Of a stretch of 64,000 nucleotides of DNA, positions 1 through 64,000 are shown piece after piece. Both the position numbers and the translations under genes were made by a program. The stretch covers positions 803,333 to 867,332 of the forward strand of contig NZ_JAROCB010000001.1 of the NCBI RefSeq assembly GCF_030433675.1, given 5' to 3'. The notes under the pieces were generated by a model. It made no database searches. It saw only the letters and a program-made list of their open reading frames with translations, and was not told the DNA's origin. Every line of letters starts with the position of its first letter. The stretch's first letter is position 1. This DNA is from Leifsonia virtsii. GTDB lineage: Bacteria > Actinomycetota > Actinomycetes > Actinomycetales > Microbacteriaceae.

Positions 1-1
1 G

Positions 2-1066
2 CTCCCCGCCGCGATCGCCCTCCCGAAGACCATCCGGGCGAGCTCGCGCGCGCCGTTCCTGCAGGTCGTGAAGACCGCCGTCGCGATGATCCTCGCGTGG
101 GCCGCCGCGAGCCTGTTCGTGCACGGCGAGCTGCCCGTGTTCGCGACCATCGCGGCGCTGCTGGTGGTGCAGCCGAGCGTGAACCAGTCCGTCGGGCGCG
201 CCATCGAACGTTCGATCGGCGTCATCGTCGGCGTGGTGGTCGCCTACCTGATCGGCCTGGCGTTCGGGACGAACAGCTGGATCGTGCTGCTCGCGGTCGT
301 CGTCTCCGTGCTGCTCGCGTGGGCGCTGAAGCTGACGCCCGGCACCGCGAATCAGGTGCCCATCACGGCGATGCTGGTGCTCGCGATCGGCGCATCCGAC
401 CCGCAGTACGCGCTCGCCCGCATCGTGGAGACGGTGCTCGGCGCGGCGATCGGCGTCGTCGTGAACGTGGCGATCGTGCCGCCGGTGCTGACGGCGCCCG
501 CCCGGCAGGCGGTGGTGGCGCTCGGGGCCGAGCTCGCGTCCACCCTCGACCGCCTGGGGTCGGCGCTGACGACCGAGCACACCCGGGCCGAGCTGGACGC
601 GCTCCTCATCGAGGCGCGCCTGCTGCGGCCGATGGAGGCCAAGGCGCAGAGCGCGCTGACGGCGGCCGACGAGAGCCTGTCGCTGAACCCGCGGCAGCGC
701 AAGCACCGCGTGTACCTGGAGCACGACCAGCAGTTGTTCGAACGGTTGCGGCCGCTGATCAACCGCACGATCGGGATGACCCGCGCGTACCACGACCACT
801 ACGACGACAGCCTCGCGGCCGAGCCGACCATCCACGCGATCGCCGACGAGCTGCACCGCGCCGCCCACGACCTGCGACTGCTGGCGCGTGACCCGGACGA
901 GCCCGTCGTCGAGCCCGGCACCGAGACGGCGGGAGTACCGGTGCTGACGGCGCCGCTGACCGTCGCCACCCCGGACCCGCGCCACTGGGTGCTGATCGGC
1001 TCCCTCGTGGAGGATCTCCGTCGCGTCCACGTCGAGATCGCCGGCGACGACGCTTCGACGGCCTGA
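2..1066 (+). CDS. FUSC / aromatic acid exporter-like membrane protein, 5' end missing
   Basis: The reading frame is open to the left window edge, so the true start lies upstream; 354 residues are visible. After about 22 residues come four or five closely packed hydrophobic segments (roughly residues 25-150), with the sequence LLVVQPSVNQSVGRAIERSIG typical of the FUSC/ArAE membrane domain. A charged, mostly helical cytoplasmic tail of about 200 residues follows. Family members are proposed exporters of aromatic carboxylates or related organic acids; the substrate here cannot be read. It converges on proS with 18 bases between the stop codons and no obvious terminator. The family call is fairly safe, the function is not. 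Confidence 0.75.
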   Translation, partial: LPAAIALPKTIRASSRAPFLQVVKTAVAMILAWAAASLFVHGELPVFATIAALLVVQPSVNQSVGRAIERSIGVIVGVVVAYLIGLAFGTNSWIVLLAVVVSVLLAWALKLTPGTANQVPITAMLVLAIGASDPQYALARIVETVLGAAIGVVVNVAIVPPVLTAPARQAVVALGAELASTLDRLGSALTTEHTRAELDALLIEARLLRPMEAKAQSALTAADESLSLNPRQRKHRVYLEHDQQLFERLRPLINRTIGMTRAYHDHYDDSLAAEPTIHAIADELHRAAHDLRLLARDPDEPVVEPGTETAGVPVLTAPLTVATPDPRHWVLIGSLVEDLRRVHVEIAGDDASTA

Positions 1067-1084
1067 CCGGACCCTCGACGCGCG

Positions 1085-2851
1085 CTACGCGGTGAGCTCC
1101 GCAACCGCCTCCGCGACCGACAGCGTGCGCCGGTCGCCGGTGCGGCGGTTCCACAGCTCGACCTCGCCCTGCGCGGCCCCGCGGCCCACCACGAGCACGC
1201 GCGGGACGCCGATCAGCTCGGCGTCGCCGAACTTGACGCCCGGCGACACCTTGGGGCGGTCGTCGTAGAGCACGTCGAGACGGGCGTCCTCCAGCTGCGC
1301 GATGATCTCCTCGGCCAGCTCGTACGCAGCGTCGTCGCGGCCGGTGGCCACCACGTGCACGTCGAAGGGCGCGACGGACTCCGGCCAGACGAGACCCCGG
1401 TCGTCGTTGTTCTCCTCGGCGATGATCGCGAGGATGCGGGTGACGCCGATGCCGTAGGAGCCCATGGTGACCGTGACGAGCTTGCCGTTCTCGTCGAGCA
1501 CCTTCAGACCGAGCGCCTCCGCGTACTTGCGGCCGAGCTGGAAGACGTGCCCGATCTCCATGCCGCGGGCCAGCTCGACGGGACCGGACCCGTCGGGCGC
1601 GGGATCGCCCGGCTTGACCTCGGCGACCTCGACCACGCCGTCCCAGCCGAAGTCGCGACCGGCGACCAGACCGAAGACGTGCTTGCCCTCGGTGTTCGCT
1701 CCCGTGATCCAGCCGGAGCCGTCGACCACGCGCGGGTCGACGACGTAGCGGATGCCGGTGGCCGACTCCTCGCCAAGCACGGCGCCCTCGGGCGACCAGG
1801 GACCGATGTAGCCCTTCACGAGGCCTGGGTGCTTCGCGAAGTCCTCGTCGGTGGCCGCGTCGACCTCGGCCGGCGCGAAGGCGACCTCCGCACGCTTGAG
1901 GTCGACCTCGCGGTCGCCGGGCAGCCCGACGACGACGAGCTCCCGCGTGCCATCGAGGTTGGTCAGGGCGAGCACGACGTTCTTGAGCGTGTCCGCCGCC
2001 GTCCAGGAGCGGCCGTCGGGACGAGGGTGCTTCTCGTTGGCGAGCTCGACCAGCGTCGCGATGGTGGGGGTGCCGGGAGTGTCGAGCACCTCCTGCGGCG
2101 TCAGCTTCTCGTACGAGCGCGCGGGCGGCGCGAGGGTGGTGAAGGCCTCCACGTTGGCGGCGTACCCGCCGGGCGAGCGCACGAACGTGTCCTCGCCGAC
2201 CGGCGTGGGGTGCAGGAACTCCTCCGACCGCGAGCCGCCCATGGCGCCCGCGTCGGCCTGGACGATCACATAGGAGAGCCCGAGCCGCGTGAAGATGCGC
2301 TCATAGGCGTCGCGCTGGGCCAGATAGCTCGAGTCGAGCCCTTCGTCGGTGTAGTCGAACGAGTACGCGTCCTTCATCGTGAACTCGCGGCCGCGCAGCA
2401 GACCGGCGCGCGGGCGGGCCTCGTCGCGGTACTTGTCCTGGATCTGGAAGATCGTCAGCGGCAGGTCTTTGTACGACGAGTAGAGGTCTTTCACGAGCAG
2501 CGTGAAGACCTCCTCGTGCGTCGGCGCCAGGAGGTAGTCGGCGCCCTTGCGGTCCTGCAGGCGGAACAGCGCGTCACCGTACTCCTCCCACCGGCCGGTC
2601 GCCTCGTAGGGCTCGCGCGGCAGCAGGGCGGGGAAGTGCACCTCGTGCGCGCCGGCGGCCGTCATCTCCTCGCGGATGATGCGCTCGATCTTCTCCTTCA
2701 CCCGCAGCCCGAGCGGCAGCCAGGCGAAGACGCCCGGCGCCTGGCGCCGGATGTAGCCGGCGCGGACGAGCAGCCGGTGGCTGGTCACCTCGGCGTCGGA
2801 GGGGTCTTCACGGAGGGTGCGGAGGAAGTAGTTGGTCAAGCGTGTAGGCAC
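1085..2851 (-). CDS. proS: Prolyl-tRNA synthetase (bacterial type with editing insertion)
   Basis: Charges tRNA-Pro with proline in the cytoplasm. The 588-residue length matches the long bacterial ProRS form. Class II motifs are visible: motif 2 with RDEARPR (142-148) and [11 protein letters not shown] (155-165), and motif 3 with [10 protein letters not shown] near 465. Between motifs 2 and 3 (about 220-400) lies the extra YbaK-like domain that deacylates Ala-tRNA-Pro, and a C-terminal anticodon-binding domain follows (about 490-588). The GTG start is chosen because the protein begins in the usual [13 protein letters not shown] block and because a -10 element (TAAACT) ends six bases before it, implying a leaderless mRNA. 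It is divergent from the RNB nuclease gene. Confidence 0.97.
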
Positions 2852-2857
2852 CGACCC

Positions 2858-2863
2858 AGTTTA
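2858..2863 (-). promoter_or_regulatory. -10 element of leaderless proS
   Basis: Reads TAAACT on the minus strand, then six bases (GGGTCG), then the GTG start. This spacing puts the transcription start on the start codon. No convincing -35 element is visible. Confidence 0.7.
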
Positions 2864-2959
2864 TGGGGCGGAACGGCGGCGTCCACGCGGGCACGGGATC
2901 GGTGGACAACTCGAGCGGCCGCCCGGCTGTGGACGGAGAGGGTCGCCGGAGCACCGGGC

Positions 2960-2965
2960 TAGGGT
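2960..2965 (+). promoter_or_regulatory. -10 element of leaderless RNB nuclease gene
   Basis: TAGGGT followed by six bases and the ATG at 2972. There is no Shine-Dalgarno sequence for that ATG. Confidence 0.65.
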
Positions 2966-2971
2966 GGCGGC

Positions 2972-4405
2972 ATGCCCGACCGCCGCGCCCACGTCGCCCC
3001 GTCCCCGGCGTCCGCGCCCCTCGCCGCCTCCCTCGCCGCCCTGCGCCGTGAGCTGCGGCTGCCGGACGCCTTCCCGCCGGCGGTCGAGGCGGAGGCGGCC
3101 GAGGCGGCCGCACGGCGTCCGCTCCCGGAGACCGACCTCACGGGCGTGCCGTTCCTCACGATCGACCCGGCCGGCTCGACCGACCTCGATCAGGCGCTGC
3201 ACCTGGAGCGCACGGCAGACGGCCACCGCGTGCGGTACGCGATCGCCGACGTCCCCGCCTTCGTGACGCCCGCGGGCGCCGTGGACGCAGAAGCCCGCCG
3301 CCGCGGTCAGACCGTCTACGCGCCCGACGGCCGCATCCCCCTCCACCCCGACGTGATCGGCGAGGACGCGGCCTCCCTTCTCCCGGACGTCGAGCGCTCC
3401 GCGTTCGTCTGGGACATCCGCCTCGGCGCCGACGGCCATGCGACCGGCGCCACGGTGTCGCGGGCCCGCATCCGCTCCCGCCGGCAATGGGACTACGCCG
3501 AGGCGCAGGCCGCGATCGGCGACGGGAGCGCGCCAGAAGAGCTGAGACTGCTGCGTGAGGTCGGCGAGGCGCGCATCGCCTGCGAGCGGGAGCGCGGCGG
3601 CGCCAGCCTCAACGCCCCGGAGGAGGAGGTCGTCGTGCGCGACGGCGTCTACACGCTGGAGCGCCGCACCGTCCTGCCGGTGGAGTCGTGGAACGCGCAG
3701 CTCTCGCTCCTCACCGGCATGGCCGCCGCGCAGATGATGCTCGACGCGCGCATCGGCATCCTGCGCACCATGCCGGCGCCGGACGAGGACGCCTTCCGTG
3801 CGTTCCGCATCCAGACCGTCGCCTTGGGCCTGCCGTGGCTCGAGGGCGTGCCGTACGGCGAGTACCTGCGCACGCTGGACGCCGATCACCCGCGCGCCGC
3901 GGCGGTGCTCCAGGCGGCGACCGCGCTGTTCCGCGGCGCGGGCTATGTGGCCATGGACGGCGAGGCGCCGGCCGACCCCCAGCAGTCGGCGATCGCCGCG
4001 CCGTACGCGCACGTCACCGCTCCCCTGCGCCGCCTGGTGGATCGCTGGGGCCTCGTGATCTGCGAGGCACTGTGCTCCGGGTCACCGGTCCCGGAGTGGG
4101 CGCGCGCGTCGCTCGGCGAGCTGCCGGCCATCATGGGGAACTCGTCGCGGCTCGCGTCGCAGGTCGTCGCGGGCGCGCTCGACCGCGTCGAGGCGGCGCT
4201 GCTGAGCTCCCGGATCGGGACGGTCGTGGATGCGACCGTGCTCGCGGTGCGCAACGGCGGCGTGCTCGTGCAGCTGGACGATCCGGCGGTCAGCGCGTCG
4301 GCGCCGCGCCCGGACGGCGTGCAGCCCGCGGACCGCATCCGCCTCACCGTGACGGCCGCCGACATCGCGACCGGGCGGGTCGCGTTCGAGCCCGTCGCGG
4401 GCTGA
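2972..4405 (+). CDS. RNB-domain ribonuclease (RNase II/R superfamily, short form)
   Basis: A 477-residue protein made almost entirely of the RNB catalytic domain, without the cold-shock domains of full RNase II or RNase R at the N-terminus; a short beta-rich tail near 415-475 may be a reduced S1-like domain. The metal-binding block is at residues 63-76 (TIDPAGSTDLDQAL), giving D65, D71 and D73. In E. coli RNase II the block has a fourth aspartate directly after the catalytic one; here that position is Gln (Q74). LRRLVDRWG near 345 matches the conserved RNB C-terminal signature. It probably degrades RNA 3' to 5', but activity is not certain. The start is the first ATG, at the spacing expected for a leaderless transcript. 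Confidence 0.85.
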   Translation: MPDRRAHVAPSPASAPLAASLAALRRELRLPDAFPPAVEAEAAEAAARRPLPETDLTGVPFLTIDPAGSTDLDQALHLERTADGHRVRYAIADVPAFVTPAGAVDAEARRRGQTVYAPDGRIPLHPDVIGEDAASLLPDVERSAFVWDIRLGADGHATGATVSRARIRSRRQWDYAEAQAAIGDGSAPEELRLLREVGEARIACERERGGASLNAPEEEVVVRDGVYTLERRTVLPVESWNAQLSLLTGMAAAQMMLDARIGILRTMPAPDEDAFRAFRIQTVALGLPWLEGVPYGEYLRTLDADHPRAAAVLQAATALFRGAGYVAMDGEAPADPQQSAIAAPYAHVTAPLRRLVDRWGLVICEALCSGSPVPEWARASLGELPAIMGNSSRLASQVVAGALDRVEAALLSSRIGTVVDATVLAVRNGGVLVQLDDPAVSASAPRPDGVQPADRIRLTVTAADIATGRVAFEPVAG

Positions 4406-4448
4406 CGGCGCACGCGGCGCCGACAGCACGCAGGCCTCAGCTCACGCC

Positions 4449-4468
4449 GACCTCAGTGCGCGCGGACT

Positions 4469-4480
<12 letters not shown>
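4449..4480. repeat. Tandem 16-bp duplication across the ispG stop codon
   Basis: Two adjacent 16-base units, GACCTCAGTGCGCGCG and GACTTCAGTGCGCGCC, differ at two positions. The second contains the ispG stop codon (complement of 4469-4471). A similar duplication covers the dxr stop. Confidence 0.7.
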
Positions 4481-5623
<1,143 letters not shown>

Positions 5624-5629
5624 GGCTCA

Positions 5630-5635
5630 ATCCTA
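5630..5635 (-). promoter_or_regulatory. -10 element of leaderless ispG
   Basis: TAGGAT on the minus strand, then TGAGCC, then the GTG start. It lies between the stop codon of the site-2 protease gene and ispG, so ispG need not depend on read-through. Confidence 0.7.
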
Positions 5636-5662
5636 CGCGGCAGGGTGGGAGCGGGCTGGACG

Positions 5663-6994
5663 TCAGCCGAACAGGTTGACCGGCTTCACGATGTCCGCGT
5701 ACATGAGCAGCACGCTCATCCCGCCGAAGATGATCACGACCGCGAACGTGAGCGGCATGAGCTTCGCCATGTCGACGGGGCCGGGGTCGCGACGGCGGAA
5801 GATCTTCGCCACCGTGCGCCGCAGCCCTTCCCAGAGCGCACCCGCGATGTGTCCGCCGTCGAGCGGCAGCAGCGGGATGAGGTTGAAGACGAACAGAGCG
5901 ATGTTGAGCGACGCGAGCATGCCGATCATGGTGTAGACCTTGTCCACCACCGGCACGCCGTCGAGGGCGGTCAGTTCCCCCGCCGCCCGGCCGATCCCGA
6001 CCACGCTGATCGGCCCGTTCGGGTCGCGCTCCGCGGAGCCGAAGGCGGCGTTCCAGACGTCGACCATGCGCTGCGGCAGGTGCAGGAAGACGTTGAAGAC
6101 GGCGCCCGTCTGTGCGCCGACCGCCGGGAGGACCGCGGTCGCCGGCTGCGGCACCAGCTTCGTCACGGGGCCGATGCCGACGAACCCGACCGTGAGGGTC
6201 TCGATGCCGCCCGCGGCGTTCTTCACGACGGTGCCGTTGGCGTCCGTCTTGGCGACCTTGTTGACGACGGGCGTGAGCTGGACGGTGCGCTCCGCGCCGT
6301 CACGGCTCAGCACGACGGTGAGCGTCTTGCCCGCCGACTGGCGGATGATCGCGGTCGACTGGTCCCAGCTGCTGATCTTCTGCCCGTCGATGCTGACGAT
6401 CGTGTCGCCGGGCTTGAGGCCGGCCGCGGCCGCCGGGCCCTGCTTCGCGTCGCTCGGGCAGGTCTGGCTCGTGCTCCCGGCCGGGAGCACGCACTGGCTG
6501 ACCGTGGCGACGGTGGTCGAGCTCTGCGGCGCACCGAAGCCCATCAGGAGCACGCCGAACAGCACCACGCCGATGACCAGGTTCATGAACGGGCCGCCGA
6601 ACATGATGATGATGCGCTTCCACACCGGCAGCTTGTAGAAGGTGCGCTCCTCCTCGCCGACCGCGACCGTCTCGGCGCTGGCGGTCCTGGCGTCCTGCGC
6701 CATCTGCTGCATGAAACCGGTGGTGGCGTTGCGGCCGCGACCGCCCTCCTTGCCGGGAGGGAACATCCCGATCATGGAGATGTAGCCGCCGAGTGGGATC
6801 GCCTTGACCCCGTACTCGGTCTCGCCGCGGCGGAACGAGAACAGCGTCTTGCCGAACCCGATCATGTACTGGGTGACCTTGACCCCGAACAGCTTCGCCG
6901 GCACCAGGTGCCCGATCTCGTGCAGCGCGATCGACAGCGCGACGCCGATCAGGATGATGACGACGCCGAGGACGAACAGGAGCACGGAATCCAC
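5663..6994 (-). CDS. rip1: Site-2 intramembrane metalloprotease (M50, RseP/Rip1 type)
   Basis: Membrane zinc protease that cuts transmembrane anti-sigma factors or small membrane proteins within the lipid bilayer. HEIGH at residues 25-29 lies in the first membrane helix. The second zinc motif NLIPLLPLDGG is at 371-381, with D379 as ligand. A PDZ domain (about 180-270, with GLKPGDTIVSIDG) sits between the helices, as in RseP and mycobacterial Rip1. The 443-residue length is normal. The GTG start is preceded at six bases by TAGCCT. The ispG-rip-dxr neighbourhood is the classical one for this protease in Actinobacteria. Confidence 0.93.
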   Translation of the reverse strand: MDSVLLFVLGVVIILIGVALSIALHEIGHLVPAKLFGVKVTQYMIGFGKTLFSFRRGETEYGVKAIPLGGYISMIGMFPPGKEGGRGRNATTGFMQQMAQDARTASAETVAVGEEERTFYKLPVWKRIIIMFGGPFMNLVIGVVLFGVLLMGFGAPQSSTTVATVSQCVLPAGSTSQTCPSDAKQGPAAAAGLKPGDTIVSIDGQKISSWDQSTAIIRQSAGKTLTVVLSRDGAERTVQLTPVVNKVAKTDANGTVVKNAAGGIETLTVGFVGIGPVTKLVPQPATAVLPAVGAQTGAVFNVFLHLPQRMVDVWNAAFGSAERDPNGPISVVGIGRAAGELTALDGVPVVDKVYTMIGMLASLNIALFVFNLIPLLPLDGGHIAGALWEGLRRTVAKIFRRRDPGPVDMAKLMPLTFAVVIIFGGMSVLLMYADIVKPVNLFG

Positions 6995-7000
6995 GGTCTC

Positions 7001-7006
7001 AGGCTA
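7001..7006 (-). promoter_or_regulatory. -10 element of leaderless rip1
   Basis: TAGCCT on the minus strand, six bases (GAGACC), then the GTG start at 6994. Confidence 0.65.
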
Positions 7007-7092
7007 GCGGCGGATGCCTTGGAGCAGGCCGCGAAGCGCATGGGTGACCGCTATGCGAGCGCTGTCAGGCTTCCCGATCCGCGACGCGATCC

Positions 7093-7134
7093 GCGCGCCG
7101 CGGTCAGCGCGCCGCGGTCAGCGCGCCGCGATGA
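7093..7134. repeat. Three 14-bp tandem units across the dxr stop codon
   Basis: GCGCGCCGCGGTCA is present twice and followed by GCGCGCCGCGATGA. Read on the minus strand every unit encodes the dxr C-terminal residues AAR plus an in-phase TGA-like triplet, so the last codons and the stop have been duplicated downstream. Confidence 0.75.
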
Positions 7135-8200
7135 GGGTGTCCGCCTTGCGGCGCGCCCACTCCTCCGCGTGCACCAGTGACTCGCGAGTCAGCTCCCCCG
7201 ATGGCACGTGCGCGTCGACAACGCGCTCGACCGTCTCCAGGATGTCGAGGTAGCCGATCGCCCCGGCATGGAAGGCAGCGACGGCCTGCTCGTTCGCGGC
7301 GTTGAAGACGGCCGGGTAGGTGCCGGACGCCATGCCCACCTTCTTGGCGAGCCGCACGGCCGGGAACGCCTCGTCGTCGAGCGGCTCGAACGTCCACGTG
7401 TGCGCCGTCGACCAGTCCAGCGGCGCGCCGACACCGGCGACCCGGTCGGGCCAGCCGAGGCCGAGCGAGATCGGCAGGCGCATGTCGGGCGGCGAGGCCT
7501 GCGCGATGGTCGAGCCGTCCACGAACTCCACCATCGAGTGGATGACGGACTGCGGGTGCACCGTGACGTCGATCCGGTCGTAGGGCACGTCGAAGAGCAG
7601 GTGTGCCTCGATCACCTCGAGCCCCTTGTTCACCAGGGTCGAGGAGTTGGTGGTGACGACGAGGCCCATGTCCCAGGTGGGGTGGGCGAGCGCCTGCCGC
7701 GGGGTGACGTCGCGCAGCGAGTCGCGCGACCGTCCGCGGAACGGACCGCCGGACGCGGTGAGCACGAGCCGTCGGACCTCCTCCGGCGCTCCCGCGCGGA
7801 GGGCCTGGGCGATGGCGGAGTGCTCCGAGTCGACAGGAACGATCTGGCCGGGCGCTGCAACCCGCTTGACCAGGCCGCCGCCGACGATGAGCGACTCCTT
7901 GTTCGCCAGCGCGAGCAGAGCGCCGGTCTCCAGCGCCGCGAGGGTCGGGCCCAGACCCACGGAACCGGTGATGCCGTTGAGCACGACGTCCGCCTCCACC
8001 GACCGCACCAGCAGCTCGGAATCGTCCGCCCCGAGGGCCGTGTCGACCACGCCGAACCGCTCCGCCTGCACGGCCAGCTCCTCCGCGTTGCGGCCGGCGC
8101 TCAGCCCGACGACGCGGAATCGGTCGGGGTTGGCCGCGATGACGTCGAGCGCCTGCGTCCCGATCGAACCGGTGGACCCGAGGATGATGACTCTGCGCAC
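7118..8200 (-). CDS. dxr: 1-deoxy-D-xylulose 5-phosphate reductoisomerase
   Basis: NADPH-dependent enzyme making MEP from DXP, the first committed step of the MEP pathway. Visible motifs are the Rossmann loop GSTGSIG near the N-terminus, ANKESL, the metal-binding [16 protein letters not shown] and [13 protein letters not shown] choose the GTG at 8200 (protein beginning [13 protein letters not shown]) over the in-frame ATG at 8209. That ATG lies partly inside a TACGAT -10 element, and the GTG sits seven bases after it, exactly as in gabT and the UbiA gene. This gives 360 residues. The gene follows the FKBP lipoprotein gene but has its own promoter. Confidence 0.95.
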
Positions 8201-8207
8201 AGTTGCC

Positions 8208-8213
8208 ATCGTA
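8208..8213 (-). promoter_or_regulatory. -10 element of leaderless dxr; decides the start
   Basis: TACGAT on the minus strand, seven bases (GGCAACT), then GTG at 8200. The ATG at 8209 overlaps the last two bases of this element and would not be on the transcript. Confidence 0.7.
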
Positions 8214-8232
8214 CGCAGGGCCCGCGCGGGGT

Positions 8233-9216
8233 CTATCTGGTCGTCTTCAGGATGTCGATGACGAACACCATGGTGTCGGTGGCCTTGATGTCGCCGGAGC
8301 CCTTGTCGCCGTAGCCGTCCGCGGGCGGGACGATGGCGATCACCTGCGAGCCGACCTTCTGACCTTCCAGCGCCTGCTGGAAGCCCTTCACGACCTGCGT
8401 GGTCTGGAAGGCGGCCGGAGTGCCCCGGCTCCAGCTGGAGTCGAACATCTGGCCGTTCCGCCAGAGGACGCCCTTGTACTGCACGGTCACCGTGTCGCCG
8501 GACTGCACGGTCTCGCCGTCGCCCTGCTTCAGCACCGCGATCTTCGTCTCCTTCGGCGGGTCGGCCTTGGGGATCGTGATGTCCGGCTCGCCGGTCTTCG
8601 CGTCGAGCGTGACCTTCGGGAAGCCGGCCGGCGGCGTCACGGCCTTGCCGTTCGCCCGCGTCTGCGGCAGGTCGACCAGGTCGGCGACGAACACGATGCT
8701 GTCCTTGTCGGTCAGGTTCAGCTGCGCGAGGTTCTGCTGCCCGACGGCACTGCCCGCAGGACCGGTCAGCACCACCCGGGAGCCAAGGGGCAGGCACTCG
8801 ACGGCGCGCACGAGGCCCGGCACGAAGGCCTTGTCGTCGACCTTGAGCATGGCCGTTGCCGACCCGTCGAACCCTTGCGCCGAGAGCTCCTTGCCGGTGG
8901 TCCCGTTGTACGCGGCGAGTGCGATGTCCACATTCGACCCGGCCTTCACCACGGCGCCGGTGCCTTTGACGACCACGGTGCGTTCCAGGTCCGTCGCCTT
9001 CAGCGGGCTGCCGAAGGTCACGGTCGGCGTCTTGCCGAAGTCGCCCGCCACCTTCACGGAGTCCGAGGTCGCGCCCGACTTCACGTTCTGGCAGGTCGCG
9101 GCCGCGGCGGTGGGCGTCGAGGACGCGGTCGGCTCGCCGGAGCTGCACGCGGCGAGCCCCGAGACGAGGAGGGCCGCGGTCGCGGTCGCGGTCAGGGCCT
9201 TGAGAGAGGTACGCAC
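8233..9216 (-). CDS. Lipoprotein with two FKBP-type peptidyl-prolyl isomerase domains
   Basis: Predicted surface lipoprotein of 327 residues. It has an N-terminal signal with lipobox LAAC (about residue 22) and a short Ser/Thr linker. A first FKBP-like domain (about 60-165) has lost most active-site aromatics. The second, canonical FKBP domain (about 230-325) carries [37 protein letters not shown] and [10 protein letters not shown]. The second domain is probably the active prolyl isomerase, the first a binding or structural domain. The GTG at 9216 is chosen because the signal peptide starts there; CAGGAT lies eight bases upstream. It may help fold secreted proteins. Confidence 0.88.
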
Positions 9217-9287
9217 GGTCGTCCATCCTGCACCATCCGGCTCAGGCGAACCTGACAGCGGGGAATGGGTCGGCTGAATCCGCCGCC

Positions 9288-9293
9288 TACGAT
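9288..9293 (+). promoter_or_regulatory. -10 element of leaderless gabT (copy 1)
   Basis: TACGAT followed by GGAAGGC and the ATG at 9301. The ATG at 9292 overlaps this element, so it is unlikely to be the start. Confidence 0.7.
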
Positions 9294-9300
9294 GGAAGGC

Positions 9301-10638
9301 ATGACCCGCGAATTCTCCGTGCCCCAGTCCCGCCACCTCGTCACCGAGCTGCCCGGCCCGCGGTCGGTCGAACTGCAGCAGCGCCGGGTCGCGTCGGTCA
9401 GCCGCGGCGCGGGCACGCTCGCGAACATCTACATGGAGTCCGGGTCGGGCGCCATCCTGGTCGACGTCGACGGCAACCGCCTGATCGACCTGGGCTGTGG
9501 GATCGGCGTCACCACGATCGGGCACGCGCACCCGGCCGTCGCCGCGGCCGCCGCGGAGCAGGCCGCCAAGCTCACCCACACGCTGTTCACGGTGACCCCG
9601 TACGAGAACTACGTCGCCGTCGCCGAGAAGCTGGGAGAGATCACGCCCGGCGACTTCGAGAAGCACAGCATCCTGGTCAACTCCGGCGCTGAGGCGGTCG
9701 AGAACGCGGTCAAGATCGCCCGCAAGTACACGGGTCGCCGCGCCATCGCGACGCTCGACCACGCCTTCCACGGCCGCACAAACCTGACGATGGCCATGAC
9801 GTACCGCCCCTGGCCGGAGCGCGCGGGGATGGGCCCGTTCCCGGGCGAGATCTACAGCCTCCCGATCAGCTACCCGTTCCGCGACCCCGAGGGGATGACC
9901 GGCGAGGAGGCCGCGGAGCGCACCATCGACTACATCCGCACCCACATCGGCGCCACCGAGCTGGCCGCCCTGTTCGTCGAGCCCATCCAGGGCGACGGCG
10001 GCATCATCATCCCGGCGCCGGGTTATTTCGCGCGCCTCGCCGAGTTCTGCGCCGAGAACGGGATCGTGTTCGTCGCCGACGAGATCCAGGCCGGCATCGG
10101 CCGCACCGGCACCTGGTACTCGATCGAGCACCACGGGGTCGTGCCCGACCTCGTCACCAGCGCGAAGGGCATCGCGGGCGGCTTCCCGCTTGCCGCGGTG
10201 ACCGGCCGCGCCGAGATCATGGACGCGGTGCAGCCCGGCGGCATCGGCGGCACGTTCGGCGGCAACCCGGTGTCCACCGCTGCCGCCCTCGCCGTGTTCC
10301 AGGCGTTCGAGGATGAGGACCTGCTGGCGGAGGCCCGCCGCGTCGAGAAGGCGCTGTGGGCGCGGATCGGCGACTGGGCGGACCGGTTCCCGGTCGTCGG
10401 CGAGGTGCGCGGCAAGGGTGCGATGTTCGGGATCGAGTTGGTCCAGCCCGGCACGAAGACCCCCAACCCGGAGGCGCTGCAGGCCGTGCTCGGCCATGCC
10501 ACGCGCAACGGCGTCATCCCGCTCGACGCCGGCAGCTGGGACAGCGTGCTGCGCCTGCTGCCGTCGGTCGTCATCAGCGAGGAGCTCATCGACGACGCGG
10601 CGACCGTGCTCGAGGAGGCGCTCGGCCGGCTGGGCTGA
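9301..10638 (+). CDS. gabT: 4-aminobutyrate--2-oxoglutarate transaminase, copy 1
   Basis: PLP-dependent class III aminotransferase of 445 residues that transfers the amino group of GABA to 2-oxoglutarate, giving succinic semialdehyde. The cofactor lysine is in [18 protein letters not shown], preceded by the conserved [34 protein letters not shown] and [14 protein letters not shown] are further family blocks. The start at 9301 follows from the leaderless spacing. A closely related paralogue lies at 13947. No succinate-semialdehyde dehydrogenase is adjacent. A short hairpin terminator follows. Confidence 0.93.
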
Positions 10639-10669
10639 CGAACTGTCAGGCGATTCCGGCCAGTGCACA

Positions 10670-10688
10670 GCCGGTCTCCCAGACCGGC
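10670..10688 (+). terminator. Hairpin after gabT copy 1
   Basis: GCCGGTCT, a three-base loop CCC, then AGACCGGC: perfect 8-bp stem 32 bases after the stop codon. There is no U-run, as is common for actinobacterial terminators. Confidence 0.55.
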
Positions 10689-10737
10689 GCGCTACCGTCG
10701 CTCCCGACCGTCCCGGCCACATGAGGAAGGCACACCG

Positions 10738-11592
10738 ATGCGGCTCCCCCGCCTGCGCGTGATCGCCGCGGCCACCGCCGCCGCGGCTGCGCTCGCGCTG
10801 GTGCCCGCGGTCGCCGTCGCGGAGCCGGCGACGCCCTTCTACCCCGGCTACATCATCAGCGACGACAGCTTCTTCAACCCGGACGCGATGACCGCCGGGC
10901 AGATCCAGCACTTCCTGGAGGACCGCTCCTGCCACCCGAAGGACGGCGTGCCGTGCCTGGCCGACTTCCGGATGAACTCGCCGGCGCAGCCCGCGTCGGC
11001 CGAGCGCTGCACGGCGCTACCCGCACGGAAGAAGGAGGCGGCCAGCAGCATCATCGCGCGGGTCGCCGAGGCGTGCACGGTCAGCCCGCGCGTGCTGCTG
11101 GTGCTGCTGCAGAAGGAGCAGTCGCTGCTGACCGCGCCCAGCGCGAAGGGCTACGAACGCGCGACCGGGTACGCGTGCCCCGACACGGCCGAGTGCGACA
11201 AGCGGTACTTCGGGTTCTTCAACCAGGTGTACCGGGCGGCGTGGCAGTTCCGGGAGTACACCGTCCACCCCGGCGACTGGCGCTACAAGGTGGGGCTGAA
11301 CCGCATCCAGTACCACCCGGATGCGGCCTGCGGGTCGAGCGAGGTCACGATCCTCAACCAGGCGACGGCGAACCTCTACAACTACACGCCGTACCAGCCG
11401 AACGACTCGACGTTGAAGGCGCCGAAGGGACCGGGAGGCGACTGCTCGGCGTACGGCAACCTCAACTTCTCCCGGCTGTACACGGACTGGTTCGGGTCGC
11501 CGCTGTCGGTCCGCTACACGGGCCTCGTCGACGGCTGCCTGGTCTACCGGGACGGGTTCGGCTGCGACCAGGGCACCCCGCTGCGCTCGTGA
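10738..11592 (+). CDS. Secreted Cys-rich protein, possible lysozyme-like fold, function unknown
   Basis: The mature protein of about 255 residues follows a clear Sec signal peptide (residues 1-28, ending VAVAEP). There are ten cysteines, compatible with several disulfides. The block SPRVLLVLLQKEQSLL (about 117-132) resembles the helix of lytic transglycosylases and lysozymes that carries the catalytic Glu, and GFFNQVYRAAWQFREYT looks like a following helix; this resemblance is my inference. The start ATG at 10738 has GAGGAAGG seven bases upstream. It could be a peptidoglycan-active or cell-wall-binding protein. No partner gene is obvious, and plsC follows from its own promoter. Confidence 0.6.
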   Translation: MRLPRLRVIAAATAAAAALALVPAVAVAEPATPFYPGYIISDDSFFNPDAMTAGQIQHFLEDRSCHPKDGVPCLADFRMNSPAQPASAERCTALPARKKEAASSIIARVAEACTVSPRVLLVLLQKEQSLLTAPSAKGYERATGYACPDTAECDKRYFGFFNQVYRAAWQFREYTVHPGDWRYKVGLNRIQYHPDAACGSSEVTILNQATANLYNYTPYQPNDSTLKAPKGPGGDCSAYGNLNFSRLYTDWFGSPLSVRYTGLVDGCLVYRDGFGCDQGTPLRS

Positions 11593-11628
11593 TATCGGCG
11601 CATGCCGTGACCGGAATACGACCTCGCC

Positions 11629-11634
11629 TACTGT
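11629..11634 (+). promoter_or_regulatory. -10 element of leaderless acyltransferase gene
   Basis: TACTGT, then CGGAAGC (seven bases), then GTG at 11642. Confidence 0.65.
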
Positions 11635-11641
11635 CGGAAGC

Positions 11642-12400
11642 GTGAGCATCGACCAGCCCGACGATGACGTCGCCGCGCTGCAGCGCCCCGGCGCGCTGTA
11701 CTACGCCGGCCGCATCCTCATGGCCCCGCTGCTGAAGCTCGTCTACCGGCCGCGAGTGATCGGCCGCAGGAACGTCCCGAAGCACGGCAAGGTCATCCTG
11801 GCCAGCAACCACCTGTCGTTCATCGACTCCGTCGTGATCCCGATGACCGCCCCGCGGCGTGTGCAGTTCCTCGCGAAGTCGAGCTACTTCGAAGGCAGCG
11901 GGTTCAAGGGACGCGTCTCCCGCGCCTTCTTCACCTCCATCGGCGCGGTCGGGGTCAAGCGCGGCGCGGGGGCCGCCGCACAGGAGGCGCTCGACCAGTC
12001 GCGCCGGATCATCGACACCGGCGCCGCCTTCGCGCTCTACCCCGAAGGCACGCGCTCTCTCGACGGCCGCCTGTACAAGGGCCGGACCGGGATCGGCTGG
12101 CTCGCCCTGACGACCGGCGCCGTCGTCGTGCCGGTCGGGCTGATCGGCACCGACCAGATGCAGCCCGTCGGAGCGAAGTTCCCGAAGCCGCACCGGATCA
12201 CCGTCGTGTTCGGCGAGCCGCTCGACCTGGCGCATTACGGACCGCCGGAGTCGGGACGCGCTCGGCGCCAGGCGACGGACGCGATCATGGCGGCCATCCA
12301 CGGCCTCACCGGCCAGGAGCTGGCGGGCGTGTACAACGAGGCGCCGCCCGCGAGCGCGGTCGAGCGCGTCAAGCGCGCCCTGCGGCCCGAGCGTCTCTGA
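11642..12400 (+). CDS. plsC: 1-acyl-sn-glycerol-3-phosphate acyltransferase family (PlsC-like)
   Basis: A 252-residue membrane-associated acyltransferase that would add an acyl chain to lysophosphatidate in phospholipid synthesis. The HX4D catalytic motif appears as NHLSFID (about 56-62), and the second motif as YPEGTRS with FKGRVSR and PVGLIG in the usual order. An N-terminal hydrophobic stretch (LYYAGRILMAPLLKLVY) may anchor it. Family members also acylate other polyols, so substrate specificity is not proven. The GTG start has the leaderless -10 spacing. The gene ends 17 bases before an unusual palindrome array. Confidence 0.85.
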   Translation: MSIDQPDDDVAALQRPGALYYAGRILMAPLLKLVYRPRVIGRRNVPKHGKVILASNHLSFIDSVVIPMTAPRRVQFLAKSSYFEGSGFKGRVSRAFFTSIGAVGVKRGAGAAAQEALDQSRRIIDTGAAFALYPEGTRSLDGRLYKGRTGIGWLALTTGAVVVPVGLIGTDQMQPVGAKFPKPHRITVVFGEPLDLAHYGPPESGRARRQATDAIMAAIHGLTGQELAGVYNEAPPASAVERVKRALRPERL

Positions 12401-12417
12401 CGCGGCGCCCGTCACGG

Positions 12418-12562
12418 TTCGTGACGAACGCGCGCCATTCGTGACGAACGCGCGCCATTCGTGACGAATGCGCCCGATTCGTGACGAATCGGGGACGGGC
12501 GCACTCGGCGATTCGTCACGAACGGACGCTGTTCGTCACGAATCGCGGCCATTCGTCACGAA
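12418..12562. repeat. Seven-copy 11-bp palindrome array, 20-bp period, 4 forward + 3 inverted
   Basis: TTCGTGACGAA occurs at 12418, 12438, 12458 and 12478; its complement form TTCGTCACGAA occurs at 12512, 12532 and 12552. Within each block the spacing is exactly 20 bp, and the two blocks are 34 bp apart (copy 4 to copy 5). Each 11-mer is itself an odd palindrome around a single G or C; copy 4 extends to 17 bp. The first two 20-bp units are identical. The array fills the space between two convergent genes. The two blocks can pair into a long interrupted hairpin, or the copies can serve as helically phased protein sites. Confidence 0.95.
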
Positions 12563-12578
12563 CGGGCGCGGGCGCAGG

Positions 12579-13055
12579 TCAGGCCTCGAGGGCCTGGGAC
12601 TTGGCGCGGTAGGTGCGGGCCTTCTGGCGGTTGCCGCAGACGCCCATGCTGCACCACTGGCGGGAGCCGTTGCGCGACTCGTCGTAGAAGGCCCAGCGGC
12701 AGTCCTCTCCCCCGCACAGGCGGACGCGCGCGAGCTTTCCCTGGATCTGCAGGACCACCGCGCTCGCCAGGGCCGCCTCCGCCGCGGTGCGGGCGGTGAG
12801 GCCGACCGCGCCCGGTCCGGACGAGACGGGAAGCGAGAGCTCGGGCAGCGGCGCCTCGGCACCGTCGACGATCTCGCGGAGCGCGTCCCGCAGCTCCTGC
12901 GCGCGCACCCGCTCCCCCGGGGCCACGCCATGATCGCCGGCCCAGCGGCGGAGTCCGGCATCGTCGGCGAGCTGGTCGGCGTCGTCCTCGACATCGAGAG
13001 TGTTCAGGAAGTCGACCAGCAGACCGGGGCCGAGCTCGGGCGCATTCGTACGCAT
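12579..13055 (-). CDS. CGNR zinc-finger protein (ABATE domain), putative regulator
   Basis: A 158-residue protein with an N-terminal ABATE-type stress-response domain (about 10-100) and a C-terminal CGNR zinc finger. The metal ligands are C114, C119, C135 and C140, the last in the signature CGNR (140-143), followed by basic residues suited to DNA contact. Proteins of this family are presumed transcription regulators; no target is known here. It is divergent from a small ORF, and the space between them carries repeated GTAAC palindromic elements that may be its own operator. TACAAT ends six bases before the ATG, so it is probably leaderless. Confidence 0.88.
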   Translation of the reverse strand: MRTNAPELGPGLLVDFLNTLDVEDDADQLADDAGLRRWAGDHGVAPGERVRAQELRDALREIVDGAEAPLPELSLPVSSGPGAVGLTARTAAEAALASAVVLQIQGKLARVRLCGGEDCRWAFYDESRNGSRQWCSMGVCGNRQKARTYRAKSQALEA

Positions 13056-13061
13056 ATAACC

Positions 13062-13084
13062 ATTGTAACTCGTTAGCGGGTTAC
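13062..13084. promoter_or_regulatory. Promoter and operator-like palindrome of the CGNR gene
   Basis: TACAAT (minus strand, 13062-13067) then six bases and the CGNR ATG. Overlapping it is GTAACTCG-TTAG-CGGGTTAC at 13065-13084, an inverted repeat with one mismatch; a further GTAACCTG occurs at 13093-13100. This placement suits autorepression. Confidence 0.55.
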
Positions 13085-13122
13085 TGTAGCCTGTAACCTG
13101 TCAAAGCAGATAGGTGGTTATC

Positions 13123-13350
13123 ATGCATCCGCTGTTCTTCTGGTCCCTGTCCACGTCCGAGCTCGCCGAGCGCGAGCACGAGGCGGCCGTGCTGCGGGCG
13201 CAGCGCGACTCCGGCATCGAGCAGCCCGCGCCGCTCACGCGAGACGACCGCTGGCGCGCCGCCATCCAGCGCTGGGCCGCCGCCGAGCCGCCGCAGCTCC
13301 CCGCCCCCGCGGCGCCCTCCGCGCACTCCCCGCGCCTCGGCTGCGCCTGA
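13123..13350 (+). CDS. Small hypothetical protein
   Basis: 75 residues beginning MHPLFFWSLSTSELAEREHE, with a short hydrophobic N-terminus, an amphipathic charged helix and an Ala/Pro-rich tail. I do not recognise a family. AGGTGG five bases before the ATG at 13123 supports this start over the GTG at 13114. It is divergent from the CGNR gene and shares its control region, so it may be a regulated partner. It is followed by a long inverted repeat. Confidence 0.5.
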   Translation: MHPLFFWSLSTSELAEREHEAAVLRAQRDSGIEQPAPLTRDDRWRAAIQRWAAAEPPQLPAPAAPSAHSPRLGCA

Positions 13351-13361
13351 CCCCCCACCGC

Positions 13362-13419
13362 CGAGTCCGCGAAGACTGCACGCCTGCACGGCGTGTCGCG
13401 TGCAGTCTTCGCGGACTCG
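13362..13419. repeat. Intergenic inverted repeat A (22-bp perfect arms)
   Basis: Arms 13362-13383 and 13398-13419 are perfectly complementary, around a 14-base loop. The 11-mer ACGGCGTGTCG spans loop and right arm at 13388-13398. It lies between convergent genes and could terminate both, but the stem is longer than a normal terminator. The segment 13398-13432 matches 42545-42579 at 31 of 35 positions. Confidence 0.9.
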
Positions 13420-13435
13420 ATGGAGGACGGAGAGG

Positions 13436-13909
13436 TCAGGCGAGGGTGAGCGTCTCGGGAACGTGGTGCACGGGGAAGTTGACGCTCGCGGCGATGAAGC
13501 ACTTCTCGGCGGCCGGCGCGTGCAACGACTCGGCGAGCTCGCGCTGCGCGGGATCGGCGATCGTCACCCGCGGGCGCAGGGTCGCCTCGGTGAAGTGGCC
13601 GCCCCCGTTGGCGGTCTGCTCCATGGTGCCGGTGGCCGCATCCGTGTAGCCGACCACCACGAGGCCCGCCCGGGCCGCCTCGGCCAGGTAACTGAGCATG
13701 TGGCACTGCGCGAGCGCGGCCAGCAGCAGCTCCTCCGGGTTCCAGCGGTCGCGGTCGCCGAAGAACACGCGGTCGGCGGACCCCTCGATGGGATGCTTGC
13801 CCTCGGCGCTCACGACGTGGTCGCGGCCGTACGCCTTGTACCCACTCGTTCCCTCTCCGCGGTTGCCGGTCCACTGCAGATCGATCGCGTACCCGTGCTC
13901 GAGCTTCAT
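13436..13909 (-). CDS. OsmC-family peroxiredoxin
   Basis: A 157-residue cytoplasmic thiol protein of the OsmC/Ohr superfamily that reduces organic or fatty-acid hydroperoxides. The two redox cysteines are C69 in AALAQCHMLSYLA and C137 in EKCFIAAS, at the usual spacing. WNPEELLLAALAQCH is the OsmC (not Ohr) style signature. The start ATG is preceded at six bases by GAGAAT, a weaker version of the leaderless pattern. It is divergent from gabT copy 2 with 37 bases between. Confidence 0.88.
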   Translation of the reverse strand: MKLEHGYAIDLQWTGNRGEGTSGYKAYGRDHVVSAEGKHPIEGSADRVFFGDRDRWNPEELLLAALAQCHMLSYLAEAARAGLVVVGYTDAATGTMEQTANGGGHFTEATLRPRVTIADPAQRELAESLHAPAAEKCFIAASVNFPVHHVPETLTLA

Positions 13910-13931
13910 GCTCCGATTCTCGCACCCCGGT

Positions 13932-13937
13932 TAGACT
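13932..13937 (+). promoter_or_regulatory. -10 element of gabT copy 2
   Basis: TAGACT ending nine bases before the ATG at 13947, so the transcript would have a leader of only two or three bases. No Shine-Dalgarno sequence is present. Confidence 0.5.
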
Positions 13938-13946
13938 CGGATCACC

Positions 13947-15308
13947 ATGACTGACACCGTGAGCACCCCCGCGCCCGTCTTCTCCGTTCCACAAGAACGC
14001 CGCATCGTCACCGCCGTCCCCGGCCCCAAGTCGCAGGAGCTGCACGAGCGACGCCTGGCCGTCATCCCGACCGGCGTCTCCTCGGCTCTGCCCGTGTACA
14101 TCGCCAAGGCGAACGGCGCGATCCTGGTGGATGTGGACGGCAACCAGTTCGTCGACTTCGGCGCGGGCATCGGCGTGACCACGGTCGGCCACACCGAGAC
14201 CGCGGTCGTGGAGGCCGCGGCCGGTCAGCTGCAGGACGTCATCCACACCCTCTTCACCATCACGCCGTACGAGGAGTACGTGCGGGTCGCCGAGCTGCTC
14301 GCCGAGCACACCCCCGGCGACCACGCCAAGAAGACCGTGCTGGTCAACTCCGGCGCGGAGGCCGTCGAGAACGGCGTCAAGATCGCCCGCAAGTTCACCG
14401 GCCGTCGCGCCGTCGCGGTGCTCGACCACGCCTACCACGGCCGCACCAACCTCACGATGGCGATGAACTACAAGGCCATGCCGTACGCGACCGGCTTCGG
14501 CCCGTTCGCCGGCGACGTCTACCACGCCCCCAACTCCTACCCCTACCGCGACGGCCTGAGCGGCGCCGAGGCGGCGGCCCGGACCATCGCGTACCTGGAG
14601 AAGGTCGTCGGCGCGTCCGACCTGGCCTGCCTCGTCGCCGAGCCGATCCAGGGCGAGGGCGGCTTCATCGTCCCCGCGGAGGGCTACCTGGCCGCGCTGC
14701 AGGAGTGGTGCACGGCCAACGGCGTCGTCTTCATCGCCGACGAGATCCAGAGCGGCATGGCGCGCACCGGCGCGTTCTACGCCAGCGAGCACTTCGGCGT
14801 CGTGCCCGACCTGGTGCTCAGCGCCAAGGGCATCGCCGGCGGCCTGCCGCTGGCCGCGGTCACCGGCCGCGCCGAGATCATGGATGCCGCCCAGCCCGGC
14901 GGGCTCGGCGGCACCTTCGGCGGCAACCCCGTCGCCGCTGCAGCCGCGATCGCCGTCTTCGAGACGATCGAGCGCAACGACCTCCTCGCGGAAGGGCGCC
15001 GCATCGAGAAGGCGCTCAAACCGGCCCTCGAGAAGCTGCAGGAGAAGTACGACATCATCGGCGACGTGCGCGGCATCGGCGCGATGATCGCCGTCGAGCT
15101 CGTGAAGCCCGGCACCGCGCAGACGACGAAGGAGCCGAACCCGGAGGCGGTCAATGCGATCGTCGCCGCGGCGGCGCAGCAGGGCATCCTGTTCCTCAAC
15201 GCCGGCACCTGGGGCAACGTGCTCCGCTTCCTGCCGAGCCTCGCGGTCTCCGACGCCCTCATCGCCGACGCCGTGTCGGTGATCGACGACGCCATCGCCG
15301 CCCTGTGA
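13947..15308 (+). CDS. gabT: 4-aminobutyrate--2-oxoglutarate transaminase, copy 2
   Basis: 453 residues, same architecture as the copy at 9301: FIADEIQSGMARTG, cofactor lysine in [38 protein letters not shown] and [14 protein letters not shown]. The paralogues differ mostly near the N-terminus and in the C-terminal insertion QTTKEPNPEAVN. It is followed after 14 bases by an asparaginase gene, so the pair probably forms a nitrogen-scavenging operon. The two copies may differ in regulation, or one may prefer 5-aminovalerate or beta-alanine; sequence alone does not tell. Confidence 0.93.
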   Translation: MTDTVSTPAPVFSVPQERRIVTAVPGPKSQELHERRLAVIPTGVSSALPVYIAKANGAILVDVDGNQFVDFGAGIGVTTVGHTETAVVEAAAGQLQDVIHTLFTITPYEEYVRVAELLAEHTPGDHAKKTVLVNSGAEAVENGVKIARKFTGRRAVAVLDHAYHGRTNLTMAMNYKAMPYATGFGPFAGDVYHAPNSYPYRDGLSGAEAAARTIAYLEKVVGASDLACLVAEPIQGEGGFIVPAEGYLAALQEWCTANGVVFIADEIQSGMARTGAFYASEHFGVVPDLVLSAKGIAGGLPLAAVTGRAEIMDAAQPGGLGGTFGGNPVAAAAAIAVFETIERNDLLAEGRRIEKALKPALEKLQEKYDIIGDVRGIGAMIAVELVKPGTAQTTKEPNPEAVNAIVAAAAQQGILFLNAGTWGNVLRFLPSLAVSDALIADAVSVIDDAIAAL

Positions 15309-15322
15309 GCGGGGAGGACGCG

Positions 15323-16318
15323 GTGACCGCCCAGGTGTTCTCGGTCGACGAGTCGGTCGAGCTCGCGGTGGTCGAGCGGAGCGGCTTCGTCGAGTCGCGG
15401 CACGCGGGCTCCGCCGTCGTGCTCGGGCCGGAGGGCGACGTCCTCCGCACCCTGGGCGCGCCGGAGCGGCCGGTGTTCCCGCGGTCGAGCATGAAGCCGT
15501 TCCAGGCCGTCGCCGTGATGGGCGCAGGCGTTCCGCTGGAGGGCGCGAGCGCCGTGCTCGCGACCGCCAGCCACGGCGGCACCCCGGCCCACCTATCGGT
15601 GGTGCGCAAGATCCTGGCCCAGGCGCAGCTGACGGAGGACGCCCTCCGCTGCCCAGCCGACTGGCCGCTCGACACGGCCGCGCGCGACGAGCTGGTCCGC
15701 GCGGGCGAGCACAAGCACCCCGTCTACATGAACTGCTCGGGCAAGCACGCCGCGATGCTCCTCGCCTGCCGGGTCAACGGCTGGCCGACGGAGAGCTACC
15801 TCGACCCATCGCACCCGATGCAGCAGCACATCCGCGACACGGTCGAGCGGCTGACCGGCGAGAAGGTCGTCGCGACCGGAGTCGACGGCTGCGGCGCGCC
15901 CGTGCACGCGATGTCGCTGCTGGCGCTCGCGCGCGGCATCCAGCGGATCGCCACGGCGTCAGACGGCTCGCCGTTCGCGCTGTTCCGCAACGCAGCGCTG
16001 CTGAAGAACGCCGTGCTGGCCGACGGCTGGGCGATCGACGGCCCCGGACGCGCGAACACGGTCGTCATCGACGAGCTCGGCGTCTTCACCAAGGGCGGCG
16101 CGGAGGGCGTCATGGTCATGGCGGCGCCCGACGGCACCACCGTCACGCTGAAGGTGCTCGACGGGAGCCTGCGGGCCGCATCCATCGTCGCCCTGCGCCT
16201 GCTCGCCGACGCCGGCGCGCTGACGCACGACGACGTCGGCCGTGTGGCCCCGAAGCTCGACCTGGCCGTCCTCGGCCGCGGCGCCCCCGTCGGCGCCATC
16301 CGCGCCTCCTACGCCTGA
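15323..16318 (+). CDS. Asparaginase (thermolabile, AnsA-like PF06089 type)
   Basis: 331 residues of the Rhizobium etli-type L-asparaginase family, unrelated to the E. coli enzymes, expected to hydrolyse asparagine to aspartate and ammonia. Family blocks are SSMKPFQA, SHGGTPAHLSVV, the conserved CSGKHAAMLLAC and GVDGCGAP. No signal peptide is seen, so it should be cytoplasmic. The GTG at 15323 is chosen because GGGGAGG lies five bases upstream; an in-frame GTG at 15305 overlaps the gabT stop and is a possible alternative. Confidence 0.88.
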   Translation: MTAQVFSVDESVELAVVERSGFVESRHAGSAVVLGPEGDVLRTLGAPERPVFPRSSMKPFQAVAVMGAGVPLEGASAVLATASHGGTPAHLSVVRKILAQAQLTEDALRCPADWPLDTAARDELVRAGEHKHPVYMNCSGKHAAMLLACRVNGWPTESYLDPSHPMQQHIRDTVERLTGEKVVATGVDGCGAPVHAMSLLALARGIQRIATASDGSPFALFRNAALLKNAVLADGWAIDGPGRANTVVIDELGVFTKGGAEGVMVMAAPDGTTVTLKVLDGSLRAASIVALRLLADAGALTHDDVGRVAPKLDLAVLGRGAPVGAIRASYA

Positions 16319-16334
16319 CCTCCGCCGCCCCCCA

Positions 16335-16393
16335 TCGCTTCCTCGCTTAATCCGCCTTTTCAGGCTTCAGGGCCGGATTAAGTGAGGAAGCGA
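16335..16393. repeat. Intergenic inverted repeat C (20-bp arms)
   Basis: Left arm 16335-16354 pairs with 16374-16393 with one G-T position around a 19-base loop. C-rich and G-rich flanks (16329-16333 and 16397-16403) extend it after a small bulge. It lies between the convergent asparaginase and potC stop codons. Confidence 0.85.
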
Positions 16394-16403
16394 CGGTGGG
16401 GGG

Positions 16404-17270
16404 TTACTGGCGGGCGAGGCGCTTGGCGCGGGCGGCGGCGGTCAGCTGCGAGATCAGCACCACGAGGATGGTGAGGATGAACACCGCGCTCGCGATCACG
16501 TTCGCCTGCGCCGGGATGCCGCGGCTCGCCGCGATGTAGATGTACATCGGGAACGTGGTCACCGCCCCGGCGTTGAAGTTCGTGATGATGAAGTCGTCGA
16601 AGCTGAGCGAGAACGACAGCAGCGCCGCCGACAGGATGCCGGGCAGCAGCAGCGGGAACGTGATCCGCCAGAACACCGCGTTCGGCGACCCGTACAGGTC
16701 GCGCCCCGCCTCCTCCAGCGCCGGGTCCAGCGACGCGACGCGCGCCTTCACCGTCACGACCACGAAGCTGATGCAGAACATCACGTGGGCGATGATGATC
16801 GTCCCGAAGCCCTTGTTCACGCCGAGGCTGAGGAACTGCGCGGCGAGGCCCGCACCGAGCACGACCTCCGGGCTCGCCATCGGCAGGAACAGCAGCAGGC
16901 TGGTCTGCGACCGCAGGCGGAACCGGTAGCGCATCAGCGCGATCGCGATCATCGTGCCGAGCACCGTCGCGATCACCGTCGACACGATGCCGATGATGAT
17001 GCTGGCCATGAACGCGTCGCAGATGCCGGCGGCGTCGCAGACGTTCGTCCAGTTGCGCAGGGTGAAGCCGCGCCAGGCGATGTTGTTCTTGATCGCGTCG
17101 TTGAACGAGAACACGAACGTGTAGACGATCGGGATGAGCAGGAACGCGAGCGCGAGGAACGCGTAGACCCCGAGTCCCAGTCCCTTGAAGCGCCGCCGCG
17201 GGGTCGGACGCCCGGGCGGGACGGGTGCGGCGCCGGGCACGGCGCCCGGCTCGGTCATCATGGCGGTCAC
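16404..17270 (-). CDS. potC: Spermidine/putrescine-type ABC permease (PotC-like)
   Basis: 288-residue inner-membrane permease with six predicted helices and the EAA loop EEAGRDLYGSPNAVFWRITF (about 195-214) that docks on the ATPase. The short N-terminus is Pro/Arg-rich. Its GTG start overlaps the potB stop as GTGA, which indicates translational coupling. It is the last gene of potDABC. The family imports polyamines or related amines; GABA or other compounds remain possible. Confidence 0.88.
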   Translation of the reverse strand: MTAMMTEPGAVPGAAPVPPGRPTPRRRFKGLGLGVYAFLALAFLLIPIVYTFVFSFNDAIKNNIAWRGFTLRNWTNVCDAAGICDAFMASIIIGIVSTVIATVLGTMIAIALMRYRFRLRSQTSLLLFLPMASPEVVLGAGLAAQFLSLGVNKGFGTIIIAHVMFCISFVVVTVKARVASLDPALEEAGRDLYGSPNAVFWRITFPLLLPGILSAALLSFSLSFDDFIITNFNAGAVTTFPMYIYIAASRGIPAQANVIASAVFILTILVVLISQLTAAARAKRLARQ

Positions 17271-18187
17271 AGCAGGTCCTCCGTCCCGCTCCGGCGCACG
17301 TACACACCGACGATCACGAGGATGACGGCCATCAGGATGACCGACATCGCCGCCGCCGTCGGGTAGTTCTGCAGCACGAGGAAGTTGCTCTCGATGACGT
17401 TGCCCATCATCGAGGTGTCGGCCGCTCCCAGGAAGTCCTGCGAGGCGTTGATGTAGTCGCCGGCCGCCGGGATGAAGGTGAGCAGCGTCCCGGAGACGAT
17501 GCCCGGCATCGACAGCGGCACGGTCACCTTGCGGAACGTCGTCCACGGGCTCGCGTACAGGTCCTGTCCCGCCTCCAGCAGGCGCGTGTCCAGCCGCTCC
17601 AGCGTCGAATAGAGCGGGAGGCACATGAACGGGATGAAGTTGTACGTGAGACCGAAGATCACCGAGAACGGCGTCCCGGTGATGTGGGCGTCCGGCGGGA
17701 GGACGGAGATCGCCTTCAGCGAGCTCGCCACCCAGCCGTCGTCGCTGAGGATCGCCTTCCACGCCAGCGTCCGCAGCAGGAAGCTGATGAAGAACGGCGC
17801 GATCACGAGCGTCATCAGCAGGTTCTGCGCCAGCGGCCGGCCGCGCATCTTCACGCCGATGAAGTACGCCAGCGGGTAGCTGATCAGCAGCGCCGCGGCG
17901 GTGGCGATCAGGGCGTACCCGAACGAGCGCAGGATCTGCGGCCAGTACTCGGCGATCGAGTCGGTGTAGTTCTGCCACTGGAATGCGGTCTGGTACTGGC
18001 CGATGTCGCCGTCCACGACGGGTGCCTGGAACGACGTGATGATCAGCGAGACCAGCGGCGTGAGGAAGAACAGGACGAGGTAGAGCACCCCGGGCAGGAG
18101 GAGGACGAGCGCGATGCCGCTCTTGCGGCGGACCGCGGGCTCCTGGTCCTGCGTCGGCGGCGCCCCGGTGAACGCGGCGAGGGCCAT
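17267..18187 (-). CDS. potB: Spermidine/putrescine-type ABC permease (PotB-like)
   Basis: 306 residues with six membrane helices and the coupling loop EAGQDLYASPWTTFRKVTVP (about 205-224). It pairs with PotC to form the channel. The ATG overlaps the potA stop as TAATG. SFLLRTLAWKAILSDDG is typical of PotB. The order potD-potA-potB-potC on the minus strand is compact, with every junction overlapping, so subunit levels should be coordinated. Confidence 0.88.
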   Translation of the reverse strand: MALAAFTGAPPTQDQEPAVRRKSGIALVLLLPGVLYLVLFFLTPLVSLIITSFQAPVVDGDIGQYQTAFQWQNYTDSIAEYWPQILRSFGYALIATAAALLISYPLAYFIGVKMRGRPLAQNLLMTLVIAPFFISFLLRTLAWKAILSDDGWVASSLKAISVLPPDAHITGTPFSVIFGLTYNFIPFMCLPLYSTLERLDTRLLEAGQDLYASPWTTFRKVTVPLSMPGIVSGTLLTFIPAAGDYINASQDFLGAADTSMMGNVIESNFLVLQNYPTAAAMSVILMAVILVIVGVYVRRSGTEDLL

Positions 18188-19386
18188 TACGCCTCCTCCA
18201 GCTCCGACAGCATCCGCTCCCGCGCCTGCGCCGCGATCGCCTGCGTGTCGGCGTCGTCGACGAACCGGCCGTCGGCGGGCGGCTCGTCGGCGAGCACGAA
18301 CGTGTGCGCCGCGTCCCACGCCACCCACACCTCGCCGCCCAGCTGGGCGACCGGGCCGCTGGCGAGGTTCTGCGCGAAGACGACGATCGTGCCGACGCCG
18401 GGGACATCGACCAGGTACTGCGTGCTCACGCCGCTGAACGAGACGTCGGTCACCCTCCCCGGCCCGAGGGAGTTGGCCCCCGACGGGATGGTCTCGGGCG
18501 ACGCGTGCAGTGTCAGCTTCTCCGGGCGCACGCCGACCGTGACGTACCCGGAGGTGCGCTGTGCGCGCGACCGGGGCACCTGGATGCGGTTGCCGCCGAC
18601 GTCCACCCCGAGCGTCTCCGAGCCGGTCTCCTGCACCGGACCGGCGAACAGGTTGGACTGGCCGAGGAAGTTCGCGACGAACACGGTCGACGGCAGCTCG
18701 TACAGCACCTCGGGCGAGCCCATCTGCTCGATCCGGCCCTTGTTCATCACGGCGACGGTGTCGGCCATGGTCATGGCCTCCTCCTGGTCGTGCGTGACGT
18801 GCACGAACGTGAGGCCGACCTCGGTCTGGATGGACTTCAGCTCCAGCTGCATCTGCCGGCGCAGCTTGAGGTCGAGCGCGCCCAGCGGCTCGTCGAGCAG
18901 CAGCAGGGCGGGCCGGTTGACGATGGCGCGGGCGAGTGCGACGCGCTGCTGCTGGCCGCCGGACAGCTGCGCCGGCCGGCGCGCGGCCAGGTGGTCGAGC
19001 TCCACCAGCCGGAGGGCCTCATGGGCCTTGCCGACCGGGTCGCCGATCTTGCGGCGGCGCAGCCCGAAGGCGACGTTCTCCAGGATGGTCATGTGCGGGA
19101 AGAGCGCATAGCTCTGGAACACGGTGTTCACCGGACGCTGGTACGTCTTGGTGCGCGTGACATCCTGACCGCCGATCAGGATGCGGCCCTCGGTCGGCTC
19201 CTCCAGCCCCGCCACCAGGCGCAGGGTCGTCGTCTTGCCGCAGCCGCTCGGGCCGAGCAGGGCGAAGAACGAACCGGCCGGGATGGTCAGGTCGAGGTGC
19301 TCGATCGCGGTGAACCCGGGGAATCGCTTCTTGATGCCGTCGAGCTGCAGGTCGGCGCCGGACTCGGCGAATGCTCCCTTGGCCAT
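18187..19386 (-). CDS. potA: Polyamine-type ABC transporter ATPase (PotA-like)
   Basis: 399-residue ATPase that powers the PotBC channel. Walker A is GPSGCGKTT, the signature LSGGQQQRVALARA, Walker B LLLLDEPLGALD and the switch histidine is in VHVTHDQEEAM. A C-terminal TOBE domain (about 285-370) is present, as in PotA and MalK. The extra acidic C-terminus after the TOBE domain (DEPPADGRF to the end) is longer than in E. coli PotA. The start overlaps the potD stop (TGATG). Confidence 0.92.
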   Translation of the reverse strand: MAKGAFAESGADLQLDGIKKRFPGFTAIEHLDLTIPAGSFFALLGPSGCGKTTTLRLVAGLEEPTEGRILIGGQDVTRTKTYQRPVNTVFQSYALFPHMTILENVAFGLRRRKIGDPVGKAHEALRLVELDHLAARRPAQLSGGQQQRVALARAIVNRPALLLLDEPLGALDLKLRRQMQLELKSIQTEVGLTFVHVTHDQEEAMTMADTVAVMNKGRIEQMGSPEVLYELPSTVFVANFLGQSNLFAGPVQETGSETLGVDVGGNRIQVPRSRAQRTSGYVTVGVRPEKLTLHASPETIPSGANSLGPGRVTDVSFSGVSTQYLVDVPGVGTIVVFAQNLASGPVAQLGGEVWVAWDAAHTFVLADEPPADGRFVDDADTQAIAAQARERMLSELEEA

Positions 19387-20600
19387 CAGGCCCCCAGGAT
19401 CACTTTCTGGAACGCCGCCTGGTACTTCTGCTCCTCCGCGGGCTTCAGGGTGCGGAACACCTTCACCTTCGACAGCGTCGACTCGTCCGGGAAGATCAGC
19501 TGGTTGTCGGCGAGCTTCGGGTCGATCTTCGCCGCCTCCTCCTTCGCGCCCTGCACCGGGGTGATGTAGTTGACCCACGCCGCCACCTCGGCCGCGACCT
19601 CGGGCTGGTAGTAGTAGTCGATCAGCTTCTCGGCGTTCGCCTTCTGCGACGACCCGATCGGGATGACGAAGTTGTCGCTCCAGAGGGTGCCTCCGGCCTC
19701 CGGGATGGCGAACTGCCAGTTGTCGCCGGCCTCCGCGTTCAGCTGGGTGATGTCGCCCGACCAGCAGATCGCGGCGAGCGTGTCGCCCGACTTGAGGTCG
19801 TTGAGGTACGAATTGCCCTTGATGTTGCGGATCTGGCCGTCGCTGACGTGCTTAGTCAGGGTGTCGATCGCCTTGTTGAAGTCGTCGTCGCTGAAGTCCT
19901 TGGAGATGTCGACGCCCTGCTGCAGCATGATCAGGCCCATGGTGTCGCGCATCTCGCTGAGCACGCCGACCTTGCCCTTGAGGTCGGAGCTCCACAGGTC
20001 GTCGATCGACTTGAGGCCCTTCGGCAGCTTCTCCTTGTTCCAGCAGATGCCGGCGAAGCCGCTCTGCCACGGCAGGGACTTCTTGCGGCCCGGGTCGAAG
20101 TCGACGTCCTGCAGGTTGGAGACGAGGTTCTTCTTGTTGGGTATCTTCGCCTCGTCAAAGGTCTGCACGTAGCCGAGCCGGATCCAGCGGGCGATCATCC
20201 AGTCGGTGAGGCAGACCGTGTCGGCGCCGATGTCCTTGCCGAGCGCCAGCTGGTCCTTCACCTTGGCGTAGTACGTGTTGTTGTCGTCGACGGCGACGTC
20301 GTACTTGACCTTGATGCCGGACTGCTTCTGGAACGCCTCGAGCGTCGGGTACTTGCCGTTGTCGTCCTGGTCGAGGTATGCCTGCCAGTTGGCCCAGGTC
20401 ATCGACTTGTCCGTGGCCGACTCGTCCTTCGCCGGGGTCGGCTTGCCGGAGGCGCCGCCGGTCGAACACGCGGCCAGTGCCAGCGCAGCCGCACCGGCGC
20501 CTGCTCCCGCGAGGAGGCCGCGGCGCGTCAGCTGGGACGCCCGGGAGGACTGCACGATCCGGCGGATCATCGGGTCTTGCGGAAGGTTGCTCGGTTTCAC
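19386..20600 (-). CDS. potD: Polyamine-type ABC substrate-binding lipoprotein (PotD-like)
   Basis: 404-residue extracytoplasmic binding protein. The N-terminus has a twin-arginine stretch (LTRRGLLAGAGAG) and a lipobox LAAC, suggesting Tat export and lipid anchoring. The body shows the PotD pattern, with WANWQAYLD at the mature start, ADTVCLTDWMIARWI, and KVGVLSEMRDTMG. The GTG at 20600 has AAGGAG seven bases upstream. Ligand is probably putrescine or spermidine given the amine-catabolism genes in the window, but this is inference. It is divergent from ald across a 384-bp control region. Confidence 0.88.
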   Translation of the reverse strand: MKPSNLPQDPMIRRIVQSSRASQLTRRGLLAGAGAGAAALALAACSTGGASGKPTPAKDESATDKSMTWANWQAYLDQDDNGKYPTLEAFQKQSGIKVKYDVAVDDNNTYYAKVKDQLALGKDIGADTVCLTDWMIARWIRLGYVQTFDEAKIPNKKNLVSNLQDVDFDPGRKKSLPWQSGFAGICWNKEKLPKGLKSIDDLWSSDLKGKVGVLSEMRDTMGLIMLQQGVDISKDFSDDDFNKAIDTLTKHVSDGQIRNIKGNSYLNDLKSGDTLAAICWSGDITQLNAEAGDNWQFAIPEAGGTLWSDNFVIPIGSSQKANAEKLIDYYYQPEVAAEVAAWVNYITPVQGAKEEAAKIDPKLADNQLIFPDESTLSKVKVFRTLKPAEEQKYQAAFQKVILGA

Positions 20601-20888
20601 TGTGGTGCTCCTTGGGGGATCGAACACGGACCACGGGCGACGGCGCTTCGGCGGCACGTCCTCGTGCCGTCGCGGTGGACCCGATCCTGACACAGAACCG
20701 TGGCGATCCGCATCAGAATCTGGCCGGATCGTCCATTCGGAAACACAATCTTTACGAAATCCGTTCCGAATCGGTCGAAACGCCCGGGAAACCGCAGACG
20801 GGCCGTTCGGCGCCGACCGGATCCGGCGGAGGGTGACCATGACCCGGGCCTGCTGCGGAAATCGTCCGCAAATTCGACCCGACTCCGC

Positions 20889-20927
20889 GAAATCAGCATC
20901 CGGATGCGCAGATTTCAGTCGAAATCC
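20889..20927. promoter_or_regulatory. Lrp-type operator cluster upstream of ald
   Basis: GAAATC at 20889, GCATCC-GGATGC at 20896-20907, GATTTC at 20911 and GAAATC at 20921. ATTTC-AGTC-GAAAT (20912-20925) is a perfect inverted repeat overlapping the ald -35. More GAAATC copies occur at 20756 and 20858. The same palindrome is found beside the AsnC gene at 45683-45698. Confidence 0.6.
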
Positions 20928-20947
20928 TCCGTGAAGCCCGCTATGGT
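20919..20947 (+). promoter_or_regulatory. ald promoter
   Basis: -35 TCGAAA (20919-20924), 17-bp spacer, -10 TATGGT (20942-20947). Transcription would begin near 20954. A strong AAGGAG lies five bases before the ATG. Confidence 0.65.
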
Positions 20948-20984
20948 GAGACCGAACCACCACGTCGAGTGTCGAAGGAGCCCC

Positions 20985-22100
20985 ATGAAGGTCGCGATCC
21001 CCCGCGAGATCAAGAACAACGAGTTCCGGGTGGCGATCACGCCGGCCGGCGTGCACGACCTGGTCGGCGCCGGGCACGAGGTCTACGTCGAGTCGGGCGC
21101 GGGCGTCGGCTCGTCCATCCCCGACGAGCTGTACGCCGGAGCGGGCGCCACGATCCTCCCGGACGCGGCGGCCACCTGGGCGGCCGGCGACCTGATCCTG
21201 AAGGTGAAGGAGCCGATCGAGAGCGAGTACGGCTATTTCCGCGAGGGGCTCGTGCTCTTCACCTACCTGCACCTCGCCGCCGACGAGGCGCTCACGCGCG
21301 CGCTCATCGACAGCGGCGTCACCGCGATCGCCTACGAGACGGTGCAGCTGCCGACCCGTGCGCTGCCGCTGCTCGCGCCGATGAGCGAGGTGGCCGGCCG
21401 GCTCGCGCCGATCGTCGGCGCCAACACCATGCTGAAGCCCAACGGCGGTCCGGGCCTCCTCGTCCCCGGCGTCCCCGGCACCCACCCGGCGGTCGTCACG
21501 GTGCTCGGCGGCGGTGTCGCCGGCACGAACGCCATCTCGGTGGCGGTCGGCCTCGGCGCGGAGGTCACGGTGCTCGACACCAACATCCAGCGCCTGCGCG
21601 AGCTCGACGCGCTGTACGCCGGTCGCATCAAGACGATCGCCTCGAACAGCTTCGAGATCGAGAAGGCGGTCGTGGCCTCCGACCTCGTCATCGGCTCGGT
21701 GCTCGTGCCCGGCGCGAAGGCTCCGAAGCTGGTCACCAACGAGCTGGTGTCGCGGATGAAGGCGGGCAGCGTCCTCGTCGACATCGCGGTGGACCAGGGC
21801 GGCTGCTTCGAGGACTCGCACCCGACCACCCACGCCGACCCCACCTTCACGGTGCACCAGTCGGTGTTCTACTGCGTGGCGAACATGCCGGGCGCGGTGC
21901 CCCACACCTCCACCTACGCGCTGACGAACGCGACGCTCCCCTACGCGCGGGCGATCGCGAACCGCGGCTGGCAGGAGGCGCTGCGCGCCGACGCGAGCCT
22001 GGCCCTCGGCCTCAACGTGCACGCCGGTGCCGTCACCAACGAGGGCGTCGCCTCCGCGCACGATCTCGAGGCGACCTCCATCGCCTCCGCCCTCGCCTGA
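20985..22100 (+). CDS. ald: Alanine dehydrogenase
   Basis: 371 residues; NAD-dependent oxidative deamination of L-alanine to pyruvate and ammonia, or the reverse. The N-terminus [23 protein letters not shown] is typical, with catalytic residues expected in [10 protein letters not shown] and YLHLAAD. The Rossmann loop is [19 protein letters not shown], and [21 protein letters not shown] is the C-terminal signature. Length equals that of mycobacterial Ald, whose gene is under an Lrp-type regulator (AldR); the palindromes upstream suggest the same logic here. It ends before inverted repeat B. Confidence 0.96.
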
Positions 22101-22115
22101 CCCGCCCCAAGCAAT

Positions 22116-22173
22116 CAGCTCCGGAGTTCTTCGACCGATCGACGGCGTGTCGGGTCGAAGAACTCCGGAGCTG
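22116..22173. repeat. Intergenic inverted repeat B (21-bp perfect arms)
   Basis: Arms 22116-22136 and 22153-22173 around a 16-base loop. The loop ends with the 11-mer ACGGCGTGTCG (22142-22152) that is also in repeats A and E, although the arms have a different sequence. It lies between the convergent ald and FHA genes. Confidence 0.9.
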
Positions 22174-22207
22174 TTGGCGCGTGGAGGGGGTTCAGAGCGG
22201 GGTCAGG

Positions 22208-22816
22208 TCAGGAGACGTCGAACCACTGGTCGCCGATCTCGACGCGCGTGCCGCGGGTGACGCGGTAGCGGCGGCCGGCCTCGCACTGACGCGGGACGCC
22301 GCCGAGCGGGTGCGCGATCGTGCCGTTGCCGGAGTAGCGGTCGCAGATCCAGAGCTCGTCGCCCTCCAGGCCGAACTCGAGGTGCGTCTTGGAGACGCTG
22401 CGGGTCGGATCGGAGACGACCACGAGCTGGTCGACGTGCTCCCCCGGCTGCGTGATCGGACGCCGGCCGACCAGGCCGGAGCCGGAGACCTCAACCACGT
22501 CGCCGGTCGAGAAGCTGAGCGTGTAGCGGTGCTGCACCGGCGGATGCGCCGGCGGCGCCTGCTCCACGGGCACGATCGTCATGGCCTGCGTCGGCGGCAG
22601 GCCGTCCTCGTCGAGCAGCACCTCGTCCGGGAAGCGGCCGGCGACCGCGGGCGCGGGCGGACGCTCCGCGACCCGCTCGGAGATGATCGAGGTGTCGGAC
22701 GGCCGCTGGTCCGCGACCTCCGGCGGGCGCAGGCGCGACGAGGTGACCGAGCTGCCGCACATCGGGCAGAACAGGGTGCCCTCGGCGAGTTCCGCACCGC
22801 AGACGCGACAGATCAT
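22208..22816 (-). CDS. Zinc-ribbon FHA-domain protein
   Basis: 202 residues: an N-terminal zinc ribbon with paired CxxC motifs (CRVC at 3-6 and CPMC at 17-20), a low-complexity acidic/proline linker, and a C-terminal FHA domain (about 105-200). FHA landmarks are LVGRRP, SVSKTHLEF and the GNGT turn (RYSGNGTIAH). FHA domains bind phosphothreonine, so it is a likely reader of the kinase encoded 11 kb upstream in the same locus. The ATG overlaps the upstream stop as ATGA. It is the last gene of the minus-strand locus. Confidence 0.88.
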   Translation of the reverse strand: MICRVCGAELAEGTLFCPMCGSSVTSSRLRPPEVADQRPSDTSIISERVAERPPAPAVAGRFPDEVLLDEDGLPPTQAMTIVPVEQAPPAHPPVQHRYTLSFSTGDVVEVSGSGLVGRRPITQPGEHVDQLVVVSDPTRSVSKTHLEFGLEGDELWICDRYSGNGTIAHPLGGVPRQCEAGRRYRVTRGTRVEIGDQWFDVS

Positions 22817-25122
22817 CGATCCCTCCTGGTTCCCTTGCGTCTTCCACGGTAGCCGAGGGAGCGCAGCGAGACGGCCGCGAGCAGCCGCTTCCACCGCGTG
22901 TCGCGTTTCGCGAGCTGCGAGCGGAGGTCGTCGACCGCCTTCCAGACCGAGTCGGCCTCCGCCGGGGTCGGCGCCAGGCCGCTGAAGGTGGCACGGTCGG
23001 CGACGCTGGCGAGCGCGTGCGCCCGGGAGCCGCCGATGGTGGAGGCGAACTCGACCCGGGTCGCGGCGGGCGGCGGCTCGTAGCCGTGGTCGACGGCGGC
23101 GTCGGCGAACTCGCGCCAGCCGCCGACGATGCGCTCGCGTGCGGTGGAGGCGGAACGCCGGAGCGTGCGCCGACGCCACTTCGCGGCGAGCACCGCGAGG
23201 AACGGCGAGACGAGCAGGGCCAGGACGAGCAGCGACCACCCGACGACGACCAGGATGGCGAGCAGCGTCTCGAGCACCGGATTCGGCTGCGGCTGGTTCG
23301 ACGGGTCCACCTGCGCCTGCGGGGGCTCGTCGTTGCGCTGCGGGTTGTCGTCCACCGGCGGCTGCACGTTGGTCTGCGGCCGGGAGATCTGCGTCGGCTG
23401 GTCGGGCTGCTTCGGCGGGACGGGGCGCAGCGGCGGCGTGGGGTCGACCGTCACCCAGCCGTCGGTGGTCTGCACCTCGATCCACGCCGAGATGTCGGAG
23501 CCGACGAACGTCACCGCGGAGCCTGTCACGTCCTTCGGCGCGGCGAAGCCCACGACGACGCGCGCCGGGAAGCCGAGCTGACGCGCCATGAGCGCCGCGG
23601 TGACGGCGTACTGCTCCTGGTCCCCCAGCATCGGGACGTCGGTCAGCAGCTCCGTGATCCGGTCGGCGCCGTGGCCGGAGCGGCTGGCCGGCTCGTCCGG
23701 TCCGACGCCGTGGCTGATGTAGCCGTCCTGCGCGAGCCCGCGCAGCGCCGCGGCGAGCTTGGCGCCGGCGCCGGAGACGCCCGCGGTGTACTTCTGCAGC
23801 ACGGACTGCAGCTCGTCGGGGATCACCGACGGGCGCGGCACGGAGTCCGTCCCGGGCTGCACCTTCTCCAGCTGCGACGCGCTCAGCAGCGGCTTCACGA
23901 CCGACTCGGCCGTGTACGTGTCCCCGCTGCGCAGCGGCGAGGTGACCGCGCCCGTGCCGGTGACGTCGTTGTAGTAGAACGAGCCGGAGAGGCTTCCGGC
24001 GTCCTTCCCCGTGAACGCCAGCTGCTCCAGCTGGCCGCTGCCCGGAAGCCACGGCCCGCGGTAGTCGCGGACGACGACGTTCATGCTGACCCTCTTGCCG
24101 TCGACGCGGCTCTGGTCGATGCGGTACGGGACGCGCGTGAACGAGCCGGAAGCGCTGGTCACGTCGCCGCTCCCGACGGCGTACGTGACTCCGTCGTAGG
24201 TGTCGAGCGTCGCGATCCGGATCCGGCGGTCGGCGGGCAGCCCGTCGACCGTGATCATCGGCTCGTCCGCCCTCGCCGGCTGCAGGTACGACCGGAAGCC
24301 GCTGAGCGGGCTCGGGTAGGCCCGCGGGTCGAAGGGCTGCTCCACCGCCGTGCGGACGACCTGGCGGTCGGTCGCGGGCGGGAGGAGCGCCGCGGCCGCG
24401 ATGCCCGCAGCGGAGGCGGTGACCAGCATGACCGCGGCGCCCGCGGTGGTCAGCAGCGCGGTCGAACGCCGCTCGCTGCGGGATTCGACCAGCAGCCCGC
24501 TCTGCTCCCGCAGCGTGCGCACGGCCGCGGATCGCCGCTGCAGCCGGAACCGGATCAGCCACGCCATGAGCACGGCGAACAGGGCGAGCAGGAGGGCGAG
24601 CGGCACCGGCGCTACGGACGACCCGAGCAGGATGCCCGCCACGAGCAGCAGCACCGGCGGGATGGCCGCCAGCTCCGGCCGCGACGACCGCAGCGCGATC
24701 GTGACGGTGACCACGGTCGCCAGCAGCACCAGCAGGAACGCGGGCACCAGCAGCGCCTGGTACGAGCCGACCGGGACGCTGATCGTCACGAGCTGCTTCC
24801 AGCTGAGCCACGTGCCCTGCACCAGGTCGACGAAGCCCGTCCACGTCGGGAGGAGACCACCCGCCGCCGCTTCGGTCGGCACCGCGAGCGGGACCCCGAG
24901 GGCCAGGTAGGCGACGACGACCAGGCCGGCGACCGCGATGCTGGGCAGCCGGAACGCCCATCCCGCGCCCGCGATCGCCGTGCCGGCCAGGAGCGTGACG
25001 ACCAGCATGAGCACGAACGCCGCGGACTGGTAGACCGGCCAGAACGACCACGCGCCGAGCGCGACGGCCGCGAGGGCGAAGACGACGTCGACGAGGGCGG
25101 AGGCGGAGCGGCGCGCGGGCAT
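22813..25122 (-). CDS. Transglutaminase-like membrane protein (TgpA-type) with apparently dead active site
   Basis: 769 residues: about seven N-terminal membrane helices (1-260), an extracellular transglutaminase-like core (about 430-570), a Pro/Gln-rich linker, one more membrane helix (about 615-640) and a cytoplasmic tail. The core keeps ALMARQLGFPARVVVGFAA and GWVTVDPTPP. However, the Cys position of the family (GxCxxFA) reads GDQEQYA (Q502), and the His of the HAWVEV motif is Ser (S545 in SAWIEV); the Asp (D560) remains. It is therefore probably a pseudoenzyme with a binding role. The TGATG overlap with the DUF58 gene couples their translation. Confidence 0.85.
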   Translation of the reverse strand: MPARRSASALVDVVFALAAVALGAWSFWPVYQSAAFVLMLVVTLLAGTAIAGAGWAFRLPSIAVAGLVVVAYLALGVPLAVPTEAAAGGLLPTWTGFVDLVQGTWLSWKQLVTISVPVGSYQALLVPAFLLVLLATVVTVTIALRSSRPELAAIPPVLLLVAGILLGSSVAPVPLALLLALFAVLMAWLIRFRLQRRSAAVRTLREQSGLLVESRSERRSTALLTTAGAAVMLVTASAAGIAAAALLPPATDRQVVRTAVEQPFDPRAYPSPLSGFRSYLQPARADEPMITVDGLPADRRIRIATLDTYDGVTYAVGSGDVTSASGSFTRVPYRIDQSRVDGKRVSMNVVVRDYRGPWLPGSGQLEQLAFTGKDAGSLSGSFYYNDVTGTGAVTSPLRSGDTYTAESVVKPLLSASQLEKVQPGTDSVPRPSVIPDELQSVLQKYTAGVSGAGAKLAAALRGLAQDGYISHGVGPDEPASRSGHGADRITELLTDVPMLGDQEQYAVTAALMARQLGFPARVVVGFAAPKDVTGSAVTFVGSDISAWIEVQTTDGWVTVDPTPPLRPVPPKQPDQPTQISRPQTNVQPPVDDNPQRNDEPPQAQVDPSNQPQPNPVLETLLAILVVVGWSLLVLALLVSPFLAVLAAKWRRRTLRRSASTARERIVGGWREFADAAVDHGYEPPPAATRVEFASTIGGSRAHALASVADRATFSGLAPTPAEADSVWKAVDDLRSQLAKRDTRWKRLLAAVSLRSLGYRGRRKGTRRDR

Positions 25123-26462
25123 CAGGTGGCCAGCCGTTTCGCGAGGCTGCGCTGGAGGTCCTCCAGGTAGCCGATGGTGAGCACGCTCAGGTCGGCGACC
25201 CGGCGCAGCGACGGGACGGCGCCCTCGTCGCAGACGATGGCGACGACGTCCACGCCCAGCGGGAAGTGCGCGGCGGCCGCCCGCAGCTGCGACGCGGTCA
25301 GCGTCGACCCGCAGACCAGGAACGCGATGGAGATGCCCGCGGCGTCCTCGGAGGCGACCTGTGCGAGCTCCGGGAGCCGCAGCGCGGCGTCCGTCAGCTC
25401 GACGCCGGACAGGTCGTCGAGCAGGCGGCCACGGTTGACGGTGCTGAGCCGCCGGGCGCTGAACACCATCCGCTTGGCGAAGTCGGGGGTCTCCGCGCTC
25501 GCCACCACCGAGACGGTGCGCGAGTCGAGCATGGCACGGACGCCGAGCGAGCCGGTCACGCTCACCGCGAGCTCGAACTCCTCGTCCGTCGCGTAGTCGG
25601 CCTCCGACAGCGTGAGGGCGACGAGGAGGTGGCTGCGCCGCGTCTCCTCGAACTGCCGCACCATGTAGCTGCCGGTCTTGGCGGTCGACTTCCAGTGGAT
25701 GTAGCGGCGCTCGTCCCCCGGCACGTACTCCCGCAGCGCGTGGAAGGCGATGTCGCTCGAGGTGAGGTCGCGCGTGGGCGACCCCTCCAGATCCCGCACG
25801 AAACCGGTGCTCATGCTCGGGATGGCGATGGTGCGCGGGTGCACGAACAGGTCGAGCGAGTCGGCCCAGACCATTTCGCGCCTCAGCAGCCCGATCGGGT
25901 CCGCGCGCACGGTGCGCACCGGTCCGATCGGCACGATGCCGCGACGGGTGGTGGGCACCACGAACACGTCCGAGTGCTCGTCCCCCGCGCCAAGCGACGG
26001 CGCGGCGAACTCCGCGAGCCCGGCGCCGACCGGCACCTCGACCCGCACGCCGGGCAGCCTGCGGCGCAGCGGGTTCCGGATGGCGACCTCGCCGGGAGCG
26101 CGGTCGCCGACGACCACGCGGTTGGCCGGGAGCGACAGGCCCACGTCGTACGCGGTCCGGCCGATCAGGTAACCGGAGGCCACGACGAGCAGCGCGAGCG
26201 CCGCCCAGCCGGCGACGACCGACTCCACCCAGCCCCACACGTAGCCGGCGGTGAGCGCGAGCACGGCGAGCAGCAGCACGGACCAGCCGAGCGCCGTCAC
26301 CACCCCGCCCACGCGCCGGGCGACGACCGCGACCGCGCGCCCGGCGGTCGCGGAGGTGCGCACGATCCACACGATCGCGTCGGCGAGGAACCCTTCGCGC
26401 TCGCCGACGATGCGGGCGCGCGCGTTGGTGAGCTCGGTCTGCGAACGGGTGACGGTGGTCAC
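25122..26462 (-). CDS. DUF58-domain membrane protein
   Basis: 446 residues with two N-terminal membrane helices (about 55-105) and a cytoplasmic part containing the DUF58 signature REYVPGDERRYIHWKSTAKTG (about 240-260), followed by a von Willebrand A-like fold. DUF58 proteins are nearly always encoded with MoxR ATPases and are thought to be their partners or adaptors. The GTG start overlaps the MoxR stop (GTGA). Together with the next gene this is the standard MoxR-DUF58-transglutaminase trio. Confidence 0.88.
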   Translation of the reverse strand: MTTVTRSQTELTNARARIVGEREGFLADAIVWIVRTSATAGRAVAVVARRVGGVVTALGWSVLLLAVLALTAGYVWGWVESVVAGWAALALLVVASGYLIGRTAYDVGLSLPANRVVVGDRAPGEVAIRNPLRRRLPGVRVEVPVGAGLAEFAAPSLGAGDEHSDVFVVPTTRRGIVPIGPVRTVRADPIGLLRREMVWADSLDLFVHPRTIAIPSMSTGFVRDLEGSPTRDLTSSDIAFHALREYVPGDERRYIHWKSTAKTGSYMVRQFEETRRSHLLVALTLSEADYATDEEFELAVSVTGSLGVRAMLDSRTVSVVASAETPDFAKRMVFSARRLSTVNRGRLLDDLSGVELTDAALRLPELAQVASEDAAGISIAFLVCGSTLTASQLRAAAAHFPLGVDVVAIVCDEGAVPSLRRVADLSVLTIGYLEDLQRSLAKRLAT

Positions 26463-27430
26463 ACGGCGGCCCGATCGCTCGGCGGCGGGGTCTCGATGAG
26501 CAGCTGGCCGACGATGCTGGACGCGCTGACGCCCTCGAACTCCGCCTCGGGGTCGAGCACCAGGCGGTGCGCGAGCACCGGCTCCGCCAGAGCCTTCACG
26601 TCGTCGGGCGTGACGTAGTAGCGGCCGGAGGCGGCGGCCAGCGTCTTCGCCGCGCGCAGCAGCGCGAGGGCGCCGCGCACGCTGACGCCGAGCCGGATCT
26701 CGTCGGCCGTGCGGCTGGCCTCCACGAGACGCGAGACGTAGTCGTTGATGGTCGGGTCGACGTGGACGCCGCGGGCGATGGTCGCCATCTCGACGACCGT
26801 GGCCGCCGAGATCACCTCGGGCACGACGACCTCGTGCGCCTTCCGCTCCGAGCCCTCCAGGATGCGGAGGGTGGCCTCGTGGTCGGGGTAGCCGATGGAC
26901 GCCTTCATCAGGAAGCGGTCGAGCTGCGCCTCCGGGAGCCGGTAGGTGCCGGCCTGCTCGATCGGGTTCTGCGTCGCGATCACCATGAACGGCGCGCCGA
27001 CCGAGTGCCGCACGCCGTCGACGGTGACCTGCTGCTCCTCCATGACCTCCAGCAGCGCGGACTGCGTCTTCGGGCTGGCGCGGTTGATCTCGTCGGCGAG
27101 CACGATGTTGGCGAACACCGGTCCCCGGTGGAACTCGAACGCGCCGGAGCGCTGGTCGTAGATGTTGACGCCCGTGATGTCGCCCGGCAGCAGGTCGGGG
27201 GTGAACTGGACGCGGTTGGTCGTGCCGCGCACGCTCTCCGCGATCGCCCGGGCGAGCGAGGTCTTGCCGGTGCCGGGGTAGTCCTCCAGCAGCAGGTGGC
27301 CCTCGCTGAACAGCGCGGTCAGGGCGAGGCGGATCACGTGCGTCTTGCCGAGGAGCACCCGGTCGATGTTCCCGACGAGGCGCTCGAACACTCCGGAGAA
27401 CCAGCCGGCCTGCTCGGGGGTCATCGTCAT
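26459..27430 (-). CDS. MoxR-family AAA+ ATPase
   Basis: 323 residues. Walker A GYPGTGKTSLAR type block (LLLEDYPGTGKTSLARA), Walker B VLADEINRASP, sensor 1 ATQNP and the sensor 2 region SVRGALALLRAAK are clear. MoxR ATPases act as chaperones that remodel or activate partner complexes, usually with DUF58/vWA proteins such as the one encoded next. The ATG at 27430 is used; a second ATG two codons downstream is equally possible. It is 97 bases downstream of the giant surface protein gene. Confidence 0.92.
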   Translation of the reverse strand: MTMTPEQAGWFSGVFERLVGNIDRVLLGKTHVIRLALTALFSEGHLLLEDYPGTGKTSLARAIAESVRGTTNRVQFTPDLLPGDITGVNIYDQRSGAFEFHRGPVFANIVLADEINRASPKTQSALLEVMEEQQVTVDGVRHSVGAPFMVIATQNPIEQAGTYRLPEAQLDRFLMKASIGYPDHEATLRILEGSERKAHEVVVPEVISAATVVEMATIARGVHVDPTINDYVSRLVEASRTADEIRLGVSVRGALALLRAAKTLAAASGRYYVTPDDVKALAEPVLAHRLVLDPEAEFEGVSASSIVGQLLIETPPPSDRAAV

Positions 27431-27527
27431 GCTCCGGCCTCTTTCGGTACAGGGCGCGGCCATGCCGGCCGCTCGGGAAGGGAAACCTGCCGCGGGATGC
27501 GGCACTCCTCAGTATGGCGTCCGCGGA

Positions 27528-30500
27528 TCACTGCAGGCTCGATCCCGGATAGGGCTGTTGGTACGTGTCGCCGCCGGACACGACCCGGATCACCAGGGTC
27601 GGGTTGGGGTCGTTCGCCGGTGCGGTGCAGGAGGCGGTGCCGCCGGCCGCGGGCATGGGCAGCTGCGTCGTCCCGTCGCACGAGTAGGTGACGGCGGTGT
27701 AGTCGCCGGTCGGCCAGCTGGTCCAGGTGAAGACGTGGCTCGCCGGGTCGTAGCGGCCGCCGCCGATCGCCGTGTTCACGGCGACGCCGAGCGATGCGCT
27801 CGCCGACTGCGACGAGCACAGCCGCGAGCCGTCGGGGTAGCCCTCGCAGATGCGCGTGAACTGGACGAGCATGTCGACGCCGTAGTGGTTCGCGCCCGAT
27901 CCGGTGAGGACTCCTGAGGTGCCGTTCAGCGTGCCGGAGTCGAGGATCGCGCCGCCGTTCTTGGCGACCAGCTGGTAGTCGATCTGCGGGCTCGACCCGC
28001 TGCCGGCGCGGTACGACAGCGAGACCGGGAAGTCCCAGGTGGTGCCGTCCTGCTGCAGCTTGCTGACCGAGATGCTGCTCTGGTCGATCTGCCCGGGCGA
28101 CTGGCGAGGCGTCGCGCTGACCACGGCCGCCGCCGTGCAGCCCTGGCCGTTGTAGGCGTAGACGACGAAGTTGTAGCTCTGGTTGGGGTTCAGCCCGTTG
28201 AAGACCGTGCTTCCGCCCTGCACCTGGCTCAGCCGCGGGTCGACGCTCACCGACGGGTTGCCGGTCTCGACGCCCGAGACCGAGCATCCCGGCATCCCGC
28301 CGCCCTGGAAGACGCCCGCGTAGTAGGCGCTGATCGCCTTGCCATTGTCCCCGAAGACGTTCGACCAGCTGAGGGTCACGCTGGTGCCGTTGGACGTGTC
28401 CGGGTTAGCCACCGGGGCGATGCCCGTCGTCGTCGGGGCGCCGGCGGGCACGCCGCTGCCCTGGCTCTGGTTCCAGGTGGTGCGGCCCTGGTAGAACTCG
28501 TTGCGCGAGGAGACCGTGAAGCCGATGCTGGCACCGTTCGCGATCCCTGCGTCGGTGATGTTGAGCGCGTAGCCGGTGCCGACCGGGTCGGAACCCGAGA
28601 CCTGGAGCGCGTTCGTCACGCCGCCCACCGACACCACGTACGAGGTGATCGGGCTCGCCCCGGGCGCGTTCGCCGGCTTGGTCCAGGAGACGCGGAGCCC
28701 GTGGTCGAGCGGGGCGGCCGACAGCCCGGCCGGGGCGTTCGGGATGACGTCGGACCACACCGGCTCCACGTACGCCGTCGGGTCGGAGAGACCGAGCGCG
28801 TTCCTGGCGCGGACGGTGAGGGTCACCGCGTTCGAGGGCCCGTTGCCGGGGGTGGCGATCGCGCAGGTCGTGGTGGCGCACTGCGTCGTGGAGAGCACCT
28901 GCCCGGTCGCCGCGCTCGCCATCGTCACCTCGAAGCCGGTGATCGGCGAGTTGTTGAACGCTCCGGGGATCCAGCTCACCGTCAGGCTGCGGTCGGCGAT
29001 GGTGCCGATCTGCACGTTGGAGACGGGAGCCGGCCGGTCCTGAACCGACACCGTGACCGTGCCCCAGGTGTACCGGTCGGGGTCGCCTGTCGCATCCGCC
29101 ACCTCGTACTGCAGCGTGGCGTCCGCCGCCGCCGCGGTCGAGGACACCGAGATCTGCAGCCGGGAGTTGTCGGCGCTCGGCGTGATGCTCACGCCGTCGG
29201 GCAGGCCGCTGCCCAGCCCGCGCACGGCGATCACCCGGAGCGGCTTGTCGGGGAACGGGTTCGTGGCGCCGTCGTTCGCGAGCACGTCGACGCTCGTCGT
29301 CTGTCCGCGCGGGGCGATGACGCGGTCCGGCTGCGGGCTCGCCAGCGGACGGGTCGACGGCACCACCGAGATGTCGATGCGCCCCGCCTGGCCGGCGTTG
29401 ACGGCGTCCTTCACGCCGATGGACAGCGACGGTGTGGAGCCCTTCTGCGTGCCGGTCGCGACGGTCACGGTCAGCTTCTGCCCGTCGAGGGACGCGCTCA
29501 CGCCGGCCGGACGCGGGTCCTGGATCGAGTACACGAGCTCGCCCTGGTCCTTCGCGTACGGGTACTTCGTCACCTTGGTCAGGTCGATGGTCTTGGTCTG
29601 CCCCGGCTCGAAGTCGATCAGCGCACCGGTGAAGACCGGCGGCTGGTTCTCGCGCGGCGTGACATCGATGGGCAGCACGATCGTGGCGACGTTGCCGTTC
29701 GGATCGGTCGCGCTGGAGCCGTCGGTCACCTGGAACGAGATCGACGCGGGGCCGAAGTACCGCGGCGACGAGGTGAACTGCAGCGTGTCGGAGCCGGCGA
29801 CCAGGTCGTCCCCGTTGGCGTGCGTCGCGCGCACGGTGGCCGCGTCGGTGAGCCGCACCTTGCGGCCGCCGACGGCGACGATGTAGTCGTTCAGGTGGAT
29901 GGTCAGCGTCTTCTCGCTCACCACCGTGAGCTTGGGCGCACCGCGCTTCAGCTGCGGGAGCGCGTCGTCGTAGCCGGGGACGTGCACGAACCCGTAGGCC
30001 ACGACCGACTCGTCCTCCGGATTGGCGACCTTGAAGGGCACGATCTGGCTCTTCGCGCCGATCGCGATCCGCAGGCGCTTCGACGCGGTGACCTGCGCGT
30101 CGCTGCTGTAACCCGGCACGAGCGAGAGCTTCAGCGTCGAGACCGGGCCGTCGGCGAAGAAGACGTTCGCGAGCACGTTCACGTCGACGTGGTCCTTGCC
30201 GAGGATGTCGGACAGGCCGAGCGTGGTGTCGGAGACCACCGGCCGCGCCGGCGGCGCCTTGTCGTCGACGGTCAATCGCAGGAAGGCCTGGCTCGTGCCC
30301 CCGCGCTCGTTCTGGATCGTGTACAGGAAGCCGTAGGAGCCCTCGGTCTTCGGCGCGGTCACGACGACAAGCGGTCCGCTCACCTTCGCCTTCGCCTTGC
30401 CGTCGAGCGACGAGACGGCCGTCACCGACAGCGGGCTGCCGTCCGGGTCGCTGTCGTTGGCGAGCACCTGGACGCTGAGCGTGCGGCCAGGACGCGTCGT

Positions 30501-33452
30501 CACATCGTCCTCGACCGCCACCGGGTTGCGTGCGCCCTCGACGCGCGCCGCGATGCCGACGCGGACCGTGCCGGTCGCGCGTGCGCCGAGCGCGTCGACC
30601 ACCGCGTAGGTGAAGGTGTCGGTGCCCGCCGCGTAGTCGCCGGCCTGGAAGTCCATCCAGTCGGGTCCGGAGGCGATCACCGCGCCCTTCTGCGGATTGG
30701 TCTCCTGGCCGATGAACTGCACCGAGTCGCCGTCCGGGTCGATGCCCGACAGCGGGATCGTGATGCGGACCGTGTCGCCGGCCAGCACACGCGCGGTCAC
30801 CGTCTTCGGCACCGGCGGGTTGTTGGTGGCGGCGTCGCGCTCGCGCACCGCGATGGTCACCTCGGCGGTCGCCCACTGCCCGTCGGCGCCGTAGACCTTG
30901 TAGGCCGCGGTGTAGTTGCCGGGCTTGCCGGGCGCGAGGTACCGCAGGTGGTCGCCGCTCGCGAACAGCAGGCCCGCGCCGCTCGGGAGCGGGGTCGCGA
31001 GCGTCGGGTCGAGGGTCAGCTTGTCGCCGTCGGGCTGCACGTCGTTGGCGAGCACTGGGATGTCGACGACGTCGTGCACGCGCACGGAGACGGTGTCCGG
31101 AGCGGCGATCGGCGGCTGGTGGACGGTCAGCGGCGGCAGCTGCACCACCGTCACCGTGCCGACCGTGTCCGCCAGGCCGTTGCTGAGCCGGTAGTGGAAG
31201 TCGACCGGTCCGTCGAGCGGCCGGCCGAGCGTGACGCGCAGCGTGCGCTGCTGCAGCACCTGCACCCGTACGCCGGTCGCGGCGGCCGGCTCGGTCACGC
31301 CGGTGACGAGCAGCACGCCGCCCGAGGGGTCGATGTCGGTGGAGAGCACGTCCACGTCCTGCGCCGACTGCTCCCGGATGAACGCCGTGTGCGGCACGGC
31401 GATGGGCGCGGTCTTGGCCCCGGGCGGCGCCTTCACCTCGACGCGGACGACGCCGGTCGCCGTGACGACGCCGTCGGTGGCGGAGTACTCGATGTTGTGC
31501 GTCCCGGCCTGGTCGGACTCGAACCGGAACGTGCCGCCCTGGTAGTCGGGCGTGATGGTCGCGTCCGCCTTCGACGGGACGGTGCTCAGACGCACCGTGC
31601 CGTTGCCGCCGCGCACATGGTCGAGCGGCGAGACGGTCACCTCCTGGCCCTGGTACGCGACCACCGCGAACGGGTCGGCGATGATCGGCACCTGCCCGGG
31701 CGGCCGCACGGTCACCGCGAGCAGGCCCGCCGACTGGGCGCGGCCGTCGGAGAGCGTGAGCGCGACGTCCTTCACTCCGGCGCCGTCGCCGTGGTCGGAG
31801 TAGGCGACCTGGCCCTGTGGGGTGAAGGTGACGGTGTCGGGCGCGGGGACCGACGCCCCGGCCAGGTAGAAGGAGTCGCCGTCCGGGTCGTAGCAGTCGC
31901 CCAGCACCTCGGAGGAGACCCGGCCGCCGGTCTGCACGACGGCCTTGGCGCTCCGCACGCACACGGGCGGCAAGTTCTCGGAGGGCGAGCGCACGGTCAC
32001 CACGACGTGCGCGGTCGCCGTGCCGCCGCGGCCGTCGGAGATGGTGTAGTCGAACGCGATCGTGCCGCTCGCGGTGTCGGGCAGCGAGATCTGCAGCTGC
32101 TGGTCGGAGTTGGTCAGCTCCAGGGTGCCCTGCGACGCCGGGATCGCCGTGAACGAGTCGATCGTGAGCACGTCGCCGTTCGGGTCGTAGTCGTTGAGCA
32201 GCACCGGCAGCGGCGTCACGCGCCCCGGCCGGGCCCCGAACGCGTCGTCGACGGCGACGGGAGGCTGCTCCTGCTTCTCGTACTGCGGCGCCGTGTCCTG
32301 CTTGGTCTGGTCGACCATCTCCTTCGTCGTCTTCTTGGAGACCAGCTCGTCCCAGTTGTCGATGCGGGCGTTGCCGCTCTGCACCGCCCAGGAGACGCCG
32401 GAGCGACCGTCGTTGAGCACGACACGGTCGCCGTTCGCGCGGAAGGCGAGCGCGGCACCGGAGGGGACGTCCTTCAGGGTCGACCGCTCCCCCGACCCGT
32501 TCGCCGCGCAGGAGCGCCAGGCGGCGCCGTCGGACCAGGCCGCGTACGTGCACCCCGCGACCGTCACCGGCGCGGCGGCCGTTCCTGCGGCCGTCACGGG
32601 CCTCGTCGCCCGGCCGCCGTCGAGCGGCACGCGCACGAGTCCGGCGTTCGAGGAGATCCACACCGCATCGCCGTGCGCCGACGGCTGCTGCAGCACGGGA
32701 TCCGATCCCTCGGGCAGCAGCGCGGAGAGCGCGACCGCGCGTCCGTCGATCCAGACTGTCCGCTGGTCGGGGTCGAGCAGCGCCCAGTGACCCGCGACCG
32801 AGGTGAGGGAGACCGCGGCGCCCTCCCCGCGCGTCGCCACCTTCTGCGTCGTGGTCGACGGCTCCGCCGCATCCAGGTCGATGCGCACAACCGTGCGGGT
32901 CGCGGGCTGGTAGGCGAACAGGATGCCGGACGGGTCCATCGCCGACACCGCGCGGCCGCCGAGGTCGATCGTGGCGGCCGATCCCGAGTTGAACTGGTCC
33001 AGCTGGCCGACCGTGGTCAGCCACAGCTGGCCGGTGGTCTGCGACAGCAGGGCGACGTGGCCACCGGCCAGCGACACCTGCGGAGCGCGCGGCGGCAGGG
33101 CGACCGACTTTCCCGCCTCCGCCTTCGCCGGGTCGACGACCGCGACGGTGTTCGCCTCGCGGTCGACGAGCAGGACGTCCTCGCCGTCCTGGACGACATC
33201 CAGCGCCTCGCCGGTCCCCGCCACCACCGAGTTGAGCCGGTCGATCTCGGTGTTGGCGCGGCCGAGCGACTTCTTCGCGTCGCTCGCCACCCACACCGCG
33301 GCGTCGTTCAGCTGCAGGTGCTGCGCGCTGTATCCCCCCGACACCACCGCCAGCGTGGTCACCAGGGCGGCCACCGCCGTCCCGCTGACGGCCGTCGCCG
33401 CGACCGACTTGTGGGCCGCGAGCCAGGCGCCGAGAGTGGCCAGGCGGCTCAC
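27528..33452 (-). CDS. Giant Ig-like repeat / fibronectin III surface protein (1974 residues)
   Basis: A single N-terminal membrane helix (about 18-42) is followed by a region rich in beta strands that reads like a propeller (about 55-340) and a charged linker. Then come at least seven tandem cadherin/Ig-like repeats (about 375-1500). Their signatures read LLNDYDPNGD, LGDCYDPDGD, VLSTDIDPSGG, VLANDVQPDGD, PLSGIDPDGD and VLANDSDPDG, with acidic loops suited to calcium. Three fibronectin type III domains follow (about 1550-1850). There is no LPXTG sorting signal; the C-terminus is outside, the short N-terminus inside. GTG start overlapping the kinase stop as GTGA. Role unknown; adhesion, envelope scaffolding or exported assembly are possibilities. 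Confidence 0.85.
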   Translation of the reverse strand: MSRLATLGAWLAAHKSVAATAVSGTAVAALVTTLAVVSGGYSAQHLQLNDAAVWVASDAKKSLGRANTEIDRLNSVVAGTGEALDVVQDGEDVLLVDREANTVAVVDPAKAEAGKSVALPPRAPQVSLAGGHVALLSQTTGQLWLTTVGQLDQFNSGSAATIDLGGRAVSAMDPSGILFAYQPATRTVVRIDLDAAEPSTTTQKVATRGEGAAVSLTSVAGHWALLDPDQRTVWIDGRAVALSALLPEGSDPVLQQPSAHGDAVWISSNAGLVRVPLDGGRATRPVTAAGTAAAPVTVAGCTYAAWSDGAAWRSCAANGSGERSTLKDVPSGAALAFRANGDRVVLNDGRSGVSWAVQSGNARIDNWDELVSKKTTKEMVDQTKQDTAPQYEKQEQPPVAVDDAFGARPGRVTPLPVLLNDYDPNGDVLTIDSFTAIPASQGTLELTNSDQQLQISLPDTASGTIAFDYTISDGRGGTATAHVVVTVRSPSENLPPVCVRSAKAVVQTGGRVSSEVLGDCYDPDGDSFYLAGASVPAPDTVTFTPQGQVAYSDHGDGAGVKDVALTLSDGRAQSAGLLAVTVRPPGQVPIIADPFAVVAYQGQEVTVSPLDHVRGGNGTVRLSTVPSKADATITPDYQGGTFRFESDQAGTHNIEYSATDGVVTATGVVRVEVKAPPGAKTAPIAVPHTAFIREQSAQDVDVLSTDIDPSGGVLLVTGVTEPAAATGVRVQVLQQRTLRVTLGRPLDGPVDFHYRLSNGLADTVGTVTVVQLPPLTVHQPPIAAPDTVSVRVHDVVDIPVLANDVQPDGDKLTLDPTLATPLPSGAGLLFASGDHLRYLAPGKPGNYTAAYKVYGADGQWATAEVTIAVRERDAATNNPPVPKTVTARVLAGDTVRITIPLSGIDPDGDSVQFIGQETNPQKGAVIASGPDWMDFQAGDYAAGTDTFTYAVVDALGARATGTVRVGIAARVEGARNPVAVEDDVTTRPGRTLSVQVLANDSDPDGSPLSVTAVSSLDGKAKAKVSGPLVVVTAPKTEGSYGFLYTIQNERGGTSQAFLRLTVDDKAPPARPVVSDTTLGLSDILGKDHVDVNVLANVFFADGPVSTLKLSLVPGYSSDAQVTASKRLRIAIGAKSQIVPFKVANPEDESVVAYGFVHVPGYDDALPQLKRGAPKLTVVSEKTLTIHLNDYIVAVGGRKVRLTDAATVRATHANGDDLVAGSDTLQFTSSPRYFGPASISFQVTDGSSATDPNGNVATIVLPIDVTPRENQPPVFTGALIDFEPGQTKTIDLTKVTKYPYAKDQGELVYSIQDPRPAGVSASLDGQKLTVTVATGTQKGSTPSLSIGVKDAVNAGQAGRIDISVVPSTRPLASPQPDRVIAPRGQTTSVDVLANDGATNPFPDKPLRVIAVRGLGSGLPDGVSITPSADNSRLQISVSSTAAAADATLQYEVADATGDPDRYTWGTVTVSVQDRPAPVSNVQIGTIADRSLTVSWIPGAFNNSPITGFEVTMASAATGQVLSTTQCATTTCAIATPGNGPSNAVTLTVRARNALGLSDPTAYVEPVWSDVIPNAPAGLSAAPLDHGLRVSWTKPANAPGASPITSYVVSVGGVTNALQVSGSDPVGTGYALNITDAGIANGASIGFTVSSRNEFYQGRTTWNQSQGSGVPAGAPTTTGIAPVANPDTSNGTSVTLSWSNVFGDNGKAISAYYAGVFQGGGMPGCSVSGVETGNPSVSVDPRLSQVQGGSTVFNGLNPNQSYNFVVYAYNGQGCTAAAVVSATPRQSPGQIDQSSISVSKLQQDGTTWDFPVSLSYRAGSGSSPQIDYQLVAKNGGAILDSGTLNGTSGVLTGSGANHYGVDMLVQFTRICEGYPDGSRLCSSQSASASLGVAVNTAIGGGRYDPASHVFTWTSWPTGDYTAVTYSCDGTTQLPMPAAGGTASCTAPANDPNPTLVIRVVSGGDTYQQPYPGSSLQ

Positions 33453-34876
33453 GTCCCGTCCGTCCTCTCGACGCACTTCTGGCCGCTCGGCGTCCCCGGC
33501 TTGCCGTCGCGGTTGACGGTGACCGTCACGCACACCGTCTGCCCCGGCTTGGCATCCACCCGGAACTCGGTCGCGTGCTGGGTGGCCGGCGGCTGCTCGT
33601 CCACGGTCACCTGGTAGGTGTCGCCGTCCTGCAGGCCGGGATCGGTCCAGCTGAATTCGATCGTGCCGCCGGTGACCCGGCCGCTCAGGTCGCGGACAGT
33701 CGGGATGTCGGAGTTCGCGCCCGCCCGTACCAGGACGATGGACGCCGTCACGGCGAGCACCACGACGAGTGCGGCGCACGCGATCAACGAGACGACGAGC
33801 GCTCGCGAGGTCTTCGCCGGCGCCGCCTGGTTCGACGGCGAGCTGCCCCCGGTCTCGCGCACGACCGTGCGGGTCGGCGCCCGGGTGACGGTCGCGGAGG
33901 CCGGGACGGCGCGGCGGCGACGGCGGCGCTCCCCCGGATCGACGGCGACGACGCCCTTCACGCGGGTGCGGTCCTCCGGGTCGCCGGCGGTCGCCAGCGC
34001 CCAGTCGTCCATCGCGACCTCTATCGGCGTCTGCGGCAGGCCGAGCTCGGCCTCCACCGCCTGCAGCTCGCGGATGAACTCCAGTGCGCTGCGCTGCCGC
34101 TGCGACGGCTTGCGCGACATCGACTTCAGCAGCACCTGCTCGAGCCGCGGCGGCACGTCGGCACGGCCGATCGGCAGCGGACGCCCCTTGGTGATGCGCT
34201 GGATCAGCTCGGCGGAGGTGTTCTCCTTGCCCGGCACCTCGAACGGCGAGCGGCCGGCCAGCAGCGAGTACATGGTCGCCCCGAGCGACCACACCTCGCT
34301 CGCGATGGTGCCGCTCGTCTCGTCGAGCAGCACCTCCGGCGCCGACCACGGGATGGAGAGGCCGATCGCCTCCGTCACATCCGCCTCGCTGAGCGTGGCG
34401 GCGATGCCGAAGTCGCTCAGCACCGGGTGGCCGTAGGCGGTGCTCAGGATGTTGGAGGGCTTGATGTCGCGGTGCAGCACGCCTGCCCGGTGCGCGGTCT
34501 CGACCGCGCTGGCGATGCGCACACCGATGCTGAGCACCTCCGGGACCGACAGCGGCTCCGCCCGGTAGCGCTGACCGATCGCGGCGGAGCACAGCTCCAT
34601 CACGAGGTAGGGCCGGCCGTCCGACGAGACGCTCGCCTGGTACACGGTCAGGATCGACGGATGCGTGCTCAGCTGCGCCATCAGGTTCGCCTCGGCCTGG
34701 AACATCTGCTTCACCTGACTGGTGACGACCTCGGCCAGCATGACCTTGACAGCGACCTGGCGGCGGGGCATGTTCTGCTCGTAGAGGAACACGTCGGCGA
34801 AACCGCCCGAACCGAGCACCCGGACGTACGAGAAACCGGGGAGGTTGGGCGGCTGGGATGGCAGACGCCGGGCCAT
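33449..34876 (-). CDS. Membrane Ser/Thr protein kinase (PknB-like) with Fn3-like ectodomain
   Basis: 475 residues. Kinase landmarks: glycine loop GSGGFADV (22-29), VAVK with K44, HRDIKPSN (135-142, D137), DFG (155-157) and APE (179-181). The subdomain IX Asp of DxWSxG is Glu here (SEVWSLG). A basic juxtamembrane segment precedes one membrane helix (359-384) and an extracellular Fn3-like domain, instead of the PASTA repeats of PknB. It probably senses something outside and phosphorylates the linked proteins, including FHA partners. GGGAGG lies upstream of the ATG; the gene overlaps the giant protein gene. Confidence 0.92.
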   Translation of the reverse strand: MARRLPSQPPNLPGFSYVRVLGSGGFADVFLYEQNMPRRQVAVKVMLAEVVTSQVKQMFQAEANLMAQLSTHPSILTVYQASVSSDGRPYLVMELCSAAIGQRYRAEPLSVPEVLSIGVRIASAVETAHRAGVLHRDIKPSNILSTAYGHPVLSDFGIAATLSEADVTEAIGLSIPWSAPEVLLDETSGTIASEVWSLGATMYSLLAGRSPFEVPGKENTSAELIQRITKGRPLPIGRADVPPRLEQVLLKSMSRKPSQRQRSALEFIRELQAVEAELGLPQTPIEVAMDDWALATAGDPEDRTRVKGVVAVDPGERRRRRRAVPASATVTRAPTRTVVRETGGSSPSNQAAPAKTSRALVVSLIACAALVVVLAVTASIVLVRAGANSDIPTVRDLSGRVTGGTIEFSWTDPGLQDGDTYQVTVDEQPPATQHATEFRVDAKPGQTVCVTVTVNRDGKPGTPSGQKCVERTDGT

Positions 34877-34931
34877 CGGCTCCCTCCCGTTCGTCGGCGA
34901 AGACGCGTTCGCGCGTGCACAGCGTCTGACA

Positions 34932-34937
34932 ATTGTA
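34932..34937 (-). promoter_or_regulatory. Candidate -10 element for the kinase-giant protein operon
   Basis: TACAAT on the minus strand, giving a leader of about 50 bases before the kinase ATG. No convincing -35. It implies an internal promoter between the PP2C and kinase genes. Confidence 0.5.
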
Positions 34938-34993
34938 GGCAGCGGACTCTGGAGGACAGCCGGGCCGGACCCTCTCTGGGGGCAACCCGATTA

Positions 34994-35009
34994 CCCCCAA
35001 GTCGGGGGG
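34994..35009 (-). terminator. Weak hairpin after the PP2C gene
   Basis: CCCCC and GGGGG arms around a five-base loop, just past the PP2C stop codon. The stem is short and there is no U-run, so termination is likely partial. Confidence 0.3.
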
Positions 35010-35013
35010 CATT

Positions 35014-35850
35014 TCAGTGCCGGCGGGCCGCCCTGCGGGAGCCGTCGTCGCGGTGCGCACCCGACTCGGGCGTGGCCAGCACGTCGACCACCACGACCGT
35101 GACGTTGTCGCGGCCGCCGTTGCCGAGGGCCGCATCCATCAGCTGCTGCGCGGCGTCGAGCGGCGATGTGCCCTCGCCGAGGAAGTAGCGGATGCCGTGC
35201 TCGGTGAGCTCCTTCGTGAGCCCGTCGGAGCAGACCAGCAGGCGGGAGCCGGCCACGATCGGGATGAGGAAGTAGTCCGGGACCGGGTCCTCGTTGAAGC
35301 CGACGGCCCGCGTGATCACGTTGCTGTGCGGGTGAACCTCGGCCTCCGCCGGTGTGATGGCCCCGGCGTCGAGCAGCTCCTGCACGATCGAGTGGTCGAC
35401 GGTCAGCTGCTCCAGCGTGCCATCGCGGTAGCTGTACACGCGCGAGTCCCCGATGTTGAACACCAGCCAGTACGGGGACCCGTCGACGAGTGTCAGTGCG
35501 ATGCCGGTGACGGTGGTGCCGGTGCCGAGGTCGGTGTGGCCGACGCCGCGGCCCATGTCGTCGACCGCCGCGCGGAGCGCTTCGGTGAGCGCGAGCTCGC
35601 CGACGAAGTCGGCCTTCACCTTCTCGGCCAGCCGGGTCACCACCGCGGTGCTGGCGAAGTCTCCCGCGGTGTGGCCCCCCATCCCGTCGGCGACGGCGAA
35701 GATCGGCGAGCGGGCCAGGAGGCTGTCCTCATTCACGCTGCGCCGGTATCCGGTGTCGCTGAGTGCCGCCCAGGACAGGCTGATGCGCGCGTCGGGATCG
35801 CCTGGCACGGCCACGGTGTGGCGTCTGCTGCTGCGACCGATCTGGGTCAC
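35014..35850 (-). CDS. PP2C-family Ser/Thr protein phosphatase
   Basis: 278 residues, cytoplasmic. Metal-binding motifs are complete: RSVNEDSLL, VADGMGGHTAGDFAS, GDSRVYSYRDG, CSDGLTKEL and GGRDNVTVVVV. It resembles PstP, the partner of PknB, but lacks the membrane anchor and ectodomain of PstP. It probably reverses phosphorylation by the kinase downstream. Its GTG start overlaps the upstream FHA gene stop (GTGA), so reader and eraser are co-translated. Confidence 0.92.
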   Translation of the reverse strand: MTQIGRSSRRHTVAVPGDPDARISLSWAALSDTGYRRSVNEDSLLARSPIFAVADGMGGHTAGDFASTAVVTRLAEKVKADFVGELALTEALRAAVDDMGRGVGHTDLGTGTTVTGIALTLVDGSPYWLVFNIGDSRVYSYRDGTLEQLTVDHSIVQELLDAGAITPAEAEVHPHSNVITRAVGFNEDPVPDYFLIPIVAGSRLLVCSDGLTKELTEHGIRYFLGEGTSPLDAAQQLMDAALGNGGRDNVTVVVVDVLATPESGAHRDDGSRRAARRH

Positions 35851-37103
35851 TCGCGTCCTTCGTCTCGGCGGGAGGTGATCTCGATGATATTACCGTCGCC
35901 GATCTCGACCCTCGCGCCCGCGAGCACCACGACCGACTCCCCCGGCCGCAGCCGGCGGGCGCCCGCCGGTCCGGTCACCAGCGTTCCGTTGGTGGAGCGG
36001 AGGTCCGTGACGACGACGGCGTCCCCCGACTGCTCGATGCGGACGTGCGTGGACGACACCTCCTGCGTGGGCGAGACGACGGTGACGAGCCGCGGCTCCA
36101 CGCCGTCGGAGACGCGCTGCGGCACGGGCCTCCGGCCGACGAGCAGGGGCGTGTCGAGCAGTCGCGTGTCCCCCGACGGGAGCCGGACGGCGAAGGTGGC
36201 GGGAGCCGGCGGAAGGACGACCGGCTCGGTCGGCGGGAAGGCGTCCTGCTGACCGGTGGTGAGCGGGGCGGGGGCGGCGCTCGGCGTGTCGTGCCAGGTC
36301 GGCGGCGCGATCGGGGCCGCGGCGGGGACTGCCGGGGCCGCGGCGTTCGCCGGCGCCGGGACGGCCGGGGGCGGCGGCACGACCGTCGGCTCCTCGATGT
36401 CGACCGCGCCGGGGAGTTCGTGGGCGGCCGGACGCACCGCCGGCGGCACCTGCTCGCGGCCGTCGAACTCCGAGCCGTCGGGTTCGGAGGCTCCGCCGCC
36501 GAACAGCCGCGAGCTGGAGTTGCGCTCGCGGATGATGGTCTCCTCCGCCGCCGGTCCGGGCGCCACCGCCGGGGCCACCGCCGGCTGGGCGGAGCGCTCG
36601 GCGCGCTCGATCGGGGTCAGCGTCCAGGTGAGCAGTTCGCCGTCGGCCACGCCGATGCGCAGCGGCAGCGACCCGATCGCGAGGCGGGCGACCGGGCCGG
36701 TCGGCGCGTCGTCGCCCTGCAGGACGAGACCGGTGACGTTCCGGAACTCGGCGAGCACCCACGGCTGCACGCCCTGAGCCGAGAAGCGGCGGGCGCCGCC
36801 GACGGAGAAGACGTCGATCGCGGCCGACCCGCGCACCACTGCGGTGACCGTGACCTCGCCGGCCGCGTTGGGGTCCGCGATCTCCGCGACCGCGAACGAC
36901 CGGACGCTGTCGGGGCCGGCCAGCGGGAACGCGCCGACCACGGACTCGATGGTCGCGAGATCGGAGTCGGCCAGCCAGTACACCGCGTCGACGATCTCGT
37001 CGGCCACCGTGCTCTCGACCGCGGCGACGAAACGTCGTCCGGCGATCAGCAGCCAGCGCGAGGGCCCTGCCGTCGGCGCATACCGGACGAAGCCGCCAGC
37101 CAT
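35847..37103 (-). CDS. FHA-domain protein with large disordered linker
   Basis: 418 residues: a novel-looking N-terminal globular part (about 1-175) that I cannot assign, a long Pro/Ala-rich linker (about 185-320) and a C-terminal FHA domain (about 325-415) with LVGRRPVPQ, EVSSTHVRI and DLRSTNGTLV. The SxxH and NG residues needed to bind phosphothreonine are intact. GGGAGGAG stands six bases before the ATG. It opens the 15-kb locus and probably recruits other components in a phosphorylation-dependent way. Confidence 0.85.
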   Translation of the reverse strand: MAGGFVRYAPTAGPSRWLLIAGRRFVAAVESTVADEIVDAVYWLADSDLATIESVVGAFPLAGPDSVRSFAVAEIADPNAAGEVTVTAVVRGSAAIDVFSVGGARRFSAQGVQPWVLAEFRNVTGLVLQGDDAPTGPVARLAIGSLPLRIGVADGELLTWTLTPIERAERSAQPAVAPAVAPGPAAEETIIRERNSSSRLFGGGASEPDGSEFDGREQVPPAVRPAAHELPGAVDIEEPTVVPPPPAVPAPANAAAPAVPAAAPIAPPTWHDTPSAAPAPLTTGQQDAFPPTEPVVLPPAPATFAVRLPSGDTRLLDTPLLVGRRPVPQRVSDGVEPRLVTVVSPTQEVSSTHVRIEQSGDAVVVTDLRSTNGTLVTGPAGARRLRPGESVVVLAGARVEIGDGNIIEITSRRDEGRE

Positions 37104-37135
37104 CGTCGGCTCCTCCCGTCGTTCCGCCTCCCGCG

Positions 37136-37141
37136 ATCCTA
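37136..37141 (-). promoter_or_regulatory. Candidate -10 element for the FHA-PP2C operon
   Basis: TAGGAT on the minus strand, overlapping the 3' end of the Cache-domain gene; leader of about 25 bases containing the FHA gene ribosome site. Confidence 0.5.
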
Positions 37142-37879
37142 TCCCGCTCTCCCCCTCCCGACTGCCGCTGAGGTGGGGACGAGGTGGAAGGGGGTGCCGG
37201 GGCATGGGATGGACGCGGCGGGGATCGCCACGACGGTCCCGACGCGGACGGCGGGGTCGGTCGAGACCATGACACGGCCCGCCTCGTTGACCAGGGCGAG
37301 GCGACGTCCGGTCGAGAGGAGCGACGGCAGCAGCTCGCGCTCCAGCCGCTTCACGTAGACATCGACGCCGACGACCCCGAGCATCCTCCCGTCGCTCTCG
37401 ACCGGCGAGGTCACGGTGACGATGTAGTCGCAGGCGCAGAGGTGGTCGATGTACGGCCCGGTGATGTGCGTGCGGTGGGTGCTGCGCGGGATGCTGTACC
37501 ACTCCAGCGACCCGAGGTCGCGCAGATAACCGGAGTACGACCGGGAGGCCAGGTCGAGCCGGGACGGGGCCGCAGTCGCCCCGAACACCGGGTTGTCCTC
37601 CAGCGGGCCGAGCCACCAGGAGAAGTGGAGGTCGTCGCCACCGGTGAACTCCGGCGCGGCGATGAACCCCGCGCCGATGAGCAGCGGGTCGGTCTCGCGC
37701 AGCGGCGGGAGTACCAGGCTCGCCACGCGCTCGTCGAGCACCGCGGGCGAGGAGACGGCGTCGAGGTCGTCGAGGATGGCGTCGCGCCAGGCGCCGAGTG
37801 TCCCGTGCAGCAGCGAGAACAGCTCGGACACGCGCCCGGCCGCCTCCGCGACGCCCGCCTCCAGCACCGTGCTAGCCAT
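37139..37879 (-). CDS. Stand-alone Cache (PDC)-domain protein
   Basis: 246 residues. An N-terminal helix (about 10-45) leads into a double PAS-like Cache fold: DPLLIGAGFIAAPE, WWLGPLED, YSIPRSTHRTHITGPYIDHLCACDYIVTVTSPV and MLGVVGVDVYVKRLE. Cache domains normally form the extracellular sensor of receptors, but here there is no signal peptide, membrane helix or output domain. It overlaps the end of the FadR-type regulator gene by eight bases, so it may supply a ligand signal to that regulator or to metabolism. The function is not established. Confidence 0.75.
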   Translation of the reverse strand: MASTVLEAGVAEAAGRVSELFSLLHGTLGAWRDAILDDLDAVSSPAVLDERVASLVLPPLRETDPLLIGAGFIAAPEFTGGDDLHFSWWLGPLEDNPVFGATAAPSRLDLASRSYSGYLRDLGSLEWYSIPRSTHRTHITGPYIDHLCACDYIVTVTSPVESDGRMLGVVGVDVYVKRLERELLPSLLSTGRRLALVNEAGRVMVSTDPAVRVGTVVAIPAASIPCPGTPFHLVPTSAAVGRGRAG

Positions 37880-38657
37880 CGATCGTCCCTCCGGTCTCGA
37901 TCCGGGCCTTCGCCGCGAGCAGCCACTCGGCGACGTCGGAGAGCAGGGCGGAGACGCCCGCACGCGCCGCGGCGCCGTCCCGGGCGGCCACCGCGGCCGC
38001 GATCGCGTCCGCGGCCTCCGCGGCCCGTCGCCGCAGCGCCGCGTCGCGCATCCCGAGCCACAGCAGCGGACCGGATTCGGCCTGCAGCCGCAGCTGCTCG
38101 CGCACGAGCCGGGTGGACTGGCTGAGCACGGCCAGCTCGAGCAGGAAGCCTCCGGCGTTGCGCCGTGCCGCGGCGGCGTCCGAGAAGTCGGCGGCGGCGA
38201 CCCAGACGCGCAGCCGGTCGTCGTCGGCCGGGGTGGAGCGCTCGGCCGCGCGGTCGGCGCAGCCCGCGGCGATCGCGGTCACGTAGACGGCCAGGTCGCC
38301 GAGCTCGACCTGCGACAGCCCGCGCAGCCGCGCGGTCAGCAGCGCGTCGTCGGCGTCTCCGGGATGCACCACGAAGCTGCCGCCCTCGCGGCCGCGGCGG
38401 GTCTCGACGAGTCCCGCCTCGCGCAGCATCCCGAGGCCCTCGCGCGCGGTCACCAGCGCGACGCCGAAGCGGCGCGCCAGCTCCGCCTCGCTCGGCAGGC
38501 GCTCCCCCGCCGCGAGCACTCCGAGCACGATCGCGTCGGCGAGGCGGCGGGCCACCTGCTCGGCGCGGCCGGCGTCGGCCAGCTGCGCGAAGACGGCGTC
38601 GCGCGCGCCCGGCGCCGCACGGGCCGGCCGGGCGTCGGGGCGAAGCGGGATGGTCAC
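37872..38657 (-). CDS. FadR-subfamily GntR transcriptional regulator
   Basis: 261 residues: an N-terminal winged helix (RLADAIVLGVLAAGERLPSEAELARRFGVALVTAREGLGMLREAGLVETRRGREGG region, about 30-90) and an all-helical FCD-type effector domain (about 110-245). It is divergent from the CoA-transferase operon and a palindrome lies exactly in the intergenic space, so it is the likely local repressor. The effector may be glutarate, glutaryl-CoA or a related acid. GTG start with TATCGT six bases upstream, so probably leaderless. Confidence 0.87.
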   Translation of the reverse strand: MTIPLRPDARPARAAPGARDAVFAQLADAGRAEQVARRLADAIVLGVLAAGERLPSEAELARRFGVALVTAREGLGMLREAGLVETRRGREGGSFVVHPGDADDALLTARLRGLSQVELGDLAVYVTAIAAGCADRAAERSTPADDDRLRVWVAAADFSDAAAARRNAGGFLLELAVLSQSTRLVREQLRLQAESGPLLWLGMRDAALRRRAAEAADAIAAAVAARDGAAARAGVSALLSDVAEWLLAAKARIETGGTIDG

Positions 38658-38663
38658 CGGTCC

Positions 38664-38669
38664 ACGATA
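38664..38669 (-). promoter_or_regulatory. -10 element of leaderless fadR-type gene
   Basis: TATCGT on the minus strand, six bases (GGACCG), then the GTG start at 38657. Confidence 0.65.
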
Positions 38670-38680
38670 TCCCGATCGAA

Positions 38681-38698
38681 TCATCCGGTATAGGATGA
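38681..38698. promoter_or_regulatory. Operator palindrome between FadR-type and CoA-transferase genes
   Basis: TCATCC-GGTATA-GGATGA, perfect 6-6-6 inverted repeat. TAGGAT at 38691-38696 is a good -10 for the plus-strand operon and is buried in the right half, so binding should block transcription. On the other side it lies just upstream of the regulator -10. Confidence 0.65.
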
Positions 38699-38720
38699 AT
38701 TGTCGAGCGAAGGAGCGAGC

Positions 38721-39947
38721 ATGGCCGAAGGCGTCCCCGACCCGCGCGGGAGCGGCATCCTGAGCGGCCTCCGCGTCGCCGACTTCTCCCGCGTGCTCGC
38801 CGGCCCCTACGCCACGATGATGCTCGCCGACTTCGGCGCCGACGTGGTCAAGATCGAGAGCCCGACCGGCGACGACACGCGCGCCTGGCGGCCGCCGGTG
38901 GACGACGCGGGTGAGTCCACCTATTTCGCGGCGGTCAACCGCAACAAGCGCTCGGTGGCCTGCGACCTGACCACGCCGGAAGGTCTCACGGCCGCGCGGC
39001 GCCTGGCAGCGACGGCCGACGTGGTGGTGGAGAACTTCCGCCCAGGGGTCATGGAGCGCTTCGGCCTGGACGAGGCCACGCTGCGCGCCGGCAACCCGGG
39101 ACTGGTCTACTGCTCGATCACCGGCTTCGGCCGCGATGCGGGCGCGGCCCTGCCCGGCTACGACCTGCTGGTGCAGGCGGTCGGCGGCCTGATGAGCATC
39201 ACCGGCACGCCTGGGGGCGAGCCGAGCAAGGTCGGCGTCGCCCTGGTCGACGTGCTCACCGGGCTCAACGCATTCTCCGGCATCCTGCTCGCCCTGCGGC
39301 GCCGGGATGAGACCGGCGAGGGCTCCCGTGTGGATGTCGACCTCCTCGGCTCGCTCCTCGCCGCCCTCACCAACCAGGCGTCCAGCACACTCGCGACCGG
39401 CCGAGCCCCGGGCAGGCTGGGCAACGCCCACCCGAGCATCGCGCCCTACGAGCTGTTCGCCGCGGCCGACCGCGAGCTCGTCGTCGCCGTCGGCACCGAC
39501 CGGCAGTTCTCCGCGTTCGCCGCCGCCCTCGGGCGGCCGGAACTGGCGGCCGACCCGCGGTTCGCCACGAACGAGGCGCGCGTCGGCGATCGCGCGGCCC
39601 TGCGCTCGGTGCTCGAACCGCTGCTCGCCGCCCGGCCCGCGTCCGAGTGGGTGGAGGCGTTCACGGCCGCGCGCGTGCCGGCCGGGCTCGTCAACGACGT
39701 CGCGGAGGCCTTCGCCTTCGCCGAGTCGCTCGGCCTCTCCCCCGCCGTCGAGACCGTCGACGTGGCGACAGGACGACGCTCCCGGCAGCCGGCGACCCCC
39801 ATCCGGATCGACGCCGCCCCCGCTGCGCACCGCACGCCCCCGCCGCTCCTGGGCGCGGACAAGGCGCGCTGGGCCGACGAGGGCGCCCGGCCGACCGACA
39901 CCGACCACGACCATCCCGTTATCCCGCACGAAAGGACCCGACCGTGA
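38721..39947 (+). CDS. Class III CoA-transferase (CaiB/BaiF), probably acting on glutarate
   Basis: 408 residues of the family III CoA-transferases, with the catalytic Asp at D148 in GYDLLVQAVGG, and LRVADFSRVLAGPYATMMLADFGADVVKIE-type N-terminal blocks. Next to glutaryl-CoA dehydrogenase it is best read as a succinyl-CoA:glutarate CoA-transferase, as in the human SUGCT pairing; this is inference from context. AAGGAG five bases upstream selects the ATG at 38721 over the TTG at 38700. First gene of a three-gene operon with overlapping junctions. Confidence 0.85.
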   Translation: MAEGVPDPRGSGILSGLRVADFSRVLAGPYATMMLADFGADVVKIESPTGDDTRAWRPPVDDAGESTYFAAVNRNKRSVACDLTTPEGLTAARRLAATADVVVENFRPGVMERFGLDEATLRAGNPGLVYCSITGFGRDAGAALPGYDLLVQAVGGLMSITGTPGGEPSKVGVALVDVLTGLNAFSGILLALRRRDETGEGSRVDVDLLGSLLAALTNQASSTLATGRAPGRLGNAHPSIAPYELFAAADRELVVAVGTDRQFSAFAAALGRPELAADPRFATNEARVGDRAALRSVLEPLLAARPASEWVEAFTAARVPAGLVNDVAEAFAFAESLGLSPAVETVDVATGRRSRQPATPIRIDAAPAAHRTPPPLLGADKARWADEGARPTDTDHDHPVIPHERTRP

Positions 39948-41107
39948 CGACGACGCTCGACGAGGCGTTCAGCATCGACCACCTGCTCACCGACGAGGAG
40001 CGCGGCTGGCGCGACCGGGCCCGCGCGTTCGCGGCAGAGCGCATCCGGCCGGTGATCGAGCAGGACTTCGAGGACAAGCACTTCCGCCGGGAACTGGTCG
40101 CGGAGCTCGGCGCGCTCGGCGTGCTGGGCATGCACCTGAAGGACGAGGGCTGCGCCGGGGCGGGAGCCGTCAGCTACGGCCTGGTCTGCCACGAGCTGGA
40201 GGCGGCCGACAGCGGCTGGCGCACCTTCGTCTCGGTGCAGGGCTCGCTGGCGATGAGCGCGATCTCGACGTTCGGCTCCGACGAGCAGAAGGCCGAGTGG
40301 CTGCCTCCCATGGCCCGCGGCGAGCGCATCGGCTGTTTCGCGCTCACCGAGCCGGACGGCGGGAGCGATCCCGCCGCCATGCGCACGCGGGCCCGGCGTG
40401 ACGGCGACGACTGGGTGATCACCGGGACCAAGCGCTGGATCGGGCTCGCGGCTCTCGCGGACGTCGCCGTGGTGTGGGCGGCGACCGACGACGGTGTGCG
40501 GGGTTTCGTGGTCCCGACGGCGACGCCCGGCTTCGCCGCGACGGCGATCGACGGGAAGCTGTCGATGCGCGCTTCGGTGCAGTGCGATGTGGTGCTGGAG
40601 GAGGTGCGCGTCCCGGGCTCTGCGATGCTGCCGGGCGCTCGCGGCCTGTCCGGTCCGTTCTCGTGCCTGAACGAGGCCCGGTACGGGATCGTGTGGGGGG
40701 CGATGGGTGCGGCCCGTGACTGCCTGGAGGTGTCGATCGCCCGGGCGACGACGCGGGAGGTGTTCGGCCGCCCGATCGGGGCGACGCAGCTGATCCAGGA
40801 GAAGCTGGCGAACATGCTCGTCGAGTACGAGAAGGGGATGCTGCTTGCGCTGCACCTGGGCCGGCTGAAGGAGGCCGGCCGGCTGACTCCGACCCAGATC
40901 AGCGTCGGCAAGCTGAACAGCGTGCGGGAGGCGCTGGCGATCGCGCGGGAGGCGCGCACCATCCTGGGCGGCGACGGCATCACGAGCGCGTTCCCGGTGA
41001 TGCGGCACATGGCCAACCTGGAGTCGGTGCGCACCTACGAGGGGACGGACGAGATCCACACCCTCGTGCTCGGCCGCGCGCTCACCGGTCTGGCGGCGTT
41101 CGCGTGA
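39944..41107 (+). CDS. gcdH: Glutaryl-CoA dehydrogenase
   Basis: 387-residue FAD enzyme that oxidises and decarboxylates glutaryl-CoA to crotonyl-CoA. Diagnostic features are GGSDPAAMRTRA, the block VFGRPIGATQLIQEKLANM, and TYEGTDEIHTLVLGRALTG with the catalytic base E366; this last block separates GCDH from other acyl-CoA dehydrogenases. The GTG start overlaps the CoA-transferase stop (GTGA), with AAAGGA upstream. It acts in lysine, tryptophan or glutarate catabolism. Confidence 0.88.
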   Translation: MTTTLDEAFSIDHLLTDEERGWRDRARAFAAERIRPVIEQDFEDKHFRRELVAELGALGVLGMHLKDEGCAGAGAVSYGLVCHELEAADSGWRTFVSVQGSLAMSAISTFGSDEQKAEWLPPMARGERIGCFALTEPDGGSDPAAMRTRARRDGDDWVITGTKRWIGLAALADVAVVWAATDDGVRGFVVPTATPGFAATAIDGKLSMRASVQCDVVLEEVRVPGSAMLPGARGLSGPFSCLNEARYGIVWGAMGAARDCLEVSIARATTREVFGRPIGATQLIQEKLANMLVEYEKGMLLALHLGRLKEAGRLTPTQISVGKLNSVREALAIAREARTILGGDGITSAFPVMRHMANLESVRTYEGTDEIHTLVLGRALTGLAAFA

Positions 41108-42492
41108 CCGGGGTCGAGGAGGCCGTCGGCGCCGCAGCCGCGGCGGCGCTGTCCCCTTCGACGCGGGAGGAGCGCGCGGGGTGGCTGGAGCGGCTGGCCG
41201 CAGCCCTCGAGGCCGACCGCGCCGAGCTGGTCGCGCTCGCGCACGAGGAGACCCACCTGTCGGAGGCGCGGCTCGACGGCGAGGTGACGCGCACGGCCGC
41301 ACAGCTGCGCTTCTTCGCCGGTGTCGTCCGGGAGGGCTCGTATCTGGAGGCGGTGGTCGAATCCCCCGACCCGTCGCTCGTGCCGCCGCGGCCCGACCTG
41401 CGGCGCATCCTCCGGCCCCTCGGGCCGGTCGCGGTGTACACGGCGTCGAACTTCCCGTTCGCGTTCTCTGTGCTCGGCAACGACACCGCCTCCGCGCTCG
41501 CCGCCGGCTGTCCCGTCATCGTCAAGGCGCATCCCGGGCATCCGGAGCTGTCGCGCCGCACCGCCGCGCTCGCGGCCGGGGTGCTGCCCGCCGGCTGGCT
41601 GACCCTGGTCGAGGGGATGGAGGCCGGCGTCGAACTGGTGCGCCACCCGCTGGTGCGGGCGGCCGGGTTCACCGGCTCCGTGCGCGGCGGTCGTGCGCTG
41701 TTCGACATCGCGGTGTCGCGTCCCGACCCGATCCCGTTCTACGGGGAGCTCGGCAGCATCAACCCGGTCGTGGTGACGCGCGCCGCGGCGGCCGACCGCG
41801 CCGCGGCCATCGGTGCCGGCCTCGTCGGGTCGTTCACGCGCGACGCCGGTCAGTACTGCACGAAGCCCGGGCTGGTGTTCGTGCCGGAGGGCGGCGGTGT
41901 GGAGGCGGCGGTCCGCGACGCCCTCGGCTCGGCTCCGGCGGCCCGGCAGCTGACCGACGGCATGGCCGGGGCGTTCGCGTCGGGGGTGGAGGCGTTCGCC
42001 GCTCACGCCGGGGTCGACGTCGTCCGTGCGGAGGCCGCCTCGGGCGAATCCGCCCCGACGGTGGTGTTCGTGCCGGCGGCGGTGTTCCTCTCCGACCCGT
42101 CGGCGTTCCGGGAGGAGTGCTTCGGCCCGGTGACGGTCGTGGTGACGTACGCCGACGACGAGCTCGGCCGCCTCCTGGACGCGCTGGAGCCGTCGCTCAC
42201 CGCCACCGTCCACCGCGGCCCGGGCGAGGACGTGACCGCCCTCGCCGCCGCGCTGGCCCCGCTCGCCGGGCGGCTGCTCTTCGACGGCTGGCCGACCGGG
42301 GTCGCCATCGGCTGGGCGCAGCATCACGGCGGCGGCTGGCCGTCGACGACCGCGAGCATCCACACCTCCGTCGGTGCGACCGCGATCCGCCGCTGGCTCA
42401 CCCCCATCGCCTACCAGGACGCCCCGCAGGAGGTCCTTCCGCCCGAGCTGCGCGACGGCAACCCGCTGCGGATCCCGCGCCGCGAGTCGTGA
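41104..42492 (+). CDS. NADP-type aldehyde dehydrogenase (2-oxoglutarate semialdehyde dehydrogenase-like)
   Basis: 462 residues. Catalytic Cys in DAGQYCTKPGLVFVP and general base Glu in FYGELGSINPVVV; YTASNFPFAFSVLGNDTASALAAGCPVIVKAHPGH-type sequence is characteristic of the 2,5-dioxovalerate (alpha-ketoglutaric semialdehyde) dehydrogenase group. In this operon it could instead oxidise glutarate semialdehyde to glutarate and so feed the CoA-transferase. Start GTG overlaps the gcdH stop (GTGA). Substrate not certain. Confidence 0.8.
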   Translation: MTGVEEAVGAAAAAALSPSTREERAGWLERLAAALEADRAELVALAHEETHLSEARLDGEVTRTAAQLRFFAGVVREGSYLEAVVESPDPSLVPPRPDLRRILRPLGPVAVYTASNFPFAFSVLGNDTASALAAGCPVIVKAHPGHPELSRRTAALAAGVLPAGWLTLVEGMEAGVELVRHPLVRAAGFTGSVRGGRALFDIAVSRPDPIPFYGELGSINPVVVTRAAAADRAAAIGAGLVGSFTRDAGQYCTKPGLVFVPEGGGVEAAVRDALGSAPAARQLTDGMAGAFASGVEAFAAHAGVDVVRAEAASGESAPTVVFVPAAVFLSDPSAFREECFGPVTVVVTYADDELGRLLDALEPSLTATVHRGPGEDVTALAAALAPLAGRLLFDGWPTGVAIGWAQHHGGGWPSTTASIHTSVGATAIRRWLTPIAYQDAPQEVLPPELRDGNPLRIPRRES

Positions 42493-42503
42493 GTCATACC
42501 GCG

Positions 42504-42572
42504 CACCATCGAGTCCGCAGAAAGTGCACGATTCTGGGCCGAAAGTGTGCAGTATTCGCGGACTCGATGGTG
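42504..42572. repeat. Intergenic inverted repeat F (15-bp perfect arms)
   Basis: Arms 42504-42518 and 42558-42572 enclose 39 bases. The right side 42545-42579 matches repeat A (13398-13432) at 31 of 35 positions, but the inner part of the left arm has diverged, so the stem is shorter. It lies between convergent aldehyde dehydrogenase and permease genes. Confidence 0.85.
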
Positions 42573-42597
42573 GGCGGAGGGGCGGAGGCGGTGGGGG

Positions 42598-44121
42598 TCA
42601 GACGGGGGTGGTGTCGGCGGCGGGGGCGGCCCGGCGGGCACGGAGGAGCTCCGCGACGCGGATCGCGTCGCCCTCGGGCGCGTCGGAATGCCGGTCGGGG
42701 CGTGCCAGGACGAGGTACAGCAGCCCGGCGCCCGCGACGATGCCGAGACCGATCAGCACGATCCAGTCGTTGAACCAGCTTCCGGTGTTCGTCGGCCAGG
42801 CGAGCAGGATCATCGCGAAGACCCCGTACGCCAGCGCCACGATGTTGACGACGAGTCCGGCCCGCCCCAGGCTGAACGGTCCGGCCGGACGCCAGCCCTT
42901 CAGCCGCTGCCGCAGCGACGCGAGCACGACCGACTGGAACGCGACGTAGATCCCGAGCACCGCGAACGCGGTCACCTGCGTGATCAGCCCGTCCGGTCCG
43001 ACATAGACGATGAGCGTGATGATGACGGGGATGCTGCACGCCACGATCAGCGCGTTGACCGGCACCTTCGTGCGCGGCGACACCTTCGCCAGCCAGCGGT
43101 GCGCGGGGATCATCCCGTCGCGGGCGAAGGAGAACAGCAGCCGGCTGGCCGCCGCCTGCAGGCTGAGCACGCACGACAGGAACGCCGTGACGGCGACGAC
43201 GAGGAAGATCTTCGCGCCGACCGTGCCGAGCGACGACTGCAGGATCTCCGGGATCGGGTCCACATCCTTGCCCGAGACGATCTTCTCCAGGTCGGGCGCC
43301 GCGAGCACGTAGCCCCCGAAGGCGAACAGCGCCGACACCCCGCCGACGAGGATCGTCATCATCATGGCCTTCGGGATGCGCCGGGCCGGGTTCGCGACCT
43401 CCTCGGCCACATCCCCGCACGCCTCGAACCCGTAGAAAAGGAACAGGCCCGCCAGCGCCGCGCCGAGGAACGCCGCCACGTACGACCCGTCCCCCTGCAC
43501 TCCCATGGTGTCGAAGAACACCGAGAACGGGTGCTTGCGCTGGAAGAACAGCAGGTACAGCCCCACGGCGATGACGCCGATCAGCTCGGCCGCGAGGCCG
43601 ATGCGGGCGACGGTCGCGAGGGTCTTGGTCCCGGTGAAGTTGAGCGCGAGGGCGACGACGAGCAGCACGACGGTGAGCAGCAGCGTCACCTCCTTGGTCG
43701 CCTCCAGCCCGAACAGGCTCGCCAGGAAGCCGCTGCCGTAGGAGGCGACGGCGGTGATGGTGACGATCATGGCCCAGATGTAGATCCACGCCGCCATCCA
43801 CGCGTACCGCCTGCCCCACAGCCGCCGAGCCCACGGGTAGATGCCGCCGTGGATGGGGTACTGCGACACCACCTCGCCGAACACCAGCGAGACCAGCAGC
43901 TGCCCGGCGCCGACGATGACGATCCACCAGATCGACGGCGGTCCGCCGGTCGCCATGGCGACGGCGAACAGCGAGTACACGCCGACCAGCGGCGACAGGT
44001 AGGTGAACCCGAGGGCGAAGTTCGCCCACAGGGACATGGACCGGTTGAAGGAGTCCTCGTACCCCAGGACGGCGAGGTGCTCGCCGTCCTCGAGGTGCGC
44101 GGACGAGGGTTCTGCAGACAT
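42598..44121 (-). CDS. APC-superfamily amino acid/amine permease
   Basis: 507 residues with about twelve membrane helices; MSLWANFALGFTYLSPLVGVYSLF at the first helix and GFEACGDVAEEVANPARRIPKAM are typical of the amino-acid/choline transporter (ACT) branch that includes GABA and ethanolamine permeases. It is downstream of aminobutyraldehyde dehydrogenase on the same strand, so putrescine, GABA or an aromatic amine is a likely substrate. The ATG at 44121 is chosen because GGAAGG lies seven bases upstream. Confidence 0.85.
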   Translation of the reverse strand: MSAEPSSAHLEDGEHLAVLGYEDSFNRSMSLWANFALGFTYLSPLVGVYSLFAVAMATGGPPSIWWIVIVGAGQLLVSLVFGEVVSQYPIHGGIYPWARRLWGRRYAWMAAWIYIWAMIVTITAVASYGSGFLASLFGLEATKEVTLLLTVVLLVVALALNFTGTKTLATVARIGLAAELIGVIAVGLYLLFFQRKHPFSVFFDTMGVQGDGSYVAAFLGAALAGLFLFYGFEACGDVAEEVANPARRIPKAMMMTILVGGVSALFAFGGYVLAAPDLEKIVSGKDVDPIPEILQSSLGTVGAKIFLVVAVTAFLSCVLSLQAAASRLLFSFARDGMIPAHRWLAKVSPRTKVPVNALIVACSIPVIITLIVYVGPDGLITQVTAFAVLGIYVAFQSVVLASLRQRLKGWRPAGPFSLGRAGLVVNIVALAYGVFAMILLAWPTNTGSWFNDWIVLIGLGIVAGAGLLYLVLARPDRHSDAPEGDAIRVAELLRARRAAPAADTTPV

Positions 44122-44140
44122 CGACTGCCTTCCGCTCGGA

Positions 44141-44172
44141 CTGCACACCACGGTGTGTGTGCAGGCAGCGTA
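44141..44172 (-). promoter_or_regulatory. Permease promoter with operator-like palindrome at the start site
   Basis: Candidate -10 TACGCT (minus strand, 44167-44172). CTGCACAC at 44141-44148 and GTGTGCAG at 44157-44164 form a perfect inverted repeat with an 8-base centre, which would cover positions about +1 to +20. It may be an operator or a leader hairpin. Confidence 0.5.
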
Positions 44173-44230
44173 GCGGAGACCCGGGCCGGATACCTATAGG
44201 ACAGGATGATTGATTCGGCCCGGCGTGTCG

Positions 44231-45667
44231 TCACTCCCCGATGTACGACATGACGTGCTTGATCCGGGTGTAGTCATCGAACCCGTACTGCGACAGATCC
44301 TTGCCGTAGCCGGAGTGCTTGAAGCCGCCGTGCGGCATCTCGGCGACGATCGGGATGTGCGTGTTGATCCACACGCAGCCGAAGTCGAGCCCCTTGGCGA
44401 AGCGCATGGCCCGGCCGTGGTCTCGCGTCCAGACGGACGACGCCAGGCCGTACTTCACGCCGTTCGCATTGGCGAGCGCCTCCGCCTCGGTGGAGAACCG
44501 CTGCACGGTCTGCACCGGGCCGAAGATCTCGTTCTGCACCGCCTCGTCGTCCTGCCGGAGGCCCGCGACGATGGTCGCCTCCCAGAAGTAGCCGCGGTCG
44601 CCCTGCCTGCGGCCACCCGTCTCCACCGTCGCGTGGTCGGGCAGCCGGTCGACGAACCCGGCGACCTGCGCCAGCTGGTTCGCGTTGTTGAGCGGCCCAT
44701 ACAGGATGCCGTCCTCGCGCGGCCCGCCGGTGCGTGCGTTCTCGCGCGCGTACTGCGCGAGCGCGGCGACGAACTCGTCGTGGATGCCGTCCTGCACGAG
44801 CAGGCGGGTGGCTGCCGTGCAGTCCTGACCGGCGTTGAAGTACCCGGCCGCGACGATGCCGGCTACGGCCTTCTCGATGTCGGCGTCGTCGAACACGATG
44901 ACCGGCGCCTTGCCGCCGAGCTCCAGGTGCACGCGCTTGAGGTCGAACGAGGCGGCGCGCGCCACCTCCATGCCGGCCCGCACCGATCCCGTGATCGAGA
45001 TGAGCTGCGGGATGGGGTCGGCGGTCATCGCGGCGCCCGTCGTCCGGTCGCCCAGCACGACGTTGAGCACCCCGGCGGGCAGGAACTCGGCCGCCACCTC
45101 GGCCAGCAGCAGGGTGGAGAGCGGGGTGGTGTCCGACGGCTTGAGCACCGTCGTGTTGCCGGCCGCGATCGCCGGAGCGAACTTCCACACCGCCATGTTC
45201 AGCGGGTAGTTCCACGGCGTCACCTGTCCGACGACGCCGATCGGCTCGCGCCGGATGAACGAGGTGTGGTCGGGCATGTACTCGCCCGCCGAGCGGCCCT
45301 CGAGGTTGCGGGCGGCGCCGGCGAAGAAGCGGATCTGGTCCACCGACAGCAGGATCTCGTCCTCCACGAGGGTCGCCCGCGGCTTCCCGGTGTCCTGCGA
45401 CTCCAGGTCGGCGAACTCGTCGGCGCGCGCCTCCATCGCGTCGGCGATCCGGAACAGGGCGAGCTGTCGCTCGGCCGGGGTCGTCTGCCCCCAGGTCTCG
45501 AAGGCGCGCTCGGCGGCGCGGTAGGCGTCGGCCACGTCCTCCGCGGTCGAGACGGGCGCCGTCGCGTACACGTCCTCGGTGGCCGGATCCACGAGCGGGA
45601 TGCCGCCCTCGCCGCGCGGGGCGACGTGCTCACCATCGACGAAGTTCTGAAGTTCCGCTGAGTTCAT
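44231..45667 (-). CDS. Gamma-aminobutyraldehyde dehydrogenase (betaine-aldehyde dehydrogenase family)
   Basis: 478-residue NAD-dependent aldehyde dehydrogenase. The catalytic Cys is in FNAGQDCTAATR and the Glu in HLELGGKAPVIV, with TPWNYPLNMAVWKFAPAIAAG at the cofactor site and the C-terminal block GGFKHSGYGKDLSQYGFDDYTRIKHVM characteristic of aminobutyraldehyde and betaine-aldehyde dehydrogenases. Divergent from an AsnC regulator and opposite a putrescine-type aminotransferase, it most likely oxidises 4-aminobutanal to GABA. TAGGCT ends six bases before the ATG. Confidence 0.88.
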   Translation of the reverse strand: MNSAELQNFVDGEHVAPRGEGGIPLVDPATEDVYATAPVSTAEDVADAYRAAERAFETWGQTTPAERQLALFRIADAMEARADEFADLESQDTGKPRATLVEDEILLSVDQIRFFAGAARNLEGRSAGEYMPDHTSFIRREPIGVVGQVTPWNYPLNMAVWKFAPAIAAGNTTVLKPSDTTPLSTLLLAEVAAEFLPAGVLNVVLGDRTTGAAMTADPIPQLISITGSVRAGMEVARAASFDLKRVHLELGGKAPVIVFDDADIEKAVAGIVAAGYFNAGQDCTAATRLLVQDGIHDEFVAALAQYARENARTGGPREDGILYGPLNNANQLAQVAGFVDRLPDHATVETGGRRQGDRGYFWEATIVAGLRQDDEAVQNEIFGPVQTVQRFSTEAEALANANGVKYGLASSVWTRDHGRAMRFAKGLDFGCVWINTHIPIVAEMPHGGFKHSGYGKDLSQYGFDDYTRIKHVMSYIGE

Positions 45668-45673
45668 GGCGGC

Positions 45674-45679
45674 AGCCTA
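45674..45679 (-). promoter_or_regulatory. -10 element of leaderless aminobutyraldehyde dehydrogenase gene
   Basis: TAGGCT on the minus strand, GCCGCC, then the ATG at 45667. Confidence 0.65.
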
Positions 45680-45682
45680 CTG

Positions 45683-45698
45683 ATTTCGTCATCGAAAT
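45683..45698. promoter_or_regulatory. Lrp/AsnC operator palindrome
   Basis: ATTTCG-TCAT-CGAAAT, a perfect 6-4-6 inverted repeat directly upstream of the -10 of the dehydrogenase gene and about 58 bp upstream of the AsnC start. The core ATTTC-N4-GAAAT also occurs at 20912-20925 in front of ald. Confidence 0.65.
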
Positions 45699-45743
45699 GG
45701 GCAAAATCGTGCGGAATCGCTTGCGGGGTGCCTCATCCACTGA

Positions 45744-45749
45744 CAGAAT
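45744..45749 (+). promoter_or_regulatory. Candidate -10 element of asnC-type gene
   Basis: CAGAAT, keeping the two most important bases (A2, T6), ends six bases before the ATG, so this gene is probably leaderless too. Confidence 0.5.
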
Positions 45750-45755
45750 CGCTCC

Positions 45756-46238
45756 ATGAGTACCCCTCGGGCGACGAACGGCCAGAAGGCTGCGGCGATC
45801 GATGACGTCTCCAAGGCGATCATCGAGCAACTGCAGGTGGACGGGCGCAAGTCCTATGCGGAGATCGGCAAGGCCGTCGGTCTCAGCGAGGCCGCTGTGC
45901 GCCAGCGCGTGCAGAAGCTGACCGAGTCGGGTGTGATGCAGATCGTGGCCGTGACCGACCCCATGCAGCTCGGCTTCTACCGGCAGGCGATGATCGGCGT
46001 GCGCTGCACGGGCGATACGCGTGCGGTGGCGGACAAGCTGGCGGCGATGCCCGCGGTGGACTACGTGGTGCTGACCGCGGGCACCTTCGACATCCTCGCC
46101 GAGGTGGTGTGCGAGAACGACCTCGACCTCATCACGATGCTCAACTCCGAGATCCGGACGCTGGAGGGCGTGCTCTCCACCGAGACGTTCGTGTATCTGA
46201 AACTCCACAAACAGTTCTACAACTGGGGAACGCGATAA
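45756..46238 (+). CDS. Lrp/AsnC-family transcriptional regulator
   Basis: 160 residues: an N-terminal helix-turn-helix (IIEQLQVDGRKSYAEIGKAVGLSEAAVRQRVQKL region, about 20-60) and a C-terminal RAM ligand-binding domain (about 75-150). It is two bases upstream of the aminotransferase gene and divergent from the aminobutyraldehyde dehydrogenase gene, so it should control the amine module in response to an amino acid or amine. A perfect palindrome in the intergenic space is its likely site. Confidence 0.92.
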   Translation: MSTPRATNGQKAAAIDDVSKAIIEQLQVDGRKSYAEIGKAVGLSEAAVRQRVQKLTESGVMQIVAVTDPMQLGFYRQAMIGVRCTGDTRAVADKLAAMPAVDYVVLTAGTFDILAEVVCENDLDLITMLNSEIRTLEGVLSTETFVYLKLHKQFYNWGTR

Positions 46239-46240
46239 CC

Positions 46241-47656
46241 ATGACGACAACCGTTGAAACGTTCGGCGAGCCCATCACGCCCGATGAGGCCGGCTTGCAG
46301 GCCAAGGCGCGCGACCACCTCTGGATGCACTTCGCACGCCAGTCGGTGATGGAGGACGGCCACGGCGTCCCCATCATCACGCGGGGCCAGGGCCACCACA
46401 TCTGGGACGACCACGGCAAGCAGTACATCGACGGCCTCTCCGGGCTGTTCGTCGTGAACGCCGGCCACGGCCGCAAGCGTCTCGCCGAGACCGCCGCGAA
46501 GCAGGCCGAGCAGCTCGCCTTCTTCCCGATCTGGTCCTACGCGCACCCGAACGCGATCGAGCTCGCCGACCGGCTGGCGTCCTACGCGCCGGGCGACCTC
46601 AACCGCGTCTTCTTCTCCACCGGCGGCGGCGAGGCGGTCGAGACCGCCTTCAAGCTGGCCAAGTACTACTGGAAGCTGCAGGGCAAGCCGACCAAGCACA
46701 AGGTGCTCTCCCGGGCCGTCGCCTACCACGGCACCCCGCAGGGCGCGCTGGCGATCACCGGCATCCCGGCCATGAAGGAGATGTTCGAGCCGCTGACCCC
46801 CGGCGGGTTCCGCGTCCCGAACACCAACTTCTACCGCGCGGGCGAGATGGGCGCCCCGACCGACGACGTCGAGGCCTTCGGCGTCTGGGCGGCGAACCGC
46901 ATCGAGGAGATGATCCAGTTCGAGGGTCCGGACACCGTCGCGGCGATCTTCCTCGAGCCGGTGCAGAACTCGGGCGGCTGCTTCCCGCCGCCTCCCGGCT
47001 ACTTCCAGCGCGTGCGCGAGATCTGCGACAAGTACGACGTGCTCATGGTCAGCGACGAGGTCATCTGCGCCTTCGGCCGCATCGGCCACATGTTCGCCTG
47101 CGACGAGTACGGCTACGTGCCCGACATGATCACCTGCGCGAAGGGCATGACGAGCGGCTACTCCCCCATCGGCGCGACGATCATCAGCGACCGGATCTAC
47201 GAGCCGTTCAAGCACGGCAACACGTCGTTCTACCACGGCTACACCTTCGGAGGTCACCCGGTCTCGGCCGCCGTGGCGCTGGAGAACCTCGACATCTTCG
47301 AGGAGGAGAAGCTCAACGAGCGCGTCCGCGAGAACTCGCCGCTGTTCCGCGCGGAGCTCGAGAAGCTGCTCGACCTGCCGATCGTCGGCGACGTCCGCGG
47401 CGCCGGCTACTTCTTCGGCATCGAGCTGGTGAAGGACAAGAACACCAAGGAGACCTTCGACGACGACGAGGCCGAGCGCCTGCTGCGCGGCTTCCTGTCG
47501 AAGGCCCTCTTCGACGCGGGCCTCTACTGCCGCGCCGACGACCGTGGCGACCCCGTCGTCCAGCTCGCGCCGCCGCTCACGATCGGCCCCGACGAGTTCG
47601 TCGAGATCCGGCAGATCCTGGAGTCGGTGCTGACCGAGGCCTCCAACCACCTGTAG
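46241..47656 (+). CDS. Class III aminotransferase (putrescine/omega-amine--pyruvate type)
   Basis: 471 residues, PLP enzyme. The cofactor Lys is in TCAKGMTSGYSPIGA; HFARQS near the N-terminus, FFSTGGGEAVETAFKLAKYYW, AYHGTPQGALAITG and DEVICAFGRIGHMF are family blocks. The SpuC-like sequence and its neighbours make putrescine (to 4-aminobutanal) with pyruvate as acceptor the best guess; other omega-amines or beta-alanine are possible. It is two bases downstream of the regulator stop and is presumably co-transcribed with it. Confidence 0.87.
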   Translation: MTTTVETFGEPITPDEAGLQAKARDHLWMHFARQSVMEDGHGVPIITRGQGHHIWDDHGKQYIDGLSGLFVVNAGHGRKRLAETAAKQAEQLAFFPIWSYAHPNAIELADRLASYAPGDLNRVFFSTGGGEAVETAFKLAKYYWKLQGKPTKHKVLSRAVAYHGTPQGALAITGIPAMKEMFEPLTPGGFRVPNTNFYRAGEMGAPTDDVEAFGVWAANRIEEMIQFEGPDTVAAIFLEPVQNSGGCFPPPPGYFQRVREICDKYDVLMVSDEVICAFGRIGHMFACDEYGYVPDMITCAKGMTSGYSPIGATIISDRIYEPFKHGNTSFYHGYTFGGHPVSAAVALENLDIFEEEKLNERVRENSPLFRAELEKLLDLPIVGDVRGAGYFFGIELVKDKNTKETFDDDEAERLLRGFLSKALFDAGLYCRADDRGDPVVQLAPPLTIGPDEFVEIRQILESVLTEASNHL

Positions 47657-47667
47657 GCCCCCGATCC

Positions 47668-47720
47668 ATGGGACGCAACACGCCGCACGACCCGAACGAA
47701 CGCGGCGTGTTGCGTCCCAT
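47668..47720. repeat. Intergenic inverted repeat D (19-bp perfect arms)
   Basis: Arms 47668-47686 and 47702-47720 with a 15-base loop. The right arm matches the right arm of repeat E (59722-59740) at 17 of 19 positions. It lies between two genes in the same direction, 20 bases before the next ATG, so it may attenuate read-through. Confidence 0.9.
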
Positions 47721-47739
47721 TGTTCTGTAGAGGAGCACC

Positions 47740-49128
47740 ATGGATTACCGTCAGGTCGGCTTCTGGTTCGACTCGATCGCGGAGCAGGAGGACGGCTTCC
47801 GCCCGCGCCCCGGGCTCGATGCCGACACGCAGGCCGACGTCGCGATCGTCGGCGCCGGGCTGACCGGGCTCTGGACGGCGTACTACCTCCAGGAGCGCGA
47901 CCCGTCGCTGAAGATCGTGCTGCTGGAGAAGGAGGTCGCCGGCTTCGGCGCCTCCGGACGCAACGGCGGCTGGTGCTCCGCGCTCTTCCCCTGGTCGGCG
48001 TCCAAGCTGGAGAAGCGGTACGGCTTCGACGCCGCGGTCGCGATGCGCCGCGCCATGGTCGGCACGGTGGACGAGGTCGGCCGGGTCGCCGAGGCGGAGG
48101 GCATCGAGATCGACTACGCCCGCGGCGGCACCGTCACCTTCGCCCGCACACGGCCGCAGCTCGACGCCGCGCGCGCCGAGTACGAGGAGTCGGAGCGTTA
48201 CGGCGTCGACGAGGTCGCCCTGTGGGGCACCGAGACCGTGCGGGAGCGCTTCGGCGCGCCGGACGCAGTGGCGGCGACGTTCACGCCCGCGTGCGCGCGC
48301 ATCCACCCGGCGAAGCTCGTGCGCGGCCTCGCCCGCGTGGTGGAGCGGCGCGGCGCCACGATCGCGGAGGGCACCGAGGTGCTCTCCTGGCGCGACGGCA
48401 CGGTCCGCGTACGGTCGCGCGGCTCCGACCGGCTGGTGCGGGCGGGCATCGTCGTCAACGCGACGGAAGGGTACGGCTCGCAGTTGCCGCAGGTCGGCCG
48501 CCGCATCCTGCCGCTCTACTCGCTGATGATCGCGACCGAGCCGCTGCCGGACGCGACCTGGAACCGCATCGGCCTCGAGCACGGGCAGACGTTCACCGAC
48601 TTCCGCAACCTGATCGTGTACGGGCAGCGGACCGCCGACAACCGGTTCGCGTTCGGCGGGCGCGGGGCGCGATACCACCTGGGGAGCGCCATCCACTCGT
48701 CGTACGACCGATCGCCGCGCGTGCGGCAGCACCTCATCCACACGCTGTTCGACCTGTTCCCGGATGCGGCGGGCGCGCGGATCACGCACCACTGGGGCGG
48801 CCCGCTCGGGGTGCCGCGCGACTGGCACGCGAGCGTCGGCGTCGACCGGCAGGCCAGAGAGGCCTGGGCGGGCGGCTACGTCGGCGACGGGCTGAGCACC
48901 ACGAACCTCGCCGGCCGCACCCTCGCCGACCTGATCACGGAGACGCGCACGGACCTCACGACGCTGCCGTGGGTCGGCCACCGCTCCCCGCGCTGGGAGC
49001 CGGAGCCGCTGCGCTTCGCCGGCGCGAACGCGGGATTGGTCGCGATGGAGTCGGCCGACCTGGAGGAGACGGTCACCCGCCGCCCCTCCGTCGTCTCCCG
49101 CGTCCTCGGCCCCCTCATCGGCCACTGA
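47740..49128 (+). CDS. FAD-dependent amine oxidoreductase (DAO family, PuuB/OrdL-like)
   Basis: 462 residues. The dinucleotide-binding motif GAGLTGLW (38-45) follows a short N-terminal extension, and GASGRNGGWCSALFPW is the hallmark of the gamma-glutamylputrescine oxidase group, with a Gly/Trp/Cys-rich flavin loop. The C-terminal block GYVGDGLSTTNLAGRTLADL closes the FAD site. It probably oxidises an amine or N-substituted amino acid from the same catabolic route. GAGGAG is upstream of the ATG. A glutamylputrescine synthetase is not present nearby, so the substrate is open. Confidence 0.85.
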   Translation: MDYRQVGFWFDSIAEQEDGFRPRPGLDADTQADVAIVGAGLTGLWTAYYLQERDPSLKIVLLEKEVAGFGASGRNGGWCSALFPWSASKLEKRYGFDAAVAMRRAMVGTVDEVGRVAEAEGIEIDYARGGTVTFARTRPQLDAARAEYEESERYGVDEVALWGTETVRERFGAPDAVAATFTPACARIHPAKLVRGLARVVERRGATIAEGTEVLSWRDGTVRVRSRGSDRLVRAGIVVNATEGYGSQLPQVGRRILPLYSLMIATEPLPDATWNRIGLEHGQTFTDFRNLIVYGQRTADNRFAFGGRGARYHLGSAIHSSYDRSPRVRQHLIHTLFDLFPDAAGARITHHWGGPLGVPRDWHASVGVDRQAREAWAGGYVGDGLSTTNLAGRTLADLITETRTDLTTLPWVGHRSPRWEPEPLRFAGANAGLVAMESADLEETVTRRPSVVSRVLGPLIGH

Positions 49129-49145
49129 CCGGGGCAGACGCAGAA

Positions 49146-49179
49146 GAGGGGGTCCCGGCCGAGTGGCCGGGACCCCCTC
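49146..49179. terminator. Bidirectional hairpin terminator
   Basis: Perfect 15-bp G/C-rich stem (49146-49160 with 49165-49179) and a GAGT loop between the convergent FAD oxidoreductase and YceI genes. Confidence 0.75.
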
Positions 49180-49194
49180 CCACGCTGGCGCGGG

Positions 49195-49746
49195 TCAGGC
49201 CTGGTTGAGGACCGCCTGCAGCTCGAGCGTGATGGTGACCTCGTCGCCGAGGAGCATGCCGCCGGTCTCGAGCGCGGCGTTGTAGGTGAGGCCGAAGTCC
49301 TCGCGGTTGATCTTGGTCTTCGCGGTCGCGCCGGCCTTGTAGTTGCCGTACGGGTCCTGGCCGAAGCCGCCGAAGTCGAACTCGAAGGTCACCGGCTTGG
49401 TGACGCCCTTGATCGTCAGGTCGCCGTCGACGAGGAACTCGCCGTCCTCGTGGCGCACACCGGTCGAGACGAAGTCGATGGTCGGGTGCTCCTCGGCGAG
49501 GAAGAAGTCGCCGGTGCGGAGGTGGGCGTCGCGGTTCTTGTCCTTGGTGTTGATGGACGCGACGTCGGCCTTGGCGGTGACCTTCGACTCCAGCGGGTTC
49601 TCGGCGGTGACGAAGGTGGCGTCGAAGTTCTCGAACACACCCTTCACCTTGCTGATCATCAGGTGGCGGATGCTGAAACCGACCTCGCTGTGGGTGGGGT
49701 CGATGGTCCAGGTGCCTGCTTTGTAGCCGGGGATCTCGATGGTCAC
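49195..49746 (-). CDS. YceI-family lipid-binding protein
   Basis: 183 residues forming the YceI lipocalin-like barrel: GTWTIDPTHSEVGFSIRHLMISKVKG, FFLAEEHPTIDFVSTGV, DLTIKGVTKPVTFEFDFGG and KINREDFGLTYNAALETGG. Members bind polyprenoid or fatty amide ligands. There is no signal peptide, so the protein should be cytoplasmic. AAGGAG six bases before the GTG at 49746 supports the start. It follows the GH3 gene but with a 113-bp gap that may hold its promoter. Confidence 0.92.
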   Translation of the reverse strand: MTIEIPGYKAGTWTIDPTHSEVGFSIRHLMISKVKGVFENFDATFVTAENPLESKVTAKADVASINTKDKNRDAHLRTGDFFLAEEHPTIDFVSTGVRHEDGEFLVDGDLTIKGVTKPVTFEFDFGGFGQDPYGNYKAGATAKTKINREDFGLTYNAALETGGMLLGDEVTITLELQAVLNQA

Positions 49747-49859
49747 GCTTGTCTCCTTCAAAGAATGTGCCCGCGGTGTGGCCGGTCCACCCGCGCGTCG
49801 AATACATGCAAGCGCATCGAATCCCGGTCTATTCCGCAAATCCGAAAAAAGTTGACGCG

Positions 49860-51050
49860 TCACTCTTTCGGCGCGAGCGAGTGCCGCAGCGTGAGCAGCT
49901 TCCTGGCCTGAGCGTCGACCTGGGCGGCCGGGATGCGGCCGTCGGCCACCGCCGCGGTGACGGCGTCGATCATCGCGCCCGGGTCCACTCCGGCGCCCTG
50001 CACCATGAGCACCATCGTGTTGCCCGCGGCCACCGCGGCGACCGCGTTGGCGCCCGGGTCCTGGTACTGCGGCAGGCCGGTGTCCTGCAGCATCCGCAGG
50101 TCGTCGGTGATCGAGACGCCGCGGAAGCCCAGCCGGTCGGTCAGGATGCGGTGCCAGGCCGCCGACAGCGACGCCGGCTGCGCATCCACCCCGCTGTAGA
50201 CGAGGTGCCCGAACATGACCAGGTCGGCGCCCGCGTCGACGCCCGCGCGGAACGACGGCTCGTCCTGCGCGCCGAACCGGCCGAGGTCGATCGCCGCAGT
50301 GGGCACGGTCAGGTGCGAGTCGGCGTCGGTCTCGCCGTGGCCCGGGAAGTGCTTGAGCGTGCTGAGGACGACGCCCTTCTGCCCGGCGACGGAGGCGGCG
50401 ACCCGCTCGGCGGCCGACGCCGGGTCGGTGCCGAGCACCCGGTCGGAGATGAACGACGACGGGTCGGCGGTGACGTCGGCGACCGTCCCGAAGTTCACCG
50501 TGATGCCCACCTGCTTCAGCAGCTGCGCGCGCTGCGCGAACGCCTGCTTCGTGGCCTCCGGAGGCTGCGACCGCAGCTGCACCGCACCGGGACCGCTGTC
50601 CCACGGCAGCCGGGTGACGTCGCCGCCCTCCTCGTCGATGCCGACCAGCGGCGGCAGCGACGGGTCGGACGCCCGGGTGGCGGCCGTCTCGGCCGCGAGG
50701 GCGTCCGGCGTCGCCGGGATGTTGTCGCCCATCAGGATGATGCCGCCGAGCCCGTACCGGTCGACGAAGCCGCGCAGGGCCGCCGGATCGGTTCCGGGCG
50801 CGTGCAGCATGAACAGGCTCGCGACCTTCTGGCGGAGGGTCATGTTGCGCAGCCGCGCGTCCACGTACGCCGCGGCGGGGTCGGCGGTCGGCGCCGGCGT
50901 GGCCGAGGGAGACGGGGACGCGCCTGTGCCGCTCACGCCCGCCCGTGGCGCCGCCGCGCCGCCACCGGTGCAGCCGGCCACCGCGAGGGCCACGAGGGCC
51001 GCCGTGGTCAGCGCGAGCGCGCGCAACGGACGGAAGGGACGGGAGCGCAT
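49860..51050 (-). CDS. GH3 beta-N-acetylhexosaminidase-like lipoprotein (NagZ type)
   Basis: 396 residues. Signal with lipobox VAGC, a Ser/Pro/Thr linker, then a GH3 catalytic barrel: KHFPGHGETDADSH (the NagZ His/Asp dyad motif), LPPLVGIDEEGGDVTRL and the nucleophile Asp in VSITDDLRM. NagZ enzymes remove GlcNAc from peptidoglycan fragments; the lipid anchor places this one outside the membrane, as in other Gram-positives. It has its own leaderless promoter 16 bases behind the sugar ABC operon, so it may act independently of maltodextrin uptake. Confidence 0.88.
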   Translation of the reverse strand: MRSRPFRPLRALALTTAALVALAVAGCTGGGAAAPRAGVSGTGASPSPSATPAPTADPAAAYVDARLRNMTLRQKVASLFMLHAPGTDPAALRGFVDRYGLGGIILMGDNIPATPDALAAETAATRASDPSLPPLVGIDEEGGDVTRLPWDSGPGAVQLRSQPPEATKQAFAQRAQLLKQVGITVNFGTVADVTADPSSFISDRVLGTDPASAAERVAASVAGQKGVVLSTLKHFPGHGETDADSHLTVPTAAIDLGRFGAQDEPSFRAGVDAGADLVMFGHLVYSGVDAQPASLSAAWHRILTDRLGFRGVSITDDLRMLQDTGLPQYQDPGANAVAAVAAGNTMVLMVQGAGVDPGAMIDAVTAAVADGRIPAAQVDAQARKLLTLRHSLAPKE

Positions 51051-51056
51051 CCCCCG

Positions 51057-51062
51057 ATCGTA
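51057..51062 (-). promoter_or_regulatory. -10 element of leaderless GH3 gene
   Basis: TACGAT on the minus strand, CGGGGG, then the ATG at 51050. It falls between the stop of the preceding permease gene and the GH3 start. Confidence 0.65.
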
Positions 51063-51066
51063 GACG

Positions 51067-52071
51067 TCAGCCCTTGACGGCTCCTCCGAGCCCGGCGCTG
51101 CGCAGGAACAGCCCCTGGAACACCAGGAACAGCGCGATCGGGATGAGCGTCGAGATCGCGAGCGCCGCCAGGTACACGTCGAGCTGGATCGCCGCCTGCA
51201 GCGTGGGCAGCCGCACCGACAGCGGCTGGATGGCCGGGTCGCGCAGCACGAGCAGCGGCCACAGGTAGTCCTTCCACGCCGCGATGATGGCGAACACCGA
51301 CACGACCCCGAGGATCGGCTTCGACATCGGCAGCACGATCGACCAGAACAGCCGGAACGGCCCTGCCCCGTCCGTCCGCGCCGCCTCGAACACCTCGCGC
51401 GGCAGGTTGTCGAAGAACCGCTTCACCAGCACCACGTTGAACGCGCTCGCCCCCGCCGGCAGCCACACCGCCCAGAACGTGTTGATGAGGGTGGTCCCGA
51501 GCAGCGGCGGGTTCAGGATGGTGAGGTACAGGGGCACGAGCAGCACCACCGACGGCACGAAGAGCGTCGTGAGGATGAGTCCGTACAGCACGCGACCGTA
51601 GGCGGGCCGCAGCACGCTGAGCGCGTAGCCGGCGGTCGTCGCGACGATCAGCTGGGCGGCCCACGACCCGGCCGCGACCCAGATCGTGTTCACGAACTGC
51701 ACGTCGATGTGGACGGTCGACCACGCGGTGGACAGGTTGGCCCAGTCCACGCCGTGCGGGAACAGCGCCATCGGTGTGCGCAAGGTGTCCTCCGTCGGCG
51801 TGATCGCCGACTTGGCGAGCCACAGCAGCGGCCCGAGCCCCACGACGACGAGCACGAGCAGCAGCGCACCGTGGATGACTCGGGTGCTCCAGCGCACACC
51901 GGGCTTCCGGCGGTCGGAGGGCGACAGGATGCCGCGCTCCCCCTCGTCCCTCCGCGGCCGCCTGCGCCGCCGGCCGGGCCGCGGCGGACGTCCGCCCTCC
52001 GCGGCGACAGCGGTGAGCAGCTCCTGGGTCTCGGGGGCCGCTTCGCGGGGAAGCTCGGTGGAGGTGGTCAA
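51067..52071 (-). CDS. Sugar ABC permease (MalG-like)
   Basis: 334 residues. The long charged, Arg/Pro-rich N-terminus (about 1-45) is unusual; six helices follow, with the EAA loop EAARTDGAGPFRLFWSIVLP. The only start consistent with the frame is a TTG that overlaps the malF-like stop as TTGA; a later in-frame start would remove much of the tail. It forms the carbohydrate channel with the next permease. No ATPase is encoded here, so a shared MsiK-type ATPase is expected. Confidence 0.82.
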   Translation of the reverse strand: MTTSTELPREAAPETQELLTAVAAEGGRPPRPGRRRRRPRRDEGERGILSPSDRRKPGVRWSTRVIHGALLLVLVVVGLGPLLWLAKSAITPTEDTLRTPMALFPHGVDWANLSTAWSTVHIDVQFVNTIWVAAGSWAAQLIVATTAGYALSVLRPAYGRVLYGLILTTLFVPSVVLLVPLYLTILNPPLLGTTLINTFWAVWLPAGASAFNVVLVKRFFDNLPREVFEAARTDGAGPFRLFWSIVLPMSKPILGVVSVFAIIAAWKDYLWPLLVLRDPAIQPLSVRLPTLQAAIQLDVYLAALAISTLIPIALFLVFQGLFLRSAGLGGAVKG

Positions 52072-53003
52072 TTCTGGCTCCAGGACTTGGTGAGGCGGAA
52101 GTACACGAGCGACAGCACGGCGAGGAACGCCGCCAGCATGAGGCTGAGCGCGGTGGCGGCGCCGTAGTCGCCGCCGAGCGAGTTCTGGAACGCGTACCGG
52201 TAGATCAGCAGCAGGATGGTGACCGTCGAGTCGACCGGGCCGCCTCCCGTGAACAGGAACGGCTCGAGGAAGACCTGCGCCGTGCCGATGATCTGCAGGA
52301 TGAGGGTGATGAGCAGCACGCTGCGCAGCTGCGGCAGCGTGACGTGCCACACCTTCTGCCAGATGCCCGCGCCGTCCACCTCGGCCGCGTCGTACAGCTC
52401 GGGCGCGACGCCGGTGATCGCGGCCAGGTAGATGATGATCGTTCCGCCGGCCGCCGCCCAGGTCGCCTCGACGACGAGCGACGGCATCGCCTGCACGGCC
52501 GACTGGATCCACGGCTGCGGCGGGATGCCGACCCAGCCGAGGATCGTGTTGAAGACGCCGTCCGGCCGGGCGTCGTAGAAGAACTTCCACAGCAGCACCG
52601 CGACGACCGGCGGCACGACGACCGGCAGGTAGGCGAGGGCGCTGTACAGACCCCTCGCCCGCTTCACCTCGCTCATCAGCACGGCCGCGACGAGCGGGAT
52701 CGGGTAGCCGAGCAGCAGCGCCAGGAGGGCGAACCAGGCGGTGTTGCCGACGGCCGTCCAGAACAGCGGGTCGTTCACCACCTGCACGAAGTTGTCCCAG
52801 CCGACCCACGTGGGCGCGCTCACCAGGTTGGTGTGCTGGAAGCTCATCACGACGCTGCGCACGATCGGCCACCAGGAGAACACCCCGAAGATGACGAGCA
52901 TGGGCAGCAGGAAAAGCAGGGTGCTGAGCCCCCCGCCGCGCACCCAGGTGAGGGGTGTGCGGCGGGGGCGCGTCAGCGTTCGATCGGGTGCGGTCACGGT
53001 CAC
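52068..53003 (-). CDS. Sugar ABC permease (MalF-like)
   Basis: 311 residues with six membrane helices, beginning with LLFLLPMLVIFGVFSWWPIVRS and including the coupling loop YDAAEVDGAGIWQKVWHVTLP. The GTG start overlaps the binding-protein stop (GTGA). It lies in the order GH13, binding protein, MalF-like, MalG-like, a typical CUT1 oligosaccharide importer without a dedicated ATPase. Confidence 0.88.
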   Translation of the reverse strand: MTVTAPDRTLTRPRRTPLTWVRGGGLSTLLFLLPMLVIFGVFSWWPIVRSVVMSFQHTNLVSAPTWVGWDNFVQVVNDPLFWTAVGNTAWFALLALLLGYPIPLVAAVLMSEVKRARGLYSALAYLPVVVPPVVAVLLWKFFYDARPDGVFNTILGWVGIPPQPWIQSAVQAMPSLVVEATWAAAGGTIIIYLAAITGVAPELYDAAEVDGAGIWQKVWHVTLPQLRSVLLITLILQIIGTAQVFLEPFLFTGGGPVDSTVTILLLIYRYAFQNSLGGDYGAATALSLMLAAFLAVLSLVYFRLTKSWSQN

Positions 53004-54376
53004 TTGTCCGCGTCGACGAGCTTCTGGATGTCGCTGTCGACCTTGGCGAGCAGCTGGTCGATGTTCGCGTTCTTGTCCGTCAGCACGGCCTGGACGACCG
53101 AGTCGAGCGCGCCGTACAGCTCCTGCGTGTGCTTGTTCGGCTCCGGGATCAGGTTGGCGTCGAAGATCTTGTCGGTGAACGTGGACACGTTCTCCTGCGG
53201 CACGTTGATCTCGCCCTTGATCCACTCCATGTTCTGGTCGTAGGTGGCCTTGTCGAACACGGGAAGGGTGGGGACGCCCACCGGCTGACCCGACTTCACC
53301 AGCACCTTCGCGTCGGCGACGGCCTGATCCTTGTTGAGCAGCTTCTGCATGTAGTAGAAGTCGATCCACTTCACCGCGGCCTCCTTCTGGGCCTGCGACG
53401 ACTTGGGGCTGACCGCCGCGACGTTGCCGCCGCCCAGCACCCCGGCCTGCTTGTCGGACGTGTCGACCGGCAGCATCGTCAGCCCGTAGTTCTTCGGGTC
53501 GACGGCGTTCTGCTGCACGAGCGAGGTGAGCACGTCGGAGCCGGACGGGTACATCGCGATCTGGCCGGCTCCGAACGCCTGGTTGATGCCGCTCCAGTCG
53601 AGCAGGAAGTTGCTGCCGACGGAGTTGTCCTCCCAGCGGAGGTCGTGCAGCCACTGCAGGGCCTCCTTGGTCACCGGGTTGTCCGTCGTGACCTTGGTCT
53701 TGCCGCCCTCGGTGGTCTCCATGCGGCCGCCGCGCGAGTACACGGTGGTGGTGAGCTCCCAGCCGCCGGTGTTGCCCTGCGTCATCTGCATGTAGCCCGC
53801 GACGCCCGGCACCTTCTCGGAGATGGTCTTCGCCGCCTGGCGCACCTCGTCCCAGGTCGTCGGCGGCTTGTCCGGGTCGAGCCCCGCCTTCTGGAAGATC
53901 TCCCGGTTGTACGAGAGCCCCATCGCGTACGGGCCGTACGGGATGCCGTAGATCTTGTCGCCCGACTTGGCGACCGCGAGCACGTTCTCGTTGAACTTGT
54001 CCGCGTACGGCAGCTTCTTCACCTCGGCGGTGATGTCGGCGAGCTGGCCGGCCTGGAGCAGCGACTGGGAGTCGGTGAACGGCACGTTGAAGACGTCCGG
54101 GAGGGTGCCGCCCGCGAGCTGGGTCGCGAACGTGGGACCCGTCCACTGGTACTCCTCGGACTTCACGACGATGTCCGGGTTGGCCTTCTCGAACTCCTTC
54201 ACCCGGTCGTCGAACGCCTTGAACGCGGCCTTGTCGCTGCCCGGGATGAGGCTCGCGACGGTGATGTGGACCTTGCCGTCGTTCGCGTCTCCTCCGGCGG
54301 ACGAGCAGCCCGCGAGCAGGCCGACGCCGGCGAGGGTGACCGCCGCGACCGCGGCGATCCTTCGTGGTGACTTCAT
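53000..54376 (-). CDS. Sugar ABC substrate-binding lipoprotein (CUT1 family)
   Basis: 458 residues. Lipoprotein signal with lipobox LAGC (about residue 24), then a two-lobed binding fold with DIVVKSEEYQWTGPTFATQLAGGTLPDVF-type sequence and YGIPYGPYAMGLSYNREIF. CUT1 proteins bind maltodextrins or other oligosaccharides; co-location with an alpha-glucosidase favours an alpha-glucoside. AAAGG stands eight bases before the ATG. It is the first ABC gene after the GH13 gene, 39 bases downstream. Confidence 0.9.
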   Translation of the reverse strand: MKSPRRIAAVAAVTLAGVGLLAGCSSAGGDANDGKVHITVASLIPGSDKAAFKAFDDRVKEFEKANPDIVVKSEEYQWTGPTFATQLAGGTLPDVFNVPFTDSQSLLQAGQLADITAEVKKLPYADKFNENVLAVAKSGDKIYGIPYGPYAMGLSYNREIFQKAGLDPDKPPTTWDEVRQAAKTISEKVPGVAGYMQMTQGNTGGWELTTTVYSRGGRMETTEGGKTKVTTDNPVTKEALQWLHDLRWEDNSVGSNFLLDWSGINQAFGAGQIAMYPSGSDVLTSLVQQNAVDPKNYGLTMLPVDTSDKQAGVLGGGNVAAVSPKSSQAQKEAAVKWIDFYYMQKLLNKDQAVADAKVLVKSGQPVGVPTLPVFDKATYDQNMEWIKGEINVPQENVSTFTDKIFDANLIPEPNKHTQELYGALDSVVQAVLTDKNANIDQLLAKVDSDIQKLVDADK

Positions 54377-54415
54377 TGTCTGGACCTTTCGAGTGTGATG
54401 CGTGGATGGTGCGAT

Positions 54416-56173
54416 TCAGGTGGTGAGGTGCCCCGCGGGGTGCTGCGTGCGCAGCCACGCCGTGGAGTCGGGAGGCAGCAGGCCGCCCTCGAGCGGGCTG
54501 CTGCTGAGGAGGATCGCCTGGTGCGGCGGCAGGGGCACCGCGGCGGAGGACAGATTGGTGACGCTGACGAACGCGGCGCCGCGCGAGAACGCGAGCACGC
54601 CGTCCGGCGCGTCGAGCCACGTCAGCGGACCGTCGCCGAGGGCCGGCTCCGCCCGGCGGATGCGCAGCGCCTGGCGGTACAGCCAGAGCATCGACGACGG
54701 GTCGCTCTGCTGCGCCTGCACCGTGAGGGCCGCCCAGTCGGCGGGCTGCGGGAGCCAGGGCGGAGCCGTCGCCTGGTCCGGGCTGAAGCCGAACGGCGGG
54801 GTGGTCCCGCGCCACGGCAGCGGCACGCGGCAGCCGTCGCGGCCGGGGTCGACGCCGCCGGAGCGCTCGTGCATCGGGTCCTCGCGCAGCTCGTCCGGCA
54901 GGTCCTCGACCTCGGGCAGGCCGAGCTCGTCGCCCTGGTAGATGTACAGGGACCCCGGGAGGGCGGCCGTCAGCAGCGCCGCGGCACGCGCCCGGCGGCG
55001 ACCGAGGGCGAGGTCGGTCGGTGTCCCCTTGCGCTTGGTGGCGAAGGCGAACGAGCTGTCCTCACGGCCGTAGCGGGTGACCGCCCTCGTCACGTCGTGG
55101 TTGGACAGCACCCAGGTGCTGGGCGCGTGCACCGGCGCGTGGGCGGCCAGGGTCTCGTCGATGGAGGCGCGCAGCTCGCGGGCGTCCCACGGCGAGGCGA
55201 GGAAGTCGAAGTTGAACGCGGTGTGCAGCTCGTCGGGCCGCAGGTACCGGGCGAACCGGTCGATCTCGGGCAGCCACAGCTCGCCGACCAGCACGCGCGT
55301 GCCCGGATAGCCGTCGGCGAGGGCGCGCCAGCCGCGGTAGATGTCGTGCAGCTCGTCGCGGTCCTGGTTGGGGTGCTCCCCCGGCCCGGGATGCTCCGGC
55401 ACCTCGGGCAGCGCCGGGTCCTTGACCAGCAGCGCCGCCGAGTCGATGCGGACGCCCGCCACGCCGCGGTCGAACCAGAACCGCAGGATGTCCTCGTGCT
55501 CGCGGCGCACGTCCGGGTGGTTCCAGTTGAGGTCGGGCTGCTGCGGACTGAAGAGGTGGAGGTACCACTCCCCGGGCGTGCCGTCGGGGTCCGTCGTGCG
55601 CGTCCAGGTGTCGCCGGAGAAGTTCGAGCGCCAGCCGGTCGGCATCCCGCTGCCGTCGTCGCCGCGGCCGCGGCGGAACCAGAACCGCTCGCGCGCCGCC
55701 GAGCCAGGACCGGCGGCGAGGGCCTCCTGGAACCACGGGTGCCGGTCGGAGACGTGGTTCGGGACGATGTCGACGATGGTCCGGATCCCGAGCGCGAGCG
55801 CGTCCGCGATGAGGGCCTCCGCCTCGGCCAGGTCGCCGAAGGCCGGGTGGATGCGGCGGTAGTCGGCGACGTCGTAGCCGCCGTCGGCCAGCGGGCTCTC
55901 GTACCAGGGCGTGAACCACAGCGCGTCGACGCCGAGATCGGCGAGGTAGGGCAGGCGCTCGCGAACCCCGGCGAGGTCGCCCACGCCGTCGCCGTTCCCG
56001 TCGGCGAAGCTGCGTGGATAGATCTGGTAGATCACCGCGCTCCGCCACCAGTGCGGGTCCTCCGGCGGCGCGACCGGTCCGGCCGGCAGCCCGGCCTGCT
56101 CCGCGTCCGCCGCATCCACCGCGGGGTCGGCGGCGGTGGCGGCGCTGTCGCCGGTCATCACGGTGAGGTCCAC
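54416..56173 (-). CDS. GH13 alpha-glucosidase (oligo-1,6-glucosidase/maltase group)
   Basis: 585 residues, cytoplasmic. Conserved GH13 regions are present: DIVPNHVSDRH, GVRIDSAALL (nucleophile Asp), LVGELWLPE (acid/base Glu) and LSNHDVTR (transition-state Asp). DLNWNHPDVR and NPQQPDLN-like SPQQPDLN mark the exo-acting glucosidase group. It should hydrolyse imported maltose, isomaltose or similar sugars. The GTG at 56173 has AAAGG six bases upstream. A good promoter with an operator half-site in the -35 lies just upstream, and the adjacent LacI-type gene is the probable regulator. Confidence 0.9.
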   Translation of the reverse strand: MDLTVMTGDSAATAADPAVDAADAEQAGLPAGPVAPPEDPHWWRSAVIYQIYPRSFADGNGDGVGDLAGVRERLPYLADLGVDALWFTPWYESPLADGGYDVADYRRIHPAFGDLAEAEALIADALALGIRTIVDIVPNHVSDRHPWFQEALAAGPGSAARERFWFRRGRGDDGSGMPTGWRSNFSGDTWTRTTDPDGTPGEWYLHLFSPQQPDLNWNHPDVRREHEDILRFWFDRGVAGVRIDSAALLVKDPALPEVPEHPGPGEHPNQDRDELHDIYRGWRALADGYPGTRVLVGELWLPEIDRFARYLRPDELHTAFNFDFLASPWDARELRASIDETLAAHAPVHAPSTWVLSNHDVTRAVTRYGREDSSFAFATKRKGTPTDLALGRRRARAAALLTAALPGSLYIYQGDELGLPEVEDLPDELREDPMHERSGGVDPGRDGCRVPLPWRGTTPPFGFSPDQATAPPWLPQPADWAALTVQAQQSDPSSMLWLYRQALRIRRAEPALGDGPLTWLDAPDGVLAFSRGAAFVSVTNLSSAAVPLPPHQAILLSSSPLEGGLLPPDSTAWLRTQHPAGHLTT

Positions 56174-56234
56174 GCTGAGCCTTTCGGTCGTCTGTCGTCG
56201 CGACGGACACCGCGGCGCCGTCGTCGTTCACCGA

Positions 56235-56266
56235 AATGTAGCTAAGGCGACAGATTGACGCAAGAA
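56235..56266 (-). promoter_or_regulatory. GH13/sugar operon promoter with LacI-type half-site
   Basis: Minus strand: -35 TTGCGT (56258-56263), 17-bp spacer, -10 TACATT (56235-56240). The -35 lies in ACGCAAGAA (56258-56266), which equals nine bases of the complement of the perfect palindrome upstream of the LacI-type gene. Binding here would cover the -35. Confidence 0.6.
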
Positions 56267-56314
56267 CTCAACAAAACGTAATTGGTTTGCGCACATTTGC
56301 GTGCGCTTGCGGGC

Positions 56315-57328
56315 TCAGCCGGCGTGCGGAGCCGGTCCGGTCGACCCGCGCACGACCAGTTCCGGCTCGAAGAAGAGTTCGTCGTGCAGGGCCGAATCGC
56401 TGGAGATCTGGCGCAGCAGGAGTTCGATCACCGTCCGCCCCATCGGCTCGATCGGCTGCCGGATCGTCGTCAGCGGCGGCTCCGTGCAGTTCATCAGCGC
56501 CGAGTCGTCGTATCCGACGATGGAGACATCGCGCGGCACCGACAGCCCTGCGCGGCGCGCGGCCCGGATCGCCCCGAGCGCCATCGGGTCGCTCGCGCAG
56601 AGGATCGCGGTGACCCCGGCGGCGAGCAGCCGGGTGGCGGCCGCCTGACCGGCCTCCAGCGAGTAGAGCGAGTGGACCACGAGCGACTCGTCGAACTCTG
56701 CTCCCCAGCCCGCGACGATCCGCCGGGCCGCCTCAAGCTTGCGCAACGACGGCACATGGTCGCGTGGACCGAGCAGCAGCCCGATCCGCTCGTGCCCCAG
56801 CGAGCGCAGGTGCGTCAGCGCCTGCGCGGTGGCGACGGAGTCGTCGCACGAGACGGTCGCGAAGGCGAGGTCGTCGACGGGCGCGTTGACCAGCACCGTC
56901 GGCAGATGCAGGTCGGCGAGGCGGCCGTAGTGGGCGTGATCGGCATCCCGCTGCGCGTAGGCGCCGCCGACGAAGACGACGCCGGAGACCTGCTGCTGCA
57001 GCAGCAGCTCGACGTAGTCCGCCTCCGAGATGCCGCCCGCAGTCTGCATGCACAGGACGGGCGTGTAGCCGTTCTGGGCGAGCGCTCCCCCGATGATCTC
57101 GGCGAACGCGGGGAAGATGGGGTTCTGGAGCTCCGGCAGCACGAGCCCGACGAGCCGGGCCCGCTCCCCGCGCAGCTTCGACGGCCGCTCGTAGCCGAGC
57201 ACGTCGAGCGCCGTCAGCACGGCCTGCCGGGTCGCATCCGACACTCCCGGCTTGTCGTTCAGGACGCGGCTGACCGTGGCTTCGCTGACCCCGACCTTGC
57301 GGGCCACTTCGGCGAGACGTTTCGACAT
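56315..57328 (-). CDS. LacI-family transcriptional regulator
   Basis: 337 residues: N-terminal LacI helix-turn-helix and hinge (LAEVARKVGVSEATVSRVLNDKPGVSDATR, about 5-35), then a periplasmic-binding-like sugar-sensing core ending with YDDSALMN, IRQPIEPMGRTVIELL. It most likely represses the GH13-ABC operon and itself. The ATG at 57328 is chosen over the upstream frame because TAGGAT ends seven bases before it. Two operator-like palindromes lie 13 bp upstream and beyond. Confidence 0.92.
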   Translation of the reverse strand: MSKRLAEVARKVGVSEATVSRVLNDKPGVSDATRQAVLTALDVLGYERPSKLRGERARLVGLVLPELQNPIFPAFAEIIGGALAQNGYTPVLCMQTAGGISEADYVELLLQQQVSGVVFVGGAYAQRDADHAHYGRLADLHLPTVLVNAPVDDLAFATVSCDDSVATAQALTHLRSLGHERIGLLLGPRDHVPSLRKLEAARRIVAGWGAEFDESLVVHSLYSLEAGQAAATRLLAAGVTAILCASDPMALGAIRAARRAGLSVPRDVSIVGYDDSALMNCTEPPLTTIRQPIEPMGRTVIELLLRQISSDSALHDELFFEPELVVRGSTGPAPHAG

Positions 57329-57335
57329 GGCCCAC

Positions 57336-57341
57336 ATCCTA
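57336..57341 (-). promoter_or_regulatory. -10 element of leaderless lacI-type gene
   Basis: TAGGAT on the minus strand, GTGGGCC (seven bases), then the ATG at 57328. Confidence 0.65.
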
Positions 57342-57376
57342 CGCAACTCCTTGCAGATCCACGCAACTTCTTGCGT
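57341..57376. promoter_or_regulatory. Tandem LacI-type operators
   Basis: ACGCAA-CTCC-TTGCAG (57341-57356) and the perfect palindrome ACGCAA-CTTC-TTGCGT (57361-57376), exactly 20 bp apart, on one helix face. The first abuts the -10, so binding would autorepress; the second lies near the -35 of the divergent UbiA gene. Confidence 0.65.
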
Positions 57377-57410
57377 CCCACGCCGATCTCGATCAGCACG
57401 GAGGGGCGGA

Positions 57411-57416
57411 TACGAT
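57411..57416 (+). promoter_or_regulatory. -10 element of leaderless UbiA gene
   Basis: TACGAT, GGCGGGC, then the ATG at 57424. An ATG at 57415 overlaps the element and should not be on the mRNA. Confidence 0.65.
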
Positions 57417-57423
57417 GGCGGGC

Positions 57424-58257
57424 ATGGCGAAGAAGGTGCTCTCCCTCCTGCTTGCCAGCCATCCCGGTCCGACCGTGGTCGTCACCGTGATCGCCGCCCT
57501 GCTCGGACTGGGCCTCGGCTACCCGCCCGGGCGGCTCCTACTCCTCGCGCTCGCCGTCCTGTTCGGTCAACTGTCGATCGGGTGGAGCAACGACTGGCTG
57601 GACGCCGCCCGCGACCGGGCGGTCGCGCGCTCCGACAAGCCGGCGGCGCGCGGCGACGTCCCCGTCCCCGTGGTGCGCGCGGCCGCGTTCGTCGCGCTCG
57701 GCGCCGCCCTGCTGCTCACCCTCCCCCTGGGGCTCGGCGCGCTCGCGGCGCACACCGTCGCCATCGCCGGCGGCTGGGCGTACAACCTCGGCCTCAAGTC
57801 GACCGTGTACTCGTGGGTGCCGTTCGCGGTGAGCTTCGGCATCCTGCCGGCGATCGCGACCCTCGGGCAGGAGCAGCCCGCGTTCCCGCAGTGGTGGGTC
57901 TACGCCGCCGGCGCCCTGCTGGGTGTCGCCGCACACGTCACGAACGTGCTGCCGGACCTGGAGGACGACGCCCGCACCGGCATCAGCGGCCTGCCGCACC
58001 GGCTGGGGGCGCAGGTCAGCGGTCTCCTGGCCTTCGCCGCCCTGGCCGCCGCGACCCTGCTCATCACCTTCGGCCCGGGCCTCCCGGTGCGGCCGCTCCT
58101 GATCGCCGGGCTGGTCATCGGCCTCGGCGCGGCCGTCGCCGGTGTCGTGCTGCTGTTCCGGCGCACGCCGACCCGGCTGCTGATGCAGCTGATCATGACG
58201 TGCGCCATCGTCGATGTCGCCATGCTGGCCCTCGCGGGTCAGTCCGTGACCGTCTGA
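57424..58257 (+). CDS. UbiA-family prenyltransferase
   Basis: 277 residues, eight or nine membrane helices. The prenyl-diphosphate motif is NDWLDAARD (about 52-60), the Asp-rich first motif of UbiA enzymes, and the second is in VLPDLEDDARTG. It would attach an isoprenoid chain to an aromatic or lipid acceptor, for example in quinone or carotenoid-related metabolism; the acceptor is unknown. The gene overlaps the end of the opposing MFS gene by 19 bases with no terminator between. Confidence 0.85.
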   Translation: MAKKVLSLLLASHPGPTVVVTVIAALLGLGLGYPPGRLLLLALAVLFGQLSIGWSNDWLDAARDRAVARSDKPAARGDVPVPVVRAAAFVALGAALLLTLPLGLGALAAHTVAIAGGWAYNLGLKSTVYSWVPFAVSFGILPAIATLGQEQPAFPQWWVYAAGALLGVAAHVTNVLPDLEDDARTGISGLPHRLGAQVSGLLAFAALAAATLLITFGPGLPVRPLLIAGLVIGLGAAVAGVVLLFRRTPTRLLMQLIMTCAIVDVAMLALAGQSVTV

Positions 58258-59651
58258 ACCTTCTCCGCGACGGGCGCCTTGTTCCGGATGCCGATCGCCG
58301 AGACGATGCCGCCCACCAGCAGGAGGGCCGCTCCCGCGATCATGGCCCGGTGCAGCCCCGCGACATCCAGCGTCCCTCCGATGATCATGCCGGCCGCCGC
58401 CACGGCCAGCAGGCCCGCAATGCGGGAGACCGCGTTGTTGACCGCGGAGGCGATGCCCGCCTGCTCCGGGTGGATGGCGCCGAGGATCGCGCTCGTCAAC
58501 GGCGCCACGGTGATCGACAGCCCCACGCCGAACAGCAGCACCGCGGGCAGGAGCGTCGTCCAGTAGTTCACGTCGGTGCCCATCATCAGCAGCCACAGGA
58601 AGCCGACGGCCGCGATCATCGGCCCGATCGCCATGAAGAGCCGGGGCCCGTAACGGCCGGCGAGGCCGCCGAAGAAGCCGGAGAGCAGCAGCATGCACAG
58701 CGTCGACGGGATGAACACGAAACCGGCCGCGATGGCGGAGAACCCCGCCACCTGCTGAAGGAAGAGCGTGACGATCAGCGGACCGAACGACAGCGCCGCG
58801 TACACGAAGAAGGTCGAGATGTTGCCCACCCAGAAGTTGTGGACGCTGAACAGGCCGAGCGGGAGCATCGGCTGCTTCACGCGCGTCTCCGCGAAGAAGA
58901 ACGCGGCGAGGCAGAGCAGGCCGACGATCAGCGGGAGGTAGACACGCGGACTGCCCCACCCGTAGGTGCCCTGCTCGATCAGGGCGAACACCGTGCCCGC
59001 GAGGCCCACCGAGCCGAGGATCGCGCCCAGCACGTCGACGCGGCCGCCCATCCCCTTGTCGGTCTCGCCGAGGGTGAGCATGAGCACGAGCGTGACGGCG
59101 ATCGGGAGGACGTTGATCGCGAACACCCAGCGCCAGCCGAGCGTGTCGACGAAGAGCCCGCCGACCACGGGCCCCGCGATCATCGCGATGCCGGTCCACG
59201 CGGTCCAGCGCCCGATCGCCTTGGCCTGCGCCGCCCCCTCGAACCGGGAGATGATGATCGCCAGCGAGCTCGGCACGAGGAGCGCTCCGGCGACGCCCTG
59301 CAGCGCGCGGGCCAGCACGAGGAACAGGCCGCTCGGCGCGAAGGCGCACAGCAGCGACGTGATCCCGAAGCCGATCAGCCCCGCGTACAGCACGCGCTTG
59401 CGGCCGAACACGTCGGACAGCGAGCCGGCGATCAGGATGAGGGAGCCGAGGGTGACGAGATAGGCGTCGACCACCCACTGCTGCAGCTGCAGGCCGCCGC
59501 CCAGGTCGCGCGAGATCGCGGGCAGCGCCACGTTGATGACGGCGCCGTCGAGGAACGCGACGAAGCTCGACAGGATCGCGATGAGGAGCACTCTCAACTG
59601 GAGCGACGTCATCCGCTCGATCCGTGCAGTGGTGGCCATGACCTCATTCAA
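58239..59651 (-). CDS. DHA2-family MFS drug efflux transporter
   Basis: 470 residues, fourteen-helix pattern. LDGAVINVALPAISRDLG in helix 1 is the DHA2 antiporter motif, GSLSDVFGRKRVLYAG is MFS motif A, and ARALQGVAGALLVPSSLAII motif B. Substrate unknown; the family exports drugs and cationic compounds. Two starts are possible, 59651 and 59639; neither has a strong ribosome site, and AGG about seven bases before 59651 decides weakly. No regulator is adjacent. Confidence 0.87.
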   Translation of the reverse strand: MNEVMATTARIERMTSLQLRVLLIAILSSFVAFLDGAVINVALPAISRDLGGGLQLQQWVVDAYLVTLGSLILIAGSLSDVFGRKRVLYAGLIGFGITSLLCAFAPSGLFLVLARALQGVAGALLVPSSLAIIISRFEGAAQAKAIGRWTAWTGIAMIAGPVVGGLFVDTLGWRWVFAINVLPIAVTLVLMLTLGETDKGMGGRVDVLGAILGSVGLAGTVFALIEQGTYGWGSPRVYLPLIVGLLCLAAFFFAETRVKQPMLPLGLFSVHNFWVGNISTFFVYAALSFGPLIVTLFLQQVAGFSAIAAGFVFIPSTLCMLLLSGFFGGLAGRYGPRLFMAIGPMIAAVGFLWLLMMGTDVNYWTTLLPAVLLFGVGLSITVAPLTSAILGAIHPEQAGIASAVNNAVSRIAGLLAVAAAGMIIGGTLDVAGLHRAMIAGAALLLVGGIVSAIGIRNKAPVAEKVQTVTD

Positions 59652-59680
59652 CGGCCTGGTCGGCGCGGTGGCAAGCGAAC

Positions 59681-59747
59681 CGCATCCATGGGACGCGACA
59701 CGCCGTGACGCCCGCCGGATAACGGCGTGTCGCGTCCCATGGATGCG
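59681..59747. repeat. Intergenic inverted repeat E (26-bp perfect arms)
   Basis: Longest of the family: 59681-59706 pairs perfectly with 59722-59747 around a 15-base loop. The right arm begins with ACGGCGTGTCG. It lies between the LCP stop and the MFS start, both on the minus strand. Confidence 0.92.
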
Positions 59748-59759
59748 CGCCGCAGCGCG

Positions 59760-61085
59760 TCAGTCGTTGCCCTTGGTGCAGGTCTGCTGCGCCGCGGTCT
59801 GACCCGTGATGGTCGACGGCAGCTCGACCGGGCCGCCCGCGGTGCCGGTCGGCGCGGGAGTCGTGCCCGCATCCGGTGTCCCCGGCGTCGCAGGAGTGGT
59901 CGGTGACGGCTCCCCGCCCGCGTCGGGAGCGGGCGACGAGGTCGCCGTCGGGTCCTCCGCCGCCCGTCCGGTCGAACCGGTCAGCTTCACGGGCTGGTCG
60001 GCGACCAGCGCCTGGTTGAGCGCGTTCGCGGCGGACTTTTGCGGTACCACCCGGTTCGGGTTGTCCGGGTCGCCCACCGCCGGGTACTGCACGAACACCA
60101 TGTTCTGGAGCCCCGTGTCCTTCAGGGCGAGGGCGATCTGCACGAGCGTGGTCGGGTTGGTCAGCGTGTCGGAGGGCGTGATGTTGTTCACCGCCGCCTT
60201 CGCCAGCGCGTACAGCTGGACCGGGTTGGAGAGCACGCCGCCGCTGACGACCTTGCGGGCGAGCGCCGAGAGGAACACCTGCTGGTTGGAGATGCGCCCC
60301 AGGTCGCTGCCGTCGCCGACGCCGTGCCTGCTGCGCAGGAACGAGAGCGCGGTGTCGCCGACGATCGTGTTCTCCCCCGCCGGCAGGTCGAGCGGCGGGT
60401 TGGTGTAGTCGTCCTTCACGGGCGAGGCGAGGCACACGGTGACACCGCCGACCGCGTTCGACATCGCGCTCACGCCGTTGAAGTTGATGACCGCGGCGAA
60501 CGGGATGTCGAGCCCGGTCATCTTCGACACCGTCGCGACGACGCAGTTGAGACCGCCGCGGGACAGCGCCGTGTTGAACTGCGCGTACGAGGTGCCGTCG
60601 ATGGTGCCCTTGCCGTTGGGGTCGGGACAGTCCGGGATGGGGACCACGAGGTCGCGCGGAAAGCTGACGACCATCATGCTCTTGTGGTCCTGTGCGATGT
60701 GCAGCAGCATCGTGACGTCGTTGTTGCCCGCACCGCTGCTGGCGTCCTGCTCGTCCGCACTGTTGTAGATGCCGCCGAGGTCGCTGCGGCTGTCCGTGCC
60801 GGCCAGGAGCAGGTTCACCCCGCCAGGGATGGCCGCGACGTTCGGGATGTCCTGCGGGATCGCCGTGTGCCCGGGCAGCGCCTGGAGGTGCACTCCGGTC
60901 TTGATCGAGCGCGCGACATCCCACACCGCGTAGGCCGCGACCGAGCCGACGCTGACGAAGGCGACTACGACGACCACCGCGAGCAGCTTGAGCGCGGCGA
61001 CGCCGCCCCGGCGCCGAGGGAGACGCCCGTGACGCACGCCGGCGGGCCCGCGGGCACGCTGATGGCGTCGCGGCAGGTCGGTCAT
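59760..61085 (-). CDS. LytR-CpsA-Psr (LCP) family cell-wall polymer ligase
   Basis: 441 residues: a basic cytoplasmic start, one membrane helix (about 32-55) and an extracellular LCP domain (about 90-270), then a Pro/Thr/Ala-rich tail. LLLAGTDSRSD, SFPRDLVVPIP and LSFLRSRHGVGDGSDLGRISNQQ contain the Asp and Arg residues that bind pyrophosphate and metal. LCP enzymes transfer polyprenyl-linked glycopolymers to peptidoglycan. The ATG has GAGGG six bases upstream. Confidence 0.92.
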   Translation of the reverse strand: MTDLPRRHQRARGPAGVRHGRLPRRRGGVAALKLLAVVVVVAFVSVGSVAAYAVWDVARSIKTGVHLQALPGHTAIPQDIPNVAAIPGGVNLLLAGTDSRSDLGGIYNSADEQDASSGAGNNDVTMLLHIAQDHKSMMVVSFPRDLVVPIPDCPDPNGKGTIDGTSYAQFNTALSRGGLNCVVATVSKMTGLDIPFAAVINFNGVSAMSNAVGGVTVCLASPVKDDYTNPPLDLPAGENTIVGDTALSFLRSRHGVGDGSDLGRISNQQVFLSALARKVVSGGVLSNPVQLYALAKAAVNNITPSDTLTNPTTLVQIALALKDTGLQNMVFVQYPAVGDPDNPNRVVPQKSAANALNQALVADQPVKLTGSTGRAAEDPTATSSPAPDAGGEPSPTTPATPGTPDAGTTPAPTGTAGGPVELPSTITGQTAAQQTCTKGND

Positions 61086-61118
61086 CGGGATCCCTCGGGC
61101 TCGGCGGACGTTGCTGGA

Positions 61119-61124
61119 ATCTTA
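61119..61124 (-). promoter_or_regulatory. Candidate -10 element of LCP gene
   Basis: TAAGAT on the minus strand, giving a leader of about 26 bases that includes the GAGGG ribosome site. No clear -35. Confidence 0.45.
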
Positions 61125-61164
61125 GCCGCCCCGCGCCAGGTGCGGGCTGCGTGGCGCGCTCGCC

Positions 61165-61234
61165 GAGGCGTGGCGGGTTCCCCTCATGCCGCCCGCAGGG
61201 CGCGAGGCGGCGTGGCGGTTCTCCCCGATGCCGC
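61165..61234. repeat. Two imperfect 28-31-bp direct repeats
   Basis: 61165-61192 and 61204-61234 share GAGGC, GTGGCGG, TTC, CCC and ATGCCGC in the same order. They occupy the 221-bp gap between the divergent LCP and epoxide hydrolase genes, which otherwise holds no gene. Confidence 0.5.
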
Positions 61235-61306
61235 GCGCGCACTCGGCGCGCATGCTCATGCCTGACGGCCGCCCCGGGCCGCCGCCCGACCGCCCAGGAG
61301 GCCACC

Positions 61307-62560
61307 ATGACCATCGCAGAACCCCGCCACGAGACCGGCAGCGCAGCATCCGGCAGCGCCGCATCCGACAGCCCCGCATCCGACAGCGCCGAGATCCGGC
61401 CGTTCTCCTACACCGCGCCGCCGGAGGAGCTCGACGACCTGCGCCGCCGCATCCGCGCCACCCGCTGGCCCGAGAGGGAGACGGTCGACGACAGCTCCCA
61501 GGGCGTGCGGCTGGAGGTGATGCGCGCCCTCGCCGACTACTGGGCCGACCAGCACGACTGGCGGAAGGCGGAGGCCCGGCTGGCAGAGCTCCCTCAGTTC
61601 GTGACCGAGATCGACGGCCTCGACATCCACTTCATCCACGTGCGCTCGAAGCATGAGGACGCCATGCCGATGATCGTCACGCACGGCTGGCCCGGGTCGG
61701 TGCTCGAGCAGCTGAAGATCGTCGGACCGCTCACCGACCCGACCGCGAACGGCGCGGACGCGTCGGACGCGTTCCACCTGGTCATCCCGTCGCTCCCCGG
61801 CCACGGCTTCTCCGGCAAGCCGGACGCAACCGGGTGGGACCCGGTGCGCATCGCCAAGGCGTGGGTGGAGCTGATGCGCCGCCTCGGCTACGACCGGTAC
61901 GTCGCGCAGGGCGGCGACTGGGGCAACGCCGTCACCGAGCAGATGGCGCTGCTGACCCCGCCGGGGCTGATTGGCATCCACACCAACATGCCGGCGACCG
62001 TGCCGCCCGCGATCCAGGCGGCCCTCGACGCGCACGAGCCGCCTCCCGCCGGCCTCGACCCGGAGGAGCGAGGCGCCTGGGACCAGCTGGCGTTCTTCTG
62101 CGCCCACGGTCTCGCCTACGCGCAGGAGATGGGCAACCGCCCCCAGACCCTGTACGCGCTCGCCGACTCCCCCGTAGGCCTGGCCGCGTGGATGCTCGAC
62201 CACGACGCCCGCAGCTACGACCTGATCGCCCGCGTCTTCGCGGGTGCGGCCGAGGGTTTGAGCCGGGACGACGTGCTCGACAACGTCACGCTGTACTGGC
62301 TGACCAACACGGCCGTCTCCTCCGCCCGCCTCTACTGGGAGAGCAAGCTGGCGTTCTTCGCGCCGAAGGGCGTCACCCTGCCGGTCGGCGTGAGCGTGTT
62401 CCCGGACGAGATCTACGCCGCCCCACGCAGCTGGGCGACCGCGGCCTACCCGAACCTGGTGCACTTCAACCGTCTCGACCGCGGCACGCACTTCGCCGCG
62501 TGGGAGCAGCCGGAGCTGTTCTCGTCGGAGGTCCGCGCCACCTTCCGGTCGCTGCGCTGA
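61307..62560 (+). CDS. Epoxide hydrolase (EHN domain plus alpha/beta hydrolase)
   Basis: 417 residues. A Ser/Ala-rich start (1-28), the epoxide hydrolase N-terminal domain (about 30-140, with PFSYTAPPEELDDLRRRIRATRWPE) and the alpha/beta hydrolase core. HGWPGS forms the oxyanion hole, the nucleophile Asp is in AQGGDWGN and the catalytic His in GTHFAAWEQPE. This is the microsomal-type epoxide hydrolase group; detoxification of epoxides is likely. AGGAGG precedes the ATG at 61307. A second hydrolase gene follows after 13 bases. Confidence 0.88.
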   Translation: MTIAEPRHETGSAASGSAASDSPASDSAEIRPFSYTAPPEELDDLRRRIRATRWPERETVDDSSQGVRLEVMRALADYWADQHDWRKAEARLAELPQFVTEIDGLDIHFIHVRSKHEDAMPMIVTHGWPGSVLEQLKIVGPLTDPTANGADASDAFHLVIPSLPGHGFSGKPDATGWDPVRIAKAWVELMRRLGYDRYVAQGGDWGNAVTEQMALLTPPGLIGIHTNMPATVPPAIQAALDAHEPPPAGLDPEERGAWDQLAFFCAHGLAYAQEMGNRPQTLYALADSPVGLAAWMLDHDARSYDLIARVFAGAAEGLSRDDVLDNVTLYWLTNTAVSSARLYWESKLAFFAPKGVTLPVGVSVFPDEIYAAPRSWATAAYPNLVHFNRLDRGTHFAAWEQPELFSSEVRATFRSLR

Positions 62561-62573
62561 GCGGGTGCGGCGG

Positions 62574-63503
62574 ATGGAACCCCTGCTCCGCATCCACGCC
62601 GGCGACCTGGAGGTCGGGTACAGCGACACGGGCCCGCGGGACGGCGACGCCGTGCTACTGCTGCACGGATGGCCGTACGACATTCACAGCTTCGAGGAGG
62701 TCGCGCCCGCCCTGGCCGGAACCGGGTTCCGGGTGGTCGTGCCGTATCTCCGCGGGTACGGCACGACCGCCTTCCTCGACCCGGCCACGCTGCGGAGCGG
62801 TCAGCCGGCCGCCCTGGCACAGGATGCGGTCGCCCTGCTCGACGCCCTCGGCATCGACACGGCGATCGTCGCCGGCTGCGACTGGGGCGCCCGGACGACC
62901 AACATCCTGGCGGCGCTCCGGCCGGACCGGGTCGCCGGGCAGGTCACCGCGAGCGGTTACCTCGTCGCGGGGCAGGCCGCCAACGCGCACCCGCTGCATC
63001 CGGTCGACGAGCTCACCTGGTGGTACCAGTTCTACTTCGCGACCGAGCGCGGCCGGGAGGGGTACGACCGGTACCGGGACGAGTTCGCCCGCCTGATCTG
63101 GCGCACCGCGTCGCCGCGCTGGGCCTTCGACGACGCCGCCTTCGAGCGCAGCCGGCCGTCGTTCGCCAACCCCGATCACGTCGCCATCGTCATCCACAAC
63201 TACCGTTGGCGGCTCGGCCTCGCCGCGGGCGATCCGCGGTACGACGAGTGGGAGGCGCGCATCGCCGAGCGACCGACGATCGGCGTGCCCGCGATCACGC
63301 TCGAAGGGGACGCGAACGGCGCCTTCCACCTCGACCCCGCCGCCTACCGCGACCGGTTCACCGGGCCGTACGAGCACCGTTCGGTGACCGGCGGCGTCGG
63401 CCACAACCTGCCGCAGGAGGCCCCGGACGCGTTCGCGCAGGCCGTCATCGACGTGGCGCAGCGAGCCGCCGAGCACACAGCGGAGGCGTCCGGTGTCCGC
63501 TGA
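62574..63503 (+). CDS. Alpha/beta hydrolase (epoxide hydrolase/dehalogenase-like)
   Basis: 309 residues. LLLHGWPYDIHSFEEV gives the oxyanion HGWP, the nucleophile is an Asp in AGCDWGARTT, and the His is in GGVGHNLPQEAP near the C-terminus. The Asp nucleophile points to epoxide hydrolase, haloalkane dehalogenase or fluoroacetate dehalogenase chemistry rather than an esterase. The ATG at 62574 is preferred to the GTG at 62565. It forms an apparent operon with its neighbours and overlaps the next gene by eleven bases. Confidence 0.82.
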   Translation: MEPLLRIHAGDLEVGYSDTGPRDGDAVLLLHGWPYDIHSFEEVAPALAGTGFRVVVPYLRGYGTTAFLDPATLRSGQPAALAQDAVALLDALGIDTAIVAGCDWGARTTNILAALRPDRVAGQVTASGYLVAGQAANAHPLHPVDELTWWYQFYFATERGREGYDRYRDEFARLIWRTASPRWAFDDAAFERSRPSFANPDHVAIVIHNYRWRLGLAAGDPRYDEWEARIAERPTIGVPAITLEGDANGAFHLDPAAYRDRFTGPYEHRSVTGGVGHNLPQEAPDAFAQAVIDVAQRAAEHTAEASGVR

Positions 63504-64000
63504 CCGTCCCCACGCGCCGTTCCGGACGCTGGCGCACCGCCTCGCGGGCGACCGGGAGGAGCTGCCCGACGAGGGCCGGCTGCCCCCGTTCTCCCGGGCC
63601 ACCGGCTGGCTGAACAGCGAGCCGCTCACCCCGGGCGCGCTACGGGGCCGGGCCGTGCTCGTCGACTTCTGGACGTACACCTGCGTGAACTGGCTGCGCA
63701 CCCTCCCGTACCTGCGGGCCTGGCACGAGAAGTACGCGGCCGCGGGCCTGACGATCGTCGGCGTGCACACGCCCGAGTTCGGCTTCGAGCACGAGCGGCG
63801 CAACGTCACCGAGCGCACCAGCGCCCTCGGCGTCCGGTATCCCGTCGCCGTCGACGACGACTACGGCGTCTGGGAGGACTTCGCCAACCACTACTGGCCT
63901 GCCCTCTACCTCGCCGGCGCCGACGGCCGCCTGCGCTACCACCACTTCGGCGAGGGCGAGTACGCGCGGACGGAGATGATGATCCAGCGCCTGCTGATGG
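63493..64000 (+). CDS. Redoxin/thioredoxin-like protein (DipZ C-terminal type), 3' end missing
   Basis: 169 residues are visible before the window ends. A GTG start overlaps the hydrolase stop by eleven bases. The thioredoxin fold is recognised by VLVDFWTYTCVNWLRTLPYLRAWHEKY and IVGVHTPEFGFEHERRNV. Only the first active-site Cys is present (C64); the second position of CxxC is Trp (W67). This CxNW form occurs in some redoxin-domain proteins, where it would prevent ordinary disulfide exchange. No signal peptide is visible. An NHL-repeat region may follow outside the window. Confidence 0.75.
   Translation, partial: MSADRPHAPFRTLAHRLAGDREELPDEGRLPPFSRATGWLNSEPLTPGALRGRAVLVDFWTYTCVNWLRTLPYLRAWHEKYAAAGLTIVGVHTPEFGFEHERRNVTERTSALGVRYPVAVDDDYGVWEDFANHYWPALYLAGADGRLRYHHFGEGEYARTEMMIQRLLM

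Follow-up and report, generated by a model that had tools for sequence, protein, structure and literature searches.

What kind of element is the row of short palindromes that fills the gap between two convergent genes of Leifsonia virtsii? The window, i.e., the whole stretch of 64,000 nucleotides analyzed, carries seven exact copies of the 11-bp palindrome TTCGTSACGAA at positions 12418–12562. Four G-centred cores (TTCGTGACGAA, plus strand) at 12418–12428, 12438–12448, 12458–12468, and 12478–12488 are followed by three C-centred cores (TTCGTCACGAA as read on the plus strand, the reverse complement of TTCGTGACGAA, assigned to the minus strand) at 12512–12522, 12532–12542, and 12552–12562, while the array as a whole is unstranded. 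The core-to-core steps are 20, 20, 20, 34, 20, and 20 bp, with the 34-bp step corresponding to an unstranded central spacer of 23 bp (12489–12511), 14 bp longer than the other spacers of 9 bp. Exact 11-mer positions confirmed the description in the first-pass annotation, which had listed seven palindromes, the 20-bp spacing, the 34-bp step, and a clean switch of orientation. Its placement of the array between convergent genes also holds. An acyltransferase gene (PF01553; plus strand, 11642–12400) stops 17 bp ahead of the array, and a gene with CGNR zinc-finger and ABATE domains (PF11706 and PF07336; minus strand, 12579–13055) has its stop codon 16 bp past it, leaving between the stop codons (12400 and 12579) a gap of 178 bp that is mostly taken up by the array. 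Judging from the coordinates, units 2–7 have mirror symmetry about position 12500 at the core level; the spacers are complementary in part only. When one mismatch is allowed, the window has 10 matches, three of them outside the array, compared with a mean of 0.71 and a maximum of 3 in 100 shuffles.

The core is frequent in this genome and in its genus. Base composition would put 0.5 exact copies and 6e-8 pairs at +20 in 4.2 Mb, an estimate that is too low because related genera carry 0–13 copies. The 4.2-Mb assembly that contains the window (G000; working G-numbers denote genomes of the genus and L-numbers denote loci) has 60 exact copies of TTCGTSACGAA in 31 clusters, including 23 pairs at 20 bp, far above both the estimate and the counts in related genera. 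Exact copies are present in every one of the 28 Leifsonia genomes, with a range of 3–473, and near relatives diverge (4 copies in G012 vs 40 in G013). In comparison, the 293 genomes outside the genus, among 299 counted in the family, have 0–13 copies. The 20-bp spacing that the first-pass annotation had proposed to look for across the family recurs in five of the 28 Leifsonia genomes at very uneven copy number (23 pairs in G000, 10 in G004, 35 in G008, 12 in G013, and 35 in G020), and is absent from the 32 non-genus genomes of the same sample. Pairs of cores at 40 bp were found in all eight further Leifsonia genomes tested (24–120 each) and also in G000, which has 24; the 395 non-Leifsonia genomes searched in the order have none. 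The array is thus not peculiar to one strain and its spacing recurs elsewhere, contrary to two of the conditions (the third being that no protein binds it) under which the first-pass annotation would have preferred a neutral local duplication. A search of genome contigs for the pattern, which may omit records of the window's own genome, returned 26 stretches, of which 24 belong to Leifsonia sp. C5G2 (G020), the closest named relative met in the comparison. The surroundings of the arrays are about 91–96% identical between these two genomes, excluding two pairs at 69% and 74% that are apparently non-orthologous. The remaining two stretches, one in Methylobacterium and one in Lachnospiraceae, were rejected as family members; both are lone two-copy repeats and were taken as chance matches. 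No 20-bp pair was found in the viral contigs searched. In the genomes searched, the family is restricted to Leifsonia. The papers listed in literature searches on Leifsonia repeats and on REPs in Actinobacteria, within a coverage that includes few subscription journals, show no description of it, and those listed for the motif itself are unrelated.

The family occurs in two formats. In sister Leifsonia genomes, the step between cores is exactly 40 bp. The core is then TTCGTSACGAA or an asymmetric form, TTCGTGCCGAA/TTCGGCACGAA, and in G014 as many as nine cores follow one another, mostly at this distance. G014, G009, G026, G019, and G023 are rich in elements; six genomes are low for both cores (G003, 6 + 5; G005, 6 + 12; G006, 3 + 12; G011, 10 + 10; G017, 3 + 6; G022, 5 + 5). 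Distances of 20 bp make up 27 of 34 adjacent distances in G000, where all clusters were sampled, and 36 of 49 in G020, where loci were chosen by 20-bp pairs. Distances of 40 bp make up 67 of 78 in G014 and 36 of 55 in G023, both represented by hand-picked multi-copy clusters, and 22 of 22 in G021, where loci were chosen by 40-bp pairs. Conservation within the 40-bp element centres on the core and its ACA/TGT flanks and on two A/T-rich triplets, one spanning +18 to +20 and the other +30 to +32. Among 93 elements selected on cores only, with look-alikes removed (36 from G019, 16 from G021, 21 from G023, and 20 from G001), position +18 is A or T in all 93 (42 A and 51 T), position +32 in 92, and the remaining four triplet positions in 83–94%; the host DNA is 70–72% GC in the three of these four genomes that were measured. 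A and T interchange freely at +18 and +32 and G and C are nearly excluded, as expected for minor-groove or shape readout. Counting the TT and AA of the core, A/T steps fall near 0, 10, 19, 31, 40, and 50. The top harmonic of 40 in the A/T profile of the 40-bp elements is 10.00 bp in three of three genomes, with core and interior in phase, although in G014 this peak leads narrowly (0.115 vs 0.112). The 20-bp arrays have the 10-bp component as well, but their 5-bp harmonic is stronger, which counts against reading them as rows of protein-binding sites.

Spacers drift, whereas the cores, the distance of 20 or 40 bp between them, and A/T steps about every 10 bp are conserved. Neighbouring units were compared in triplets in which the tested core is flanked on both sides by exact cores (11 triplets in the window genome, 9 in G020, and 42 in G014). 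In the window genome, the cores differ at 2 of 110 sites and the spacers at 37 of 77 (Fisher p = 3e-15); the corresponding values are 2/90 and 17/63 in G020, and 8/420 and 147/1134 in G014 (Fisher p = 4e-13), with both p values treating sites as independent. The central base flips between G and C from one unit to the next in 4 of 11, 3 of 9, and 9 of 42 cases, respectively. The centre itself is restricted to TGA, TCA, TGC, or GCA in 266 of 273 phased partner sites with intact TTCG/CGAA from G000, G020, G014, and G023, a set that omits 88 sites of G021 and G001 (loci selected by TTCGTGCCGAA, most as exact 40-bp pairs) and in which the G020 loci came from 20-bp pairs. Among 52 changed cores, 50 of them from G000 and G020, the change affects one half only in 50 and both halves differently in two; in none did both halves change alike. 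A single outer change to CTCG.. or ..CGAG accounts for 32 of the 52. Over the 63 20-bp blocks of G000 and G020, these forms (CTCG at the left, CGAG at the right) occupy 32 of 126 outer half-sites vs 8 of 268 inner ones, and the two ends of a block change independently (both in 3 blocks, right only in 13, left only in 9, neither in 29, other in 9; Fisher p = 1.0). Between orthologues, the cores (21 differences at 250 sites) are better kept than the spacers (70/344; p = 5e-5) and not clearly better kept than the mostly coding flanks (117/1052; p = 0.25).

The family sits mainly at gene 3′ ends and above all between convergent genes. With gene contexts from a home-made hexamer gene caller trained on the loci, 119 clusters from five genomes (all clusters of G000, loci of G020 and G021 found via core pairs, and clusters picked from partial lists for G014 and G023) comprise 62 convergent, 39 co-directional, and 7 divergent placements (n = 108), eight clusters within genes, and three without a call. 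Element-free gaps of the same stretches are 46 convergent, 198 co-directional, and 102 divergent (n = 346), and the enrichment of convergent contexts over all others is strong (p = 7e-19). In the window genome, 28 clusters were placed as 16 convergent, 12 co-directional, and none divergent; one convergent call is doubtful (L059, a single copy in a 710-bp gap), as a GC-frame gene caller put it inside a gene. The other three of the 31 clusters lie inside genes, and all three are single copies. In 11 of the 16 convergent clusters, the cores are 6–32 bp from both stop codons. Two of the co-directional calls actually face a tRNA gene on the other strand: the L046 element (1461–1511; window genome C2:469975) is just ahead of the 3′ end of a tRNA-Val gene (1564–1639, opposite strand), and the L051 element (1501–1511; C2:727557) is just ahead of that of a tRNA-Met gene (1558–1632, opposite strand).

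Orthologous gaps show how quickly these sites turn over. The gap 3′ of the acyltransferase gene, compared by eye in 28 genomes, holds 20-bp arrays of unequal length in G000 and G020 and other forms in G010, G019, G023, G024, and G027. In 20 of the 28, it has no array of the TTCGTSACGAA family, and the next gene often begins within tens of bases. In G014, this gap (L106) contains an unrelated long palindrome instead, GAGTCCGCAGAGACTGCACG plus its complement, with further partial copies. Ten of 12 orthologous gaps could be aligned, and array length varies in several of these, e.g., by one 20-bp unit at L060/L033. At L046/L020, a 40-bp element in the window genome corresponds to a 20-bp array in G020; at L064/L025, the 20-bp array belongs to the window genome, and its counterpart in G020 is a hybrid, in which two outer cores are 40 bp apart with a once-changed core between them. 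It looks as if one format had replaced the other in place.

Among known repeats, REPs are short palindromes with tens to hundreds of copies, often clustered and intergenic, located near 3′ ends and in most cases flanked by convergent or co-directional genes (PMC3733652), and BIMEs of enterobacteria and pseudomonads have regular spacing (PMC2817692). The Leifsonia arrays are REP/BIME-like in placement: they are high-copy, clustered, extragenic short palindromes near gene 3′ ends, and their copy number is low in some genomes. They differ in lacking a RAYT (Y1_Tnp, PF01797: 0 of 28 Leifsonia genomes vs 5 of 14 control genomes positive), which sets them apart from RAYT-mobilized REPs of the GTAG type, and in their 20- or 40-bp spacing. 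They also differ in the nature of the unit: what is conserved is the core, whose centre is fixed, together with A/T steps in which A and T can be exchanged, rather than a stem-loop kept by compensatory change. The CGTC-tagged REPs, including Neisseria dRS3, share with the Leifsonia family A and T in the first two positions of the stem and the lack of a dedicated transposase (PMC3733652). They are described with a stem of 8–9 bp, a loop of 4–5 nt, an unpaired CGTC tag, and a CCA tail, and the five phyla named for them do not include Actinobacteria (PMC3733652). Compared by eye with this description, the Leifsonia profile has ACA/TGT flanks and a 3-bp centre, and neither the CGTC tag nor the CCA tail.

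Sites of DNA-binding proteins provide another comparison. The KorB operator, Noc sites, and matS are short palindromes found at many sites over a replicon, and the KorB operator has a G-or-C centre; the Leifsonia core is likewise a short palindrome and S-centred. These systems are not generally known for tandem arrays with 20-bp steps at the ends of genes. The only family tried as a binder, the ParB-type helix-turn-helix PF17762, was not supported: it is present as one copy in 26 of the 28 genomes regardless of element number, with a second, weaker match in G015 (26.6 bits) and in G009 (22.3 bits, partial). In this respect, Leifsonia differs from ParB/Noc-type systems, as the count of ParB-family proteins does not track the number of elements.

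The arrays could also act at the RNA level, transcribed into long hairpins that would end or protect both convergent mRNAs, as bidirectional terminators or 3′ stabilizers, the roles that have been proposed for REPs. We regard this as rather unlikely. The closeness of the cores to both stop codons agrees with it, and predicted folding is strong, with mean z between −5.0 and −9.4 relative to dinucleotide shuffles and between −1.4 and −3.6 relative to core-keeping shuffles (95 arrays, five genomes). Part of the latter excess arises because these shuffles destroy the conserved dyad flanks, and the window's own array scores −9.1 and 0.0, respectively. Shuffling right halves among elements gave arm pairing modestly above chance when four genomes were pooled (z = 2.25) and in G021 (z = 2.1; 2.6 at positions 12–17), but no excess in G023 or G014 (z by genome, −0.85 to 2.1). 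Perfect inverted repeats occur in the inner stem of 3 of the 93 elements, and L053 and L065 have perfect or near-perfect ones over longer arms by eye. The TTCGTGCCGAA cores paired at 40 bp in G021 have opposite orientations in 27 of the 39 pairs listed, 21 of the 27 one way (by eye), which fits hairpin arms and a dyad site equally. REPs elsewhere are placed alike and are thought to be transcribed (PMC3733652). Against an RNA role, none of the 52 changed cores is compensated, the would-be loop is fixed in sequence, and the independent changes at block ends are the opposite of what a hairpin pairing both ends predicts. Moreover, no intrinsic terminator (G+C stem plus T run) is present on either strand of 12200–12800, where a promoter scan also returned nothing, and Rfam 15 gave no match at the gathering score in 12300–12700 (best, mir-2059, 34.3 of 90 bits, E = 3e-5); the five sub-threshold Rfam matches are to unrelated models and were taken as chance matches to hairpin-rich DNA. 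Selection for a hairpin is thus poorly supported, though predicted folding is strong, and the same evidence (no compensation, independent ends, weak or absent covariation) disfavours the cruciform that the first-pass annotation had offered as an alternative. We read the balance as probable selection on double-stranded DNA, with some palindromic ancestry.

Placement at gene ends, being common to REPs of other bacteria, suits not only an RNA role but also a selfish element that ends up in places where it does no damage. A REP- or MITE-like repeat might multiply in Leifsonia and survive where it does least harm, between 3′ ends, with core conservation reflecting the needs of a putative mobilizing enzyme or recent amplification. 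The patchy, lineage-specific copy numbers, the lack of an array of the family in 20 of the 28 genomes at the gap orthologous to the window's, and the shifts in array length between close species are all in line with this scenario. However, the Y1 (RAYT) transposase is absent from the 28 Leifsonia genomes, and after recent amplification spacers should resemble one another as closely as cores do, whereas the spacers of the window-genome arrays differ at 48% of sites. A selfish origin is unlikely in our view. Neutral tandem duplication by slippage, with no function, would explain differences in array length such as the single unit at L060/L033, but it does not account for cores that are held while spacers are randomized, nor for the presence of such elements in many gaps of many Leifsonia genomes; genus-wide copies and core conservation largely refute it, and we give it very little credence.

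We lean, if only slightly, towards reading the array as a row of sites for one candidate sequence-specific, probably dimeric DNA-binding protein of Leifsonia. Helically phased sites for a dimeric protein had been suggested in the first-pass annotation, and that part fits the held cores, the 20- and 40-bp spacing with free spacers, the A/T steps of about 10 bp, and the specific centre; the protein itself stays hypothetical. Each core would bind a dimer that reads the half-sites TTCG/CGAA in the major groove and approaches the A/T steps via the minor groove. Adjacent dimers would share one face of the helix and could touch, which may bend the DNA or wrap it into a short filament. Between convergent genes, this filament might be a roadblock or insulator for transcription from either side, or alternatively might absorb supercoils from converging transcription. 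A copy number that ranges from background to 473 within one genus and differs between near relatives would be odd for a core chromosome protein and speaks against protein-binding sites, as do the strong predicted folding, the origin of 50 of the 52 changed cores in two genomes, and the similar conservation of cores and flanks between orthologues. A broader version is possible but doubtful: a genus-specific architectural protein might wrap DNA at shape-read sites (A/T versus G/C, 10-bp period) and set gene ends, convergent ones above all, apart as insulators or points of topological domains, with sites that turn over fast and switch between the 20- and 40-bp formats while keeping helical phase. 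If the arrays are indeed protein-binding sites, an undescribed protein would organize gene ends in a bacterial genus, and REP-like repeats would here be kept as protein sites rather than as hairpins, a point of relevance to the role of REPs and BIMEs in general. The fast turnover of sites would then supply many natural experiments at orthologous gaps that are with or without an array or carry the 20-bp or the 40-bp format.

Two irregular arrangements of the 40-bp format were also observed. At the G023 loci L132–L147, the linkers joining 40-bp pairs recur at 25–26 (five cases), 35–36 (10 cases), 38 (two cases), and 47 bp (two cases), measured start to start; relative to the phase of the 40-bp pairs, these lengths are shifted by roughly half a turn. 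In G019, a 75-bp tandem array of a mixed element (40 + 35) at C1:42568–42988 contains at least seven exact copies of TTCGTSACGAA, six of them spaced by 75 bp and the seventh 35 bp further on.
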